From: Candidatus Woesebacteria bacterium RIFCSPLOWO2_01_FULL_39_23
GTDB taxonomy: Bacteria > Patescibacteriota > Microgenomatia > UBA8517
Reading direction: 5' to 3'
DNA: 48,805 nucleotides
Assembly (NCBI GenBank): GCA_001793095.1
Contig: MGHG01000016.1
Location: 1 to 48,805 of the forward strand
How positions within the stretch are numbered: the stretch's first letter is position 1; every line of letters starts with the position of its first letter. The notes below the pieces were generated by a model. The model saw only the letters and a program-made list of their open reading frames with translations, was not told where the DNA came from and made no database searches. A program made the position numbers and the translations under genes. Positions 1 through 48,805 of this stretch are shown piece after piece.

Positions 1-21
1 TGACTTCTTAAACCAATCCAT
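1..21 (-). CDS. 5' end of an unidentified gene (partial)
   Basis: A strong Shine-Dalgarno sequence GGAGGTGA (plus positions 29-36) sits 7 bases before an ATG at 21, and the frame reads MDWFKKS into the window edge. Only seven codons are visible, so the product cannot be named. The ribosome site is as strong as those of the surface-protein genes further along. Confidence 0.45.
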
Positions 22-139
22 ACAGTAATCACCTCCGTTTCTAAAAAACTAACTATTTTAACCTAGAAGTGTTACCGATGTATCTCAGCCTACTCATGAA
101 GAATTGCGTAATTTAAGTGTGCTGTATTTTCATTCCAAG

Positions 140-1765
140 TTATGACTCGAATGAGACTGTACCAGTCTGGGCAATGATCTCCCAGTAGGATGCCTTGACG
201 TTCAAAAGTGTCACACTCGCTCCATCGGTATCTAGCGATAGATATTTACCACTGCCACCCCCGCGGATCACCTGGGTCGAGGCAGGGTCAACACGCACCG
301 TCTGACTGTCAACCCGGACAAACCGCACCAGCATGTTCCGGGCATACGGCCCCTCGCCGGATGCCCCGGCTGTCGGTAGGGTAAAGGTGACCGTCCCCAA
401 TGCTCCCACGTTATTGAACGTACGCCCGCCGTCGCCGTAATGGACAGAGCGGTCGCCAGTCTCTGATATGACCAGATTTTGCTCTTTGCGTCCGATCTCG
501 ATGAACAGGTCGTCTACGTCGGAGCGAAGGAAGGTAATACTGTCACCTGCGTAAGGCTTCCAATGGCGATTGTCCTTAAGGACAAAATTAGTTCCCGTGC
601 CTCCACTGAAAAGTATAGTGTTCCCATCCTCAAAGACGATTGTGAATGGCCCGCTATAGCGTGCTCCGGTGGTGGCAGCCAATCCGATCAGACTTGTGTT
701 AGGCAACGTATTCGTTAGACGGACGATAGTCGACGGCCGCGCCAATGTCGCTCCAGGGTCGGTAACATCCGGAGGATTTATCTTCGCCCGGCAATTAGTC
801 CATATTGTTCCCAGTCCAGCGTTGATGCTATAGCTGTTGTGCATCTGGATGTCGGTCAGATGCGCCTCAACGCTGTCGGATATAGTGAAAGTTGCAGACA
901 CGAAACTGCCGTTGAACTGCACACCATCCATAATCAGCGTGCCAGCATCGGCGTCGAACGGTGTGGTCAGGTCTTCTAACTGTGTATCTTTCAGATGGAC
1001 CATGCCGTTTTGGAGATACAAGCCAATCTGGCCTACCACATCTTTATAAGCCGGGTCGGGGCTATCTACGAATCCTCCGTTGATCCAGACACGGTTTCCC
1101 GCTGCCCCAACGTTCAGGTGATAACCATACTTCATAAAGTCGCGCACCCAACAGTCGTTGAAGCTGTTGTGGAGCGCCTCGCTGCCACAGAACACACCGC
1201 TGTCATTGCCGATGATGGAGCAGGAGTTAAACTGCAAGCCGTAGCAGTCCAGGACGTAGACGGCGTAAAACCCAGTCTGGGTGAAGCCAGTAATATACAA
1301 ATTCTCGATTTGCCCGATCACGACATTGTTGCCCGCTCCTGTGGGAGCTAGGTATAGCCCGTGCCCCGCGCTAGAGTTGCCCTGTAGGGTAAAGTCTTTC
1401 AGCACCAGCCTGTTCCACAAGTTCACCTCACCTAAAGTAATCGCATTCCCGGTGCCAGTGCACTGCAGGATACTCGCCCTGCCATCACCATATAAATAAA
1501 TTCCTTCCGGACCGGGAATACTCAGTGTGGTGAATAAGTAAGTCCCCGCTGGGACGTATAGCCTTTTTCCTGCGGCTGAGGCAGCATTGATAGCAGCCTG
1601 CAAAGCAGCCGTATCATTAGTCAAACCATCACCTACAGCTCCATAATCTGTAACATTAAGAATATATTTAAGGGTACCATCAGAGTCGTGGGCAACTGTA
1701 AGAAACTCATTTAGTACTGTTCCCCAACTTCCGCTGTCGCCCCCAACTGTTGGTAATCTAGCCAT
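140..1765 (-). CDS. Right-handed beta-helix (pectate-lyase-like) protein, 541 aa
   Basis: Residues about 1-33 form a short N-terminal module (LPTVGGDSGSWG...) of a kind seen at the start of phage-tail-like and surface proteins. Residues 38-75 match the start of a pectate_lyase_3 beta helix (DYGAVGDG..NDTAALQAAI, then VPAGTY). G/N-rich rungs follow to about residue 340, with a separate beta-rich end at about 430-541. No signal peptide is visible. The start is supported by GGGAGAG five bases before the ATG. It overlaps the upstream Tat-signal ORF by 8 bases, which suggests coupled translation. GC is visibly higher (above 50%) than in the neighbours, so recent acquisition is likely. Substrate and enzymatic activity are unknown; it may simply bind polysaccharide. 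Confidence 0.75.
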   Translation of the reverse strand: MARLPTVGGDSGSWGTVLNEFLTVAHDSDGTLKYILNVTDYGAVGDGLTNDTAALQAAINAASAAGKRLYVPAGTYLFTTLSIPGPEGIYLYGDGRASILQCTGTGNAITLGEVNLWNRLVLKDFTLQGNSSAGHGLYLAPTGAGNNVVIGQIENLYITGFTQTGFYAVYVLDCYGLQFNSCSIIGNDSGVFCGSEALHNSFNDCWVRDFMKYGYHLNVGAAGNRVWINGGFVDSPDPAYKDVVGQIGLYLQNGMVHLKDTQLEDLTTPFDADAGTLIMDGVQFNGSFVSATFTISDSVEAHLTDIQMHNSYSINAGLGTIWTNCRAKINPPDVTDPGATLARPSTIVRLTNTLPNTSLIGLAATTGARYSGPFTIVFEDGNTILFSGGTGTNFVLKDNRHWKPYAGDSITFLRSDVDDLFIEIGRKEQNLVISETGDRSVHYGDGGRTFNNVGALGTVTFTLPTAGASGEGPYARNMLVRFVRVDSQTVRVDPASTQVIRGGGSGKYLSLDTDGASVTLLNVKASYWEIIAQTGTVSFES

Positions 1766-1937
1766 TTAGACTCTCCCTATTCGTACCTCCATAAGGGCCA
1801 ATCCCAAAACTGGATTTTTGAGGTCTTGAACTTGGTTTAATCATTTGGTGATTGGATATAGATTTTAATACACCCGAGATGCCAGTGATTGTTACAAAAA
1901 ATAAACCTAAATATATTAAAAATTCCCGACGATTCAT
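1758..1937 (-). CDS. Small twin-arginine-signal protein, 59 aa
   Basis: From the ATG at 1937 the protein begins MNRREFLIYLG, a twin-arginine motif followed by a hydrophobic stretch to about residue 24. A short hydrophilic tail rich in S, P and G ends in GIGPYGGTN. An earlier in-frame ATG at 1970 adds 11 residues but puts the RR motif further in. It is the third ORF of the tatA-tatC transcript, so it looks like a dedicated Tat client or a signal-anchored accessory. The YGG-type tail echoes the YG repeats at the mature N-terminus of the secreted protein at 3054. Its function is not known. Confidence 0.65.
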   Translation of the reverse strand: MNRREFLIYLGLFFVTITGISGVLKSISNHQMIKPSSRPQKSSFGIGPYGGTNRESLNG

Positions 1938-2010
1938 TTTGCGCCGAAGGAAAGAATTAAAAGCGTTCATATTACATTACAACAATAGTATATTGTATAC
2001 ATACTTCTAT

Positions 2011-2769
2011 TCAAGTTGCCTTAGAACCCATTCTACCCAGATGACTAGCCTGCACCGTTCTGCCATTAACAAACCATACACTACCCGCTGACAGGAGATA
2101 CAAGACTATTATTGGAACGGCCATTAATACCTGATTATACAAATCTGGTGTAGGCGTAATAATTCCGGCGATCACAAAACTGAGAAGTACTACCCACCTC
2201 AGGAGCTTCACTAATGTCTTTACGTCCAATTTATTTATTTGATTTACAACTAACATCACTAACGGCAGTTGAAAAATAACGCCAAATCCTATCAGATAGC
2301 GCGTGACAAACGAGAGATACTCACCTGTTGAAATTAAAGATTTAACTTGTGTAGAGGTAAATTTACCAAGGAAATGAAGTGCTGCAGGTAAGCTTACAAA
2401 ATATGCAAAGATTATCCCAAAAAGCATTAGAAGGGAAGCAGACAGGAAAATCATTATAAACGAGTGCTTCACCTTATCGGGGAGCGCCGGTTCTATAAAT
2501 CTTAGCGTGTGGAAAATAAAAAAAGGTATTGTTATTAAAAAACCAAAAAGGAATGCGAGCCCAAACGTAAAATTAAAACCGCCAGCAGGTGAGGAATAAT
2601 AAAGCGCTTGGTCCAGAGGCAATAATAAAAGGTAAAGTATTTTATCTTGAATTATATATCCCAAAACTGATCCTGACAGGAAAATTAACAAACATATTAG
2701 AAAACGTGATCGGAGTTCCTGGAGGTGACTTATAAACGGCTTATTTACATCCCTTGTAGATTTGACCAC
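2011..2769 (-). CDS. tatC: Sec-independent translocase subunit TatC
   Basis: TatC is the multispanning receptor of the twin-arginine translocase, which exports folded proteins. The N-terminus carries the family signature (FISHLQELRSRF) just before the first membrane segment. A PALPDKVKHSF stretch follows the second segment, and about six hydrophobic segments span the 252 residues, the usual TatC length. It starts 7 bases after tatA ends, so the two form a minimal TatA-TatC system without TatB, as in many monoderm bacteria. The stop codon is TGA. Confidence 0.95.
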   Translation of the reverse strand: MVKSTRDVNKPFISHLQELRSRFLICLLIFLSGSVLGYIIQDKILYLLLLPLDQALYYSSPAGGFNFTFGLAFLFGFLITIPFFIFHTLRFIEPALPDKVKHSFIMIFLSASLLMLFGIIFAYFVSLPAALHFLGKFTSTQVKSLISTGEYLSFVTRYLIGFGVIFQLPLVMLVVNQINKLDVKTLVKLLRWVVLLSFVIAGIITPTPDLYNQVLMAVPIIVLYLLSAGSVWFVNGRTVQASHLGRMGSKAT

Positions 2770-2776
2770 ATTGTTA

Positions 2777-2962
2777 TTATGTCGAATATTTTTTACGCTT
2801 CTTCCTGTACGAATCGCTCTTAGTATTATCGGAAAAGCCTTTGCGAATCTCTTTTATCGATGCTCCGATACTTTTTGAAAGTTCGGGTAATTTTTTCCCG
2901 CCAAATAAGACCAATATTATTACTAAAATAATGATAAGTTCCTGGGTACCCAAACCAAACAT
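2777..2962 (-). CDS. tatA: Twin-arginine translocase pore subunit TatA
   Basis: A 61-residue protein with the TatA plan: a short N-terminal transmembrane helix (LIIILVIILVLFGGKKLPEL, including the FGxKKLPEL hinge), an amphipathic helix (SKSIGASIKEIRKGF), and a charged lysine-rich tail. It multimerises to form the translocation path with TatC. AGGGAG lies 10 bases before the ATG. It is the first gene of the Tat operon, with a promoter at 2995-3023. Confidence 0.95.
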   Translation of the reverse strand: MFGLGTQELIIILVIILVLFGGKKLPELSKSIGASIKEIRKGFSDNTKSDSYRKKRKKYST

Positions 2963-2994
2963 GGTTGTAAAACTCCCTTAATACTACTATTCTG

Positions 2995-3023
2995 AATATA
3001 ATCGTAATTTATAATAAATTCAA
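2995..3023 (-). promoter_or_regulatory. Promoter of the tat operon
   Basis: On the minus strand TTGAAT (3023-3018) and TATATT (3000-2995) are separated by 17 bases, a good sigma-70-type pair. This is upstream of tatA and its AGGGAG ribosome site. Confidence 0.6.
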
Positions 3024-3053
3024 GGAACAAAAGTTTTATCTTCCTTTACAAAA

Positions 3054-3989
3054 ATGAGAAAGTTCTCCCATACAAAATTTATCACCCTCTTCGCTGGCTT
3101 TCTTATCTCTTTGGTTATTCTTTCAACTAACACCTCTATTATCTTTGCTGCTAATTATGGTAATGGTAACTATGGAGCGGGAATTTATGGCGAAGGTGAA
3201 AATAGCCCGACCCCATCAAATAACACATCCACAGCTAGCGCTCCAATCTGCACTGACCAGGCACCGGGACCTAAGGCACCTTGGTTGTATGGAGCAATCG
3301 CTGAGAATGCCAACAGTGTTCTATTATACTTTACTGAAGCAGACACACCTGTAAACAAATATCTTTTGGAATATGGGCTAGCTCCTTACAAGTATCTGTG
3401 GGGCGCACAGGACCTTGGTGTAAACTCACGCAGCCAAATGACTTATTTAGTCAAATCTCTAACCCCTAATACAACGTATTATTTCAGAGTTCGGGGGGGT
3501 AATGGCTGTGCTGTGGGTACCTGGTCCAATGAACTGTCGGCAAAAACAAAGCATATAGTAACTTTCAACCAGTTAGAAGTCAGTCAGTTGGAATTAGAGC
3601 CAGTAGAGTCAACCGAACAAACGCAAACATCTGGCGACGATTCGTCAACACCCACTAATTACATAGTTACAGTCAAAGCCATCTTCAACAATAATAAACC
3701 AGTCGCGGAAGCGCATGTTGCGATTTTTCCCGGTAATAATGAGGTAGCTACTAATCAAGATGGTATTGCGGTATTTAAAGAAATTCCACCAGGTGAGCAC
3801 AAAGTGCTAGTTACTTATCGCAAGTTTCAAAGTGAACAGACGATTTATCTAACTGGTAATGTTAAAGATTTTAATCTTACTGTTACAGTCCAACAAAAAC
3901 TCATAACCTTATCACCTCTTGTACTTGGTATCGGGGTCATTATAATAGCCAGTATATTAGTTATTTTGTTATATGTTCGTAAAAGATAG
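3054..3989 (+). CDS. Secreted FN3 and carboxypeptidase-regulatory-like domain protein, membrane anchored
   Basis: A signal peptide covers about residues 1-32 (KFITLFAGFLISLVIL...IIFAA). The mature protein opens with a tyrosine-glycine repeat (NYGNGNYGAGIYGEG). A fibronectin type III domain follows at about 75-165 (PNTTYYFRVRGGNG is its last strands). A carboxypeptidase-regulatory/Cna-B-like sandwich lies at about 200-275 (VAIFPGNNEVATNQDGIAVFKEIPPGEHKV). One C-terminal membrane helix ends in RKR. This is the arrangement of a cell-surface adhesin or scaffold. It is divergent from the tat operon and the intervening 90 bases hold the tat promoter. No enzymatic residues are seen. Confidence 0.75.
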   Translation: MRKFSHTKFITLFAGFLISLVILSTNTSIIFAANYGNGNYGAGIYGEGENSPTPSNNTSTASAPICTDQAPGPKAPWLYGAIAENANSVLLYFTEADTPVNKYLLEYGLAPYKYLWGAQDLGVNSRSQMTYLVKSLTPNTTYYFRVRGGNGCAVGTWSNELSAKTKHIVTFNQLEVSQLELEPVESTEQTQTSGDDSSTPTNYIVTVKAIFNNNKPVAEAHVAIFPGNNEVATNQDGIAVFKEIPPGEHKVLVTYRKFQSEQTIYLTGNVKDFNLTVTVQQKLITLSPLVLGIGVIIIASILVILLYVRKR

Positions 3990-4013
3990 CGGCAATTACA
4001 AGCTGTAATAAAC

Positions 4014-4385
4014 ATGGTAATCCCAATTCATAGCTGTGACGCGATAGTTATTACTTGTATCGATTTCAGGTTCCAAAAATATATTCGCGACTGGACCGAT
4101 AAAAACCTAAAGGATAAAACTTTCGATCTAATAGGATTTGCAGGCAGCACAAAAGATCTGGATACTATTATGAGACAGTTGGATGTTTCCGTTCGGCTTC
4201 ATAAAATCAAAGAAGCCCACCTTATTCACCATGAAGCATGCGGCGCATATGGAGCAGAAAGTACACCTGAAAAACACGCGGAAGATTTGAGAAAAGCAAG
4301 AGAGCGTATCAATTCTACATATCCGCTCCTTGAAGTGGGTTTATACTATCTCCACCTCGATGGACTATTTGAAAAGGTAGACTAA
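4014..4385 (+). CDS. Small beta-carbonic-anhydrase-like protein, 123 aa
   Basis: The zinc-site pattern of beta-carbonic anhydrases is present: Cys15-x-Asp17-x-Arg19 (TCIDFR) and His73-x2-Cys76 (HHEACG). A glycine-rich turn FAGST sits where the family has its active-site loop. At 123 residues it is about two thirds of a normal beta-CA and lacks the C-terminal helices. It may therefore be a minimal hydratase or a related zinc protein; CO2 hydration is inferred, not shown. It starts 24 bases after the FN3 gene and may share its transcript. Confidence 0.75.
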   Translation: MVIPIHSCDAIVITCIDFRFQKYIRDWTDKNLKDKTFDLIGFAGSTKDLDTIMRQLDVSVRLHKIKEAHLIHHEACGAYGAESTPEKHAEDLRKARERINSTYPLLEVGLYYLHLDGLFEKVD

Positions 4386-4423
4386 ACTTGTAAGCAAACT
4401 CCATTCGTTATATCATTTTCACA

Positions 4424-5581
4424 ATGGGATCCTTTTTTAAAAGGTCGCTTGTCTTACTTCTTATATCACTATTACCCACACTCCTTCTTTGGACCCCATT
4501 CTTTTTTCGCTTCCAATCTGTTTGGGGTATCCCTCTTCCGCAAAATGGTATGGGGACAATTGTCGCCAATTACGATGGTCCACTTTACCTTGTGGTTTCG
4601 AAAACATTTTACCAGCCAGAACTTATTAAAAACTTCTCCTTTAACCTGCCTGTCGAATATTACGCTGCACATTTTCCGATGTATCCATCATTAGTTAACC
4701 TTTTTGCTTTCTTATTCGGATTTCCATACTCAATGTTATTCGTAACCGTTATTTCATCTTGTATTGCACTATTTTTCTTCAGCAGGTTGATCGAGGAATA
4801 TGTCGATAAAAAAGACATACTTTGGATAACACTCGTTTTTGCACTCCTCCCCGCAAGATGGTTAATCGTCAGAAGCGTCGGATCTCCCGAACCGCTGTTT
4901 GTAGCTGCAATTGTCGCTTCAATTTATTATTTTAAAAAAGAAAAATTTATAGCGGCCGCAGTTTGGGGAGCAGTCGCCACAATAACAAAATCGCCGGGAG
5001 TGCTTCTTTTTGCAGTTTACATATTCGCATACTTTTTACCGCACATTAAAAAAATCGGACTTGTCAAGTCGCAACTATCTATTAAAGATTTATCTATCAT
5101 TAAATTTTTACCCATACTTGTTATACCACTATCGCTTGTCGGAGTTTTTGCTTTGTTCCAGTTTCGTTTACATGACTTTTTTGCATATTTTCATTCAGGT
5201 GATAACATTCACCTTTTCTTCCCACCCTTTCAAATATTCAATTACAGCCAACCATGGGTTGGAACATTTTGGCTGGAAGAGGTAATTTTTGTCTATCTTT
5301 TCGGAGTACTGGGACTCCTTGAATTAATCAAGAGAAAAGAAAGTGTATTAGCTTGGTTTGTAGGCATATTTTTTGCATCAACACTTTTTGTTTCGCACCG
5401 GGATATAATCAGGTATTCACTCCCCATTGTTCCTTTTTTATTTATCGCCTTTAAGGATGTTTTAGTAAAAAGAGAGTTTAAAATTGCGATGGCAGTATTA
5501 ATAATCCCGATCTTATTATTTTCATTGGTCTATATCTCCCAAAACGTCATGCCCATCTCTGATTGGTCTCCGCTTCTTTAA
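4424..5581 (+). CDS. Multispanning GT-C-type glycosyltransferase, PIG-V/PIG-M-like
   Basis: A 385-residue integral membrane protein with about nine hydrophobic segments. After the first helix there is an exterior loop with NYDGPLYLVVSKTFY, resembling the Asp-containing first loop of GT-C mannosyltransferases. Later it has a PARWLIVRSVGSPEPLFV segment resembling the conserved region of PIG-V-like enzymes. Such enzymes use polyprenyl-phosphate sugars to glycosylate acceptors on the outer face of the membrane. Donor and acceptor are unknown. It lies among other envelope-glycan genes. Confidence 0.65.
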   Translation: MGSFFKRSLVLLLISLLPTLLLWTPFFFRFQSVWGIPLPQNGMGTIVANYDGPLYLVVSKTFYQPELIKNFSFNLPVEYYAAHFPMYPSLVNLFAFLFGFPYSMLFVTVISSCIALFFFSRLIEEYVDKKDILWITLVFALLPARWLIVRSVGSPEPLFVAAIVASIYYFKKEKFIAAAVWGAVATITKSPGVLLFAVYIFAYFLPHIKKIGLVKSQLSIKDLSIIKFLPILVIPLSLVGVFALFQFRLHDFFAYFHSGDNIHLFFPPFQIFNYSQPWVGTFWLEEVIFVYLFGVLGLLELIKRKESVLAWFVGIFFASTLFVSHRDIIRYSLPIVPFLFIAFKDVLVKREFKIAMAVLIIPILLFSLVYISQNVMPISDWSPLL

Positions 5582-5625
5582 TTTCCTGCGAGATTATGAG
5601 AAAACACATGTTTTATCCTTAGTTT

Positions 5626-5856
5626 ATGTCGGAAATCCCAAGGTGGTGGCGGTGGCAATATGCTCGCGGACTTAGAGGTTATACCGCAGTATTTATGGGC
5701 AGAGAGGTTGTAAGCCTAGACGGCAGACACTGGTACCTAAAAACAAACAACGGAAATAACGGCCACGAAAAAGAAGATCCGTTTGCAGGGAAAGCTGAAT
5801 TCCAATCCGCCGAACCTCAAGCCGTCTTAGAAACAGCTTCATCCGATAGGAAGTAA
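5626..5856 (+). CDS. Small hypothetical protein, 76 aa
   Basis: An unrecognised soluble protein that begins with a Trp/Arg-rich stretch (IPRWWRWQYARG) and ends hydrophilic. It follows the glycosyltransferase by 44 bases and its 3' end overlaps the convergent gene at 5817 by 40 bases. No signal peptide or known motif is seen. It is kept because the composition looks coding and the spacing fits the preceding gene. Confidence 0.45.
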   Translation: MSEIPRWWRWQYARGLRGYTAVFMGREVVSLDGRHWYLKTNNGNNGHEKEDPFAGKAEFQSAEPQAVLETASSDRK

Positions 5857-6707
5857 TTCATATCCGACTTAAACTGAAGCGGATTAAAACTCAGGTTGCG
5901 TTTTTTCAATCCCGTAAATTTTTTGTAACCCTTCATTGCTTCAATAACACCCACCCTGAATTGGCTCTTTTGTTTCTCCAGTTTGCCAAGATTATTAATA
6001 TTTAAAAACTTAAAATCCTTTAACCTGAAACTGGAAAAATCTCTGACCTTTGAGTATCTCTTTGGAAGTACTATCTTAAATACCTCTACCCTGACATCCG
6101 CTATATCCAAATACATAAAAGGTTTCGGTCTATTGGGTATCGCGTTTACGGGAACTTTCTTTTCAATAGCCAGGTCCGTAAAAACTTCGTATTGCATCAC
6201 ACGAAGTATTGCATTTTCCCTAGTATCGCGGATTCTTGAAAAAGTCATCGGCAGGGAAATGCTGCCAAATTTCTTACCCAAGTCAAATCTCGGGGTAGAA
6301 ATATCAACAGCGGTTAAGACCAGGTTGTCATTATTTTCCGGACTTAGTATTAATGCAGTACCCATTCTCCTTGTTATGCCTTCTTTTATATAACCTAAAA
6401 CTCGATATAAAGTGACAGCCGAGGTCATAAATGACGGAGGCATTTTTTTGTATAATTTCTCGAGGGGAATTTCTTCCTGGACCATTCTGTGGAGAAAATT
6501 AATCGCTTCGGAAAGCTTATTGTTCGGCCCGGCTGCTTTTATAATACCCCATTTATCCAAAATTCGCTGATAGTTGGCGTAAGAAATTGGTATGGCATAT
6601 TTATGCTTCCTCATCACCTCATCGACTGAGCCGTATTTTAAATATTCTCCGACCAAAAACTCGTTAAACTTTTTTTCACTACCTGTGGGGAAACTCTTTT
6701 CGGACAT
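5817..6707 (-). CDS. Hypothetical protein with helix-rich N-terminus, 296 aa
   Basis: Not confidently recognised. Residues about 1-110 look helical and DNA-binding-like (KYGSVDEVMRKHKYAIPISYANYQRILDKWGI, then YRVLGYIKEGITRRMGTALIL). Residues about 115-190 contain a beta-rich segment (FGSISLPMTFS followed by RENAILRVMQYEVF) that vaguely resembles a degenerate Nudix fold without a full Nudix box. The C-terminal 100 residues are basic. It lies 6 bases downstream of the GT2-GtrA gene on the same strand, so the two are probably co-transcribed. A regulatory role is only a guess. Confidence 0.6.
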   Translation of the reverse strand: MSEKSFPTGSEKKFNEFLVGEYLKYGSVDEVMRKHKYAIPISYANYQRILDKWGIIKAAGPNNKLSEAINFLHRMVQEEIPLEKLYKKMPPSFMTSAVTLYRVLGYIKEGITRRMGTALILSPENNDNLVLTAVDISTPRFDLGKKFGSISLPMTFSRIRDTRENAILRVMQYEVFTDLAIEKKVPVNAIPNRPKPFMYLDIADVRVEVFKIVLPKRYSKVRDFSSFRLKDFKFLNINNLGKLEKQKSQFRVGVIEAMKGYKKFTGLKKRNLSFNPLQFKSDMNYFLSDEAVSKTA

Positions 6708-6713
6708 GTGGTA

Positions 6714-7865
6714 TTATACCGTTTTTTTCTTACTCCAAGGCATCTTCCACGTTCGCCATATGACTGCGTTATACATGAAGTAGTTATAAGGCAGAACCAA
6801 GAATAAGACTATAAAAGGAAGAAGTATCTGTCTATATTGCGGTCCGAAGACTGACACTCCGATTGTGCCGGCTGCTGTTTGGATAAAGAGAGCTCCGCCG
6901 GAAGTTAAATTGAACTGCAAAAATTTCTTTAACAGTCCCATCATCCCAACAATTTTCTCACTTTTAAAAGTCCATAAATTATTGAGAGTAAAATTACTGA
7001 TAATCGCCAGTTCGGTTGAGCCTGCCCACGCGGCCCACTCAGGCCAACCAAGTCTGCTAAAAAGTGCTAAAAACGAGGCATTAACAAGATAACCCAAAAA
7101 CCCCACCGTTCCGAATTTAATAAACCTCTGTTTATCCTGAATTCCGATTATCGTTGCCAGCTTAAATGTTGCAACCATTTCTTTAGTATTAAACTTTGAT
7201 TTATCCGTAACGCGTGGCCTGAATTGCAGAGGAACTTCAACAACTTTTTTAGAGTTTTTAATAGATTGATATAATAAGTCAACTTTATAAGCAAACCTTT
7301 CGGGTTCTCGTATTTTATCCAGATCAATCCTATCGAGTACTCCTTTTACTCGGGTAAGTCGAAATCCTGTGGTTAAGTCATGAATTGATGGTTTGAGAAA
7401 AACCAATCTAATAAATAAATTTCCAAAATAACTAACTGCCTTCCTGAAAAGAGCCCACTCTCTCGGAACTGACCCACCGGGTATATAGCGTGAACCAATC
7501 ACATAACCCGCACCCGCCAGATAAGCATCAACCATCGGTTTTACAAATTCCGGCGGATGTTGACCATCGGCGTCCATTTCCATTACAGCGTCCGCTTGAA
7601 GTTTTTCCACTGCATACTTAAAACCCGCAATGTATGCATTACCTAAACCTTTTTTCTCGCCCTGCTGGATGATATGAAGATTTGGCCTAAGCTTCATCTC
7701 GTTTTCAACAATTTGCGTCATCCCATCAGACGAATGATTATCGGCAACAAGAACATGCATATCAGCACCAATTTTAGGAAATTCCTTATCGAATAACGTA
7801 TCAATCATGCGCTTGATGTTTTCGGCTTCATTCCAAGCTGCCATAACTATTACAATAATATCCAT
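6714..7865 (-). CDS. GT2 glycosyltransferase fused to GtrA-like membrane domain
   Basis: Residues 1-235 are a GT-A family 2 transferase of the DPM1 type: MAAWNEAENI at the start, DNHSSDG in the nucleotide site, and the metal-binding DADGQHPPEF. Residues about 250-375 are a GtrA domain with four hydrophobic segments (FGTVGFLGYLVNASF, ISNFTLNNLWTF). The likely role is making polyprenyl-phosphate hexose on the inner face and helping move it across, feeding the GT-C enzymes at 4424 and 8058. The fusion is common in small-genome bacteria. Sugar identity is unknown. Confidence 0.88.
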   Translation of the reverse strand: MDIIVIVMAAWNEAENIKRMIDTLFDKEFPKIGADMHVLVADNHSSDGMTQIVENEMKLRPNLHIIQQGEKKGLGNAYIAGFKYAVEKLQADAVMEMDADGQHPPEFVKPMVDAYLAGAGYVIGSRYIPGGSVPREWALFRKAVSYFGNLFIRLVFLKPSIHDLTTGFRLTRVKGVLDRIDLDKIREPERFAYKVDLLYQSIKNSKKVVEVPLQFRPRVTDKSKFNTKEMVATFKLATIIGIQDKQRFIKFGTVGFLGYLVNASFLALFSRLGWPEWAAWAGSTELAIISNFTLNNLWTFKSEKIVGMMGLLKKFLQFNLTSGGALFIQTAAGTIGVSVFGPQYRQILLPFIVLFLVLPYNYFMYNAVIWRTWKMPWSKKKTV

Positions 7866-7899
7866 ACTTTTATCGTAGCAGAAAATAAAGGAAATACCA

Positions 7900-8000
7900 A
7901 AACCATAAAAATATGTATTTAGTATTTCGTATCAAGTATATTGTATCCATAAATTCATATCCTAATACAAAATACATAATACAACTGGTTCCATAGATAT
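7900..8000. repeat. Quasi-repetitive AT-rich inverted element
   Basis: The divergent 192-base intergenic gap contains a run built on the word GTATT (GTATTTAGTATTTCGTATC, then AAGTATATTGTATCC). After about 13 bases comes its approximate inverse (CCTAATACAAAATACATAA, then TACAAC). The two halves can form a long imperfect hairpin. Similar self-similar text occurs at 15301-15360, 15990-16022, 17875-17915 and 45860-45885. Confidence 0.5.
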
Positions 8001-8057
8001 TTGTATTCCACTGCCTAACCTGAAGGAAGGAGAATATATTTCTACTGACTGAATCAT

Positions 8058-9593
8058 ATGTTTTGTTATACTAATTTAATGCCTCGCACCTACCGGTTAA
8101 AAAAAATTCTCACACTGCCGAACTTGCTTTTTATCCTTATACTACTAATTGGTTTATTTTTCAGGCTTTATAAAATAACAAACTGGTTTGAATTCGGACA
8201 CGAACAGGATCTTCAATCCTGGATTGTTAAGGACATTATTATTGACAAACATCCCAGACTTATTGGTCAGGAAACCAGTATTACTGGTCTTTTTATTGGG
8301 CCTTTGTATTACTATTCCCTTATACTTTCCTTTCTCCTTTTGAAACTTGATCCAATTGCCTCTTTTATTCCGGTAACGCTCTTTTCCCTAGCTACAATAA
8401 TAAGCGTTTATTTCGTTTTCTCAAAACTATATGGAAAGAAAGTTGGTTTAATCGGATCTTTTATTTACTCCGCCTCAATTTCTATAACACTTCTCGATAG
8501 ATGGGCGGTACCGACCCAACCCACACTACTATGGATAATTTGGTACCTATACGTTTTAATTTCTTTTACGAGGGGTAAGTTTGAAAGTTTACCCATATTA
8601 ATTGTACTTCTAGGATTAATTTGGCATATTCATGTCGCTTTTGTGCCGCTTCTGATACTGATCCCTACAGCTCTTGTAATTTCCGGAAAAAATATCTTAG
8701 TCGAAATTCGCAAAATTAAAAAACATAATTTAATCATCGCAGTGATTATACTTTTCTTATTAATGGCACCATTTATCATCTTTGAGCTAAGACACGGTTT
8801 CCAACAAATATCCGGCCTTACAAAATCATTAAGTGATGAAAAAGGAGCGCTTACAGGAGCGTTCAAACTGGAGGTGATCTTAAAAAATATTGACCGCGTA
8901 CTCGGATCAATTTTGCTCTTTGGTTATCTCCCTACCTTACCTAAATTCTGGATATTTCCCAGCCTGTTAATTCTATTTTTTCTTTTAGTGCTCTTAATTA
9001 CAAAATTAAAAATATTCAAGAGCGGTGAGGCTATCATTATTTATCTTTGGATTCTTGATGTGGCGTTAAGCCACTACATGTCAAAAAGACCTTTGTCAGA
9101 ATATTATTTTAACAATCTTATTATACCGGGTCTGCTGGTTTACTCACTTTTATTATCGGCATTCCTTAAATTTAAAAAGGGAAACATATTATTAATTTCA
9201 ATCCTAATACTTCTTGCAATATTGAATAGCAATAAGCTCGTAACAAGGTCCACTCCGAGAAATGAATATCAGGACAAGAAAAAAATCGTTGACTACATTG
9301 CAAGTTACTCAAAAGAACATAGCTATCCGTGCATTTCAGTTAATTATATCGGTGATATTGGTATGAGATACGGTTATCGCTATCTCATGTGGTGGAAAAA
9401 TTTAGATGTAATTTCTTCCGGAAGTGACGTCGCGGTTTTCAGCATAGTCAATCCTTTCAATATTTCAGAAAAAGAAATAACTTATCGTTCAGCCGATATA
9501 GGTGTAATTATTCCAAAAAACACTACCATCAATCCTGAGGTTTGTAGTAAACCTGAGCGCCAACTCATTCCATTGAACGGCTTTCTTAATTAA
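8058..9593 (+). CDS. Membrane glycosyltransferase, GT39/ArnT-like
   Basis: A 511-residue polytopic protein with about ten or more hydrophobic segments. The first exterior loop is FRLYKITNWFEFGHEQDLQSW, in which an Asp/Glu-rich motif sits after helix 1 as in GT-C enzymes of the PMT/ArnT group. The C-terminal 100 residues form a soluble exterior domain. It likely transfers a sugar from a polyprenyl carrier to an envelope acceptor. An alternative start is the ATG at 8079, which would drop seven residues. The next gene is the REP transposase on the other strand. Confidence 0.7.
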   Translation: MFCYTNLMPRTYRLKKILTLPNLLFILILLIGLFFRLYKITNWFEFGHEQDLQSWIVKDIIIDKHPRLIGQETSITGLFIGPLYYYSLILSFLLLKLDPIASFIPVTLFSLATIISVYFVFSKLYGKKVGLIGSFIYSASISITLLDRWAVPTQPTLLWIIWYLYVLISFTRGKFESLPILIVLLGLIWHIHVAFVPLLILIPTALVISGKNILVEIRKIKKHNLIIAVIILFLLMAPFIIFELRHGFQQISGLTKSLSDEKGALTGAFKLEVILKNIDRVLGSILLFGYLPTLPKFWIFPSLLILFFLLVLLITKLKIFKSGEAIIIYLWILDVALSHYMSKRPLSEYYFNNLIIPGLLVYSLLLSAFLKFKKGNILLISILILLAILNSNKLVTRSTPRNEYQDKKKIVDYIASYSKEHSYPCISVNYIGDIGMRYGYRYLMWWKNLDVISSGSDVAVFSIVNPFNISEKEITYRSADIGVIIPKNTTINPEVCSKPERQLIPLNGFLN

Positions 9594-9610
9594 CGCATAC
9601 AATTCCTGTG

Positions 9611-9644
9611 CACCTTAGAGGTGAAATAGGTTCACACCTTAGAG
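9611..9644. repeat. Left palindromic end of the REP transposase unit
   Basis: A 13-base palindrome CACCTTAGAGGTG (9611-9623) is followed by a 9-base spacer and a second arm CACACCTTAGAG. The first 15 bases are identical to the inverted copy at 10394-10380, and ACACCT also recurs in register. Together they frame the transposase gene. Confidence 0.7.
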
Positions 9645-9660
9645 ATAAAAGATCATGCAG

Positions 9661-10338
9661 TTACTTCTCCAGAATAAGATGTTTAATCTCGTCAAGTTTT
9701 CTTTGGTAGTCGGCTTGATTGTAAATAAAAGTTTTATAGCTTTCGATGTTTGTGAAGAAATTCATAATTAATTCTTTATTAGATATACTTGAAGTGGAGC
9801 CTTCTAAATATTCTGGAAAAGATGAATAGTGATAATCTTTCAGGTCTTCGGCATTATTTACAATGTGTGAACTGTAAGGATTAAGATGAATATAACGCTG
9901 AACATGTAAAAGTTGTTCTTCCGTTACTATTCTTACAGCTTTGAATTTTCCTTGATAAATTGGTCCCACTCTATCATTTTTGATGTTAAGATAACGCGTA
10001 TAACTATTTGAAATATTACTCATAAAAGAAGAGATTCCATTATCCCTTACTTGTTTCAGAAGTAGGTGTAGATGATTGGGCATCAAACAATATGCTAGTA
10101 TTTCTACTAAAAAATCGTCTTTTTTCTTAAATTGTTCTATAAGTTCTAATCTTCTCTGTTTCGGTAAACGAATAAAAAAAGAGTATCTTAGGGGTGGATA
10201 AGCGTGTTGATAATAAGATAAAGTAGCAATTTTCCGGTCATAATCTCTTTTATTTAAAAATATGGGTTGAGAAGCAATCCCTCTGTTAACGACATGGTAG
10301 ATTTCACCATTTACAAGCGGAACCTTTCTTCCTGGCAT
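9661..10338 (-). CDS. REP-associated tyrosine transposase (Y1_Tnp family)
   Basis: A single-strand HUH nuclease of the TnpA-REP/IS200-like superfamily. The N-terminus GEIYHVVNRGI is the typical first strand. The metal-binding HUH pair is in CLMPNHLHLLL (His-Leu-His). The catalytic tyrosine helix is SFMSNISNSYTRYLN, followed by GPIYQGKFKAVRI and HLNPYSS. At 225 residues it is full length and apparently intact. Such enzymes mobilise short palindromic REP elements. Here the gene is bracketed by palindromic inverted ends, and related two-armed palindromes occur at 30517 and 45736. Confidence 0.9.
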   Translation of the reverse strand: MPGRKVPLVNGEIYHVVNRGIASQPIFLNKRDYDRKIATLSYYQHAYPPLRYSFFIRLPKQRRLELIEQFKKKDDFLVEILAYCLMPNHLHLLLKQVRDNGISSFMSNISNSYTRYLNIKNDRVGPIYQGKFKAVRIVTEEQLLHVQRYIHLNPYSSHIVNNAEDLKDYHYSSFPEYLEGSTSSISNKELIMNFFTNIESYKTFIYNQADYQRKLDEIKHLILEK

Positions 10339-10360
10339 AATCTTAATGTAACTGAAAATA

Positions 10361-10394
10361 CCAGAGGTGTAAATACCCCTTCACCTCTAAGGTG
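10361..10394. repeat. Right palindromic end of the REP transposase unit
   Basis: AGAGGTG (10363-10369) and CACCTCTAAGGTG (10382-10394) form a hairpin with a 12-base loop. Read on the minus strand it matches the left end over its first 15 bases. It lies 8 bases before the 3' end of the permease gene at 10403. Confidence 0.7.
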
Positions 10395-10402
10395 ATATCT
10401 AC

Positions 10403-11620
10403 TTATTCGTAGCGAATAGCTTCGATAGGAGGAAGTTTAGCTGCCCGGCGGGCGGGAAACACGCCAAAAAATATTCCTATGGCTGAAGATACAACAAATG
10501 AAATCACAACCGCAAGTAAGTTTAGTGATGCCGGAAAAAAAGCTCTGATTCCCAAAACAATCAAGCTAGCAATTATTAATCCTAAAATTCCTCCAAATAA
10601 AGATAGTAAAAGCGATTCGGTTAAAAATTGCCTTAAGATGTCTATCTCGGTCGCTCCAACAGCACGCCTTATGCCAACTTCTTTCGTTCTCTCAGTAACT
10701 GTAGCATACATGATATTCATGATCCCAATTCCTCCAACGATCAAAGAAATCGAACCAATTGCTACCAAAATTGCATTCACAATAGTAAAAATCTGATTTA
10801 CGGTAGACAGAATTTCAGTTTGTTCTGTTACTGAAAATTCATCCTTTTTATACCTTTTAAGCAGTATGTCTTTTGCTTTCTCCTTAACAACAGGAACGTT
10901 ATCCTCATTCGTTGTTCCGAGATAAATGGCAAAAAAAGTCTTATCCGGATTGAGTGAGGCAAAGGTTGTCCTATAGGGAATAATAAGCGCATTATCCATT
11001 TCCCTATCACCCTTTTTCTTCGCAACTCCGATTATTCTTATTCTCAAATCATCCACTCTAACAATGTTTCCGACCGCATCCGAGGGACTACCGAAAAGTT
11101 GTTCAGCAATATTATTACCCAGAACTCCATTTTTATTTCTCGACTGAACATCATTTTTATCAAATACACTGCCTTCTTCGATTTCAATATTCATCAATTT
11201 AAAAGCGTCCTCATTCGTTCCCATAATGCTACCGATTTTCTTGTCGGTCGTTGACTCAACGATTGAACTTTTCATGTACATGGGGGCAACGTAATCGGCT
11301 TCACTTATCCTTGTAAGATTTAAGTAATCTTTCTCGTCGAATTTTGCTCCTCCGGCAAAACCGGAACCGAAGTTAGCAACGCCTCCGCCGTCTTCACTTC
11401 CTGAAATATTTCCTGGAAAAATAATTATTAGATTCGCACCCAGGCTTTCAAACTGTCCCTTAATATAATTTTTAAGTCCCAACCCTAAAGCAATAAGCAA
11501 AACCACCGACAAAACACCAATCATGATGCCAAGCGACGTCAGTAAAGTTCGTACTTTATTTCTCTTAAAGTCCTCAAGAGCCGTCTTGACTAAATGTAAC
11601 CAACCGTTTCGTAGCTTCAT
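10403..11620 (-). CDS. MacB-like ABC transporter permease
   Basis: A 405-residue permease of the MacB/LolC type. It has one N-terminal membrane helix (VRTLLTSLGIMIGVLSVVLLIAL), a large extracytoplasmic domain (about 50-270), and three C-terminal helices of the FtsX fold. These include SLIVGGIGIMNIMYATVTERTKEVGIRRAVGA and a final FPARRAAKLPPIEAIRYE. It pairs with the ATPase at 11650 and the adaptor at 12320. The family moves peptides, lipoproteins or macrolides outward; the substrate here is unknown. No outer-membrane channel gene is nearby, in keeping with a single-membrane cell. Confidence 0.92.
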   Translation of the reverse strand: MKLRNGWLHLVKTALEDFKRNKVRTLLTSLGIMIGVLSVVLLIALGLGLKNYIKGQFESLGANLIIIFPGNISGSEDGGGVANFGSGFAGGAKFDEKDYLNLTRISEADYVAPMYMKSSIVESTTDKKIGSIMGTNEDAFKLMNIEIEEGSVFDKNDVQSRNKNGVLGNNIAEQLFGSPSDAVGNIVRVDDLRIRIIGVAKKKGDREMDNALIIPYRTTFASLNPDKTFFAIYLGTTNEDNVPVVKEKAKDILLKRYKKDEFSVTEQTEILSTVNQIFTIVNAILVAIGSISLIVGGIGIMNIMYATVTERTKEVGIRRAVGATEIDILRQFLTESLLLSLFGGILGLIIASLIVLGIRAFFPASLNLLAVVISFVVSSAIGIFFGVFPARRAAKLPPIEAIRYE

Positions 11621-11649
11621 AGCTCAAATGCAACCCGTAGGGGGTGATA

Positions 11650-12327
11650 TCACAAATATTTGTCAACTGTTTGACCGTCCTTGATATAGATTTGTCTATA
11701 AGTTTTTGCTGCGACATCATGCTCGTGAGTTACAATGACAACTGTTACGCCAAATTCTTTGTTTAAACCCTTCAAGATATTAATTATTTCATCGCCTGTT
11801 TTACTATCTAAATTACCCGTCGGCTCATCCGCAAGGATCATTTTAGGATGCATAACTAGGGCACGAGCTATCGCAACCCTTTGTTGCTGACCTCCGGATA
11901 TCTTATTCGGAAAAAAACTCTTTCTTTCTGATATGCCAAACCTTCTCAATAGTTCTTCTGCCCGTGTTACCGGATCAAAAGGTAACGGTTCTTTCGAGTA
12001 TTTTGTGGGTAGTAAAACATTTTCCAAAACTGTGAAGCGATTTATTAGATTAAATGACTGGAATACAAATCCTACTTTCCTGTTTCTAACCTTAGAGAGT
12101 TCAATATCCTTAAGTTGAGAAACATCCTTTCCTTCCAACAAAATCCTACCCGAGGTAGGTTGTTCTAAAAGACCAATCAGGTGCATCAATGTAGATTTAC
12201 CGGACCCAGAAGATCCTAAAATTCCAATAAACTCTTTTTCTTTGATTGTAAGATTTATGTTATCTACTGCTTTAACTTCCTCATCACCCAAATAGTAAGA
12301 TTTACTTACATTCTCCAATTTAATCAT
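11650..12327 (-). CDS. MacB/LolD-type ABC transporter ATPase
   Basis: A 225-residue ATPase with Walker A GSSGSGKST, Q-loop FVFQSFNL, signature SGGQQQRVAIARAL, Walker B MILADEPTGNLDS and the H-switch VTHEHD. It energises the permease 29 bases downstream. Its ATG overlaps the end of the adaptor gene by 8 bases, so the three genes form one operon (adaptor, ATPase, permease). Confidence 0.95.
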   Translation of the reverse strand: MIKLENVSKSYYLGDEEVKAVDNINLTIKEKEFIGILGSSGSGKSTLMHLIGLLEQPTSGRILLEGKDVSQLKDIELSKVRNRKVGFVFQSFNLINRFTVLENVLLPTKYSKEPLPFDPVTRAEELLRRFGISERKSFFPNKISGGQQQRVAIARALVMHPKMILADEPTGNLDSKTGDEIINILKGLNKEFGVTVVIVTHEHDVAAKTYRQIYIKDGQTVDKYL

Positions 12328-13354
12328 ATATTACGTCACCCTCGTTAATGTCTCCCTTGATCTCAACTTTGTTGTCACCTTCAACCCCCGTCTCAATTCG
12401 TATTTTATTGTTTGGCTTGCCGATTTTAAGATATTTTCCACTACTGTCCGACTTGACAAACTTGGGATCAACCCATAAAACATCTATTTTTTCATTAAGG
12501 ATAAATTTTGCGTCACCGGACATGCCGATTCTAACCTTTTGACTGTCCGGTAATTTCTTAAAATTAACTTTGACTTTATATACAGTACCTACTTCACCGA
12601 CTTGGGGAGTTAAACTAATATACTTGATTTCTCCTTCCAACATATCATCAGGAAATGCATCAAGTATGACGCGCATCTTTTTTCCGATATCGAGATTTAT
12701 AACATCTGTTTGATCCGCACTTACATCAAAATAAACGGTACTCTGATTGACTATCTCGATTTGCGACTCGGTCAAAGTCGTGTTTATTCCGCTGAATGGG
12801 TGCGTAATTGACGAAACGACACCGGCAAATGGAGCTCGAAGCGTCGAGTTGGAAAGGTTTTTTTGAGCTATAACATAATTCCTGTATGCTTTATCCCTAT
12901 TCGTTTCTGCAATTGTTCGTGTTTCACGCTGAGCAAACGATTCGTCACTTTCGTGACCCTGAACGTCATCATAAGTTTTTTGAAGAGACGCGTCATACCT
13001 TCGTAAATCTGCTTCTGCTTCAAGTAAAGTCTGATATACGCTTGTCGTATCCAACCGAGCCAGCTCCTGGCCTTTGACAACAGTTTGTCCTTCGGTCACA
13101 AAAACTTTATCTAGTTGACCCGAGGATAAAAAAGCCAGATTTGCATGCTCATCTGCTTCGATTGTTCCTGACAATACAAGTTCTTCTGATACATTTCCTT
13201 TTTCGACAGTCGATGTTTTATTGGAGGCGGTTTTTCTAGAAGACAAATATCTCCAGCCTGTTGCAAATAAGATAGCTAAAATAATAAGTATTATTAATCT
13301 TTTACGGCTTCCCAACATCTTTCTGATTATATTTTGCTTGCCTTTTTTCTCCAT
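12320..13354 (-). CDS. HlyD/MacA-like membrane-fusion (adaptor) protein
   Basis: One N-terminal helix (RLIILIILAILFATGWRYL) is followed by split lipoyl half-motifs (GTIEADEHANLAFLSSGQL...GQTVVKGQELARLD and LRAPFAGVVSSI) flanking a short coiled coil, then a beta-barrel domain. This is the RND/ABC adaptor plan. I chose the ATG at 13354 (MEKKGKQN) because the 14 codons from the ATG at 13396 run through a small hairpin (13365-13380) and give a poor N-terminus. In a single-membrane cell this protein would work as an extracellular partner of the MacB-like permease. Confidence 0.88.
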   Translation of the reverse strand: MEKKGKQNIIRKMLGSRKRLIILIILAILFATGWRYLSSRKTASNKTSTVEKGNVSEELVLSGTIEADEHANLAFLSSGQLDKVFVTEGQTVVKGQELARLDTTSVYQTLLEAEADLRRYDASLQKTYDDVQGHESDESFAQRETRTIAETNRDKAYRNYVIAQKNLSNSTLRAPFAGVVSSITHPFSGINTTLTESQIEIVNQSTVYFDVSADQTDVINLDIGKKMRVILDAFPDDMLEGEIKYISLTPQVGEVGTVYKVKVNFKKLPDSQKVRIGMSGDAKFILNEKIDVLWVDPKFVKSDSSGKYLKIGKPNNKIRIETGVEGDNKVEIKGDINEGDVIYD

Positions 13355-13358
13355 ACAC

Positions 13359-13380
13359 AAAAAAACACCATATTCGGTGT
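13359..13380 (-). promoter_or_regulatory. Small hairpin with T-run ahead of the adaptor gene
   Basis: On the minus strand ACACC and GGTGT pair around a 6-base loop, followed directly by a run of seven T's and then the likely start codon. The stem is only 5 bp, so it is at best a weak attenuator. Confidence 0.3.
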
Positions 13381-13480
13381 AATTCAATTTTATCATACAA
13401 GCGTATAAGTTTACATAACACGATTAAACTACAGGAATAAAAAAACGCAAAAATGATATAATCCAGTTAGTTACAACTTC

Positions 13481-14497
13481 ATGAAAAAGATATTAGTTAC
13501 AGGTGCTTCTGGAGTAATTGGAACATCGATAATAAAAAACCTACTTAAAAGAAATTCAGACTATTATATACAAGCGTTAGCTAATCACGACGAAGAATCA
13601 TTCTCTACTTTAGACAAAAATAAGTTTACCTTTATTAATGGAGATTGTAGAGACTACTCATTAGTAGACTCTCTGGTTTCTAATTCAAATGCCGTTATAC
13701 ACCTCGCAGCTCCGTCATCATTTTTAATGTACAAAGAAAAACCCATTGAATCTACGATTGACACGATCCAGATTTTTCTAAATATCATGGAGTCTATGAG
13801 AAAACATAAAGTTAAAAAAATCATACATGCGAGTACAAGTGCAGTATATGAGGGAAATAAGTTTCCATATAAGGAAACTATGTTCATAAGTCCACCAGAA
13901 TTAAAATCTCTTTCAAAAAAAATGAATGAGGATATTGGTAAAATATATTCCTCTTCATCTGGAATCACTGCAGTAGCTATGAGGCCCATGAGTGTTTACG
14001 GAGACGACGAAAGTAAGAAAGGCGGATATGCAAATGTCATTTCGTTATTCGTATGGGCTATGGTCAGTGGAAAAATTCCGATCGTTTGGGGCAACGGTAA
14101 TCAGACTAGAGATTTTATCCATGCAGAAGACGCAGCTGAAATGTTTTGCCTCGCTCTTGAAAAAGATGTCTACACACAATCATTTAATGTTGGTACAGGC
14201 ATAGAAACGAGTTTCAACGAAATAATTGATATAATTAACTCATTACGAAAAACTAATATTAAGCCTAAATACGTACCTGTTCCAATAGATATTTATGCAC
14301 GGAGGTTGTTATCAGATAATACGCTCGTCGAAAAAGTTCTGGGTTTTAAGCCGAAAATAACAATACAGGAAGGTATAAAAAGAGTAATAAAAGAATTTGA
14401 GTCAAAACATATTAAAGATAAAAAACTTGCAGATAAACAAGAGTTTTTCAAAACTCTACTTCCTCAAGAAAAGCACTCGCAAAGCAAAACTGATTAA
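13481..14497 (+). CDS. NAD-dependent epimerase/dehydratase (extended SDR)
   Basis: A Rossmann fold starts at once with ILVTGASGVIGTSI (GxxGxxG). VIHLAAPSS follows, then IIHASTSAVYE (the active-site Ser/Thr region), and DFIHAEDAAEMFCLAL near the end. In most relatives the next motif is YxxxK (often YGxSK). Here the aligned stretch reads LKSLSKKMNE, so Lys takes the place of the catalytic Tyr. The 30 C-terminal residues are charged. It probably acts on a nucleotide sugar, but the missing Tyr makes catalysis uncertain. A TATAAT lies at 13457-13462, 18 bases before the ATG. Confidence 0.82.
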   Translation: MKKILVTGASGVIGTSIIKNLLKRNSDYYIQALANHDEESFSTLDKNKFTFINGDCRDYSLVDSLVSNSNAVIHLAAPSSFLMYKEKPIESTIDTIQIFLNIMESMRKHKVKKIIHASTSAVYEGNKFPYKETMFISPPELKSLSKKMNEDIGKIYSSSSGITAVAMRPMSVYGDDESKKGGYANVISLFVWAMVSGKIPIVWGNGNQTRDFIHAEDAAEMFCLALEKDVYTQSFNVGTGIETSFNEIIDIINSLRKTNIKPKYVPVPIDIYARRLLSDNTLVEKVLGFKPKITIQEGIKRVIKEFESKHIKDKKLADKQEFFKTLLPQEKHSQSKTD

Positions 14498-14501
14498 CAT
14501 C

Positions 14502-15260
14502 TCATTTTTTTAATCCAACAATACATGCAAAACGGCCTTGTTTGTCCACAGGTAATTTTCCTTCCCGAACGTGCGAAAAAAATCGTTTATCTTTAACCGT
14601 ATCTATTCCGCAATCAAAAATATTACTTTCTAAAATGCCTACGTCCTGTAACTGTCTTTTGCAAAGTCCGACAAAATCTACTTTATATTTACCACCATCA
14701 ATCTTTTCAAGAAAAGGCTTCCATTTTGGATCAGTGTCTTGTGACGGCTTTTCTTTGATAAATGAGTCCTCCCTCGCAGCAGGTCCGAAACCAACAATCA
14801 TATCTTTTGGGTCGATCCTGTATTCCGAAATCATTTTCTCGACCGCCTTCCCTGCGATATTTATATCTGCTCCCTTCCAGCCAACATGCACCAAACCTAC
14901 AACTTCTTTTAGCGGATCAAATATAATTACTGGCAGACAGTCTGCAACAAGAAGAAAAAGAGATAAACCTTCTTCATTGGTGATAATCCCGTCGGCCTTA
15001 ACTGCATGGTTGTAATCTCTCATACTATCCCCGGCCGTGCGGTCATCGGCAACCACCACGTCATGACCATGTTGAACCCACAAACAAACCACGTCTTCCA
15101 TATCTATCTTATTTTTACTTAAAAATCTTTCCCGGTTGGAAATTACCTCACTGGTATTTAGAATATTTCCTAAAATATCGTTCGCCATATTCCCATCTTC
15201 CTTAGTCGAAAAACAGTGAATAAGTTTGGGATATTTTAGAAGTTCGGGAATCTGATACAC
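14502..15260 (-). CDS. yfiH: YfiH/LACC1-family purine nucleoside phosphorylase-like protein
   Basis: The family (multicopper 'polyphenol oxidase' fold, shown in relatives to act on purine nucleosides) is recognised from the Zn ligands in LWVQHGHDVV, LLVADCLPVIIFDP and GLVHVGWKG, and from the early HCFSTKEDGN. The longest reading frame begins at 15353, but the family begins at the segment IPELLKYPKLIHCF. I therefore start at the GTG at 15260, giving 252 residues, the usual length. A promoter (TTGGCT, 17 bases, TATACT) ends 10 bases before this GTG, so the mRNA would be essentially leaderless. Confidence 0.88.
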   Translation of the reverse strand: MYQIPELLKYPKLIHCFSTKEDGNMANDILGNILNTSEVISNRERFLSKNKIDMEDVVCLWVQHGHDVVVADDRTAGDSMRDYNHAVKADGIITNEEGLSLFLLVADCLPVIIFDPLKEVVGLVHVGWKGADINIAGKAVEKMISEYRIDPKDMIVGFGPAAREDSFIKEKPSQDTDPKWKPFLEKIDGGKYKVDFVGLCKRQLQDVGILESNIFDCGIDTVKDKRFFSHVREGKLPVDKQGRFACIVGLKK

Positions 15261-15270
15261 GACGATATTT

Positions 15271-15299
15271 AGTATAGTACAATATAAGCATGGAGCCAA
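15271..15299 (-). promoter_or_regulatory. Promoter of yfiH
   Basis: On the minus strand TTGGCT (15299-15294) and TATACT (15276-15271) are 17 bases apart, with the -10 box 10 bases before the GTG start. Confidence 0.55.
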
Positions 15300-15690
15300 T
15301 AAAAACGCCAAACATCCAAACTTCCAAAACTCAAAACAATATAAAAATATCAAATAAAAAACCCCAAGACCTAGAACAAAGATTAAACAATTTCTTTATA
15401 AGGATCATAAAACTATGCAAAAAATGTCCTTTAAATGCCAGAACTTCAAGAATAATATCACAACTTACCGCTGATGGTGGTCATTACCTGCAAACTACGC
15501 TGAAGCCACCGAAGCTATGAGCAAAAAAGATTTCTGTAAGTCGATCAAAATATGCAGAAAAGAAGCTAAGGAATCGAGAGTCTGGTTAAACGGACTCAAA
15601 GAAGTTGTGGATTTTGATTTTCTTATGCAGGAGGCAACAGAATTTATTTATATTTTTACGAGCATTCTTAGTAAAACGGATGTAAAATAA
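15290..15690 (+). pseudogene. Four-helix-bundle (23S rRNA intervening-sequence-type) protein, frameshifted
   Basis: Frame 1 encodes LEQRLNNFFIRIIKLCKKCP, then SRIISQLTADG. The family's next segment is found in another frame from 15481: SLPANYAEATEAMSKKDFCK, then KEAKESRVWLNGL, to a TAA at 15690. A one-base loss near 15476-15481 explains the break (GG followed directly by TCA TTA CCT GCA). Either the gene is dead or the base call is wrong. It lies between inverted copies of a 17-18 base sequence (15319-15336 and 15741-15757), suggesting an IVS-like mobile unit. Unrepaired it would give a 76-residue truncated product. Confidence 0.72.
15319..15336 (+). repeat. Left inverted repeat around the four-helix-bundle gene
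   Basis: AACTTCCAAAACTCAAAA matches the reverse complement of 15741-15757 (AACTCCAAAACTCAAAA) apart from one extra T. The partner copy begins 51 bases after the ORF's stop and ends 9 bases before the trmD start. Confidence 0.6.
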
Positions 15691-15740
15691 TTTAAATTTA
15701 AATTTTAATTTTAATTTTCCATTGCTTGGAGTTGTGGAAT

Positions 15741-15757
15741 TTTTGAGTTTTGGAGTT
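15741..15757 (-). repeat. Right inverted repeat around the four-helix-bundle gene
   Basis: TTTTGAGTTTTGGAGTT is the inverse of the copy at 15319-15336 and sits just ahead of the trmD start codon. The stretch 15690-15720 between the ORF and this copy is a run of TTTAAATTTAAATTTT-type self-similar text. Confidence 0.6.
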
Positions 15758-15766
15758 TTTAATATT

Positions 15767-16516
15767 ATGAAAATTGACATCCTTACACTTTTTCCCGACA
15801 TGTTTACGGGACCGTTTGATGCCTCAATGCTAAAAAAGGCGAAGGATATGCAACTTGTCGAAATTAATATCCATAATCTTCGTGATTGGGCAACAGATAA
15901 ACATAAATCCGTCGATGACAGACCGTTCGGCGGAGGAAAGGGCATGATTTTACGCGTTGACGTTGTCGATGCAGCTCTAGAAAGTTTAAAGTCAAAAGTT
16001 ACAAGTAACAAGTCAAAAGTTTTTCTTCTTTCCCCGCAGGGAAAAATCTACAACCAAGAAAGAGCCGGAGAAATGGCTAAACTCAATCATCTCATACTGA
16101 TTGCCGGTCATTATGAAGGTTTTGATGAAAGAATATCCGAACACCTTGTTGATGAAGAAATTTCGATCGGGGATTATGTCTTAACTGGAGGAGAAATTCC
16201 CGCGATGGTAATAGTTGACTCTGTCGTCCGACTTATCCCCGGGGTACTAGATGAAGATGCTACTCTCTACGAATCTTTTTCTACTAACTACCACGCTACC
16301 CCAGTACTACCATTGGGTACGGGGCAGGCAGTGCGTAGTAGTAGTAGTAGTGAACAGAAGCTACTGGACTACCCGCAGTATACAAAACCCGAAGTATATA
16401 AAAACTGGAAGGTTCCGGAGGTATTATTATCCGGTAACCATAAAGAGATAGAAAAATATCGGCGTAAAAAAGCTCTAGAAAAGACAATGAAGTTCCGCCC
16501 TGATTTGCTTAAATAA
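15767..16516 (+). CDS. trmD: tRNA (guanine-N1)-methyltransferase TrmD
   Basis: TrmD makes m1G37 in tRNAs with SAM through a deep trefoil knot. The ATG at 15767 gives the canonical start MKIDILTLFPDMF. Other signatures are FGGGKGMIL, LIAGHYEGFDERI, EEISIGDYVLTGGEIPAM, PGVL, DYPQYTKPEVY and VLLSGNHKEIEKYR. Two stretches are foreign. Residues about 76-83 (KSKVTSNK) come from self-similar DNA. About 25 residues between YESF and LLDYPQYTKP come from a long imperfect palindrome (16287-16342). The second lies where other TrmDs have a short flexible interdomain loop, so activity may survive. Confidence 0.93.
   Translation: MKIDILTLFPDMFTGPFDASMLKKAKDMQLVEINIHNLRDWATDKHKSVDDRPFGGGKGMILRVDVVDAALESLKSKVTSNKSKVFLLSPQGKIYNQERAGEMAKLNHLILIAGHYEGFDERISEHLVDEEISIGDYVLTGGEIPAMVIVDSVVRLIPGVLDEDATLYESFSTNYHATPVLPLGTGQAVRSSSSSEQKLLDYPQYTKPEVYKNWKVPEVLLSGNHKEIEKYRRKKALEKTMKFRPDLLK
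16287..16342. repeat. Palindromic element inserted in frame in trmD
   Basis: Nested arms pair as follows: ACTACCACGC with GCGTAGTAGT (9 of 10), CCCC with GGGG, and GTAC with GTAC, around a 9-base loop, with an 8-base bulge on the right. A run of AGT/GTA triplets continues to 16350 and encodes consecutive serines. Length and reading frame are compatible with an in-frame insertion of about 75 bases. Confidence 0.6.
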
Positions 16517-17081
16517 ATTTCTCTGGGAAAAGTTCTCGTAAAGTTGGATTATGTTGGTCCCTCTCGGAGATAATTGGATTTTTTATCGGCCAGTTAATCG
16601 CTAGATCGGGATCATTCCAGGCAACAGCTCTCGTATCTCCACCTGTATAGTAAGCGTCAACCAAATAAATATAATCTAGGGGTTCGTTACCTACCACACA
16701 GATTGAATTCGCAAGTCCATTGGGTATATAAAGACTTTTAAAAGGTTCTCCGCTAAACTCAAACGTTTCAACTTTTGCAAAAGTTGCCGATTCCGGCCTT
16801 ATGTCTGCAATTGCAGCAAACATCCTGCTATTACTAGCTATGGGGTAAACAAGCTTATTCCATCTTTCAGCGTGCAACGCTCTTATTACACCCGGGTTTG
16901 ATCTTGAATGATTCTGCTGAACAGGTTTGAAGTCCACTCCCGCAGCAAGTAGTTCATCCTTACGATAAACCTCGCGAAAAAAACCACGATGATCCCTAAA
17001 AGTAGGTCTTTCGATAACAAGAAGACCAGATATCGATGTCGTCTTTATAAATTCGCTCTTTGTGAGATACTCTTTTGACAA
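16509..17081 (-). CDS. rmlC: dTDP-4-dehydrorhamnose 3,5-epimerase-like protein (RmlC family)
   Basis: RmlC epimerises C3 and C5 of dTDP-4-keto-6-deoxyglucose. The cupin opens with RPTFRDHRGFFREVYR. QQNHSRSNPGVIRALHAERWNKLVYP contains the catalytic His, and the substrate-binding tail has WNDPDLAINWPI. The length of 190 is normal. It starts 3 bases after rmlA, so the two are co-transcribed. rmlB and rmlD are not in this window. A related sugar epimerase of the same cupin family cannot be excluded. Confidence 0.85.
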   Translation of the reverse strand: MSKEYLTKSEFIKTTSISGLLVIERPTFRDHRGFFREVYRKDELLAAGVDFKPVQQNHSRSNPGVIRALHAERWNKLVYPIASNSRMFAAIADIRPESATFAKVETFEFSGEPFKSLYIPNGLANSICVVGNEPLDYIYLVDAYYTGGDTRAVAWNDPDLAINWPIKNPIISERDQHNPTLRELFPEKFI

Positions 17082-17084
17082 GAA

Positions 17085-17831
17085 TCACTTCCTCTCCCTT
17101 CCTAGAGCAGATCCTTCCTCTAAACGCTTCTTCCACCAATACGTACCCACTTCAATAAGTGTTTCATAAGTCCCTGCGTCTTTCCAAAATCCATTCAACA
17201 TAGCCCAACCTAACTTATTATCATCTAAATAAGACTGATTTAAATCTGTAACCTCCAGCTCCCCTCTATCCGAAGGTTTTAACTTGCGAATTCTATCAAA
17301 GACTGACTTATCATAAAAATAAAGTCCGGTTATAGCAAAATTTGAATCGGGGCTGACTGGTTTTTCCGTCAGCTTGATGATTTTTCCTTCGTCATTAAAT
17401 GCAGGAACACCAAATCTCTGCGGATCCTCTACTTCTTTCAAAAATATTCTTGCACCTTCTTCAAAAGTAACTACATCTTTGTGAATATCTGCATCGGTAC
17501 AATTGTCTCCAAGTATTACGCACACATTCTCTCCATCAACATATTCCTCGGCTAAAGACAATGCTGCAGCGATCCCTCTTTCACCTTCCTGAACTGCATA
17601 AGCTAAATTATTCAGACCCAATTCTTTTCCATTTCTTAGCACCCTTAAAAAGTGGCCGGCGTGTGGTCCACCTGTAACAACCATTACATCTTTAATACCC
17701 GCTTGCACTAAAGTATTTATCGGATAAAAAATCATCGGTTTATCATAAACCGGGAGAAGATGTTTATTGGTAGCATAGGTAAGAGGATAAAGCCTCGTTC
17801 CAAGTCCACCGGCAAGGATCACACCCTTCAT
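17085..17831 (-). CDS. rmlA: Glucose-1-phosphate thymidylyltransferase, short type
   Basis: The nucleotidyltransferase signature GVILAGGLGTRLYPLTYATNKHLLPVYDKPM is at the N-terminus. VILGDNC holds the metal-binding Asp, and LTEKP and GLYFYD follow. It activates glucose-1-phosphate as dTDP-glucose, the first step to dTDP-rhamnose. At 248 residues it lacks the C-terminal allosteric extension of the 290-residue enzymes, as in the short archaeal/Gram-positive branch. A near-consensus promoter lies just upstream at 17841-17869. Confidence 0.9.
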   Translation of the reverse strand: MKGVILAGGLGTRLYPLTYATNKHLLPVYDKPMIFYPINTLVQAGIKDVMVVTGGPHAGHFLRVLRNGKELGLNNLAYAVQEGERGIAAALSLAEEYVDGENVCVILGDNCTDADIHKDVVTFEEGARIFLKEVEDPQRFGVPAFNDEGKIIKLTEKPVSPDSNFAITGLYFYDKSVFDRIRKLKPSDRGELEVTDLNQSYLDDNKLGWAMLNGFWKDAGTYETLIEVGTYWWKKRLEEGSALGRERK

Positions 17832-17840
17832 GATGTCCCA

Positions 17841-17869
17841 ATAATATAGAAAAGCAATTCGGTAGTCAA
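17841..17869 (-). promoter_or_regulatory. Promoter of rmlA-rmlC
   Basis: On the minus strand TTGACT (17869-17864), a 17-base spacer and TATTAT (17846-17841). Only 9 bases separate the -10 box from the ATG, so the transcript would start at or just before the start codon. Confidence 0.7.
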
Positions 17870-17874
17870 AAGGA

Positions 17875-17915
17875 AATTAGCAATTAACAATTAGTAATTA
17901 GTTTTAAGTTATAAG
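17875..17915. repeat. Self-similar AT-rich intergenic text
   Basis: Drifting copies of an AATTA/CAATTA word (AATTAGCAATTAACAATTAG, then TAATTAG) fill part of the 151-base gap between rmlA and the YkuK-like gene. Only the rmlA promoter is otherwise recognisable in this gap. Confidence 0.4.
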
Positions 17916-17982
17916 TATTTGTTCTTCGTTAGTTCGTTATGCGTTTTGCGTCACCCATAATTCTTAATTCAATATTCGTCAT

Positions 17983-18483
17983 TTACGTATGCTTATCCGC
18001 AACACTCGATGCACCCCAGGAGTCAGGCTTCGTTTTGGCTACAAAGCCGTTGCCTGTTACCATACCGACAACTTCTCTAATCATGTCTCTTGTCGGACCT
18101 AAGGGGCCAACGTCAATATGTATCTCTAAGTCATATTTTGCAGGTGAGATAACTTTTCTGATTTCCGGAACAATATTTTGGGCTACGTCCAGACTCATTA
18201 ATGTCTCCGTATAAATTTTATCCCTTAGAATCGGTTTTTGTATCTTCTTTTCCTTTCTCCAAAAATACCTCGCACCCCGACCTCTCCTGTAAATGACAAT
18301 AGCTGTCACATAATCAATTTCTGCTTTTCCGTTAATTCTTCTCGTCTGCGAATCGGTTCCGATTACTAAACTATAATAATTTCCCGGTTCATGGTCCACA
18401 AAATCCCCTATCTCGGAAATCACCTTACCTACGGTTAATTGTCCGATACTAGGGCTATAATAACCATTTTTGTTCATATCCAT
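17983..18483 (-). CDS. YkuK-like (DUF458) RNase H-fold protein
   Basis: A 166-residue protein of the YkuK/DUF458 family, predicted to have an RNase H-like fold. It starts YYSPSIGQLTVGKV. The conserved acidic motif is LVIGTDSQTRR. VTAIVIYRRGRGARYFW follows, then EIHIDVGPLGPTRDMIREVVGMV with a second Asp. The biochemical role is not established; the Asp residues suggest nuclease activity. It is convergent with nothing nearby and divergent from galU. Confidence 0.8.
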   Translation of the reverse strand: MDMNKNGYYSPSIGQLTVGKVISEIGDFVDHEPGNYYSLVIGTDSQTRRINGKAEIDYVTAIVIYRRGRGARYFWRKEKKIQKPILRDKIYTETLMSLDVAQNIVPEIRKVISPAKYDLEIHIDVGPLGPTRDMIREVVGMVTGNGFVAKTKPDSWGASSVADKHT

Positions 18484-18530
18484 GCCTGCATTATACGCCT
18501 AAATACTTCTTCCGATCAAACTAAATCTGG

Positions 18531-18536
18531 TATAAT
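18531..18536 (+). promoter_or_regulatory. -10 box of galU
   Basis: A perfect TATAAT ends 9 bases before the GTG start of galU, implying a leaderless mRNA. No convincing -35 box is seen. Confidence 0.5.
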
Positions 18537-18545
18537 TCATTTGCT

Positions 18546-19469
18546 GTGAAAAGACCAAGGCGAAAAATTAAAAAGGCGGTTATCGCAGTAGCCGGATGGG
18601 GAACCAGATTTCTTCCTGCAACCAAAAACCAGGCCAAGCAGATGTTGCCTATTATCGATAAGCCTATTATTCAACACGTTGTCGAAGAAGCAGTAGACTC
18701 AGGAATCGAAGATATAATAATAGTGACACAAGGAGGCAGCTCCAATATTGAAGATCATTTTGACACGCATGTCGAACTCGAAGACGTACTCGAAAAAAGC
18801 GGTAAACTTAACCTTCTGGAAAAAATCAGAAAACTTCCGGAAATGGCTAATTTTATTTATGTCAGACAAAACAAACGTCTGCCTTATGGTAACGGAACAC
18901 CCCTACTGACAGTAGCCCCACTAATAGACGACGACGAATCATTCGTATATATGTTCGGCGATGATCTGACAATAGCCGGCACTCCAGTCACACAACAATT
19001 AATCTCAGTTTACGAATCCCAAAAACCCAGTGCGATTTTAGCAGTTCAGGAAGTGCCGAGAGACGAAATTGGCAGATATGCAAGCATAGAATACAAAGAG
19101 GGCGCAAAGTATAAATATGAGATGAAAAGGGGCCATGAAAAAATACCTCCCGAAAAAGCCCCCTCCAATATGGCACAATTCGGAAGATTTGTATTCAACT
19201 ATGATGTAATTAAAGAGGCAAAGGAAACTCCTCTAGGGAAGGGTGACGAACTCTGGATCATCGACATTTTAAATAGACTGGTTGAAAAGGGTAAAAAAGT
19301 TATAGCTCAGCCGATAAACGGAACATGGATGACAACAGGTGACCCGCTAACTTATATGCAAACTCAGGTAATGTTTGCCCTTGAACGATCCGATATAGGA
19401 GGCGATTTTGCAAAATTCTTATCGGGTTTAAATTTTCAAAAATACCTAGGAACTAAAGATAAGAGATAG
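18546..19469 (+). CDS. galU: UTP-glucose-1-phosphate uridylyltransferase
   Basis: GalU makes UDP-glucose. The signature is AVAGWGTRFLPATKNQAKQMLPIIDKPIIQHVVEEA, with VAGWGTR in place of the usual PAAGLGTR. FGDD is the metal site, and FGRFVFN and DPLTYMQ follow. The GTG at 18546 is the start, 9 bases after a TATAAT, and the following residues KRPRRKIKKA are basic. Together with galE at 43323 it would supply UDP-glucose and UDP-galactose. Its 3' end overlaps the convergent gene at 19446 by 24 bases. Confidence 0.93.
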   Translation: MKRPRRKIKKAVIAVAGWGTRFLPATKNQAKQMLPIIDKPIIQHVVEEAVDSGIEDIIIVTQGGSSNIEDHFDTHVELEDVLEKSGKLNLLEKIRKLPEMANFIYVRQNKRLPYGNGTPLLTVAPLIDDDESFVYMFGDDLTIAGTPVTQQLISVYESQKPSAILAVQEVPRDEIGRYASIEYKEGAKYKYEMKRGHEKIPPEKAPSNMAQFGRFVFNYDVIKEAKETPLGKGDELWIIDILNRLVEKGKKVIAQPINGTWMTTGDPLTYMQTQVMFALERSDIGGDFAKFLSGLNFQKYLGTKDKR

Positions 19470-19697
19470 CCCTATTACCGCCCCAAAGAACGCGATTATC
19501 AGATATTCAAGAAACACCACAAAATATAAATCTTTGTGCAGGTAATGGTGGATCACTCCCCAAGCTAAATAAGAAACTGCTGAAGCTATGATAATAGCAC
19601 CCCTGAAACCTGTATCATAACTAACAAAAGTAAAACCCATGATAGACGCCGCCAGAATCCCGATAAGTGGTGTGTAATGCAAAAGATGATTACGCAT
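19446..19697 (-). CDS. Small three-helix membrane protein, 83 aa
   Basis: Not a named family that I can assign. It has three hydrophobic segments (about 8-26, 33-48, 60-81) with HYLHKDLY in the last loop. It sits downstream of the CAP-domain gene (18-base gap) and probably shares its transcript. The type is common in Patescibacteria. Confidence 0.65.
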   Translation of the reverse strand: MRNHLLHYTPLIGILAASIMGFTFVSYDTGFRGAIIIASAVSYLAWGVIHHYLHKDLYFVVFLEYLIIAFFGAVIGLSLIFSS

Positions 19698-19715
19698 TTT
19701 TTTATTTACTCTCCT

Positions 19716-20672
19716 TCAGAGAATTTGTCCTGCCCTTGCTATAATAATAATAATCAAAATCATCCCCAGGAAAGCCATGTGGGCAAAAGCTCTCCCGCCG
19801 ACTCTTGCTATTTTTCTTCTCGATACTGTAAATATATCGATTGTAAATACTGCCATCAAAAAAACTATCGTTACTATGGATACTCCCTTTGTTGTATTAA
19901 AAGGAGACACCAAAGTCTTTTGTGGGGTGGTCGGCGGTGTCCCACTTTTTGCAATGATCACCATGGGTGTAGGTGTAGAAGACGGGGTTAAAGTAGGGAG
20001 CACTTTTGTAGGGAAAGCTGTCGGCATTGAAGTCGGAACAGTATTCGCGTTTCCTGCAACTGCCGAAGACGTCGGTATGGCTTGGGCGATATTATCACCA
20101 TAGCCTTTACCGAACAGTTGGACTACTATAGTCGTATCAACGCCATTAAAATCTCCCTCTACAACTGCAACGCCTATCTCATCATATTTACCCGACAACA
20201 TGTTTTCTTTATGGCTTGGAGATGCATTCCAGGCGTCAACTGTGGTTGAAGCGCTGGAAAAATCTCTAGCCAAATTTTCTCCGGCATATCTGTACTTGTA
20301 GCCTGCATCTGTGAAGAATTTCCAGGGTTCCGTCCCGTCAGGTGCAACATGCGCCCAATAATCTTTAGCCAGCATGTCCTCACCTTTTGCTTTCGCCGCA
20401 CTCGCTAAAGTTGCACTAAAGCTAAGAGATTGTACTCCCGCATCGGCCCTCTTCTGGTTCGTCAAACGGATAATCTCGTCTACTGAAATATTAGCGGCAT
20501 AGCCTAATACCCTTACTCCGGATTTCGGAAAAGTCTGGATTAAATATTGACTGAAGATAACTAAAAATATTATGACTAATATTGATTCGGGGTGAAGCAC
20601 TTTCGCTTTATGATTATTCGAATAACCGGGAATAAAAAGGTGACTTAATTTCGACGCGTAATCTACCATCAA
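19716..20672 (-). CDS. Membrane-anchored CAP (SCP/PR-1, YkwD-like) domain protein
   Basis: A cytoplasmic N-terminal 45 residues and one helix (ILVIIFLVIFSQYLI) lead to VRVLGYAANISVDEIIRLTN. The CAP domain spans about 70-195, with AKDYWAHVAPDG (His), YAGENLAR (Glu), and DAWNASPSHKENML (second His), the four residues lining the CAP cavity. A PT-rich linker follows, then two C-terminal hydrophobic segments. CAP proteins are secreted and bind lipids or act on other macromolecules; the role here is unknown. Confidence 0.88.
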   Translation of the reverse strand: MMVDYASKLSHLFIPGYSNNHKAKVLHPESILVIIFLVIFSQYLIQTFPKSGVRVLGYAANISVDEIIRLTNQKRADAGVQSLSFSATLASAAKAKGEDMLAKDYWAHVAPDGTEPWKFFTDAGYKYRYAGENLARDFSSASTTVDAWNASPSHKENMLSGKYDEIGVAVVEGDFNGVDTTIVVQLFGKGYGDNIAQAIPTSSAVAGNANTVPTSMPTAFPTKVLPTLTPSSTPTPMVIIAKSGTPPTTPQKTLVSPFNTTKGVSIVTIVFLMAVFTIDIFTVSRRKIARVGGRAFAHMAFLGMILIIIIIARAGQIL

Positions 20673-20709
20673 TTCAAATAATACATGGGGAGGAGTACTT
20701 TAATCAAAT

Positions 20710-22014
20710 TCATTTCAGAGAAAATCGCTCCGTAAATATTTTACCCTTTTTCACACCGACTTTCATAAGATAATTTCGTATATCCTTCATCATGGGAGGA
20801 GGTCCGACTATAAAAAAACTGGCATTTTTCCTGCCTTTTGTTAATTTACCTAAGAGGTGTGCATCAATGCGCCCGGAATAATAGCCTTTAGCCTTTTCCT
20901 GAGAAAGAACCTGAAATAGTTTTAAACCTTCATTTTTCATGCCTTCCAGTTCGTTTGCAAAAACTACGTCTTGTCGATTTTTATTCGAATAAATTAACGT
21001 ATAATTTTTTAAATCATTTTTGAGTCTCGCTGACTTTAACATTGTCATGAGAGGCGTTATACCAATCCCGCCAGCAATTAAAAAAAAGGGGGGGGTTAAA
21101 TTTATATTATTGAATACTCCGAAGGGGCCTTCGATCCTAACCTTATCCCCGACCTGGACTTTGCCCAGTTGTACCGTATAATCGCCTGATTCCTTGATTG
21201 TGAAAGACAAATATGGATCGCTATTAATTGAGGAAAGAGTAAAATGATGCTCTTCTACCGGAAGGGATTTACTGTAAATAACTGTATATGCAAACTGACC
21301 AGGTAGATAACTAAAAATAGAATTCTTCAGCGGTTTTAAATAAAAGCTCCTGACATCATCTGATTCTTTCTTTATTTTAACCACACGATAGAATGAATTT
21401 TTGAGGACAAGTTTCCTAATAAAATTTCTATATACAAAAATCAAAAGAGCAAAAATAATTAAAAACATCCACCAATAATATAACGGAGACTTAAGAAGCA
21501 TCTCTGTACCCAAAAAAAAGCTGTGGATAAAACCTGCCAAAATAACAAAATAAACCAGTTTATGAAACAGTCTCCACAGCTCGTATTTAAGTCCAAGTTT
21601 CTCAGAATATATGGCGGAGAGAAGGGTCATGATCAAAGATGTCAGGGTTATGACACCTAGCCAGGTATATATTGAAAAAGTTTTGATATAAGCAATAAAA
21701 CCCACACCGCTATAATGCATTCCGAAAAAAATAAAAGTGGGATGGGCTACTAAAAGAGTAGTGGCAATCTTTGCATTTAGCGAGTGAAAAGAGAGTAGAT
21801 TATTATGCCCGACACCTCGCTCAAGTAATTTCAAACGACTTGAAAGAAGCATTTGCAAGACTAAAAGAGTCAGCCCTGTAATACCGAATATCTTACCCAA
21901 GTCATAAATAATATTTAACTTACCGTTGCCTGATCCAAGCAAAAAAAGGAGTGCCGGAGTGCATAAATAAACAAAGTATAAAATAGATAAAATTCTTGTT
22001 TTTCTTGTATTCAT
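20710..22014 (-). CDS. Ferric-reductase-like transmembrane flavocytochrome
   Basis: Residues 1-200 hold six hydrophobic segments. Paired histidines suited to haem binding lie in SFHSLNAKIATTLLVAHP and LFHKLVYFVILAGFIHSFF. Residues about 210-310 form the FAD barrel (LPGQFAYTVIY, HHFTLSS). Residues about 315-434 form the NAD(P) domain (FFLIAGGIGITPLMTML, FIVGPPPMM). The architecture is that of ferric reductase/NADPH-oxidase proteins, moving electrons from cytoplasmic NAD(P)H outward. The acceptor is unknown. Its ATG overlaps the stop of the upstream gene (ATGA). Confidence 0.88.
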   Translation of the reverse strand: MNTRKTRILSILYFVYLCTPALLFLLGSGNGKLNIIYDLGKIFGITGLTLLVLQMLLSSRLKLLERGVGHNNLLSFHSLNAKIATTLLVAHPTFIFFGMHYSGVGFIAYIKTFSIYTWLGVITLTSLIMTLLSAIYSEKLGLKYELWRLFHKLVYFVILAGFIHSFFLGTEMLLKSPLYYWWMFLIIFALLIFVYRNFIRKLVLKNSFYRVVKIKKESDDVRSFYLKPLKNSIFSYLPGQFAYTVIYSKSLPVEEHHFTLSSINSDPYLSFTIKESGDYTVQLGKVQVGDKVRIEGPFGVFNNINLTPPFFLIAGGIGITPLMTMLKSARLKNDLKNYTLIYSNKNRQDVVFANELEGMKNEGLKLFQVLSQEKAKGYYSGRIDAHLLGKLTKGRKNASFFIVGPPPMMKDIRNYLMKVGVKKGKIFTERFSLK

Positions 22015-22427
22015 TCCAGTGGCTGAGGTCCTGAAGTTAACGTGTCTCGCTTAATAATTTTCTCGGTTGTATCTTTCATAAGTTTACCGCCACCGAAATA
22101 AACCAACGGAAGCAAGATACTTACATCTAATGCAATAAAAGAAATCTTTGCCCAAACTCCCACGGTTCTGCTGGCTCTTTCGAAACAATTAGACTTAGCA
22201 CCAGTGAAGAGACGTTGAATAAAATTTTCCCGAGTACTATTGTTGGCCAAACCCTGACTCAATACTGCGTCACAGATCGCAACCTGTCTTTTGTAGATGT
22301 TTCCGGCACGATATTTATATATGTAAAATGTCAGGACGAATAAGAGAAATGACACGAAAGCAGTTAATTTAACTAACATGCTTACAAACCTTGTTGCGCG
22401 ACTGATCTCGATCTTAACCTCTTCCAT
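22011..22427 (-). CDS. Two-helix membrane protein coupled to the flavocytochrome, 138 aa
   Basis: Unrecognised. Helix 1 (about 16-36) and helix 2 (about 95-120) flank an outer loop with two cysteines (VAICDAVL and KSNCFERA). The frame is also open from an ATG at 22442, but a TATACT box at 22450-22445 ends only 2 bases before that ATG. The ATG at 22427 is therefore the better start. The 4-base ATGA overlap with the flavocytochrome suggests a partner protein of the redox enzyme. Confidence 0.6.
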   Translation of the reverse strand: MEEVKIEISRATRFVSMLVKLTAFVSFLLFVLTFYIYKYRAGNIYKRQVAICDAVLSQGLANNSTRENFIQRLFTGAKSNCFERASRTVGVWAKISFIALDVSILLPLVYFGGGKLMKDTTEKIIKRDTLTSGPQPLE

Positions 22428-22475
22428 ACAGACACCGTCCATCTAGTATACCAAACTTTGGCTGCCAACTCGAAG

Positions 22476-25349
22476 CTACTTTTTTGATTTGGAAGATTTT
22501 TGTGTTCTTTGTTTTTTAACTGGAGGTTCCGGGTTAGCAACTCGAAATCTGTTAACTATATAATATCCGATAACAAGTAACCCTCCGACAATTCCTAAGG
22601 TTATTTTTGTCCTGTCTTTAGCAAACTGCTTTATCTTATTTACAATGCTTGCGGGTGTCGGTGTAGGAGTTATGTCATCACCATTTTCTCCTAATACGCT
22701 TCCTTCATCAGTGGCCTCTAGGGTTTCAGCGTCTTCTTCGGGTAACGAGGTCACTTCTCCCTCGTTTTGGGTTGACGCGGCATTTGAGGTAATACTCACG
22801 GTCTCCGGATCGGCAACAATTCCTGAACCATTACCCGCCTCATCGATTGCTCTCACTGCATAATAATAATTCTTATTAGAATCCAGTCCGACATTATCCC
22901 ATGTCATGTCCGCTTCGGTTGCACCGCCGACTTCCCCGACTTTCGTTGTCCCATCAGCTGTAAACTTAGTTTCGGTTGATCGGTATATAAATACCCGACT
23001 GAAATCGTCGTTTCCCGGATTTTTCCAGTGCAGTCTGTAAAATCCCCCTGCAACTTTTTCTTTCCAATAACCGGAAACGGGATCAGGTCCGCTTCTGTCA
23101 ATAGTTGTGCTGGTCTCGTCAGTTGCTGTCCCTCCGTTTATCTCCACTTTGAAAAAATATTTTGCTTCTCCGGAATATACATCCCCTCCGCCGACCTGTA
23201 CCTGTCCTGAGGAACCGTTAATATCGCCATTCACCCGTCTCCATGTTCCGTCACCGTCTTTTCTTACAAAGAATCTGGCAATGACAGGATTTGCAGATAG
23301 ACCGGAATATGAAATTTCAAAAGAATCGGTTGTAATGTATTCGGGAAGCCTTTGAATAACTACCTTGTCCGCATAAGCATATGCGCCACGGAGGGATACA
23401 AACGTCAGAATTAATGCAGCTAAAGTTGTGACAACGCTTTTTGCGTATTTCTTTATGCTGGTCAATATCGCATCTTTCTGGTCTTCTAAACTCATAAATT
23501 TAAGCGCAAGCCCTAAAAGTAACATTATAAATAAAGCCAAAGATAAGTTTGTTTCAGAACCTGTTGCAGGAAGAATTTCAGTCGATGCTCCTAACACCTC
23601 TCCTCCAACACTAGTTGATATATCAACATGTAACCCTATATTTACCTCCGATGTAGCGGGATCAGACTCCACACTTTCTCCGTCACGTTCGCCATGCGCT
23701 ATTGCAACATTAGTGTATGTTCCATCCTTAAGATCACTATCTGTAGTAACATCGTAGGTTAATGTTTTATCCTCCTCTGTAGATAGAGAGCCGACATGCC
23801 AGTTTAAGGATCCATCAACAACTGTCGGGTCAGGAACTACTGTTCCATCAAGTTTAGAGCTACCGGATACGTAGTGGAAACCTCCCGGAAGAACATCTTT
23901 TATCGCGACGTTAAGGTCAGCATTTCCGGTATTAGTGACTGTCAATGTATAAGTTACCGTTATTCCGGCAGAAGCCGTATCCGGTGCGTTATTTGATTTT
24001 TCAATTTCAAGACTTAAAATTTCTTCTTCAGTCTCGGTATTACCAAAATTATAGAGAGGTTTTCTATCATAGTTTTCCGATTCCTCAGATGAAAAATCCA
24101 TAAGCACATTTACTGTATGACAACCGTCCGGGTATGTTTGGGTCCAGCCTTCCTGTTGGACTTCACAAACACTATAAATACCAGGTGTTAGTGGTTTGAA
24201 CCTGTATGCACCGTAATGGTTAGGATTATCAGATGTCGTTGTACTTTTTTCACCTTCATCCAAAGTTTGATTTCCGTTTTCATCTATAAATATAGTCCAC
24301 CCGGCTAAGCGCGGTTCGCACAAATCATCGGAATTCATTCCGTTTAAACCATCTGTTAAATTAACTTCACAATCTCTTTCACCATTACCGTTTTCATCAT
24401 GCCACTTGAATCCTTTGATCACTCCAACTGGTTCCTCTGTGGGTGTAGGTGTTGGAATCTCAGTCGGAGTTGGTGTCAGCTCATCGGTGGGTGTCGGCGT
24501 GGGTGTTTCTGTCGGAATCGGACAAGTACAGGACCAAACTGGTGGCGGGCATGTAATTCCACTCATCATTTGTTCTCCTTGGTCAAATCCGCAATCATAA
24601 TTCCTTTGACAATACGTTCTTTTCTCGTGCAGACAAGGATCGTCAAAATCCAATGTTGAACAGTCAAAACAACTGTATTCTAAGTTACAGTTGGGCGGAG
24701 TGGGTGTCGGTTCCTCGGCCGGAGTCGGTGTTTCAATTGGTATTTCGGTTGGGGTTGCAGTCGGTTCCTCGGTCGGAGTCGGTGTTAACTCTTCAGTCGG
24801 TGTTGGAGTTGGTGTAATACAGGTACCAAAGTAATCTTCTTCATGACCCGCTTGCGTCGTCCCATTTTCATTGAAATGTCCCCCGGGACCATAGACGGCC
24901 GGCCAAGGTAGTTCCAAAGTAACGTAGTTAGCAGGATCCTCTACCAAACCGGCTGCATGGCATATTGTTATATTATCGGGCACATCGGTTGGTGTCGCAG
25001 TCGGTTCCTCAGTCGGAGTTGCAGTCGGCGTTTCCTCTGGTGATGGTGTAACTGTCGGAGGGTTACACGGTCCCAAATAATCTTGTTCATGTCCTGCTTG
25101 CGTTGTTCCATTTTCATTGAAATGTCCCGCTTGTCCGTAAACAGCATTCCAAGGAAGAGTTAGGTCAACATAATTCGCAGGATCATCGGCTTGTCCCGCG
25201 ACATGACAGAAAGTAACAACTTCAGGTTTAACAGCAAGTGCCGTAGGTGCCGTTTGCATGTAAAGAGATATAGGAGCAACGAAAGTGTTTACTAAAAGTG
25301 AAACAGCGGAGAAAAATGAAAATATTCTATTTACCCTTTCTTTGAACAT
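22476..25349 (-). CDS. Large modular surface protein with internal LPATG, 957 aa
   Basis: A signal peptide covers about 1-38. Two near-identical modules (about 45-95 and 127-177; CHAAG...DPANYV...PW.AVYG..GHFNENGTTQAGHE) are joined by PT-rich linkers. Then come a Cys-rich segment, a Cna-B/SdrD-like domain (GVIKGFKWHDENGNGERD), a DUF11-like repeat (AGITVTYTLTVTNTGNADL), and the sorting motif LPATG at 593-597 followed by a hydrophobic helix. The sequence continues with a second signal-peptide-like segment (KKYAKSVVTTLAALILTFVS...AYA), an Ig/FN3-like region (700-850), a PT linker and a final helix with a basic tail. It resembles two surface proteins fused end to end. A sortase gene follows the upstream promoter region. 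Confidence 0.85.
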   Translation of the reverse strand: MFKERVNRIFSFFSAVSLLVNTFVAPISLYMQTAPTALAVKPEVVTFCHVAGQADDPANYVDLTLPWNAVYGQAGHFNENGTTQAGHEQDYLGPCNPPTVTPSPEETPTATPTEEPTATPTDVPDNITICHAAGLVEDPANYVTLELPWPAVYGPGGHFNENGTTQAGHEEDYFGTCITPTPTPTEELTPTPTEEPTATPTEIPIETPTPAEEPTPTPPNCNLEYSCFDCSTLDFDDPCLHEKRTYCQRNYDCGFDQGEQMMSGITCPPPVWSCTCPIPTETPTPTPTDELTPTPTEIPTPTPTEEPVGVIKGFKWHDENGNGERDCEVNLTDGLNGMNSDDLCEPRLAGWTIFIDENGNQTLDEGEKSTTTSDNPNHYGAYRFKPLTPGIYSVCEVQQEGWTQTYPDGCHTVNVLMDFSSEESENYDRKPLYNFGNTETEEEILSLEIEKSNNAPDTASAGITVTYTLTVTNTGNADLNVAIKDVLPGGFHYVSGSSKLDGTVVPDPTVVDGSLNWHVGSLSTEEDKTLTYDVTTDSDLKDGTYTNVAIAHGERDGESVESDPATSEVNIGLHVDISTSVGGEVLGASTEILPATGSETNLSLALFIMLLLGLALKFMSLEDQKDAILTSIKKYAKSVVTTLAALILTFVSLRGAYAYADKVVIQRLPEYITTDSFEISYSGLSANPVIARFFVRKDGDGTWRRVNGDINGSSGQVQVGGGDVYSGEAKYFFKVEINGGTATDETSTTIDRSGPDPVSGYWKEKVAGGFYRLHWKNPGNDDFSRVFIYRSTETKFTADGTTKVGEVGGATEADMTWDNVGLDSNKNYYYAVRAIDEAGNGSGIVADPETVSITSNAASTQNEGEVTSLPEEDAETLEATDEGSVLGENGDDITPTPTPASIVNKIKQFAKDRTKITLGIVGGLLVIGYYIVNRFRVANPEPPVKKQRTQKSSKSKK

Positions 25350-25367
25350 AGTCTAAAGTTAGCCCGT

Positions 25368-25396
25368 ATAGTACTATAAGCTATAGGTAATGTCAA
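25368..25396 (-). promoter_or_regulatory. Promoter and palindrome of the large surface protein
   Basis: On the minus strand a perfect TTGACA (25396-25391), 17 bases and TACTAT (25373-25368). The -10 box lies inside the 12-base perfect palindrome TATAGTACTATA (25367-25378), next to CTATAAGCTATAG, so a dimeric repressor could bind here. Confidence 0.6.
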
Positions 25397-25467
25397 TATT
25401 TATAAATGAAGCAAATCTCAAATACTATACGATAACTTATACTATTGTATAGTACGTGGGCATTAGT

Positions 25468-26151
25468 TCATTGAACTGATCTTTCAGCAAGAACAATCAA
25501 GCGCAGGAGAGTCGTGCCTGGAGGATAGCAAGTCTGAAGAGTCAGGGTATTTGCATTCTTCTTCAAGGTTCCCAGATATCCTACAGCCTCAGGATTTACG
25601 ATTTTTTTGTCATAAACACGATAGGTAAATTTCTGGTTTTTGTAATATAGAAAAACCTCGTCATTCGCTTCTAATTTTCCTAATAAATAAAATACGGCAT
25701 TGTAGCGACCGACGTTATAAAAAGCATCTGTCGAGTGGGCAAAAATATAAGTATTGCCATTTGTGCCCGGGAAGGCTGTTCCTTTAGCATGAGCAACGCC
25801 CTGTCGCAAAACCGGTAAAAATTCTGCTGGATTAAATGGATCCGTGTTCGCAAAAACAGGGGCTACTGCACCGATCTTTGGTATTACTATTGAAAAATCG
25901 AAATTCGGTGGGACAAGTTCCTTAACTGTCGTCTCACTCTCTGAAGCTGATTCTTTAACTGTATACGTCTTTTTGAATATATTTCTAAGAGCATAATTAG
26001 CTTCCTGTAACACTACCGGCCCGAAGGTAAAAAATAGACCTAACAGGGAAGTTAAGATTAATATATTGGCTAATAGGTTCAAAAACTTACCCTTCTGAGG
26101 TTGATTGTACAATTTTGTACTCAATTTTTTCCTTTTCACGACAATTTTCAC
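25468..26151 (-). CDS. Sortase (class D/E-like)
   Basis: An N-terminal membrane helix (about 25-48) is followed by a sortase beta barrel. The catalytic triad is visible: His139 in YIFAHS, Cys208 in LTLQTCYPPG, and Arg217 in TTLLRLIV. Start is GTG at 26151. It lies 118 bases upstream of the LPATG-bearing 957-residue protein on the same strand and is the obvious candidate to process it. Class assignment is tentative; a second sortase lies at 34695. Confidence 0.92.
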   Translation of the reverse strand: MKIVVKRKKLSTKLYNQPQKGKFLNLLANILILTSLLGLFFTFGPVVLQEANYALRNIFKKTYTVKESASESETTVKELVPPNFDFSIVIPKIGAVAPVFANTDPFNPAEFLPVLRQGVAHAKGTAFPGTNGNTYIFAHSTDAFYNVGRYNAVFYLLGKLEANDEVFLYYKNQKFTYRVYDKKIVNPEAVGYLGTLKKNANTLTLQTCYPPGTTLLRLIVLAERSVQ

Positions 26152-26192
26152 TGTTAAACAGTGGTTATTGTCAATATAAGCTATTTTTGGGA

Positions 26193-26924
26193 TTAATACA
26201 AACTCTGGATTCCCGTTATATCAGCAGTATCTAGATCTCTTTTACTGATTTCTCCGTAGTCCGAATAGCCGTACATCGTTACGGTAGAGCAGCTTGTATT
26301 GTAAATATCATCGAGTCCCCATCCGTGTCCCATCTCGTGTGTGGCAATGTTTTGCACATCCATTAGACTCGGATTATCTGACGCGTCTCCCCAGGAATAA
26401 AAGTTGTTAAAGAGAATGTCGAATTCAACTATTTCTCTCGTTTGGACAGGTCCTCCGAAATAGCCCCAAATATTGGTTACGGCGATAACTCCTTCATTAG
26501 GATAACTGGCGAATGACGTCTCGTTTCTACCGTCAGGTGCAGAATCGTCCCAATTTGCGGAATTATCTACTGTATAACCGCTATATAACTGAATATCGGC
26601 TGCGCTGTTCCAAGTTTCCTCTGAGGTATTTAGTGTACCGGTAATAAACGCCTGACTTAATCCATCATCGTTAGTGGTATTAACAAAGAGCGATTGAGGT
26701 AACTCTTTCCATTGAACGCCTTTGCCTAAAAATCCATAACAAGCCGAAGGTTTTGGTTTCCCTACGTCCGATGGTTTGGCAAAATTCTTTTTATAATGTA
26801 TAAAAGTAATTTTGCTTAAAGGACCGCGATCCAATCCCGGGGCATCTTCCTTAGCGATAACCGGTAAAACTAATAAAGCAACCAAGAAAGCTGAAAAAAT
26901 TGAAATAATAAATGATTTTTTAAT
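26193..26924 (-). CDS. Secreted matrixin-like zinc metallopeptidase with apparent ATT start
   Basis: A metzincin with the zinc motif HEMGHGWGLDD (HExxHxxGxxD) and a Met-turn SCSTVTMYGYSDYGEISKRDL, ending at the usual C-terminal helix (DTADITGIQSLY). The longest frame with a common start begins at TTG (26885), inside the signal peptide's hydrophobic core. Upstream codons in the same frame give KKSFIISIFSAF, a proper signal peptide. They begin at ATT (26924), 9 bases after AGG in AAGAAGGTGAG, with a stop further up. I take ATT as the start (244 residues). It probably trims or turns over surface proteins of the island. Confidence 0.8.
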   Translation of the reverse strand: MKKSFIISIFSAFLVALLVLPVIAKEDAPGLDRGPLSKITFIHYKKNFAKPSDVGKPKPSACYGFLGKGVQWKELPQSLFVNTTNDDGLSQAFITGTLNTSEETWNSAADIQLYSGYTVDNSANWDDSAPDGRNETSFASYPNEGVIAVTNIWGYFGGPVQTREIVEFDILFNNFYSWGDASDNPSLMDVQNIATHEMGHGWGLDDIYNTSCSTVTMYGYSDYGEISKRDLDTADITGIQSLY

Positions 26925-27184
26925 TTTTACTCACCTTCTTTCTTTAAGTACATATATTCTGCCTAACTTCAAAGCGAAAGTCAAAAGCAGTTTAAGTCTA
27001 ACAAGCATTACTCTAGGATGTATGTTATATATCTCACAAGTGTACGATAGATAATAAATGGAGTAAAACCACCCTTTCAAACTGAGATATATCACAGTTA
27101 AGAAAAGCAAACTAAATGAAACCGCAAATAAACTACCACGGCATTAATTCTGTTGTATTCTAAATATGAGGCTAAAATTGGATA
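26925..27184. other. 260-base gap upstream of the metallopeptidase
   Basis: It holds the AAGAAGGTGAG ribosome site (26930-26940). Otherwise it is AT-rich text in which I see no gene, convincing terminator or strong promoter. Confidence 0.4.
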
Positions 27185-27436
27185 TTACTCGTCATCAACA
27201 TCAGCACCAAATAAGTCTGCCACTTTTTGCCAAAAATTTCGATCTGCAGTAACTCGTTTATACTCTATTCCATACCTCGCAGCATAAGCCTCCATAACTT
27301 TATCCCATATGATCTGTTCTCTTGGTGACAATAAATCTCTTGACAGCTGCATATTATCAAAAATCTCCCTAGGACTGTGAGGTTTTAAATCCGGGTAATA
27401 GAGTCCTTGTACTTCTCGCTGTTCAGTATTCGTCAT
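27185..27436 (-). CDS. Small soluble protein, paralogue of the one at 28861
   Basis: 83 residues with no signal peptide. It shares with the 85-residue protein at 28861 the pattern MTN..., RD..SPR, then A.R.GI.Y.RVT and WQK near the end. The pair flank the RTX gene within one overlapping operon. The family is not one I recognise. A cytoplasmic helper role in expression or secretion of the RTX/TasA-like proteins is a guess from position. Confidence 0.65.
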   Translation of the reverse strand: MTNTEQREVQGLYYPDLKPHSPREIFDNMQLSRDLLSPREQIIWDKVMEAYAARYGIEYKRVTADRNFWQKVADLFGADVDDE

Positions 27437-27462
27437 ATCTTTATTCTTAGATAGGGTTTGTT

Positions 27463-27777
27463 TTAGTTAGTTCTTTTTCCTTTTAATCGCTCTTCTTCTC
27501 GATTTAGTACAGACTGGGCTTTATCTTGAAACCTTTCTATATAAACTCTTGCTTTCCTTACTAAATTTTCATCTAACTTATAACCCAATTCCTCTGCTCT
27601 GACTAGGTCATCCATAAGCGAAGTTACTGCGTTAGCTATTTTCAGACTGCTTTCATCTCCAACTACACGCATTGACTTTTCTATAATTCCGATTTCTAAA
27701 CTAATCAGACTCCCAAAAGCCGCTTGCTTTTTTAAACCAGTTTTAGTTAATTTCCTCTCCGCATTCATAGTATTCAA
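27463..27777 (-). CDS. Small helical protein downstream of the RTX gene, 104 aa
   Basis: Predicted all-helical and charged (SLEIGIIEKSMRVVGDESSL, then RKARVYIERFQDKAQSV), with no membrane segment. Its ATG overlaps the TGA of the RTX gene (ATGA), so it is translationally coupled. The family is not recognised. It resembles in size and helix content the 107-residue protein at 34287, but I see no clear sequence match. Confidence 0.6.
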   Translation of the reverse strand: MNTMNAERKLTKTGLKKQAAFGSLISLEIGIIEKSMRVVGDESSLKIANAVTSLMDDLVRAEELGYKLDENLVRKARVYIERFQDKAQSVLNREEERLKGKRTN

Positions 27778-28871
27778 AGTTCGCAGAAGTGAATCGTTTC
27801 GCCGTTAATACACTCATCACTTCCTGAGTTGCCGTTAAGATAATCGCTCTCAGATCCGCCATCAAGAAAGTCGTCGCTATTTCCGCCCGTGATAGTATCA
27901 TTATCTGCCTCTCCATAAAGCTTATCTCTTCCCGCTTCACCTCGGATTGTATCATTACCGCCTCCTCCATAAATTAAATCTTCTCCCGTATATCCACGTA
28001 AATCGTCATTACCACCCTCCCCGTAAATTACATCATCGTTGCTTCCTCCGTCTATGTTATCATTTCCACTTCCGCCGTAGATAAGATCTTTTCCCGATGC
28101 TCCTTGAATTTTATCATTTCCACTCCCTCCTAAAATACTATCGTCTCCGGGACCGCCTTCCAGATGATCATTTCCCTCGCCGCCTATTATACAATCATCA
28201 CCGCTTAAGCCTTTAATACGGTCATTACCACCGTGGCCGATTATTAAATCACTTTCATTTGTTCCGGTCAATCTTTCACTGTCTTCCGTTCCCTCGATCA
28301 CCGAAGTAGGACAGAGATGAGCGCATTCAGGCGGTAACTGCTCTATCGGAATCTGTGCTGACCATATAATGTCAAAAATAACCAAAGCAAGTTGGTATTC
28401 ATTTCCCGATGGTGAGGGAAACTTAACCTTCACCCTATAGCTTTTATCGCTACCGGCGGGAATATTGCCCAAGACAAAGGGAGAAGATTCATCCAAAAAA
28501 TTCTGGACAGTTTTAAAACCGGTTGTTCCTCCATAAATATCCGGTCCTCCCACCTCGCCCATGATAATCTCCAAAATATCGGCAAAGTCTTTTTCTTCAT
28601 CAACAAAAACACTTTTCATCGTTACGTCCAAAGAATTGCTATAGACATTTATAACCTTAAACGTCTTCTCTACTTCATCTCCGGGAAGCATATTTGTGAC
28701 GTAGAAAACGGGCACGGGTGGAGCATTACCGTTATAAGTAACCTGGATTAAATCAACCGCTGAAACATTATTTATCCTCTTCTCTTTATAGATATAAATA
28801 CTTCCAGCGATTACAAAAGGCAAAAGCAATAATATTAATAATCTTCTATAATGCTTAATGTTAATCTTCAT
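27774..28871 (-). CDS. Secreted protein with camelysin-like N-domain and RTX repeats, 365 aa
   Basis: An N-terminal helix (RRLLILLLLPFVIAGSIYIY) leads to a domain at about 35-185 with MLPGDEVEKTFKVIN, typical of TasA/camelysin-type sandwiches. Residues about 192-352 are roughly fifteen nonapeptide repeats of the calcium-binding RTX type (GGxGNDxIxG: GGEGNDHLE, GGSGNDKIQ, GGGGNDTIR), ending ECINGETIHFCEL. RTX repeats fold on calcium outside the cell. No type I secretion genes are near, and the N-terminal helix suggests Sec export. It overlaps its neighbours on both sides (11 and 4 bases). Confidence 0.85.
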   Translation of the reverse strand: MKINIKHYRRLLILLLLPFVIAGSIYIYKEKRINNVSAVDLIQVTYNGNAPPVPVFYVTNMLPGDEVEKTFKVINVYSNSLDVTMKSVFVDEEKDFADILEIIMGEVGGPDIYGGTTGFKTVQNFLDESSPFVLGNIPAGSDKSYRVKVKFPSPSGNEYQLALVIFDIIWSAQIPIEQLPPECAHLCPTSVIEGTEDSERLTGTNESDLIIGHGGNDRIKGLSGDDCIIGGEGNDHLEGGPGDDSILGGSGNDKIQGASGKDLIYGGSGNDNIDGGSNDDVIYGEGGNDDLRGYTGEDLIYGGGGNDTIRGEAGRDKLYGEADNDTITGGNSDDFLDGGSESDYLNGNSGSDECINGETIHFCEL

Positions 28872-29118
28872 GTGTTTCGGCTGTGAGAAAATTTTTTATT
28901 TTCTGCCATAAGCCTGGTTCTACAGTTACCCTTTCGTATACTATTCCGTTTCGTTTAGCAAAAGACGCCAGAGCTTGATCCAAAATAACTCTTAGCCTGG
29001 GAGAAGAAGCATCTCTCCAAATCCTAAGCTCTTCAAATACTTTTTCTGCGTTAGGTCGTTTATTCTCCAGAATATGCATTTGAGAATTTGTACCTCCCGG
29101 TATTTCAGCGTTTGTCAT
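28861..29118 (-). CDS. Small soluble protein, paralogue of the one at 27185
   Basis: 85 residues, hydrophilic and helical, sharing RDASSPRLRVILDQALASFA and GIVYERVT...LWQK with the 83-residue protein at 27185. Its ATG overlaps the signal peptidase stop (ATGA) and its end overlaps the RTX start by 11 bases, so ribosomes probably pass through all three. Function unknown. Confidence 0.7.
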   Translation of the reverse strand: MTNAEIPGGTNSQMHILENKRPNAEKVFEELRIWRDASSPRLRVILDQALASFAKRNGIVYERVTVEPGLWQKIKNFLTAETHED

Positions 29119-30509
29119 AATCCTGGCTGTGGTGTAACTCTTACAGTAAAATCACTCGGTTCAAAATCACCTCCAAATTTAGTATCTTTCCCATCGGGAT
29201 CCCGCTCAAGAGATTGATTAAGTGCCGGATCCGGATTAGGTCCACCTCCATCATTCCACCGTACATCATCTATGACCGCGTCACCTTGAGCTGGGTCGAG
29301 TAATTGCAGATGGCCGAAGTCAATATTTAACTGACCGCCTAGATTTGCTGTAATAACTCCATTATTTTGATAACATTTATTTGCTCCCCAAATACTTTCC
29401 GAATGCGCCAAAAGCGCAAGACCACCCGACGGAACATCTATATTACCTGCAGAAACAAGGTCTATTACATTTGTTCCATCGGTAATTTTAAAATTCTTCA
29501 AATTAACACTATTCGGAAAACCATTATATATTTCCAGCCACTGTGCTTCTGTTTGACCCTGGGAACAGGAAGAATCGGGTAGGACTTCATTAATTACCAA
29601 GGTTTGGGCGATTTGCGGGGGGGTCGGCGTTGGCGGCGTGGGCGTTGGAGTTCCGAAAGAACTGGCTGCCTGAAAAACATTTCCCACAGAGTCTTCTTTA
29701 TCAAAGAAAAAGGAGCTTGATAGCGCCGCAAAAACTAAAAAAGCCCCGAATATTGGAATTACAACCGCAGCTTTTAGTACTCCCCGCTGATTCCTATGCA
29801 ATAAGTTTACTTGACTTCTTTTTTCTTTCCTTCTAATTGATTTAACCCCTGTTACTAACAGACCAACTAACATTCTCAACTCCTCATAAATAATTATTGT
29901 TGCGGGAACAATTACAAAAAGGATAAACCCGTAAGGCTTCCTTGCATAATCAGCAAGATAACCCAAATAAGGAAGGTTAACGGTAACTTTTCCAATAATA
30001 TCGGAGTTCTTTACCTGCCAGGTATCAAAATCTTCATTTGCATCCCCCGACGTCATATAAACCGGTTCCTTATCTATACCTTCGGGGTAGAGCTTGAAAT
30101 CGATTCTGTGGGTAATAACATTTTTCTTATTGTCATGCAAAGTAAAGCTCACAACATCTCCTTCAGAATAATTATCTATTGGAGATACAATAACTATACT
30201 TCCTGTTTTCACAGCCGGCGCCATCGAACCGGACTGGACAATATACGCCCTCGGAAATTTTTTGACAAGCCCTTCGGCTCTGAGCTCAGGGTCGAAGAGG
30301 TCAGACCCTGTCAGGGAAGAAATGTTTGGTTTTGCCAGCGTCAGAACAAAATAAGTGCTGAAAGTCAGAAACACCAGCAAAGCAATTACCCCAAAAGTAT
30401 AAATAGAGTATTTAACAACTTTATTTTTAAACATCTTTTTGATTAAACTACTTTCTTGACACGGCACAATACTGGATGTGTCAAGCCAATCCTCACCACG
30501 CATGTCCAA
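29115..30509 (-). CDS. ER-type signal peptidase I (SipW-like) fused to a substrate-like lamin-tail module
   Basis: Residues 32-58 are a membrane anchor. The peptidase domain follows, with Ser95 in VQSGSMAP, His134 in VITHRI and Asp156 in TSGDANED. This is the Ser-His-Asp set of SipW and eukaryotic/archaeal signal peptidases rather than Ser-Lys. Two hydrophobic segments lie at about 193-222. Then residues 240-284 look like a SipW substrate N-terminus (VLKAAVVIPIFGAFLVF, then SSSFFFDKEDSVGNVFQAAS), matching the adjacent TasA-like proteins. A PT linker and a lamin-tail domain (LVINEVLPDSS...AQWLEIYN) end it. The start may instead be ATG 30434 (MFKNKVVKYS). Enzyme and client are thus one chain. 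Confidence 0.88.
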   Translation of the reverse strand: MDMRGEDWLDTSSIVPCQESSLIKKMFKNKVVKYSIYTFGVIALLVFLTFSTYFVLTLAKPNISSLTGSDLFDPELRAEGLVKKFPRAYIVQSGSMAPAVKTGSIVIVSPIDNYSEGDVVSFTLHDNKKNVITHRIDFKLYPEGIDKEPVYMTSGDANEDFDTWQVKNSDIIGKVTVNLPYLGYLADYARKPYGFILFVIVPATIIIYEELRMLVGLLVTGVKSIRRKEKRSQVNLLHRNQRGVLKAAVVIPIFGAFLVFAALSSSFFFDKEDSVGNVFQAASSFGTPTPTPPTPTPPQIAQTLVINEVLPDSSCSQGQTEAQWLEIYNGFPNSVNLKNFKITDGTNVIDLVSAGNIDVPSGGLALLAHSESIWGANKCYQNNGVITANLGGQLNIDFGHLQLLDPAQGDAVIDDVRWNDGGGPNPDPALNQSLERDPDGKDTKFGGDFEPSDFTVRVTPQPGL

Positions 30510-30516
30510 CCACGTT

Positions 30517-30556
30517 TCACACCAGGTGTGGTCGAGTTCATCACACCTGGTGTGTA
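30517..30556. repeat. Two-armed REP-like palindrome, copy 1
   Basis: CACACCAGGTGTG, an 11-base spacer with CGAGT, and CACACCTGGTGTG. The arms are exact reverse complements and each is also nearly self-palindromic. Copy 2 at 45736-45775 has the same 37-base layout on the other strand. It lies between the signal peptidase and the TasA-like gene upstream. Confidence 0.75.
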
Positions 30557-30557
30557 T

Positions 30558-32405
30558 TTAATTAAACGTCTGCCCCGTATTTACCAGACCCTTAGTTTGA
30601 CCCACTGGACTTACCCAAACAAAATCAGGGTATTTATCACCAGCGCCCTGCAACTGCATACTCTGCCCAACTGCAACTGCTGGCTCTTCGTCAACTCCAA
30701 GATTGGTTGAAATCATGCCACTAGCAGGTCCATTACTGGCAATAAATGAACCTTCGTAGCTTAAAAATTGGATAACCTGGCTGCCAGGTGCAACAAGCGC
30801 CAGACCATCAGGTGCACCGTTTTGCAATCCGGGAGTACTAAACCATAAAGTACCGAAACCCGCCTGCTGATCGGGAATTACTCCTGAAAGTGCAATAACA
30901 CTATAGTACGCACCCCCTGAACCGTTGTAGAGTTTCAAATACCAACCGGACAAATTTGTCCCAGCCGGTCCGGCAATTTCTACCCCTTCTTCTGTGTCCG
31001 TACCAGCATTATCATAGTGGATTTCATTAATCCAAGGATCCGAAGGGGCTATTACACTAACTCCCAACACCTCGCCGTTAGTCGGATTTCCAGTGCACCT
31101 GAAGTCCGGATTATTTCTTGCCTGTTCAATGTAGAACTTTATAGTTTCATTCAAAATGTCGCTTTGTGCGTCATTTTGATTTCCCGTTCCATCGCAAGTA
31201 AATACTCCGCTTACTTCACTTAAATCACCGAAACACCACTGCAAACCAAGATATTTTGTAGTACTGGCTACAACCGGTGTTCCCGGTGGTTCTGCAATCG
31301 GGAAGTAATTCAGACTATCAAGCGTTCCCTGAGCAATCATCGATTCGGTTGGAGGTTCGTATACTCCGTCGTTATCGTCTCCCCAGATGAATACTTCCAA
31401 GTATTTCGAAAGTTCACCGTCTGGTCCTGCAACATCGGGGGGGCTTTCCGGTTCAAGCATGACATTTTCCAGGTCTTGCTTCTCCAAGAAAGTACACATC
31501 CATGCATTATTGTCATAGACATGGTATGAAAGCACATTTCTTCCATAATCTCCGGGTTTTACGTCGTGGAAATTCCAAATGAAATCTCCCTGACCCAGAT
31601 CCTTCAATTCCCAAAGCTTACACTGCTCTTCATTTAATGTGGTATTACAAACAACTTCCTTGACTGTTATGGCATCAAGAAATGTTCCATATGAATCAGC
31701 TGTTCCTAAGTCGGTAAAACGCAACTCGGTTGAACTGCCTGTCGCTGCAACATCTAGTTGCATGTATTGCCAGGCAATAGAACCGCCTCCACCGGCAACA
31801 GTACCACTGTCCCAGACAACATTACCACCCCATTTAACTTCAAGACGATTGTTGTTTGCTGGGGTGTTTGGTCGCGGTGCAAATGCGAATCGCAATTTGT
31901 AGTTATTTCCAGCTGTCGTTGGAATATTCTGGTAAATAGTAACCGACGCCGGTTCGTTATTCAGTCCTCCACTGGGACCATCCCAGTCTGAATCAAGTTC
32001 AACATATTGCTGTCCTTCGTAGGCTAAACCCAAAACTCCTCTATGATACTCAAGATTTGCTGGAGTAGGCCTATTGACACTATTGTAAGTAGCCGGAACA
32101 TCCGCTCGCCAATCTACATTCCATCCTCCTACCGGAGAAGGGTAGATATCCCAAAGTTGCGGAGTCGCGACAACTGGTGCCTCAAAACTAATATTATGAA
32201 CCAGATTTTCCTGTTCAACGCAGTCCCTTAAACAATCCTTCCCATTATATGAAGCCATCGTGTGATCAATTTTCAGGTCAATCGCTCCTGCCTGAAAAAG
32301 ATTACCTGTTGAAACTTCCCTATCGCTAAAAAATGCTTGCGATATACCGAATACAACACCAGCCACTAGCCCTAAAGTTAAAATACTTTCTAAAATTTTT
32401 TTAAT
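30558..32405 (-). CDS. TasA/camelysin-like surface protein with inserted lectin-like and C-terminal lamin-tail domains; apparent ATT start
   Basis: The SipW-type N-terminus reads KKILESILTLGLVAGVVFG, then ISQAFFSDREVSTGNLFQAG and AIDLKID. It aligns with the paralogue at 32585. The common-codon start (GTG 32366) would cut into the signal. The same frame opens at ATT 32405, 9 bases after AGGAGG, and I take that as the start (615 residues). A galactose-binding/DUF642-like sandwich (about 60-245; NISFEAP...YVELDSDWDGPSGG) is inserted inside the TasA-like domain, which resumes with NFHDVKPGDYGRNVLSYHVYDNNAW. A lamin-tail domain (WINEIHYDNAGTDTEEGVEI) ends it. NGEVLGVS precedes the last domain. Confidence 0.85.
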   Translation of the reverse strand: MKKILESILTLGLVAGVVFGISQAFFSDREVSTGNLFQAGAIDLKIDHTMASYNGKDCLRDCVEQENLVHNISFEAPVVATPQLWDIYPSPVGGWNVDWRADVPATYNSVNRPTPANLEYHRGVLGLAYEGQQYVELDSDWDGPSGGLNNEPASVTIYQNIPTTAGNNYKLRFAFAPRPNTPANNNRLEVKWGGNVVWDSGTVAGGGGSIAWQYMQLDVAATGSSTELRFTDLGTADSYGTFLDAITVKEVVCNTTLNEEQCKLWELKDLGQGDFIWNFHDVKPGDYGRNVLSYHVYDNNAWMCTFLEKQDLENVMLEPESPPDVAGPDGELSKYLEVFIWGDDNDGVYEPPTESMIAQGTLDSLNYFPIAEPPGTPVVASTTKYLGLQWCFGDLSEVSGVFTCDGTGNQNDAQSDILNETIKFYIEQARNNPDFRCTGNPTNGEVLGVSVIAPSDPWINEIHYDNAGTDTEEGVEIAGPAGTNLSGWYLKLYNGSGGAYYSVIALSGVIPDQQAGFGTLWFSTPGLQNGAPDGLALVAPGSQVIQFLSYEGSFIASNGPASGMISTNLGVDEEPAVAVGQSMQLQGAGDKYPDFVWVSPVGQTKGLVNTGQTFN

Positions 32406-32410
32406 ATTTT

Positions 32411-32584
32411 CTCACCTCCTCCCTGTTAGATAGGCTTTTTATCAAAAGCCATCTAACGGGATCCCATTTGATGGCGAAGCCTATCAAATTGGGACCTCCC
32501 AATTTTTATAGCTTAATAAAGCGATTCTCAATCCTTGACAAGGTCAGAACTTCTCTAACCTTGCCAAGGCGAGAGTTCAAAAAA
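32411..32584 (-). promoter_or_regulatory. Hairpin-array leader of the second TasA-like gene
   Basis: Between the two TasA-like genes the RNA has an upstream hairpin region (32527-32577). It then has module H2 (32463-32493; CCCAATTTGAT...ATCAAATGGG) and module H1 (32421-32460; CCCGTTAGAT...ATCTAACAGGG), followed directly by AGGAGGTGAG. GGGATCCC joins H1 and H2, and AATTGGGAGGTCCCAATT overlaps H2, so alternative pairings exist. Confidence 0.65.
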
Positions 32585-33742
32585 CTAAATATCCGTATCG
32601 TCGTAATGTATGTAAACATTACCTTCAAACAACCAAGTGCTGAAATCCGGTGGCCATACTACGACACTCTTTGTAGCATCGTCATATGCGGCATCAGGTA
32701 TCATCCAGATCTTGGCTCCAATAGCATAATTACCATCATTGACGTGCGGTAAATCCATACCCAAATTAACATTCCCCACCGATGTGATCAAATTACCCAA
32801 TCCATCTGTAGCGTGTTTACCAATTAACGCACCCGGATTATTCCCAGGCCAACCATCAGCATAATAAATCAAATCATAAGTAGTGTTAGCCGGTAATCCG
32901 TGTTCATCCAAGTTATAATCAAATGTAGAACCTGAACTGTTGTATGTCATATCGACATACATGCCGTCTTCAATAACCTCCCATGGCCTACCTACAACTT
33001 CACTCTCGTTTTCTAAACGAAGAGTATTGGTTGGAAATCCTTCTTGAACTGGACATACAAATCCCTCATTATTCCTGGATTGCACTGTGTAGAAGGATAT
33101 ATCCGCCATGTATTTATCAGTCTGAGCAACATTTCCAACTTCCTTTGGAAGTTTCCACTCAACCCCAAGACAATAAGTTACATCAGGATTTAAAGGTACT
33201 CTTCCGGTTTGAGAATCGGCTATTGCCCAACTTCTTGGAGTTATCGGACCTGATCCTTCGGTAAGGGGCGGTTCATTATCATCCTTGACGTTGTTACAGT
33301 TCAAATCTGCCCAAATCTTGAACTGCATATTTTGTGCCAATTCACCATCAAAGATGCTGTCTCCATCCGGTTCATCAACAATTAACTCCGGTTCAGTCGA
33401 ACCATTGTCGTCATTCAAGGTTGGATTTATGGTCACACAAGCCCAAGCTGGATTGTTATAGACATGGAGACTTATCGTTCCTTCACCAAAGTCGCCCGGT
33501 TTGACATCAGCAAGATTAAAGAACTTTTCAGTTTCAAGATCTTTAAGATCCCAATGCACATCAGGATGTCCATCAACGGCCTTATTATAATAGCCATCAT
33601 AATCAACCTTAAGGTCAATCGCACCGGCTTGAAAAGTATTTCCTCTTGATGTTTCTTCATCGGAGAAAAATGCTGAAGTTGCATAAACTGCAACGACCGC
33701 AACTACTCCGATTGAAAGAATACTTAATAAAACTTTTTTCAT
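32585..33742 (-). CDS. TasA/camelysin-like SipW-dependent surface protein, 385 aa
   Basis: It starts MKKVLLSILSIGVVAVVAVY, then ATSAFFSDEETSRGNTFQAG and AIDLKVD: the SipW-class signal (hydrophobic helix, AFFSDxE, then GNTFxAG). A TasA-type sandwich follows (NLADVKPGDFGEGTISLHVYNNPAWACV, with cysteines, and ADISFYTVQSRNNEGFVC). A separate beta domain (about 255-385) ends VYIHYDDTDI. In Bacilli such proteins are cut by SipW and assemble into extracellular fibres; that role is inferred here. It is the first gene of the operon leading to the signal peptidase. Its leader is highly structured. Confidence 0.85.
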   Translation of the reverse strand: MKKVLLSILSIGVVAVVAVYATSAFFSDEETSRGNTFQAGAIDLKVDYDGYYNKAVDGHPDVHWDLKDLETEKFFNLADVKPGDFGEGTISLHVYNNPAWACVTINPTLNDDNGSTEPELIVDEPDGDSIFDGELAQNMQFKIWADLNCNNVKDDNEPPLTEGSGPITPRSWAIADSQTGRVPLNPDVTYCLGVEWKLPKEVGNVAQTDKYMADISFYTVQSRNNEGFVCPVQEGFPTNTLRLENESEVVGRPWEVIEDGMYVDMTYNSSGSTFDYNLDEHGLPANTTYDLIYYADGWPGNNPGALIGKHATDGLGNLITSVGNVNLGMDLPHVNDGNYAIGAKIWMIPDAAYDDATKSVVVWPPDFSTWLFEGNVYIHYDDTDI

Positions 33743-34020
33743 AAATTATTTCTTTTTCACCTCCTTTCTGCTTTGCAGAAAGGAGGTTTGTCGGATATCG
33801 TTTATAGGGACTATCTAACTAGCAACCAATCTGCTTAAATATTTAAGGGTTTTACCCCTTATTCGATTAGTCTTTTCCAGAAACTAATATTTAAAGGGTA
33901 AACAAAATACTTCGAATCACCCTCCTTATTTCCGCACTCGACTCTTGGGAATTATTCATTCACGTCTCGTGCCGAAATTTATCGGAGGGTAGTTGATTAT
34001 TAATATTTTTTAAAGGACAA
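33743..34020 (-). ncRNA. Structured leader RNA of the TasA-like operon
   Basis: Four layers are visible. (1) ACCCTCC with GGAGGGT (33984-33990 with 33919-33925 in plus coordinates) encloses about 58 bases with inner pairings. (2) A possible H-type pseudoknot: 33851-33857 (TTTACCC) with 33896-33902 (GGGTAAA), and 33861-33866 (ATTCGA) with 33912-33917 (TCGAAT), around a small hairpin. (3) The 14-base palindrome CTTAAATATTTAAG (33834-33847), next to a local hairpin that would compete with the pseudoknot. (4) A perfect 13-bp hairpin (33759-33771 with 33775-33787) that buries the AGGAGGTGA ribosome site. This suggests translation is off by default and released by a signal. Confidence 0.6.
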
Positions 34021-34021
34021 C

Positions 34022-34055
34022 AAAAAACAAAAAACCGAACACAGTGTGTTCGGTT
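34022..34055 (-). terminator. Intrinsic terminator (or attenuator) ahead of the TasA-like operon
   Basis: On the minus strand AACCGAACACA pairs with TGTGTTCGGTT, followed by TTTTTTG and another T-run. This is the clearest terminator in the window. It separates the sortase/107-aa gene transcript and a pair of tandem promoters from the structured leader. Confidence 0.85.
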
Positions 34056-34286
34056 ACGACAAGAAACATGTATTGTCTTTGCAACAACTAAAATCCATTT
34101 AATTAAGGAAGGTTCACTTGGGGCAGTACAGGTGATTTACACATTTTGAATATTGCTATAGGAATTGTCAAGAAGCAATTTCAGGCTATATTTCCATACT
34201 ACAAGGAGAATAGTTACTGTATATTTATATTTCTGTCAAAAAGCAATTCCACAATTTCTTAGAAGATATTTACTTTTGAGATTTGG
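34056..34286 (-). promoter_or_regulatory. Tandem promoters upstream of the terminator
   Basis: Two direct repeats (34164-34181 and 34232-34249, about 14 of 18 identical) each contain TTGACA on the minus strand. They are followed after 17 bases by CAAAAT and TAACTA. Transcripts from here would meet the terminator after 80-180 bases, giving a small RNA or an attenuated operon mRNA. No ORF is seen. This and the leader make up the only gap above 300 bases in the window. Confidence 0.45.
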
Positions 34287-34610
34287 TTAGTCCTTTAACA
34301 TTTCCCGTAAAGTTTCATCCTGAATCATTATTACCGCACGAAGCTGAGCCAAAGATAAATTATTAAGTAAAACTCCGACTTTAGCTAATTTTTTTTCTTC
34401 GTTATCCTCATGGATATTAAAAATTTCCTCGGTTATTCTTATAAGTTTAGGATCTTTCGAAAATTTTCGTACTACATCAATATTAATCCCGCCAGTTCTA
34501 TCAAGTTCATTTATAGATCTGTCTAATTGCATTAAATCTAACTTTATTTTCACAGCCAATGCAACTCCTCTAATTTCATTACCAATTAAATTTAAAAACT
34601 CTCTCGCCAC
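34287..34610 (-). CDS. Small helical hypothetical protein, 107 aa
   Basis: Unrecognised. Charged helical protein (VRKFSKDPKLIRITEEIFNI, then LLNNLSLAQLRAVIMIQ), no membrane segment. It lies 84 bases downstream of the second sortase on the same strand and before the terminator at 34022. Confidence 0.55.
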   Translation of the reverse strand: MAREFLNLIGNEIRGVALAVKIKLDLMQLDRSINELDRTGGINIDVVRKFSKDPKLIRITEEIFNIHEDNEEKKLAKVGVLLNNLSLAQLRAVIMIQDETLREMLKD

Positions 34611-34694
34611 AGTTTGTATTATACACTACTGCCTATAGTAATTGAAGTTTATGGCTCTTTATAATTGGGTGATATACTCAAACTGTGGATAGGG

Positions 34695-35336
34695 TCATAT
34701 TCTTTTCGCACTAACAATCAAGCGCTTGGAGTCGTTGAAACCGGAACAGGTATATAGCGTTAAGGTTTCATCCTCAGTTGGTTTAATCACTTCAACTTGT
34801 GAAGGAAATACTTCTTTAATTTCAGTAACAAGATAAGACAATTCCTGGTCGCGGGTGACAACATTGACTCTCATACCCACTTTTGCCTTTTTCAAAGGCA
34901 GAAAAAGGCCGGGTCTCGCGTGAGCAAAGATAACCTGATTACCCGGATATCCCGGAAGAGCGGAGCCGATACCAAAAGATGCAACATCGGGGTACACTTC
35001 CCACCTCCCCTCAAGCACTTTTGCCGGCCTGACAACTAAGTCGATTGCCAAGTCGGGAATCTTAACGCCCACCGGTGCAAGCTCTTCCCTATACACACCA
35101 ATAGTCACATCACCAGAGGGCTTTATCGGTTCTTGCGAACCTAAATACTGATTATCTGGTGTATATATTAAGGAAGCCACTTTATCAACAACAGGATTAT
35201 AGAAGTAGCCTAAACCCACTAAAACCAAGCCTATGGATATGAAAAAAAAGCCAATTAACCTTCTCTTACGATATACTTTAAACCTAAAGTTTTCGAACCT
35301 AATAGTATTAAGGCTATTCCTACTCCAACTATCCAT
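34695..35336 (-). CDS. Second sortase (class D/E-like)
   Basis: The first 25 residues are basic and cytoplasmic, followed by a membrane helix (LIGFFFISIGLVLVGLGYF). The barrel has His139 in VIFAHARPG, Cys197 in LTLYTCSGF and Arg205 in SKRLIVSAK. LPGYPGNQV is typical of class E/D. The ATG at 35336 lies 82 bases inside the upstream gene, an unusually long overlap. It probably anchors the 175-residue protein encoded just upstream, or other LPxTG-free surface proteins of the island. Confidence 0.9.
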   Translation of the reverse strand: MDSWSRNSLNTIRFENFRFKVYRKRRLIGFFFISIGLVLVGLGYFYNPVVDKVASLIYTPDNQYLGSQEPIKPSGDVTIGVYREELAPVGVKIPDLAIDLVVRPAKVLEGRWEVYPDVASFGIGSALPGYPGNQVIFAHARPGLFLPLKKAKVGMRVNVVTRDQELSYLVTEIKEVFPSQVEVIKPTEDETLTLYTCSGFNDSKRLIVSAKRI

Positions 35337-35782
35337 AGATTATCTATTTTACCAGATGACGTGGCCGATAAGCCCATTACTTCGCCTCCACCTGTTGATG
35401 ACGACCCACCATTTCCACCACTACTACTGCTGCCACTCGGACTAGTTCCTCCGATCCCCGGGGCTGTAGTTGGGGTCGGTGTAGGAGTTGCTGTAGGTTC
35501 CGAACCTGTTGGCTCAGTTGTGGGCACATTTGTTGGAGCGGGTGATACTGTCGGCTCCTGGGAAAAATCATCGTCTCCGGGAAGCGGGGGGTATTCCGGT
35601 TGGTCCGGAAAAACCGGTTGGTCCGGAAACTGCGGCTGATCTGGGAATTGTGGTTGGTTCGGCATGTTTGGCGAACCCGGTATTTGCGGGAAAGATATTG
35701 CATATGCTCTTGCCACGCTAAAAAGTCCCAGTAGCACAAATACGGATACCAAAACCATTATGTAACCAGTTTTCGATTTCAT
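35255..35782 (-). CDS. Small secreted Pro-rich anchored protein, 175 aa
   Basis: A signal peptide (about 1-29) is followed by a P/Q/F repeat (PQFPDQ, PQFPDQ, PVFPDQ, PEYPP), a PT-rich stretch, a Gly/Ser run, and then GEVMGLSATSSGKIDN ahead of a C-terminal helix and a short basic tail. The GEVMGLS site resembles the EVLG motifs of neighbouring proteins and may be a sorting or processing signal. It overlaps the sortase start by 82 bases. Its leader holds four hairpin modules and an AGGAGGTGA ribosome site. Confidence 0.75.
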   Translation of the reverse strand: MKSKTGYIMVLVSVFVLLGLFSVARAYAISFPQIPGSPNMPNQPQFPDQPQFPDQPVFPDQPEYPPLPGDDDFSQEPTVSPAPTNVPTTEPTGSEPTATPTPTPTTAPGIGGTSPSGSSSSGGNGGSSSTGGGEVMGLSATSSGKIDNLWIVGVGIALILLGSKTLGLKYIVREG

Positions 35783-35790
35783 TTAGAGTT

Positions 35791-35950
35791 TCACCTCCTC
35801 TCCCAATTAGATAGTCGCCTGAAGCGACATCTCATGGGATCACGATAGATGTGCGAAGCACTATCTAACTGTGACCTTTCCAAATGAGATAAGCCCTTCG
35901 GGCTATCTCATGGGATCCCGTCCCGTTAGATAATTTAATATCTCATGGGA
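35791..35950 (-). promoter_or_regulatory. Four-hairpin leader of the Pro-rich protein and sortase operon
   Basis: Four hairpins occupy 35802-35838, 35838-35875, 35880-35913 and 35922-35949, ending at the ribosome site GAGGAGGTGA. Each has an outer arm of the type CCCATGAGAT/ATCTAAYGGG and a variable GC-rich inner stem (GTCGC/GCGAC, GTGC/GCAC, GCCC/GGGC) capped by TTC, GAA or TTCAG. GATCCC/GGGATC joins them. The outer arm varies with compensation between modules. Confidence 0.7.
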
Positions 35951-35980
35951 CTTGTGACTTTCAGATATTGGGCAAGTTAG

Positions 35981-38716
35981 TTATTCTGATGCGAAAACGC
36001 TTATGCCAAGCAGCGAGGACAGATAGTGCTTGAAGGCAGATAATAATCTTTCAAGTATTGCTATAAATTTCTCGGTTATTATAGCACGAATCCCACGATT
36101 TTCTACAAATGTTTCTCCATTTTGCTCCACCTCTCCCGAAGAATACGACAGCACCTTATTCATGTCATCTTCTTTTGGCTTTTGAAAGTTATCTTCCATC
36201 ATATCTTCAACAACTAGCATTTTTCTTCCATTACTGGTTATTTTCACCGAAGATACCAGGGCTTGGCTTTGTGTGGGCATACTATCGTCGTTATTATCCG
36301 TAGTGTTCGAATCGCCATCTCCGGACGGAGTTGCTGCCTGCTGACTCCCACCACTTTCATTTTGTTCCGGGGTAGCAGACTGGGTAGTCTCCTGAGCTAC
36401 GGCAACTTGCGGAGCTGCAGGCGGTTCACCAAAATACAGGTTGCCTATAAAATCTCCGAAAATATTCAAAAATACAACCAGCCAATTATTTCCGGTAATA
36501 TTCATGTTAATGATATTTAACAAATTAGCATTAATTTGTACCCAGCCGGTTGTTAAAGAAGTTCCGGCGTCATTTTGATTAACCGAATTTCCCCCGCTAA
36601 TGCCTGATATATTCATCTCATTGTTCACAACAGCTGAGTTTGTGTTAGTAACATCGGTTGTTGATGTCAAGGATGCATCCGCACTATTAGTAGAATCCTC
36701 CCCGGTCCCTACATTTCCAGCATAGACTCCAGGCTGTCCCTCTCCACCCACTGCAAGAGCTGCAAACGATCCGTCTGCCGGGGCAAGCATATCCCCGCCA
36801 CCCGCAAAACCCACAATCTTTCCGTACCAGGTGCCAAAGACGTTGACTATCAAGAAAACCCAGTTATCGCCTGTTATGCTGAAGTCTAAAAAGTTTATAA
36901 GCTGGGTGACAATATCAACACCTCCGGAAGAAACAGTATGACCGCCGTCTCCGTCATCATTACCTATCTGCTCGTTATTACCCGAGACTCCTTCCGCATT
37001 TATCGTATTCGTAAGCGCAACACTATTCGTGTTGGTAACCGTTGTGCTCTCTGTTGAGGTAGCGGAAGCGCCATTAACCGAACCCTCACCTACATTAGTA
37101 TTTTCTGCAACCGCCCCACCCTCTCCGGCAAGATAGGTGTCCGTTTCGGGAAGAAGGATATCTCCAGTTAACCCTCCGAAAATGTTGATCATGATAAAAC
37201 TCCATTTATCTCCCGAAAAGTTAGCATTGATAAAGTTCATGAGGTTAGCTAAGATCTGAATCCTTCCGGTTATTACATCCGCACCACCATCGTTTCCGGA
37301 CACGTTATTCCCTCCGGATACTCCGGTCACATTCATCTCATTGTTTACGACAGCGGAGTTTGTGTTATTAATATCCGTGGTTTCAGTTTGGCTGGCAGAA
37401 GCGCTATTGGTACTATCGTCTCCGGTATCTCCATTTGTAGCAATCACTTCGAGTGCATCTTCGTTTTCAAGACCAAGATAAGACGCGATATCATCCAGAT
37501 CCAATGTTCCATTCAGCTGACCGAAAATATTGACGATCAGATGGATAAAATCATCGCCCGTGACATTGACATTTAAGATATTGAGCATGTTGGCAATAAG
37601 CTCGATGTCACCGCTCGTTAAGGCAACGTCGCCGTCATTTCCGACAACCTCGTTTGAACCACTGACACCCTCTACTGTCATCTGGTTATTGACAAAAGCT
37701 CCATTGTTGTTATCAACGAGAAGTGTGTCGGAAACCGTCGCGTTCGCAATGTTCTCAGAATCCTCGCCCGTAGCTAAATTCTCTGCATCTGTCCCCGAAG
37801 CAAGAGAGTCCCCACTTACTGCTTCTGCCCCCAAATCTTCGCCGGTTGCAGTTCCATTAATATTACCTTGGTTAACTAGTGTCCCGTTAGCTGAGGCGCT
37901 ACCTGTATTCACGCCAACCGGACCGTCATTAAAGGAAGAAGTATTATCTCCGGATATACCTCCTGCGTAGCTATTATTGGCAATCTCAGTACAATTATTG
38001 TTGAGTATGGCAGCTGTATCATTATCTGTGCTCAGAGCAGAAGAAGCGCCGCCCCCTCCCAACTGACTATCCGTCGTATCCTCAGCAGCCGTCCCACAGC
38101 CACCAGTCACAGTACCGGGAGAACCTGAAGTTGTTATATCTTGGCCGGAAAAAGGATCATCGCTTTGAAGCAGGCTGGATACGTCGGTCTCCGCGACAGC
38201 ATCGGTCTCTTCGGCAGCAGCTGCTGCCGCCGTAGCTGCGGCGGCTTCTTGATCGGCTTCCCATTGCCCTGACGTATAGTAATACTCATTCCCTCCGTGC
38301 TCAGCTACCCAGACTGGATCATTATCATGTGCATCCCATACGGCTTCCCTAGCTTCCATTTCATCATCTAACTTTTCCTGTTCGGCTTTCCAGGCATCAT
38401 ACTCATCTGACCAGTATGGAATTGGTGTTGGGGTAGGTATTAATGTGGGCGTTGGAGTTACCTCAGGCGGGGTCTCTGTAGTAGTATTCTCTGATCCTGT
38501 CTCTCCCGGTGTCGGAGTAGGATCTACTGATTGTAAATTCTCTCCTGTCTCCCCCCCTGGCGTATCGCTTGTGGAGCTGTCCTGTGTCTGACTCTCCTCA
38601 GGCGGAGTTGGAGTCACCTCTTGAGCAACGACTGATATCGCCGCCGGTCCTATATTATATATATATAGTACCAGAATAAGTACATAAGCTAGTATTTTAT
38701 TTCTAACATCACTCAT
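35981..38716 (-). CDS. Giant repeat-built secreted protein, 911 aa
   Basis: A signal peptide covers about 1-31, then a PT-rich region and an Ala/Glu-rich spacer (residues 115-180). From about 245 there are one partial and four full modules of about 105-135 residues. Their core is NTNSAVVNNEMNVTGVSGGN, V..ND.......TG...I.ANL.N..N.N..GD.W.....NIFG...G. The NIFG strand is hydrophobic. The pattern suggests a beta-solenoid or amyloid-like stack. The C-terminal 100 residues are different (VKITSNGRKMLVVEDMMEDN, a helix, no membrane anchor). The SGxN...ND core recurs in the next gene upstream. Function: probably a coat or fibre component. Confidence 0.75.
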   Translation of the reverse strand: MSDVRNKILAYVLILVLYIYNIGPAAISVVAQEVTPTPPEESQTQDSSTSDTPGGETGENLQSVDPTPTPGETGSENTTTETPPEVTPTPTLIPTPTPIPYWSDEYDAWKAEQEKLDDEMEAREAVWDAHDNDPVWVAEHGGNEYYYTSGQWEADQEAAAATAAAAAAEETDAVAETDVSSLLQSDDPFSGQDITTSGSPGTVTGGCGTAAEDTTDSQLGGGGASSALSTDNDTAAILNNNCTEIANNSYAGGISGDNTSSFNDGPVGVNTGSASANGTLVNQGNINGTATGEDLGAEAVSGDSLASGTDAENLATGEDSENIANATVSDTLLVDNNNGAFVNNQMTVEGVSGSNEVVGNDGDVALTSGDIELIANMLNILNVNVTGDDFIHLIVNIFGQLNGTLDLDDIASYLGLENEDALEVIATNGDTGDDSTNSASASQTETTDINNTNSAVVNNEMNVTGVSGGNNVSGNDGGADVITGRIQILANLMNFINANFSGDKWSFIMINIFGGLTGDILLPETDTYLAGEGGAVAENTNVGEGSVNGASATSTESTTVTNTNSVALTNTINAEGVSGNNEQIGNDDGDGGHTVSSGGVDIVTQLINFLDFSITGDNWVFLIVNVFGTWYGKIVGFAGGGDMLAPADGSFAALAVGGEGQPGVYAGNVGTGEDSTNSADASLTSTTDVTNTNSAVVNNEMNISGISGGNSVNQNDAGTSLTTGWVQINANLLNIINMNITGNNWLVVFLNIFGDFIGNLYFGEPPAAPQVAVAQETTQSATPEQNESGGSQQAATPSGDGDSNTTDNNDDSMPTQSQALVSSVKITSNGRKMLVVEDMMEDNFQKPKEDDMNKVLSYSSGEVEQNGETFVENRGIRAIITEKFIAILERLLSAFKHYLSSLLGISVFASE

Positions 38717-38768
38717 TTGACTAAATATTTACTGGCAGGAATCCTTATCACTTTTATTAGCCTTATTG

Positions 38769-38793
38769 TCCCGACAACATTTTTGTCGGGACT
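38769..38793. other. Hairpin between the two giant repeat-protein genes
   Basis: GTCCCGACA pairs with TGTCGGGAC (9 bp, 7-base loop). It is not followed by a T-run on the minus strand, so it looks like a processing or stability hairpin rather than a terminator. Confidence 0.5.
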
Positions 38794-38810
38794 GTAAGAC
38801 TAGCGCACCA

Positions 38811-40001
38811 TTATAAAGAACATGGTTCGCTGCCTCCCTCAGGTAAAGTGTTGTCTCCAATGCTAATCCATGTAGAATTAACAGTGTTGTTAGAACACGA
38901 TGTACCCGATGAAGCGCCTGTGTCAATTGAGCCACCATCGTCATTTCCGGATTGAACATTACCTCCAGAAACTGCGATAGCTGCGCTCGTATTATCAACG
39001 TCAGCGTTGTTATCTACGTATACTTTAACAGTATCGTTATCGTATGCCTCCGCATCGGACGACAGACATTTATCTTCATGACAGCCGTCTTGTCCACCGC
39101 ATTCAGCACATCCACCACCAGCCAAAGCTGTGTCTTCTCCGACATCGGAAGTGGCTGTTGCGCCTCCTCCCAAGTCTCCAATCATAACTACACTCGTGTT
39201 GAGGTAGTTATTGGCGGATGATGAAGCTGTTGAGCTTCCTGTGGTGATCTCATTATCATCGTCATTACCGAACTGTGCATTGCCTCCTGATATTGCCAAA
39301 GCTATGCTAGCATTATCCAGGTCAGCATGATTATCGATTTTGACTTTGAAATAATCATTGTCTTCTGCATAGGCAGAAGCATCACCATCATCTCCAACTG
39401 TAGCAGTTGCTGATGCCGTATGTCCTCCGCTTATAGCAAGCCAAGTTGAGTTTAACTCATTCAAGGCTGATGCCGTTGCGTCGGAATCTCCTGTGTCAAT
39501 AACATTGTTATCGTCGTTGCAGTATTGAAAATTAAGTCCTGATACTGCAGCGCCAAGAGTTAAGTTATCTACTTCAGCCCAGTTATCGATATAGACTTTT
39601 AATACGTCATTATCATAAGCTTCGGCGTCCGCAAATCCATCCTCACCAACACTTGCTTCAGCATCAGATCCTTCCTCTTCCTCACTGATCTCACCCATGG
39701 TGCTGTTTACAAAATTATCACTGGTGCCGTGTCCATCAGCATCTCCGGTTAAAATTTCACCGTCGTCGTCATTTCCATCTTGGAAATTAGCGCCTGATAC
39801 ACCAACTCCAGCATCCAAGTTGTCAACATGGCCATGATTATCAACATCTATCTTTAAATAGTCGTTGTCCTCAGTGTAGGAACTAGAATCTCCGTCGTCT
39901 CCGACGGTTGCTTCTGCATCGGCTGCAGCAAAGGCTATTCCAGAATTAAGAAGAAGCCCTAGTAATGCAGCTCCCGTTGCAATTGTTTTTTTAAGTTTCA
40001 T
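38811..40001 (-). CDS. Secreted protein of four SGxN...ND repeats, 396 aa
   Basis: A signal peptide covers about 1-27. Four repeats of about 80-100 residues follow: ATVGDDGD.S.Y.EDNDY.K...DN...VDN....V.VSG.N.Q.GNDD...I.TG......N.LNST...I. The repeats are strongly acidic (Asp/Asn), which suits calcium binding. The fourth contains an extra Cys-rich loop (CAECGGQDGCHEDKC). It shares the SGxN...ND...TG...N core with the 911-residue protein downstream, so the two may co-assemble. No anchor is seen. Its AAGGGGGTGAA ribosome site follows a hairpin (AACCAGC/GCTGGTT). Confidence 0.75.
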   Translation of the reverse strand: MKLKKTIATGAALLGLLLNSGIAFAAADAEATVGDDGDSSSYTEDNDYLKIDVDNHGHVDNLDAGVGVSGANFQDGNDDDGEILTGDADGHGTSDNFVNSTMGEISEEEEGSDAEASVGEDGFADAEAYDNDVLKVYIDNWAEVDNLTLGAAVSGLNFQYCNDDNNVIDTGDSDATASALNELNSTWLAISGGHTASATATVGDDGDASAYAEDNDYFKVKIDNHADLDNASIALAISGGNAQFGNDDDNEITTGSSTASSSANNYLNTSVVMIGDLGGGATATSDVGEDTALAGGGCAECGGQDGCHEDKCLSSDAEAYDNDTVKVYVDNNADVDNTSAAIAVSGGNVQSGNDDGGSIDTGASSGTSCSNNTVNSTWISIGDNTLPEGGSEPCSL

Positions 40002-40123
40002 AAATTCTTTTCACCCCCTTTCTAGATCATAACCAGCCATTATGTTTATGCATAAATAAAGGTGCTGGTTCAAAGTAATATTGAAGATTTTCACTACTCA
40101 AAGTTATATTCATTATTCTCATT

Positions 40124-40160
40124 AAAAAAGGCACCCGAAATATAATTTATATGGGTGCCT
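40124..40160 (-). terminator. Intrinsic terminator after the YezD-like gene
   Basis: On the minus strand GGCACCC (40159-40153) pairs with GGGTGCC (40136-40130), followed by six T's. It separates the 40219-43276 transcript from the repeat-protein gene. Confidence 0.85.
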
Positions 40161-40218
40161 CCGATTGCGGTCAGCTTCCTCAAGTACCTAGGACTATAGA
40201 CAATAAATACGTAGTATG

Positions 40219-40413
40219 TCAAGACCTAAATAAATTGGTAATGTCATACTTAGTTTTTTTTATGTTTCTTTGGGTAATTTGAACCACTTTACTATCCTGG
40301 ACAAAGATCTCGACGCTCCCCCAGCCTTTTACACTTTTTAAAGCTTCTCCCACCTCAGCAAAAAGTTGCTGGTTGTTCTCGGTTCTACCGTTTAGTTTTT
40401 TTCTTTTCTTCAT
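40219..40413 (-). CDS. YezD-like (DUF2292) small protein
   Basis: 64 residues. The conserved block VGEALKSVKGWGSVEIFVQD, then SKVVQITQ, matches the DUF2292/YezD pattern in which a helix is followed by GSV.I.V.DGKVVQI. The function of the family is not established. It is the last gene before the terminator at 40124. Confidence 0.7.
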   Translation of the reverse strand: MKKRKKLNGRTENNQQLFAEVGEALKSVKGWGSVEIFVQDSKVVQITQRNIKKTKYDITNLFRS

Positions 40414-40434
40414 TGATCACTTTTTTATTAGATG

Positions 40435-41238
40435 CTAAAACTTAACCTCGACCACCTGCTTCTCCCCCGACAGCTCACCAACCGACAGCATGAAGCTTTT
40501 ACCACTCTTATTGACCACAAAGGCCAGAAGGTCTTTCCTAACCGAGAGGGGATCGATTACAACGTTGCCATTATGAAAATCCGGGGCAAATAATTTATCG
40601 TCATCCGCCTTGAGTCTGACATAGTCAACCGTAGCAAACGCCAATTTCTCAGTAGTATCGTTTGTTAACTCAATCCGAAGAAGTAAATAATCCTGATCTC
40701 CGCTTATGCTTCTTTCTTCACCCTTGACTTTAATTTGGCTTTTTCGCTCGGCTTGAACTAGCGCAAATTTAATCCTGACCTTTTTCTTGTCAACATTGAT
40801 TGCATCAAAGTCAAAATCTTTGCCAATCACGACGGTAGGAACATTCTGAATTCTAGTGTCAGAAATCTTCAGGTTCGTTTTTCTCGCCAATGCTTTAGCC
40901 GCTGACCTTCGCAAGAGGGCATAAGCTCCGACTATTAATATTATAACAATAACAAAATACACTAATCTAAGTTTCCTTTTTGGTAATTTTCTATTCAGAT
41001 TAAAATTCTCCCTTCTCTCGGCGTCAGTCTCATAACCACTTTCTACTCTTGGTCTGGTGGTAAGTCGTGTAATTATTGAAAAAAGTCTTAAACTGCTTGC
41101 TTTCATATATACTATAATTTTTCTGAAATGTTCTGTAATATTTTTAACAATCTGATTTAAACGCGAAGGTTTTGCATCAAGAGAAGCGCTTAAAAAATCC
41201 CGATTCATTGTTCCTAAAGTAATTTGATTTATCTGCAT
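40435..41238 (-). CDS. Membrane protein with DUF4352-like extracellular domain
   Basis: About 90 cytoplasmic residues, one helix (LVYFVIVIILIVGAYALL), then an extracellular beta sandwich at about 145-267 (DQDYLLLRIELTNDTTEKLA, then RLKADDDKLFAPDF), close in pattern to DUF4352/TRF2-type immunoglobulin domains. No catalytic residues. It sits between the subtilase genes and the terminator and may be a cell-surface assembly factor. Confidence 0.65.
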   Translation of the reverse strand: MQINQITLGTMNRDFLSASLDAKPSRLNQIVKNITEHFRKIIVYMKASSLRLFSIITRLTTRPRVESGYETDAERRENFNLNRKLPKRKLRLVYFVIVIILIVGAYALLRRSAAKALARKTNLKISDTRIQNVPTVVIGKDFDFDAINVDKKKVRIKFALVQAERKSQIKVKGEERSISGDQDYLLLRIELTNDTTEKLAFATVDYVRLKADDDKLFAPDFHNGNVVIDPLSVRKDLLAFVVNKSGKSFMLSVGELSGEKQVVEVKF

Positions 41239-41342
41239 TTATGTTAAAAAATAATATCCTATAACGGGCAGATAAAACGTAAAAGCATAATATAGAAGAA
41301 AAAAGAGTTTGTCAAGAACATTCGGAAAATTTCTAAGAAGGG

Positions 41343-41870
41343 TTAGTAAGTCACTTTAATTACAGTTATTTTCTCGTTAGGCTTTTTCTCAATCTCAACT
41401 TCTAAATCTAGCGATCCTCCTGCACCTGCCAGCTTATTGAGAACGTGCCCGTTCGTGTTTGTCTGGGCGAAACTCCGGGCTTTAAAGTGTTTCTCTTCAA
41501 ATAACTTTTTATACCAATTTGTTATATCTCCAGGATCGGAGGTAGAAGATAACTCTATACTATTTGCGGTTGTGCTTAAAACGGTCGAGTTAGGATAGAT
41601 GTAAGCGTTAGTTGCACTACTGTCAGAAGTTTGACTATCCGAAACGGTGGGTGTCGGTATAAAAGGAGTGATCGTTTCGATTACTTCATCTTCTTCTTTA
41701 TCATCATCGTAATAAGGAACATCTCTGTCATCCGTGGACCCTTCCACCTCTTGGCTGACGGGAGTAGGAAAAGGTAACTCTTCGTTGGCTCGTTTGTTGA
41801 CAAAACTTCCCCTCACAACTCCGGCTATCAAAAATGCTGCCGCTAAAAATGTAATTATTAGTCCCATCAA
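41343..41870 (-). CDS. Small membrane-anchored protein beside the subtilase, 175 aa
   Basis: An N-terminal helix (LIITFLAAAFLIAGVV), an acidic/PT-rich linker, and a C-terminal domain at about 110-175 (DITNWYKKLFEEKHFKARSF...NKLAGAGGSLDLEVEI) of a type found in other small-genome bacteria without known function. It follows the subtilase by 26 bases, so it may be its substrate, inhibitor or anchor. Confidence 0.6.
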   Translation of the reverse strand: MMGLIITFLAAAFLIAGVVRGSFVNKRANEELPFPTPVSQEVEGSTDDRDVPYYDDDKEEDEVIETITPFIPTPTVSDSQTSDSSATNAYIYPNSTVLSTTANSIELSSTSDPGDITNWYKKLFEEKHFKARSFAQTNTNGHVLNKLAGAGGSLDLEVEIEKKPNEKITVIKVTY

Positions 41871-41896
41871 ATAATATTACTCCAACAAGTAAAGAC

Positions 41897-43276
41897 TCAC
41901 AGGCAGCTTGGCGAAGTCGGGAAAATGCTGCACCACCAGGGTTTTGATGTAGATGGAGTAGGAGTTGGAGTGGGGATTGGTGTTGAAGTTACAACAGAAG
42001 TCGGAGTTGGAGTGGGTGTAACTGTTGGAGTTGGCGTCGGAGTCGGCGTATTTGTAGGAGTGGGTGTAATTGGTGTAACTGTTGGAGTTGGCAGAATTGG
42101 AGATCCAGTGCAATCTAAGGCTTTACAAACATTGATACGCCCGTATTTATAATAAGTTCCCGTATTTGATACAGCATCTGACGTTGATTCGATCTTACTT
42201 CTAATTTGAGAATTTCCCCAACTCGGGTTGTGTGATAAAACCAAAGCTGCCAAACCAGAAACAAATGGGGTAGACATTGAGGTTCCCGAAAGTGATGCGT
42301 AATTGCTACCATAGGTTGACAAAATGGCAACTCCAGGAGCGGCCACGTCGACCCAGACCCCGTAACTCGAGAAGCTTGCCTTATTATCATTCTCATCGGT
42401 CGCCCCAACAGCAATCACATTTGTATAATAAGCCGGATAAATCGGAGAAGTTGATGAATTATTTCCTGCTGCTGCTACTAAGATGGTACCTTTACCCCAA
42501 GCATAATCTATTGCATCTCTTACTGATGAAGAAGAAAAAGAACTTCCTAAGCTCATGCTAATAACGTCAATTTCGTTATCAGCAGCCCAAGTTATACCCC
42601 GAACGAGCCAAGAGGAATAACCACTGCCCGATGAATTTAGAATCCTCACTGAGGCCAACTTCGCTCCCCACGAAACTCCAGCTACACCCAAAGTATTATT
42701 GGTAACCGCTGCCGCAATTCCTGCTACGTGTGTCCCGTGGCCGTTGGCGTCCGTCGGAGAATCTTGCGGACAAAAACTTCTCGTACAGTTAACGCTAGTT
42801 GCTATTTTACCTGAAAGATCGGGGTGAGAGCCGTTTATTCCCGTATCCAAAATAGCCACCGTCACATTTTCGCTCCCAGTGTTTATATTCCAACCGGAAG
42901 GCGCTTGGATCTTAGCTAATCCCCATTGACTGCCAAACATTGCATCGTTGGGAGTATTAAGTGCCCTGACAACGGTATCCTCTTCGACATATTCAATAAA
43001 AAAATTATTAGTAAGCTTTTGTAAGAGCTCCGCCAGCTTACCTCCCGGAAACTCTACTACAAACATTCTGGGAAGGCCTAAGGATTCCTGAGAGTAGGCT
43101 CCTAAATTTTTGAATATATTTTGGGTTATAAAATTTGGAGCAAATGATTTGGTTTTTACAATAATCCTAGTTCTTACCCCAACGTCAGCATTTTGCTGTG
43201 CTTTGAGGGGCATACTGAAAACAAAAAGAAAAAGGAGGATAAAAACAGATACTGAAACTAAAAAAAACTTTCGCAT
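41897..43276 (-). CDS. Secreted subtilisin-like serine protease (S8)
   Basis: A signal peptide covers about 1-26, an inhibitor-like propeptide 30-105, and the catalytic domain about 115-370. The catalytic domain has Asp144 (AILDTGINGSHPDL), His180 (NGHGTHVAGI), Asn272 (AAAGNNS) and Ser333 (GTSMSTPFVSGLAALV). A long PT-rich tail ends in CSIFPTSPSCL with two cysteines and no hydrophobic anchor. It lies in the surface island and would be a natural maturation protease for the repeat proteins, though no target is shown. Confidence 0.95.
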   Translation of the reverse strand: MRKFFLVSVSVFILLFLFVFSMPLKAQQNADVGVRTRIIVKTKSFAPNFITQNIFKNLGAYSQESLGLPRMFVVEFPGGKLAELLQKLTNNFFIEYVEEDTVVRALNTPNDAMFGSQWGLAKIQAPSGWNINTGSENVTVAILDTGINGSHPDLSGKIATSVNCTRSFCPQDSPTDANGHGTHVAGIAAAVTNNTLGVAGVSWGAKLASVRILNSSGSGYSSWLVRGITWAADNEIDVISMSLGSSFSSSSVRDAIDYAWGKGTILVAAAGNNSSTSPIYPAYYTNVIAVGATDENDNKASFSSYGVWVDVAAPGVAILSTYGSNYASLSGTSMSTPFVSGLAALVLSHNPSWGNSQIRSKIESTSDAVSNTGTYYKYGRINVCKALDCTGSPILPTPTVTPITPTPTNTPTPTPTPTVTPTPTPTSVVTSTPIPTPTPTPSTSKPWWCSIFPTSPSCL

Positions 43277-43322
43277 CCTAGTCCATATATAAATAACCTA
43301 AATAACCTATTTTGTCAACCCG

Positions 43323-44351
43323 TTAGTATTTCCACCCCTTTGGATGTTTGCTATACCAGGTAACAAGCGATTTAACTGAATCTCCGATATTACTTTTCGG
43401 CTCCCACCCTAAAACCTTTTTTGCCTTTGAAATATCGGCAAACACTTTGGCATATTCCCCTTTTCTTGCCTCTCCCCGCTTTAGTTCAAATTTTACACCT
43501 GTAACTTTTTGGACCTTGTCAACAATCTCCAGGACCGAATTCCCCGTACCCGTTCCCAAATTAATAATCTTGCTTTTACCCCCTCTAAATAAATACTCCA
43601 AAGCTTTAATATGAGCTTCGTTAAGATCAACAACATTCACATAATCTCTTATCGGAGTTCCATCGGGAGTATCGACCTTGGGACAGGTTAGAAAAAAAGG
43701 CTCAATTTCAAGTGCACCGCGAACAGCATTTTGAACCAAAAGAACGGATGGTTTTTTAGAATCACCGATCTCCCCGTCGTCGCTTGCGCCGCAGACATTA
43801 AAATACCTTAAGATGACATAGTTAAAATCTTTAAGTTTCCCGTACCACTTAAGCATTTGCTCTATTATCTTCTTTGACTCACCGTATGGATTGGCCGGAT
43901 GTGTCGGGTGTTTTTCGTCAACCGGGACATACTGTGCTTCTCCGTAAACCGCACAGGTTGACGAAAAGATAATATTTCTAATATTGTATTTAAGCATTGT
44001 CGAAAATAAACTTTGTGATCCGCAGACATTATTAGTGAAGTATTTTTCAGGTTTTTCCATCGATTCGTTAACCGAACAGTGGGCTGCAAAGTGGAGAACT
44101 GCATCAATTCCCTTTTCTTTAGTGAATATTGGCTCCAAATCACTTTTCAGGTCAGCTTTGTAGTATCTGAACTTACCAGCCAAAGGCTGATCGTCCTTTG
44201 GACGAAACTTAGACTTCAACCATTCCAACGGCTCTTTATATCCCGTTGAAAAATTATCAAGAGCGACAACATCATAACCCTTCTGCAGCAAAAGATAGGT
44301 CGCGTTTGATCCTATATACCCACCTGCACCTGTTACTAAAATTTTTTTCAT
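43323..44351 (-). CDS. galE: UDP-glucose 4-epimerase
   Basis: An extended SDR with ILVTGAGGYIGSNATYLL, HFAAHCSVNESMEKPEKYF, IIFSSTCAVYG and the intact catalytic YGESK (in HPANPYGESKKIIEQML), then YFNVCGAS. The length of 342 is typical. It interconverts UDP-glucose and UDP-galactose, using the product of GalU. It follows the VanZ gene with no gap and has no separate promoter that I can see. Confidence 0.92.
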   Translation of the reverse strand: MKKILVTGAGGYIGSNATYLLLQKGYDVVALDNFSTGYKEPLEWLKSKFRPKDDQPLAGKFRYYKADLKSDLEPIFTKEKGIDAVLHFAAHCSVNESMEKPEKYFTNNVCGSQSLFSTMLKYNIRNIIFSSTCAVYGEAQYVPVDEKHPTHPANPYGESKKIIEQMLKWYGKLKDFNYVILRYFNVCGASDDGEIGDSKKPSVLLVQNAVRGALEIEPFFLTCPKVDTPDGTPIRDYVNVVDLNEAHIKALEYLFRGGKSKIINLGTGTGNSVLEIVDKVQKVTGVKFELKRGEARKGEYAKVFADISKAKKVLGWEPKSNIGDSVKSLVTWYSKHPKGWKY

Positions 44352-44780
44352 TTAGATAATCTCCATTCTTTTTGCTAATTTTTTACAACTTTGAGATGCC
44401 TTGGGTAAATAATACCAAATGACGTATAGTGCAATTCCCGATCCGAGTGAATCAAAAATTATATCCCGCAGGGTCGGTTCTCTACCGGGTGTAAAAGATT
44501 GATGATACTCATCTGTCGTTCCGTACAAAAATGCAGTCGCCAAGGCAGTGTAACCGGCTTTTTTCAAATCGAAGTCACTCTTCCGTAATGCTCTATACAA
44601 TAGTGTAGTAAAAACGGCATATTCGACTATATGTGCAGTTTTTTTAACAATAAAATCCTGCCAATGAATTTCTGAGGTACGGGTTGTCGGATTAGCGGAA
44701 AACAAAAATATTACTATCGCCCATAGGAGAAAAGGTAACCAATAACCGAAAAATATATGTACTTTTTCATTTTTGTTCAT
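44352..44780 (-). CDS. VanZ-like membrane protein
   Basis: Four hydrophobic segments with the VanZ hallmarks WAIVIFLFSANP early, KTAHIVEYAVFTTLLYRAL, then DEYHQSFTPGREPTLRDIIFDSLGSGI. I start at ATG 44780 (MNKNEKVH), which overlaps the upstream gene by 14 bases. The longer frame from 44837 lacks family similarity. The family is linked to teicoplanin resistance and to envelope functions; its exact role is unknown. Confidence 0.85.
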   Translation of the reverse strand: MNKNEKVHIFFGYWLPFLLWAIVIFLFSANPTTRTSEIHWQDFIVKKTAHIVEYAVFTTLLYRALRKSDFDLKKAGYTALATAFLYGTTDEYHQSFTPGREPTLRDIIFDSLGSGIALYVIWYYLPKASQSCKKLAKRMEII

Positions 44781-45678
44781 CTTCTCTAGTAATATTACTA
44801 CCTTTTCGCTTGTCTTTGAAATATAAACCTGCCGCACCTCCGATAAAAACCAAGCCTGTCGTAATTATAATAATCGGAAGAATTTGGATTTTTGGTTTCT
44901 TTTCCTCTTTTGTTCCCAATACTTCTGCGTCGCCACCATTATTCTGAACTTGATTTCTTAATTCATCTACTCCAACGTCATCCGGTAATTCTTGCGACTT
45001 ATCGGTCGGTTCCGGCTTCGGAGAAGGGATAGTTGGCGATGTCGGTTTCGGTGTCGAGGATGGTTTTGGTGTGGGCGTATTAGTCAGCTTGGGAGTTGAA
45101 GTTGGTTTGGGGGTCGAAGTCGGTGGAACTGGTGTATTAGTCGGCTCCGGTATTTCCGTCGGCTCAGCTGTGGGAACGGGACAAGGATCTAGTGTTCCAC
45201 CTTCATTTGAAGACTCCTTAGTTGATACGGCGAAGTGATCAATTGTCTGGTTACCATCAGGATATCTACCTACCGAACCTAAATAAGTTGGTGGAACACA
45301 TACACCACCCTTATCTCCATATGCAATTTCGTCGACAACTTCTGTTTTACCAGGTCTATATAAAGTAATAATATCGCCGTATTTATTCAACCTATCTGAG
45401 ACGGGAATTACCACATAAGTAGTTTGATTCGAAGGTCCAACCAAACTTCCCTGGGGAAAGGTATAAAGGTCAGAGGCTGTACCATTATCATCCAAAACCC
45501 AACCCGAAATATCTATGTCTTCAAAAGCATAAAGTTCAATCCAATCTGGGGAATCCCATATTCCTAGTTCGTTAACCAAAATCTGAGCAGATGCGGGTGA
45601 CGATAGAAGAAGGAAACTTATTAATACTACACTCGAAAATAATATAGTATGTAAAATTAACTTCACGGTATTACTCAT
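44767..45678 (-). CDS. Membrane-anchored lamin-tail-domain protein, 303 aa
   Basis: A signal peptide (about 1-31, ending SPASAQ) leads to a lamin-tail domain at about 32-155 (ILVNELGIWDSPDWIELYAFEDIDISGW, typical first strands). A long PT/PK-rich linker follows, then AEVLGTKEEKKPK, a C-terminal helix and a basic tail. Lamin-tail domains on bacterial surfaces are thought to bind other surface polymers. It is the third such domain in the window, after 29115 and 30558. Confidence 0.82.
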   Translation of the reverse strand: MSNTVKLILHTILFSSVVLISFLLLSSPASAQILVNELGIWDSPDWIELYAFEDIDISGWVLDDNGTASDLYTFPQGSLVGPSNQTTYVVIPVSDRLNKYGDIITLYRPGKTEVVDEIAYGDKGGVCVPPTYLGSVGRYPDGNQTIDHFAVSTKESSNEGGTLDPCPVPTAEPTEIPEPTNTPVPPTSTPKPTSTPKLTNTPTPKPSSTPKPTSPTIPSPKPEPTDKSQELPDDVGVDELRNQVQNNGGDAEVLGTKEEKKPKIQILPIIIITTGLVFIGGAAGLYFKDKRKGSNITREDEQK

Positions 45679-45735
45679 AGCCTGCCTATTACCAAATACT
45701 ATAGCACTTCCCGGTTTTAATTCCAGATGCTCTTC

Positions 45736-45775
45736 ACACCGGGTGTGTTAGACTCGGTCACACCCGGTGTGGTCT
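45736..45775. repeat. Two-armed REP-like palindrome, copy 2
   Basis: CACACCGGGTGTG, an 11-base spacer and CACACCCGGTGTG. Relative to copy 1 (30517) it lies inverted, and the centre base pair has changed from A-T to G-C in both arms, which preserves the long hairpin. It sits in the 197-base gap between the lamin-tail gene and the EnvC-like gene. The rest of the gap holds only low-complexity text (CACTGGTCAATGGTCAATAG). Confidence 0.75.
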
Positions 45776-45875
45776 TAAATTGTATTCCGCGCTTGTGATC
45801 CTGAAACTAGTTCAGGATGACGGTAGTGTGGGACGTCATGTAAACAGCCAATAACAAACAGTCACTGGTCAATGG

Positions 45876-47042
45876 TCAATAGTTAATATGGAGATAATAC
45901 GTTTCGAGGTCATTTTCGTCGTGGTTTACTCTGACGTATCGAAGTCTGCATCCACCCGAACCCGCATAACTTCCTCTGTATAAAGTACCCCCCCTTACCG
46001 CCTTCACTGTTGCCGAGGAGTTACTATCTATATCAATACCGTTATGAAAATTATAAACACGCCCGACCCAAGTATTTCTGACTGCCCAAGTTGAACCGAA
46101 ACCCTGCGAAAATGAAATTTGTTCATTTATCGGCCAATTCCATGAACCGCTTGGATTAAAAGCATCCCCATCACCACTGCCGCAGGAGGAACCCGAACAG
46201 TTTTCATAACTTACTCCGCTTCTTAGATAACTAAAGGGGTTTAATACCGTACCTCCCTGACCTATAATAAAGTGGAGATGGTCCCCGCTTGAATTACATG
46301 ATGCACCCTGAATAATTGACGCGATTCTGTCACCCTCGTTAACATGACCCACTTCCGACTCCTGCCCCTTTCCGGCAATAATAGCCTGGATTGCCTCAAA
46401 TTCAGATCGCGCTTGTGATAAAAGCTGTTGATACTTAATCTCATCATTCTTTGTTTGTTCCAATAGTCTTGTTTTAGCCGACTTCTGAGAAGCAAGAGAT
46501 CGTTTTTGAGATTCCAGCTGATTCTGAAGTTCCTCCTGAGTAGACTTCTCCTCTAAATACGCCTCCTGTGCAACTTTCAGTTTATCAAGTAAGGATCTGT
46601 CGGCTTCCTGTATTCTTTTAAGATAATGAAAGCTCGATACTGTTCCCTCAAGATTGGGAGATGTAAAAAGAAGTAAATATGGCTCACTAAAACGTGACAT
46701 CTTGTAGGTCTGATTCGCCCGTATGACAAAAGCGTCCTTCAGTGAGTCTAATGACCCTTGCAGTCGGTCAATTCTTCCCCCTAAAAGAAGTATTCTCGCC
46801 TCGGTCTGGGATATTTTTAAGGTTGTAAGCTTTATTTGAGCGTCATATTGAGCAATTTGATTTGAAAGTGTTGATTTTTCCGCACCAAGCCTTTTTAATT
46901 CGTTTTCATATTTTTGAATTTCCTCGCTTAATTGTGTAAGTTTAGAAGCGTCCTGTGCTTTGACGGGAAGGTATGCAAATACTATTCCCAGTAATATTAT
47001 TGAAAAGACAAATGTGAAGAAATATTTCAGGAAAATCCGCAT
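45876..47042 (-). CDS. EnvC-like coiled-coil M23 peptidase with circularly permuted catalytic domain
   Basis: A signal peptide (1-29), a long coiled coil (about 32-225), and then an M23 endopeptidase domain whose halves are in reverse order. First comes the normal C-terminal half: GHVNEGDRIASII...SGDHLHFII (His255-x-His257), NPFSYL. Then a Cys/Gly/Ser linker. Then the normal N-terminal half: WPINEQISFSQGFG...FHNGIDID (His333, Asp337)...KAVRGGTLYRG...TYYLHINY, where the protein ends with His385. All zinc and catalytic residues are present. It is the last gene of the ftsE-ftsX operon (ATG at 47042 shares a base with the ftsX stop region) and should cut peptidoglycan at division. Confidence 0.85.
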   Translation of the reverse strand: MRIFLKYFFTFVFSIILLGIVFAYLPVKAQDASKLTQLSEEIQKYENELKRLGAEKSTLSNQIAQYDAQIKLTTLKISQTEARILLLGGRIDRLQGSLDSLKDAFVIRANQTYKMSRFSEPYLLLFTSPNLEGTVSSFHYLKRIQEADRSLLDKLKVAQEAYLEEKSTQEELQNQLESQKRSLASQKSAKTRLLEQTKNDEIKYQQLLSQARSEFEAIQAIIAGKGQESEVGHVNEGDRIASIIQGASCNSSGDHLHFIIGQGGTVLNPFSYLRSGVSYENCSGSSCGSGDGDAFNPSGSWNWPINEQISFSQGFGSTWAVRNTWVGRVYNFHNGIDIDSNSSATVKAVRGGTLYRGSYAGSGGCRLRYVRVNHDENDLETYYLHINY

Positions 47043-47950
47043 TATTTTTTACGTCTGGCACGAGACACTGCCAGTATACTTCCTGTCAAGGACAATACTA
47101 TACCTATCAAAACCTCGGATCCCAAAATAATAAGAAGAATAATTAGTAATCTTAGAGTATTTGATGGTAACACCGGAATATCCCCGAAATAGCGGATCAA
47201 GGTGGGAGTGCTATATAAAATCAATATAAATGAACTTAACCAACCGATGAATACTCCGATGAGTGCATAGAGTACCGCCTCAATTAAAATCGGTGAGCGA
47301 ATAAATCCGGGAGTAGCTCCGATCAAATCGAGTATTTCTATCTCACCCCTTCTCGCAGTAATTCTCATGCCGATAATTATCAAAATTACCAAAAGAGACG
47401 TTCCCAATAAAAAGCCTACAAAGACCGATCCCCCAACCCTAATATAATAAGTTACCTTTCTTAGCCTCCCGACAACATCAGTCAAACTCGACTCCCCGCC
47501 CAAACTGGCAGTAAAACCAACCTCTTCAACTATGCTTTCTTTCTTAACTTCATCGATCACTGATTCAGCGTCCGTCAGATCGTTTACCGAAAACTCCAAA
47601 CTCGCCGGAAAAATTGAGGGGCTTACTAGTTCAGACAGAAGCGGATTTTCGCTCGTCGCCTCTTTATAAATCTCAAGAGCTTTTTCTTTTGATATATAAC
47701 TGACATTTTTTAATCTTGCATCTGAGGCTAATTTAGCCTCAAGTATCGTAATATCAGATTCAGTTGTATCATCTTTCAAAAATGCAATTATTTGTGGTCT
47801 GGTCTCAAAATACCTGATTACCTGTCCCGAAGAATATATAAAGATCGAAAGCACGGTCGCCACAAAAAAGGTTGTGGTTAAAACAAAAATTGCAGCCATC
47901 GCCTGAAAGGGAGATCTCCTGATACTATTTAAGGCAGTTTTTAAATGCAT
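47042..47950 (-). CDS. ftsX: Cell-division ABC permease FtsX
   Basis: The FtsX plan: a cytoplasmic N-terminus (HLKTALNSIRRSPFQ), helix 1 (AAIFVLTTTFFVATVLSIFIY), and an extracellular domain of about 115 residues (FLKDDTTESDITILEAKL...ISKEKALEIYKEA). Three further helices follow (including IGMRITARRGEIEILDLIGAT). I start at ATG 47950, one base after the ftsE stop. The frame from 48043 would overlap ftsE by 92 bases. FtsEX transmits ATPase-driven movement to the peptidoglycan hydrolase encoded next. Confidence 0.93.
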   Translation of the reverse strand: MHLKTALNSIRRSPFQAMAAIFVLTTTFFVATVLSIFIYSSGQVIRYFETRPQIIAFLKDDTTESDITILEAKLASDARLKNVSYISKEKALEIYKEATSENPLLSELVSPSIFPASLEFSVNDLTDAESVIDEVKKESIVEEVGFTASLGGESSLTDVVGRLRKVTYYIRVGGSVFVGFLLGTSLLVILIIIGMRITARRGEIEILDLIGATPGFIRSPILIEAVLYALIGVFIGWLSSFILILYSTPTLIRYFGDIPVLPSNTLRLLIILLIILGSEVLIGIVLSLTGSILAVSRARRKK

Positions 47951-47951
47951 A

Positions 47952-48662
47952 CTATTTTTCTTCGGCCACTTCTTCTTTAGGTTTTTCCTTATGACTTTCT
48001 TTCTTGCCGCTGTCCTTGACAATTTTCCCTTTTTCAATTTCAATCACTCTTTTTTTCATCTTATCAATTATACCCTTATGATGCGTTGCCATAATAATTG
48101 TTTTTCCCTCTTTATTGATTTTATCGAATAAATCCATTATCGAGTCGGCGGTCTCCCAGTCAAGATTACCTGTCGGCTCATCCGCTAAAATTACTTTCGG
48201 ATTTATTACCAATGCCCTCGCCAAAGCAGTTCTTTGCAGTTCGCCACCTGCAAGTTGGGAAGGGAAAAAATTACCCCTTTCCATTAAACCCACCAGCTTG
48301 AGCACATGATTCACTCTTTCTTTCCACTCGTTTTGTGGAACTTTGGCAACTGCGAGGGCCACCTCAATATTCTCCCGAAGGGTTCTCTCAGATAATACCT
48401 TGAAGTCCTGAAAAACTACGCCAATTTGCTGGCGGATTTTTGGGATTTCTTTATCCTTAGCCTTGGTTATATCCTCTCCGTCGATAATAATTTGTCCGGT
48501 ATCGGGTAAATATTCGCGTAATATTAACTTTATAACAGTAGTTTTACCAGCTCCCGATGCTCCTGTTATAAAAACAAACTCCCCATTTTCTACCTCGAAG
48601 GTGATATCTTCGACTGCTTTAACATCACCGAAGGATTTTGAAACTTTCTCGAGTTTTAACAT
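47952..48662 (-). CDS. ftsE: Cell-division ATPase FtsE
   Basis: An ABC ATPase with Walker A ITGASGAGKTTVIKL, Q-loop VVFQDFKVL, signature LAGGELQRTALARAL (LAGGE instead of LSGGE), Walker B VILADEPTGNLDW and H-switch MATHHKG. A Lys/Glu-rich tail of about 25 residues is added. I start at ATG 48662 (MLKLEKVSKSF). The ATG at 48677 lies within the -10 box itself, so it cannot be on the mRNA. Confidence 0.94.
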   Translation of the reverse strand: MLKLEKVSKSFGDVKAVEDITFEVENGEFVFITGASGAGKTTVIKLILREYLPDTGQIIIDGEDITKAKDKEIPKIRQQIGVVFQDFKVLSERTLRENIEVALAVAKVPQNEWKERVNHVLKLVGLMERGNFFPSQLAGGELQRTALARALVINPKVILADEPTGNLDWETADSIMDLFDKINKEGKTIIMATHHKGIIDKMKKRVIEIEKGKIVKDSGKKESHKEKPKEEVAEEK

Positions 48663-48675
48663 GATAATAGAACTC

Positions 48676-48705
48676 ATTATAGATTAACAAATGAAGTCGA
48701 TCCAA
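48676..48705 (-). promoter_or_regulatory. Promoter of the ftsEX operon
   Basis: On the minus strand TTGGAT (48705-48700), an 18-base spacer and TATAAT (48681-48676). The start codon at 48662 is about 13 bases downstream, implying a leader of only a few bases. Confidence 0.6.
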
Positions 48706-48736
48706 GCAAGGAGAGCGTAATCTAGCACCACATTTG

Positions 48737-48755
48737 CAACAGTAATAAACTGTTG
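48737..48755. promoter_or_regulatory. Operator-like palindrome at the right edge
   Basis: CAACAGT and ACTGTTG (7 bp) flank AATAA, directly before an ATG at 48757. Confidence 0.35.
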
Positions 48756-48756
48756 T

Positions 48757-48805
48757 ATGAGAGTAAAGCCAAGAGATATTATTCTGGAATATAAACGAGA
48801 GGGAA
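48757..48805 (+). CDS. Possible start of a gene running off the window (partial)
   Basis: ATG at 48757 opens a frame MRVKPRDIILEYKREG to the window end. No good ribosome site is visible. It is divergent from ftsE. Too short to identify. Confidence 0.3.
   Translation, partial: MRVKPRDIILEYKREG

Follow-up and report, generated by a model that had tools for sequence, protein, structure and literature searches.

Paired hairpins before ribosome-binding sites in Woesebacteria are probably copies of a short mobile palindromic element

The hairpins found in two leaders of a 48,805-nt stretch of the genome of Candidatus Woesebacteria bacterium RIFCSPLOWO2_01_FULL_39_23 (contig MGHG01000016.1, positions 1 to 48,805; the whole stretch is called the window here) are probably copies of a short mobile, REPIN-like palindromic element composed of two inverted hairpins. 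We regard them as a jumping repeat and not as a dedicated control RNA of surface genes, because copies precede unrelated genes, sit within a DNA ligase gene and RNase P RNA, and lie beside riboswitches. The element is dispersed in one Woesebacteria family. Its copies are followed immediately on their 3' side by purine-rich tracts, usually a Shine-Dalgarno sequence, and in related genomes these sites occur empty.

On the minus strand of the window, which is the mRNA strand, six hairpins at 32420-32496 and 35801-35952 make up three copies of one two-hairpin unit. The unit is 70-80 nt (about 75 nt) long and is a pair of hairpins with mirrored single-base bulges, each with a CCC/GGG outer stem, a 7-bp middle stem and an inner stem of freely varying sequence. 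The first hairpin (HP1) has its single bulges in the 5' arm (CCC-A-GTTAGAT-A-Gnn..nnC-ATCTAAC-GGG) and the second (HP2) has them in the 3' arm (CCC-GTGAGAT-Gnn..nnC-T-ATCTCAC-A/T-GGG), so the unit is an inverted pair. Copy B (32420..32496, minus strand), recognised by its fold and by the covariance model R1, lies in the leader of a TasA-like gene, with HP1 at about 32462-32494 and HP2 at about 32421-32461 (both minus strand). Copy A2 (35801..35876, minus strand) lies in the leader of a gene for a proline-rich surface-type protein. R1 matched copy B with 86 bits (E 1.1e-16 in the own genome) and copy A2 with 85.2 bits (E 1.7e-16); both copies were used in building the model. Copy A1 (35879..35952, minus strand), a degenerate tandem unit 5' of A2, was left out of model building and matched with 36.9 bits (E 2.3e-5).

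Over six genomic copies, 14 of 28 pairs were changed on both sides and 95.8% of the cells were paired. The covariation score was 0.502 against 0.164 in shuffles, hence the hairpin pairing is far beyond chance; slid controls were all near 35-43% paired. It means that the six hairpins, and the compensatory arm changes within one genome, which had been proposed from the letters of the sequence, are real. The compensatory changes fall inside single hairpins and none between hairpins. Long-range pairing across both hairpins (arm 1 with arm 4, arm 2 with arm 3) was rejected, because HP1 of locus L005 (TTGAGT/ACTCAA) and hairpin b1 of the window (ATTTGAT/ATCAAAT) covary within the hairpin only. No Rfam leader family or riboswitch gave a gathering-score match anywhere in the window. 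A half module claimed at 33811 is not counted as a module: the isolated match to GTTAGATAG (33811..33819, minus strand) extends over 9-14 nt only, has no hairpin and is not matched by R1, and it may be chance or a remnant.

In both window leaders the last hairpin, HP2, stops 0-2 nt short of the GGAGGTGA ribosome-binding site, in agreement with the original prediction. The Shine-Dalgarno sequence GGAGGTGAG (32411..32419, minus strand) follows directly after copy B, and GGAGGTGA (35791..35798, minus strand) follows 2 nt after copy A2. The gene after copy B (30558..32405, minus strand; translation IKKILESILTLGLVAGVVFGISQAFFSDRE) encodes a TasA/camelysin-like secreted protein, which had only a weak DUF642 match in the family search; it probably starts at the ATT codon at 32405-32403, rather than at GTG at 32366. 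The proline/serine-rich surface-type protein gene after copy A2 (35255..35782, minus strand) had no match in the Pfam search, and its neighbour is a sortase gene (34695-35336; Sortase PF04203, E 1.3e-19). The description of the hairpins as belonging to surface genes is too narrow, because copies elsewhere precede rplL, rpoA, atpE, a small EF-like protein gene, Hsp20, glutaredoxin and other genes.

A search of the own genome (G000; 1.13 Mb in 18 contigs) with R1 gave about 15 loci, most of them matched on both strands since the unit nearly equals its own reverse complement. Among 56 relatives, 11 of 33 family members were positive and none of the 23 others; in the 57 genomes of the order the positives were 11, all within the family. 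The wider scans, which covered the class (281 genomes) and the phylum (379 genomes), added one further positive genome (G103, of another family), and they ran with stricter filters, so weak copies are missed there. The genomes searched were mostly fragmented metagenome assemblies. The search of plasmids for the element gave no match. Pattern scans of viral contigs found three contigs, but by our own estimate two of these are roughly what the pattern would give by chance. A phage contig (L274) carries a hairpin series of its own. The literature search found no paper on palindromic elements in Patescibacteria or on riboswitches in Woesebacteria.

The flanks were read for about 67 copies. About 36 of them, among them two of the six copies read in G103, stop no more than about 3 nt short of a Shine-Dalgarno sequence (GAGGTGA-type) followed by a start codon. 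The copies abutting ribosome-binding sites share one orientation and a spacing of 0-3 nt. Random intergenic spread, which the original prediction took as the mark of a mobile repeat, was therefore not seen, about half of the copies being placed in this way. A copy is directly upstream of rplL in two genomes (G028, G016), of rpoA in two (G009, G014), of atpE in two (G031, G060) and of the EF-like gene in four genera; other genes behind leader copies encode TasA-like proteins, cupredoxins, DUF305-type proteins, Hsp20, an RRM protein, LemA, glutaredoxin and a response regulator. Family searches covered the window genes, and the other gene names come from sequence inspection. These genes have no common pathway. 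Among 30 rplL leaders read, the element was in G028 and G016 only.

The EF-like gene shows the sites without the element. It follows ruvC, and about 20 relatives have its ribosome-binding site directly against the ruvC end or overlapping with it; in G000, G009, G014 and G016 the 75-nt unit is wedged between ruvC and the ribosome-binding site, exactly before the site. In a tree of the ligase and EF-like proteins, G000 falls together with G017 and G031, both without the unit there, and G016 groups with G005, G024 and G020, all without the unit before the EF-like gene, while the carriers G009 and G014 are sisters. The carriers are thus separated by non-carrier lineages, so this position must have been filled three times or more, unless the unit was repeatedly lost with precision. 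The inner-stem sequences of the four EF-like leader copies are entirely different from one another. No short target-site duplication was identified.

The idea that the hairpins are confined to 5' leaders did not survive the scan of the genome and its relatives. In the ATP-dependent DNA ligase the element is inserted in frame in a variable loop, where it adds SQIDSSFRASNGTQLNAQSAIQSG, about 25 residues that are absent from most relatives; this copy abuts GAGGTAAAG, a purine tract which is not a ribosome-binding site. RNase P RNA contains the element in G000 and G004 (Rfam E 2e-23 and 2e-25) and, judged from sequence, probably also in G016, whose tmRNA has a copy at the 5' end. Cobalamin (vitamin-B12) riboswitches adjoin the element at four loci, with Rfam support at L068 and weaker support at L056; the Rfam cobalamin and RNase P matches are the host RNAs beside or around the element. 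One copy is upstream of mreB, and copies lie behind trxA (L045) and sod (L053). Such copies in an ORF, in or beside structured RNAs and behind genes, together with the empty sites in sister genera, support the self-copying palindrome that was one of the two readings first offered. In non-leader copies, the 4-6 bases adjoining the unit at HP2 were 69% purine, against 53-57% at the opposite end, a modest preference in a small sample whose orientation was chosen by model score. It supports the view that the element would join in fixed orientation 5' of purine tracts.

Palindromic repeats could also be inserted without any target and survive where they are least harmful, the gap before a ribosome-binding site being among the few tolerated positions in streamlined genomes. 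Other, unrelated palindromes do sit 5' of the ribosome-binding site of rplL in G000 and G005, and the same ligase loop holds an unrelated palindrome in G031, so some sites accept palindromes in general, and this suggests that structure or site counts for more than sequence. But copy B has zero offset to its ribosome-binding site although free intergenic sequence was available, separate lineages received insertions at one nucleotide, and the purine bias is on one side only; we consider this explanation unlikely. A more specific form of the mobile element is equally tentative: what the insertion machinery recognises might be the Shine-Dalgarno sequence, read as the complementary single strand of DNA, and it would so produce a portable hairpin insulator across the lineage, with retention favoured at high-translation genes.

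Horizontal replacement of gene segments, in which an incoming allele arrives with the element by homology on one side and an illegitimate 3' join at the element end, would account for what is seen at trxA and sod. At each of these loci a diverged second 3' end of the gene lies 3' of the element and begins exactly at the 3' boundary of the element (31 nt at about 80% identity, and 40 nt). This is clear in only 2 of about 67 copies, however, and a very long target duplication could look identical, and we think such replacement improbable.

If the hairpins were kept as RNA, the sense strand should show more G.U pairs than A.C mismatches. Of 876 pairs in 32 leader copies, 808 were Watson-Crick, and there were 20 G.U against 22 A.C on the sense strand, where a ratio of 3:1 would be rejected (p about 1e-4). 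The folding energy was -33.0 kcal/mol for sense and -33.1 kcal/mol for antisense (p 0.68). Because there is no G.U excess and both strands fold equally, the pairing is maintained regardless of strand, as is expected of a DNA palindrome or of a folded single-strand intermediate, and the covariation of the leader copies does not demonstrate RNA-level selection. REPINs show compensatory changes too (PMC3116915). A modular cis-regulatory leader RNA, in which binding of a protein or ligand to the hairpins would govern how a regulon is translated and the non-leader copies would be incidental, has in its favour the single orientation and 0-3 nt spacing of about half of the copies, the strong covariation and the recurrence of highly expressed or stoichiometric genes (rplL, rpoA, atpE, EF-like, TasA-like), but it is very improbable given the copies in the ligase ORF, RNase P RNA, riboswitch flanks and tmRNA, the strand-blind pairing, the inner stems and loops that are not conserved, and leader genes that are tied to no one regulon and that most relatives have without the element. 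Strong compensatory covariation among paralogous leader hairpins is thus no proof of a riboregulator, since palindromes kept at the DNA level give rise to it as well, and counting G.U against A.C helps to separate RNA-level from DNA-level pairing.

For the mobile element, we propose that a putative HUH/Y1-type enzyme recognises and moves it in the form of folded single-stranded DNA. The bulged bases may be the recognition marks, with the target on the HP2 side, and movement as single-stranded DNA would keep the arms complementary at the DNA level. Within the family, Y1 genes and the element tend to go together (8 of 11 against 5 of 22, p 0.009, with relatedness ignored). G000 has three Y1 transposase genes, and these, like those examined in relatives, are flanked by hairpins differing from the element; R1 had no match near the Y1 genes of G000. 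The RAYT genes of G000 were rejected as the source of the hairpins, as their flanking hairpins differ. Reading part of the element-rich contig C2 (L271) by eye for an autonomous partner revealed no transposase-like ORF.

Leader copies would be transcribed as a hairpin pair just before the ribosome-binding site and would leave translation working. The pair may insulate the ribosome-binding site by keeping upstream sequence from sequestering it, or alternatively may protect and stabilise the message; either effect would explain why copies have been kept repeatedly in front of rplL, rpoA, atpE and the EF-like gene. As read from the sequences, leader copies seem to recur before genes needing high translation, which fits retention for function; selection for such a function could be the reason why rplL, atpE and EF-like genes are occupied again and again. 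If the Shine-Dalgarno sequence is the target, the mobile element would exploit one motif common to most genes and would be a natural source of 5' UTR hairpins.

Among known systems, the integron attC site, which the arms resemble (RYYYAAC/GTTRRRY), was rejected for lack of a fixed AAC/GTT core triplet, because the middle arms vary (GTGAGAT, GTGAAGT, ATTTGAT). Hairpins which stabilise or insulate 5' UTRs exist in bacteria. The element, directly upstream of the Shine-Dalgarno sequence, is similar to them and might work in the same way, but they do not form an element-specific family. Minimal IS200/IS605 derivatives (PATE-like) have left-end and right-end hairpins with extrahelical bases and insert in an oriented way by a preferred short target. 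The element shares the paired hairpins with extrahelical bases and the oriented joining beside a short target, but its inner stems are long and variable, and no autonomous partner with these ends was found. Hairpin recognition in the IS200/IS605 comparison is discussed in PMC8266576. Rickettsia palindromic elements (RPE) are in-frame palindromes in protein genes (reviewed in PMC10969869). The ligase copy, in frame in a conserved protein gene with about 25 residues, is like them, and it is the one clear case of such insertion, most copies being non-coding; the element also differs from RPE by being shorter, by its two hairpins and other sequence, by its location mostly at ribosome-binding sites and by its unrelated host.

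REPINs or REP dimers (BIMEs) depend for their movement on RAYT (TnpA-REP) transposases (Bertels and Rainey 2011, PMC3116915; Di Nocera 2013, PMC3733652), and the REP transposase uses single-strand irregularities, e.g. a bulge and the GTAG tag (PMC8266576). In the flank listings neither foot of the element had a recurrent unpaired GTAG or CGTC tag. The element is not classifiable as a RAYT-dependent REPIN, because the tag is absent and the examined Y1 genes have different flanking hairpins. It differs from REPINs also in that no cognate RAYT flanked by this repeat was found, in its few copies per genome and in its presence in or beside functional RNAs. Most REPs lie downstream of ORFs (PMC3733652), the opposite of the preference seen here, which is for the 5' side at zero distance to ribosome-binding sites in small streamlined Patescibacteria genomes. 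Like REPINs, the element consists of two imperfect palindromes in inverted orientation, their stems interrupted by irregularities, and it is mainly extragenic, dispersed and multi-copy, with compensatory changes, a patchy distribution and occasional intragenic copies, and a REP inside a ligase gene is reported in O. terrae (PMC3116915, PMC3733652). The unit is most like a REPIN or REP dimer.

Three genes encoding RAYT-like Y1 transposases, each single-copy, were identified in the window's own genome (window 9661-10338, minus strand; extracted loci L088 and L090). Each of them was bordered by its own short hairpins (e.g. TCACCTTAGAGGTGAA), which were unrelated to the element. Further families of GC-rich palindromic repeats (GAGGCCTCCGGCCCGTGAGGGCCTCC; CCTTCGCCAAGGCTTCGGAAGG) were scattered through the same genomes as the element, and palindromes of this kind were also found near SD sites; they occurred in loci L010, L034 and L045 (GGAGGCCTCCGGCC..) and in the rplL leaders of L296 and L303. 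A 13-kb phage contig (L274, IMGVR_UViG_3300031369_000089) carried about seven single hairpins CCCCGTGAGATGG..CCTATCTCA.GGGG, several of them just 5' of the region where small ORFs start.

Diverged second copies of gene 3' ends were present 3' of trxA in relative G017 (31 nt, about 80% identity; L045 ~1501-1567) and of sod in relative G014 (40 nt; L053 ~1501-1570), and both second copies started exactly at the element's 3' boundary. The window's own genome seems to carry a decayed version of such a duplicated 3' end (L034). Another element copy (L271 ~17285-17758; L029 1501-1578) was located shortly 3' of a LAGLIDADG-like ORF, itself downstream of the 16S rRNA gene, and it possibly sits in an rRNA intron or spacer.

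For the first TasA-like gene, ATT at window 32403-32405 appears to be the start codon; it has good spacing 3' of GGAGGTGA, and the alternative start GTG at 32366 would truncate the signal peptide. The second TasA-like gene, on the minus strand at 32585-33742, is preceded by a perfect 13-bp hairpin at 33759-33787, ACCTCCTTTCTGC AAA GCAGAAAGGAGGT; the 3' arm of this hairpin is the gene's SD, which would thereby be masked in the RNA.

In relative G031, a two-hairpin palindrome different from the element (L183, G031:C14:37600-39000, about base 480-600) was inserted in frame in the DNA ligase gene and encoded the peptide SHPEFISGSKILKRVQDDRS; its insertion loop is the same ligase loop as that of the element in the window's genome.

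Follow-up and report, generated by a model that had tools for sequence, protein, structure and literature searches.

The window, by which we mean the whole 48,805-nucleotide stretch of DNA analysed, carries on its reverse strand ftsE (47952..48677), encoding the ATPase of the division ABC complex (NCBIfam TIGR02673, 265.7 bits against a cut-off of 264.85), followed by ftsX (47042..48043; Pfam PF02687, E 7e-12), whose product retains the FtsX extracellular domain (FtsX_ECD, PF18075, E 3e-14). The true start of ftsX is probably a later ATG, which would make its overlap with ftsE smaller. Immediately after this pair lies a gene for an M23 protein of 388 residues (47042..45879, stop codon at 45878-45876; reading frame checked on the sequence), and its ATG overlaps the ftsX stop codon as TAATG. 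The FtsE and FtsX matches confirm the ftsEX operon context given in a preliminary description of this DNA, here in a tiny-genome bacterium of the Patescibacteria. The next gene downstream (44767-45678, reverse strand) codes for a secreted protein that resembles lamin-tail-domain proteins (LTD match 29.1 bits, below the cut-off) and has a Pro/Thr-rich stretch and a C-terminal transmembrane segment; lamin-tail-like proteins are also found downstream of the hydrolase at L035, L036 and L057.

The M23 gene product begins with a signal peptide (residues 1-28, 46959..47042; helix 3-23 in the structural model) with a putative cleavage site deduced from VKAQ. It continues as an antiparallel coiled coil (residues 30-222, 46377..46955; model helices 30-54, 59-118 and 131-222), presumably the part that binds FtsX. 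The M23 domain follows in two halves of swapped order. Its second half is placed first (residues 229-275, 46218..46358) and contains VNEGDRI, HLHF with H255 and H257, and NPFSYL; a linker measured between the halves (residues 276-300, 46143..46217) joins the old C and N termini; and the first half is placed last (residues 301-388, 45879..46142), with WNWP, HNGID (H333 and D337) and YYLH (H385), ending in INY and the stop, so that the chain terminates three residues past the catalytic His385. The order noted earlier, in which HLHF (His255, His257) precedes HNGID (His333, Asp337) and YYLHINY (His385), is correct in both sequence and position.

Profile comparisons identify this order as a circular permutation. 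Pfam PF01551 matched the window protein in two separate stretches of swapped order, the better of which aligned residues 332-387 with model positions 2-53 of 96, and no colinear match over the whole model was found. In profile-profile alignment against a canonical M23 domain alignment, drawn mostly from coiled-coil relatives of the same phylum, the C-terminal part of the permuted family aligned with canonical columns 1-83 (score 144) and the N-terminal part of the permuted domain with columns 83-146 (score 109). Writing the permuted profile twice in tandem restored a single contiguous alignment over columns 1-146 (score 246, E 5.7e-39), which is the signature of a circular permutation; since only the duplicated profile aligns right through, we regard the protein as a permuted variant and not as a standard M23 member. 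The column mapping places the break exactly between YxHL and VxxGDxI, where the preliminary description had put it, and agrees with the proposal that joining the ends would recreate a normal M23 domain; nothing is lost or repeated at the cut. Among relatives, 83 of 92 permuted proteins terminate 2-5 residues past the catalytic His, the linker between the halves is 5 to 29 residues long in 77 of the 78 measured, and in none of 93 permuted genes did the following 600 nt contain a leftover M23 second half. Judged by its sequence, the M23 domain of the window protein is a circular permutant.

Structure prediction agreed with the suggestion that the two halves pack together. AlphaFold2 with 42 homologues modelled them as one confident domain (pLDDT 95.1, pTM 0.90), in which the predicted strands coincide with the M23 motifs of both halves. 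When the domain model was searched with Foldseek, no M23 structure was among the matches listed (PDB and viral models) in this order-dependent search. Because Foldseek alignments follow chain order and its structural alphabet encodes how far apart in sequence contacting residues lie, the missing M23 match is weak as counter-evidence. The whole model matched coiled coils, the best being Vibrio cholerae EnvC in the FtsEX-EnvC complex (E 2e-3). BFVD A0A510E7V3_3, a viral model of 1191 residues, aligned with the model of the permuted domain over 177 columns (E 0.011, probability 0.98, TMq 0.40) and may represent a further permuted M23.

A scan of 84,980 species genomes recovered 29 relatives, all of them in records labelled Patescibacteria, related candidate lineages or unnamed bacteria. 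The swapped order is common to L005-L021 (Woese-, Blackburn-, Levy-, Davies-, Roizmanbacteria and others) and was found in more than 90 homologues from about 30 GTDB families, a conservation far above chance. All 19 genomes of the window's own GTDB family had a match to the gene, which ran end to end in 14 and covered the coiled coil only in 5. Of 143 evenly drawn Patescibacteria genomes (completeness at least 90%), at least 39 had a match through both halves in permuted order, two of these 39 being incomplete matches; the permuted enzyme is thus present in at least a quarter of the genomes sampled, and the idea that the order might be family-wide in Patescibacteria is borne out. Loci newly listed from this sample, whose sequences we read directly, were permuted except for L171, the second match in genome G034, which spans the permuted profile yet has the canonical order and was rejected; G034 is still counted as a carrier through its other gene, L110. 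No relatives were found in phages or in IMG/VR, and a plasmid search yielded nothing beyond matches of half a domain to ordinary Enterococcus M23 proteins. Among loci sampled by similarity to the window protein, ftsX adjoins 70 of the 75 classified permuted genes, the adjacent ones coming from 29 families, and 2 of the 22 classified canonical-order coiled-coil M23 genes. Three permuted genes with no recognisable ftsX close by, L165 and L166 (family f30) and L164 (family f39), belong to a divergent lineage of the permuted form.

Could the swapped order be an artefact, created by misassembly of two M23 genes or by a frameshift? The chance is vanishingly small: the order recurs in genomes from independent projects, including the chromosome record CP066693.1, the 14 genomes of the own family match end to end, the reading frames are open without stops, and none of the 93 genes is followed by a second half. 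Conservation and the missing downstream half together rule out the misassembly, frameshift and two-gene readings, including the misassembly that the preliminary description had itself considered. We judge it highly improbable that the halves swap between two chains in a domain-swapped dimer. Such an exchange would be favoured by the roughly 29-residue linker of the window protein and by its coiled coil, which could dimerise. Against it, many members have linkers of only 5-6 residues, and the prediction for a single chain is a confident one (pTM 0.90). Linkers this short imply that the old termini must lie close together. A cysteine in the loop before HLHF (Cys249, 46296..46298) and one in a hairpin of the other half (Cys365, 45948..45950) tend to occur together (51 members with both, 3 with the first only, 18 with the second only and 16 with neither; Fisher p 6.5e-6, uncorrected for phylogeny). 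They are candidate partners in a disulfide across the halves, and their covariation fits single-chain packing and a domain swap alike.

The zinc motifs HxxxD (H333/D337) and HxH (H255/H257) and the YxH motif (H385) are all present in the window protein and conserved in A1 and A2, so the earlier statement that no metal ligand is lost is true for this protein. Over 44 homologues H255, H333, D337 and H385 are invariant and H257 is nearly so. HxHF and HxxxD are both found in 72 of 88 permuted domains; HxxxD is missing in about 13 of the 88, many of them from family f31, so not all permuted members need be enzymes. In f31 (L095, L112, L118, L124, L125, L130 and L168-L170) the His of HxxxD is lost and HxHF and YxH are kept, and these domains are possibly EnvC-like non-enzymes. 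One otherwise intact homologue (L016:3932-5206, forward strand) has HTPF in place of HxHF and lacks one zinc ligand. Amidase_3 (PF01520) was not found in the window genome, and it was likewise missing from 16 of the 19 genomes in its family and from 15 of 16 genomes with the permuted gene.

These observations bear on whether the window protein might be a catalytically silent activator of the EnvC type that switches on a separate septal amidase, which we consider unlikely. The operon and the coiled coil are as in EnvC, and some permuted members (f31) lack the HxxxD His. In Escherichia coli EnvC the M23 domain no longer has its catalytic residues and serves to activate AmiA/B, its groove being blocked by a restraining arm (PMC7668044). 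However, all ligands are intact in the window protein and in 72 of the 88 members, whereas the active site of E. coli EnvC itself (L163) is degenerate by sequence and lacks them; the window genome has no Amidase_3; and in relatives the same coiled coil bears a cysteine-peptidase head, either C39-like or CHAP. The retained zinc and catalytic residues and the genome without Amidase_3 favour a direct FtsEX-controlled hydrolase similar to PcsB or RipC, and we favour the reading that the window protein would be the endopeptidase itself, unlike E. coli EnvC. On this reading it would be catalytically active, cleave peptide cross-links and bind FtsX. The name 'EnvC-like' in the preliminary description therefore stands for architecture and operon but probably not for function.

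How often the permutation arose is a separate question. In trees built on 126-128 columns, 82 of the 88 permuted domains cluster together (support 89); the other six, L022 and L093 among them, lie outside this main clade, and three changes of domain order are required on a careful tree. These six rows and three changes would point to more than one origin, which we nevertheless find doubtful given the grouping of the 82, the small number of columns and an AU test in which a single clade for all permuted rows kept in the careful tree was not rejected (p 0.36). In family f58 (L096, L100, L111), a permuted M23 gene comes after ftsE-ftsX and a canonical one after that, both with coiled coils; from such a tandem a permutation could plausibly arise by duplication. 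The ORFs retrieved included no tandem intermediate of the form A-B-A-B or B-A-B.

Taken as a whole, the locus very probably encodes a secreted, FtsEX-linked peptidoglycan hydrolase that is an old, heritable circular permutant of M23 and is controlled by FtsX. In this permutant the linker connects the original M23 ends, and the new ends of the chain lie between the strand of the catalytic His (YxH) and the hairpin of VxxGDxI. The two halves would together make a single domain of M23 type whose active site is complete, where H333, D337 and H257 would hold zinc and H255 and H385 would be catalytic. The coiled coil would bind the extracellular domain of FtsX, and ATP hydrolysis by FtsE would move it and so control the enzyme at the septum. 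In the model the coiled-coil helix runs to residue 222 and the first domain strand starts at 227, and no separate element, helix or loop, resembling the EnvC restraining arm lies between them. Canonical-order relatives mostly have 10-24 extra residues at this junction (up to 74), a comparison in which the zero gaps of permuted members arise partly by construction, as the profile ends were chosen by hand. The short junction and its longer counterparts suggest that coupling from FtsX to the active site may be stiffer in the permuted M23: a helix fused straight to the active-site half could pass the movement of FtsX on to the domain with no restraining arm like that of EnvC, and the permutation may thereby change how FtsX controls the enzyme. 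That it evolved once, early in the phylum, as the standard FtsEX partner, with helix fusion replacing the restraining arm by direct mechanical gating, is a version that we hold only tentatively, as possible but short of an even chance.

We found no description of a permuted M23, LytM or metallopeptidase in the open-licence papers searched, and a 2022 review of M23 (PMC9662197) does not mention permutation. A natural circular permutation of M23 thus appears to be unreported, with a prior description possible in other literature. M23 is one of the commonest wall-hydrolase folds of bacteria, and its permuted form, which is old and widely distributed, goes with a single division operon in a very large group of bacteria that are mostly uncultured. 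Owing to the permutation, these proteins come up in profile searches as split matches or are under-called, the best Pfam match falling on half a domain, and the division hydrolases of Patescibacteria are probably under-annotated as a result. Permuted M23, canonical M23, C39 and CHAP heads on one scaffold amount to a natural experiment on how ATP hydrolysis by FtsEX is turned into wall cutting.

With EnvC of E. coli and V. cholerae the window protein shares the signal peptide, the antiparallel coiled coil, a C-terminal M23-type domain and the FtsEX partner. EnvC has the normal order, a degenerate site and a restraining arm, whereas the window protein is permuted, has a complete site and comes from a genome without Amidase_3. 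LytM and lysostaphin share its H(x)3D and HxH zinc motifs, the YxH His and the GDxI and NPxxYL elements; they end in NPxxYL, whereas the window protein, its linear order swapped, ends in YLH. Coiled-coil M23 proteins of canonical order (Doudnabacteria, Portnoybacteria and others) are homologous to it in the coiled coil and in both M23 halves, but their order is normal and they rarely adjoin ftsX. Catalytic heads are interchangeable on one FtsEX-linked coiled-coil scaffold. C39-like cysteine peptidase heads occur on it at L047, L049, L052, L075, L079, L086-L088, L090, L094, L097 and L108, of which L047, L049 and L052 exemplify what a coiled-coil-only match in the own family can mean, and CHAP heads at L098, L104, L105, L122 and others. 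Streptococcus PcsB, Bacillus CwlO and Mycobacterium RipC are coiled-coil hydrolases that are directly controlled by FtsEX and are themselves the enzyme. Their heads are CHAP or NlpC/P60 cysteine peptidases, whereas that of the window protein is M23, and CHAP heads are also found on its scaffold in Patescibacteria relatives. The permuted NlpC/P60 proteins (YaeF/LRAT-like) show that circular permutation has a precedent in a hydrolase superfamily that includes peptidoglycan-cleaving enzymes (PMC6403190), but they are cysteine peptidases of a fold unrelated to M23.
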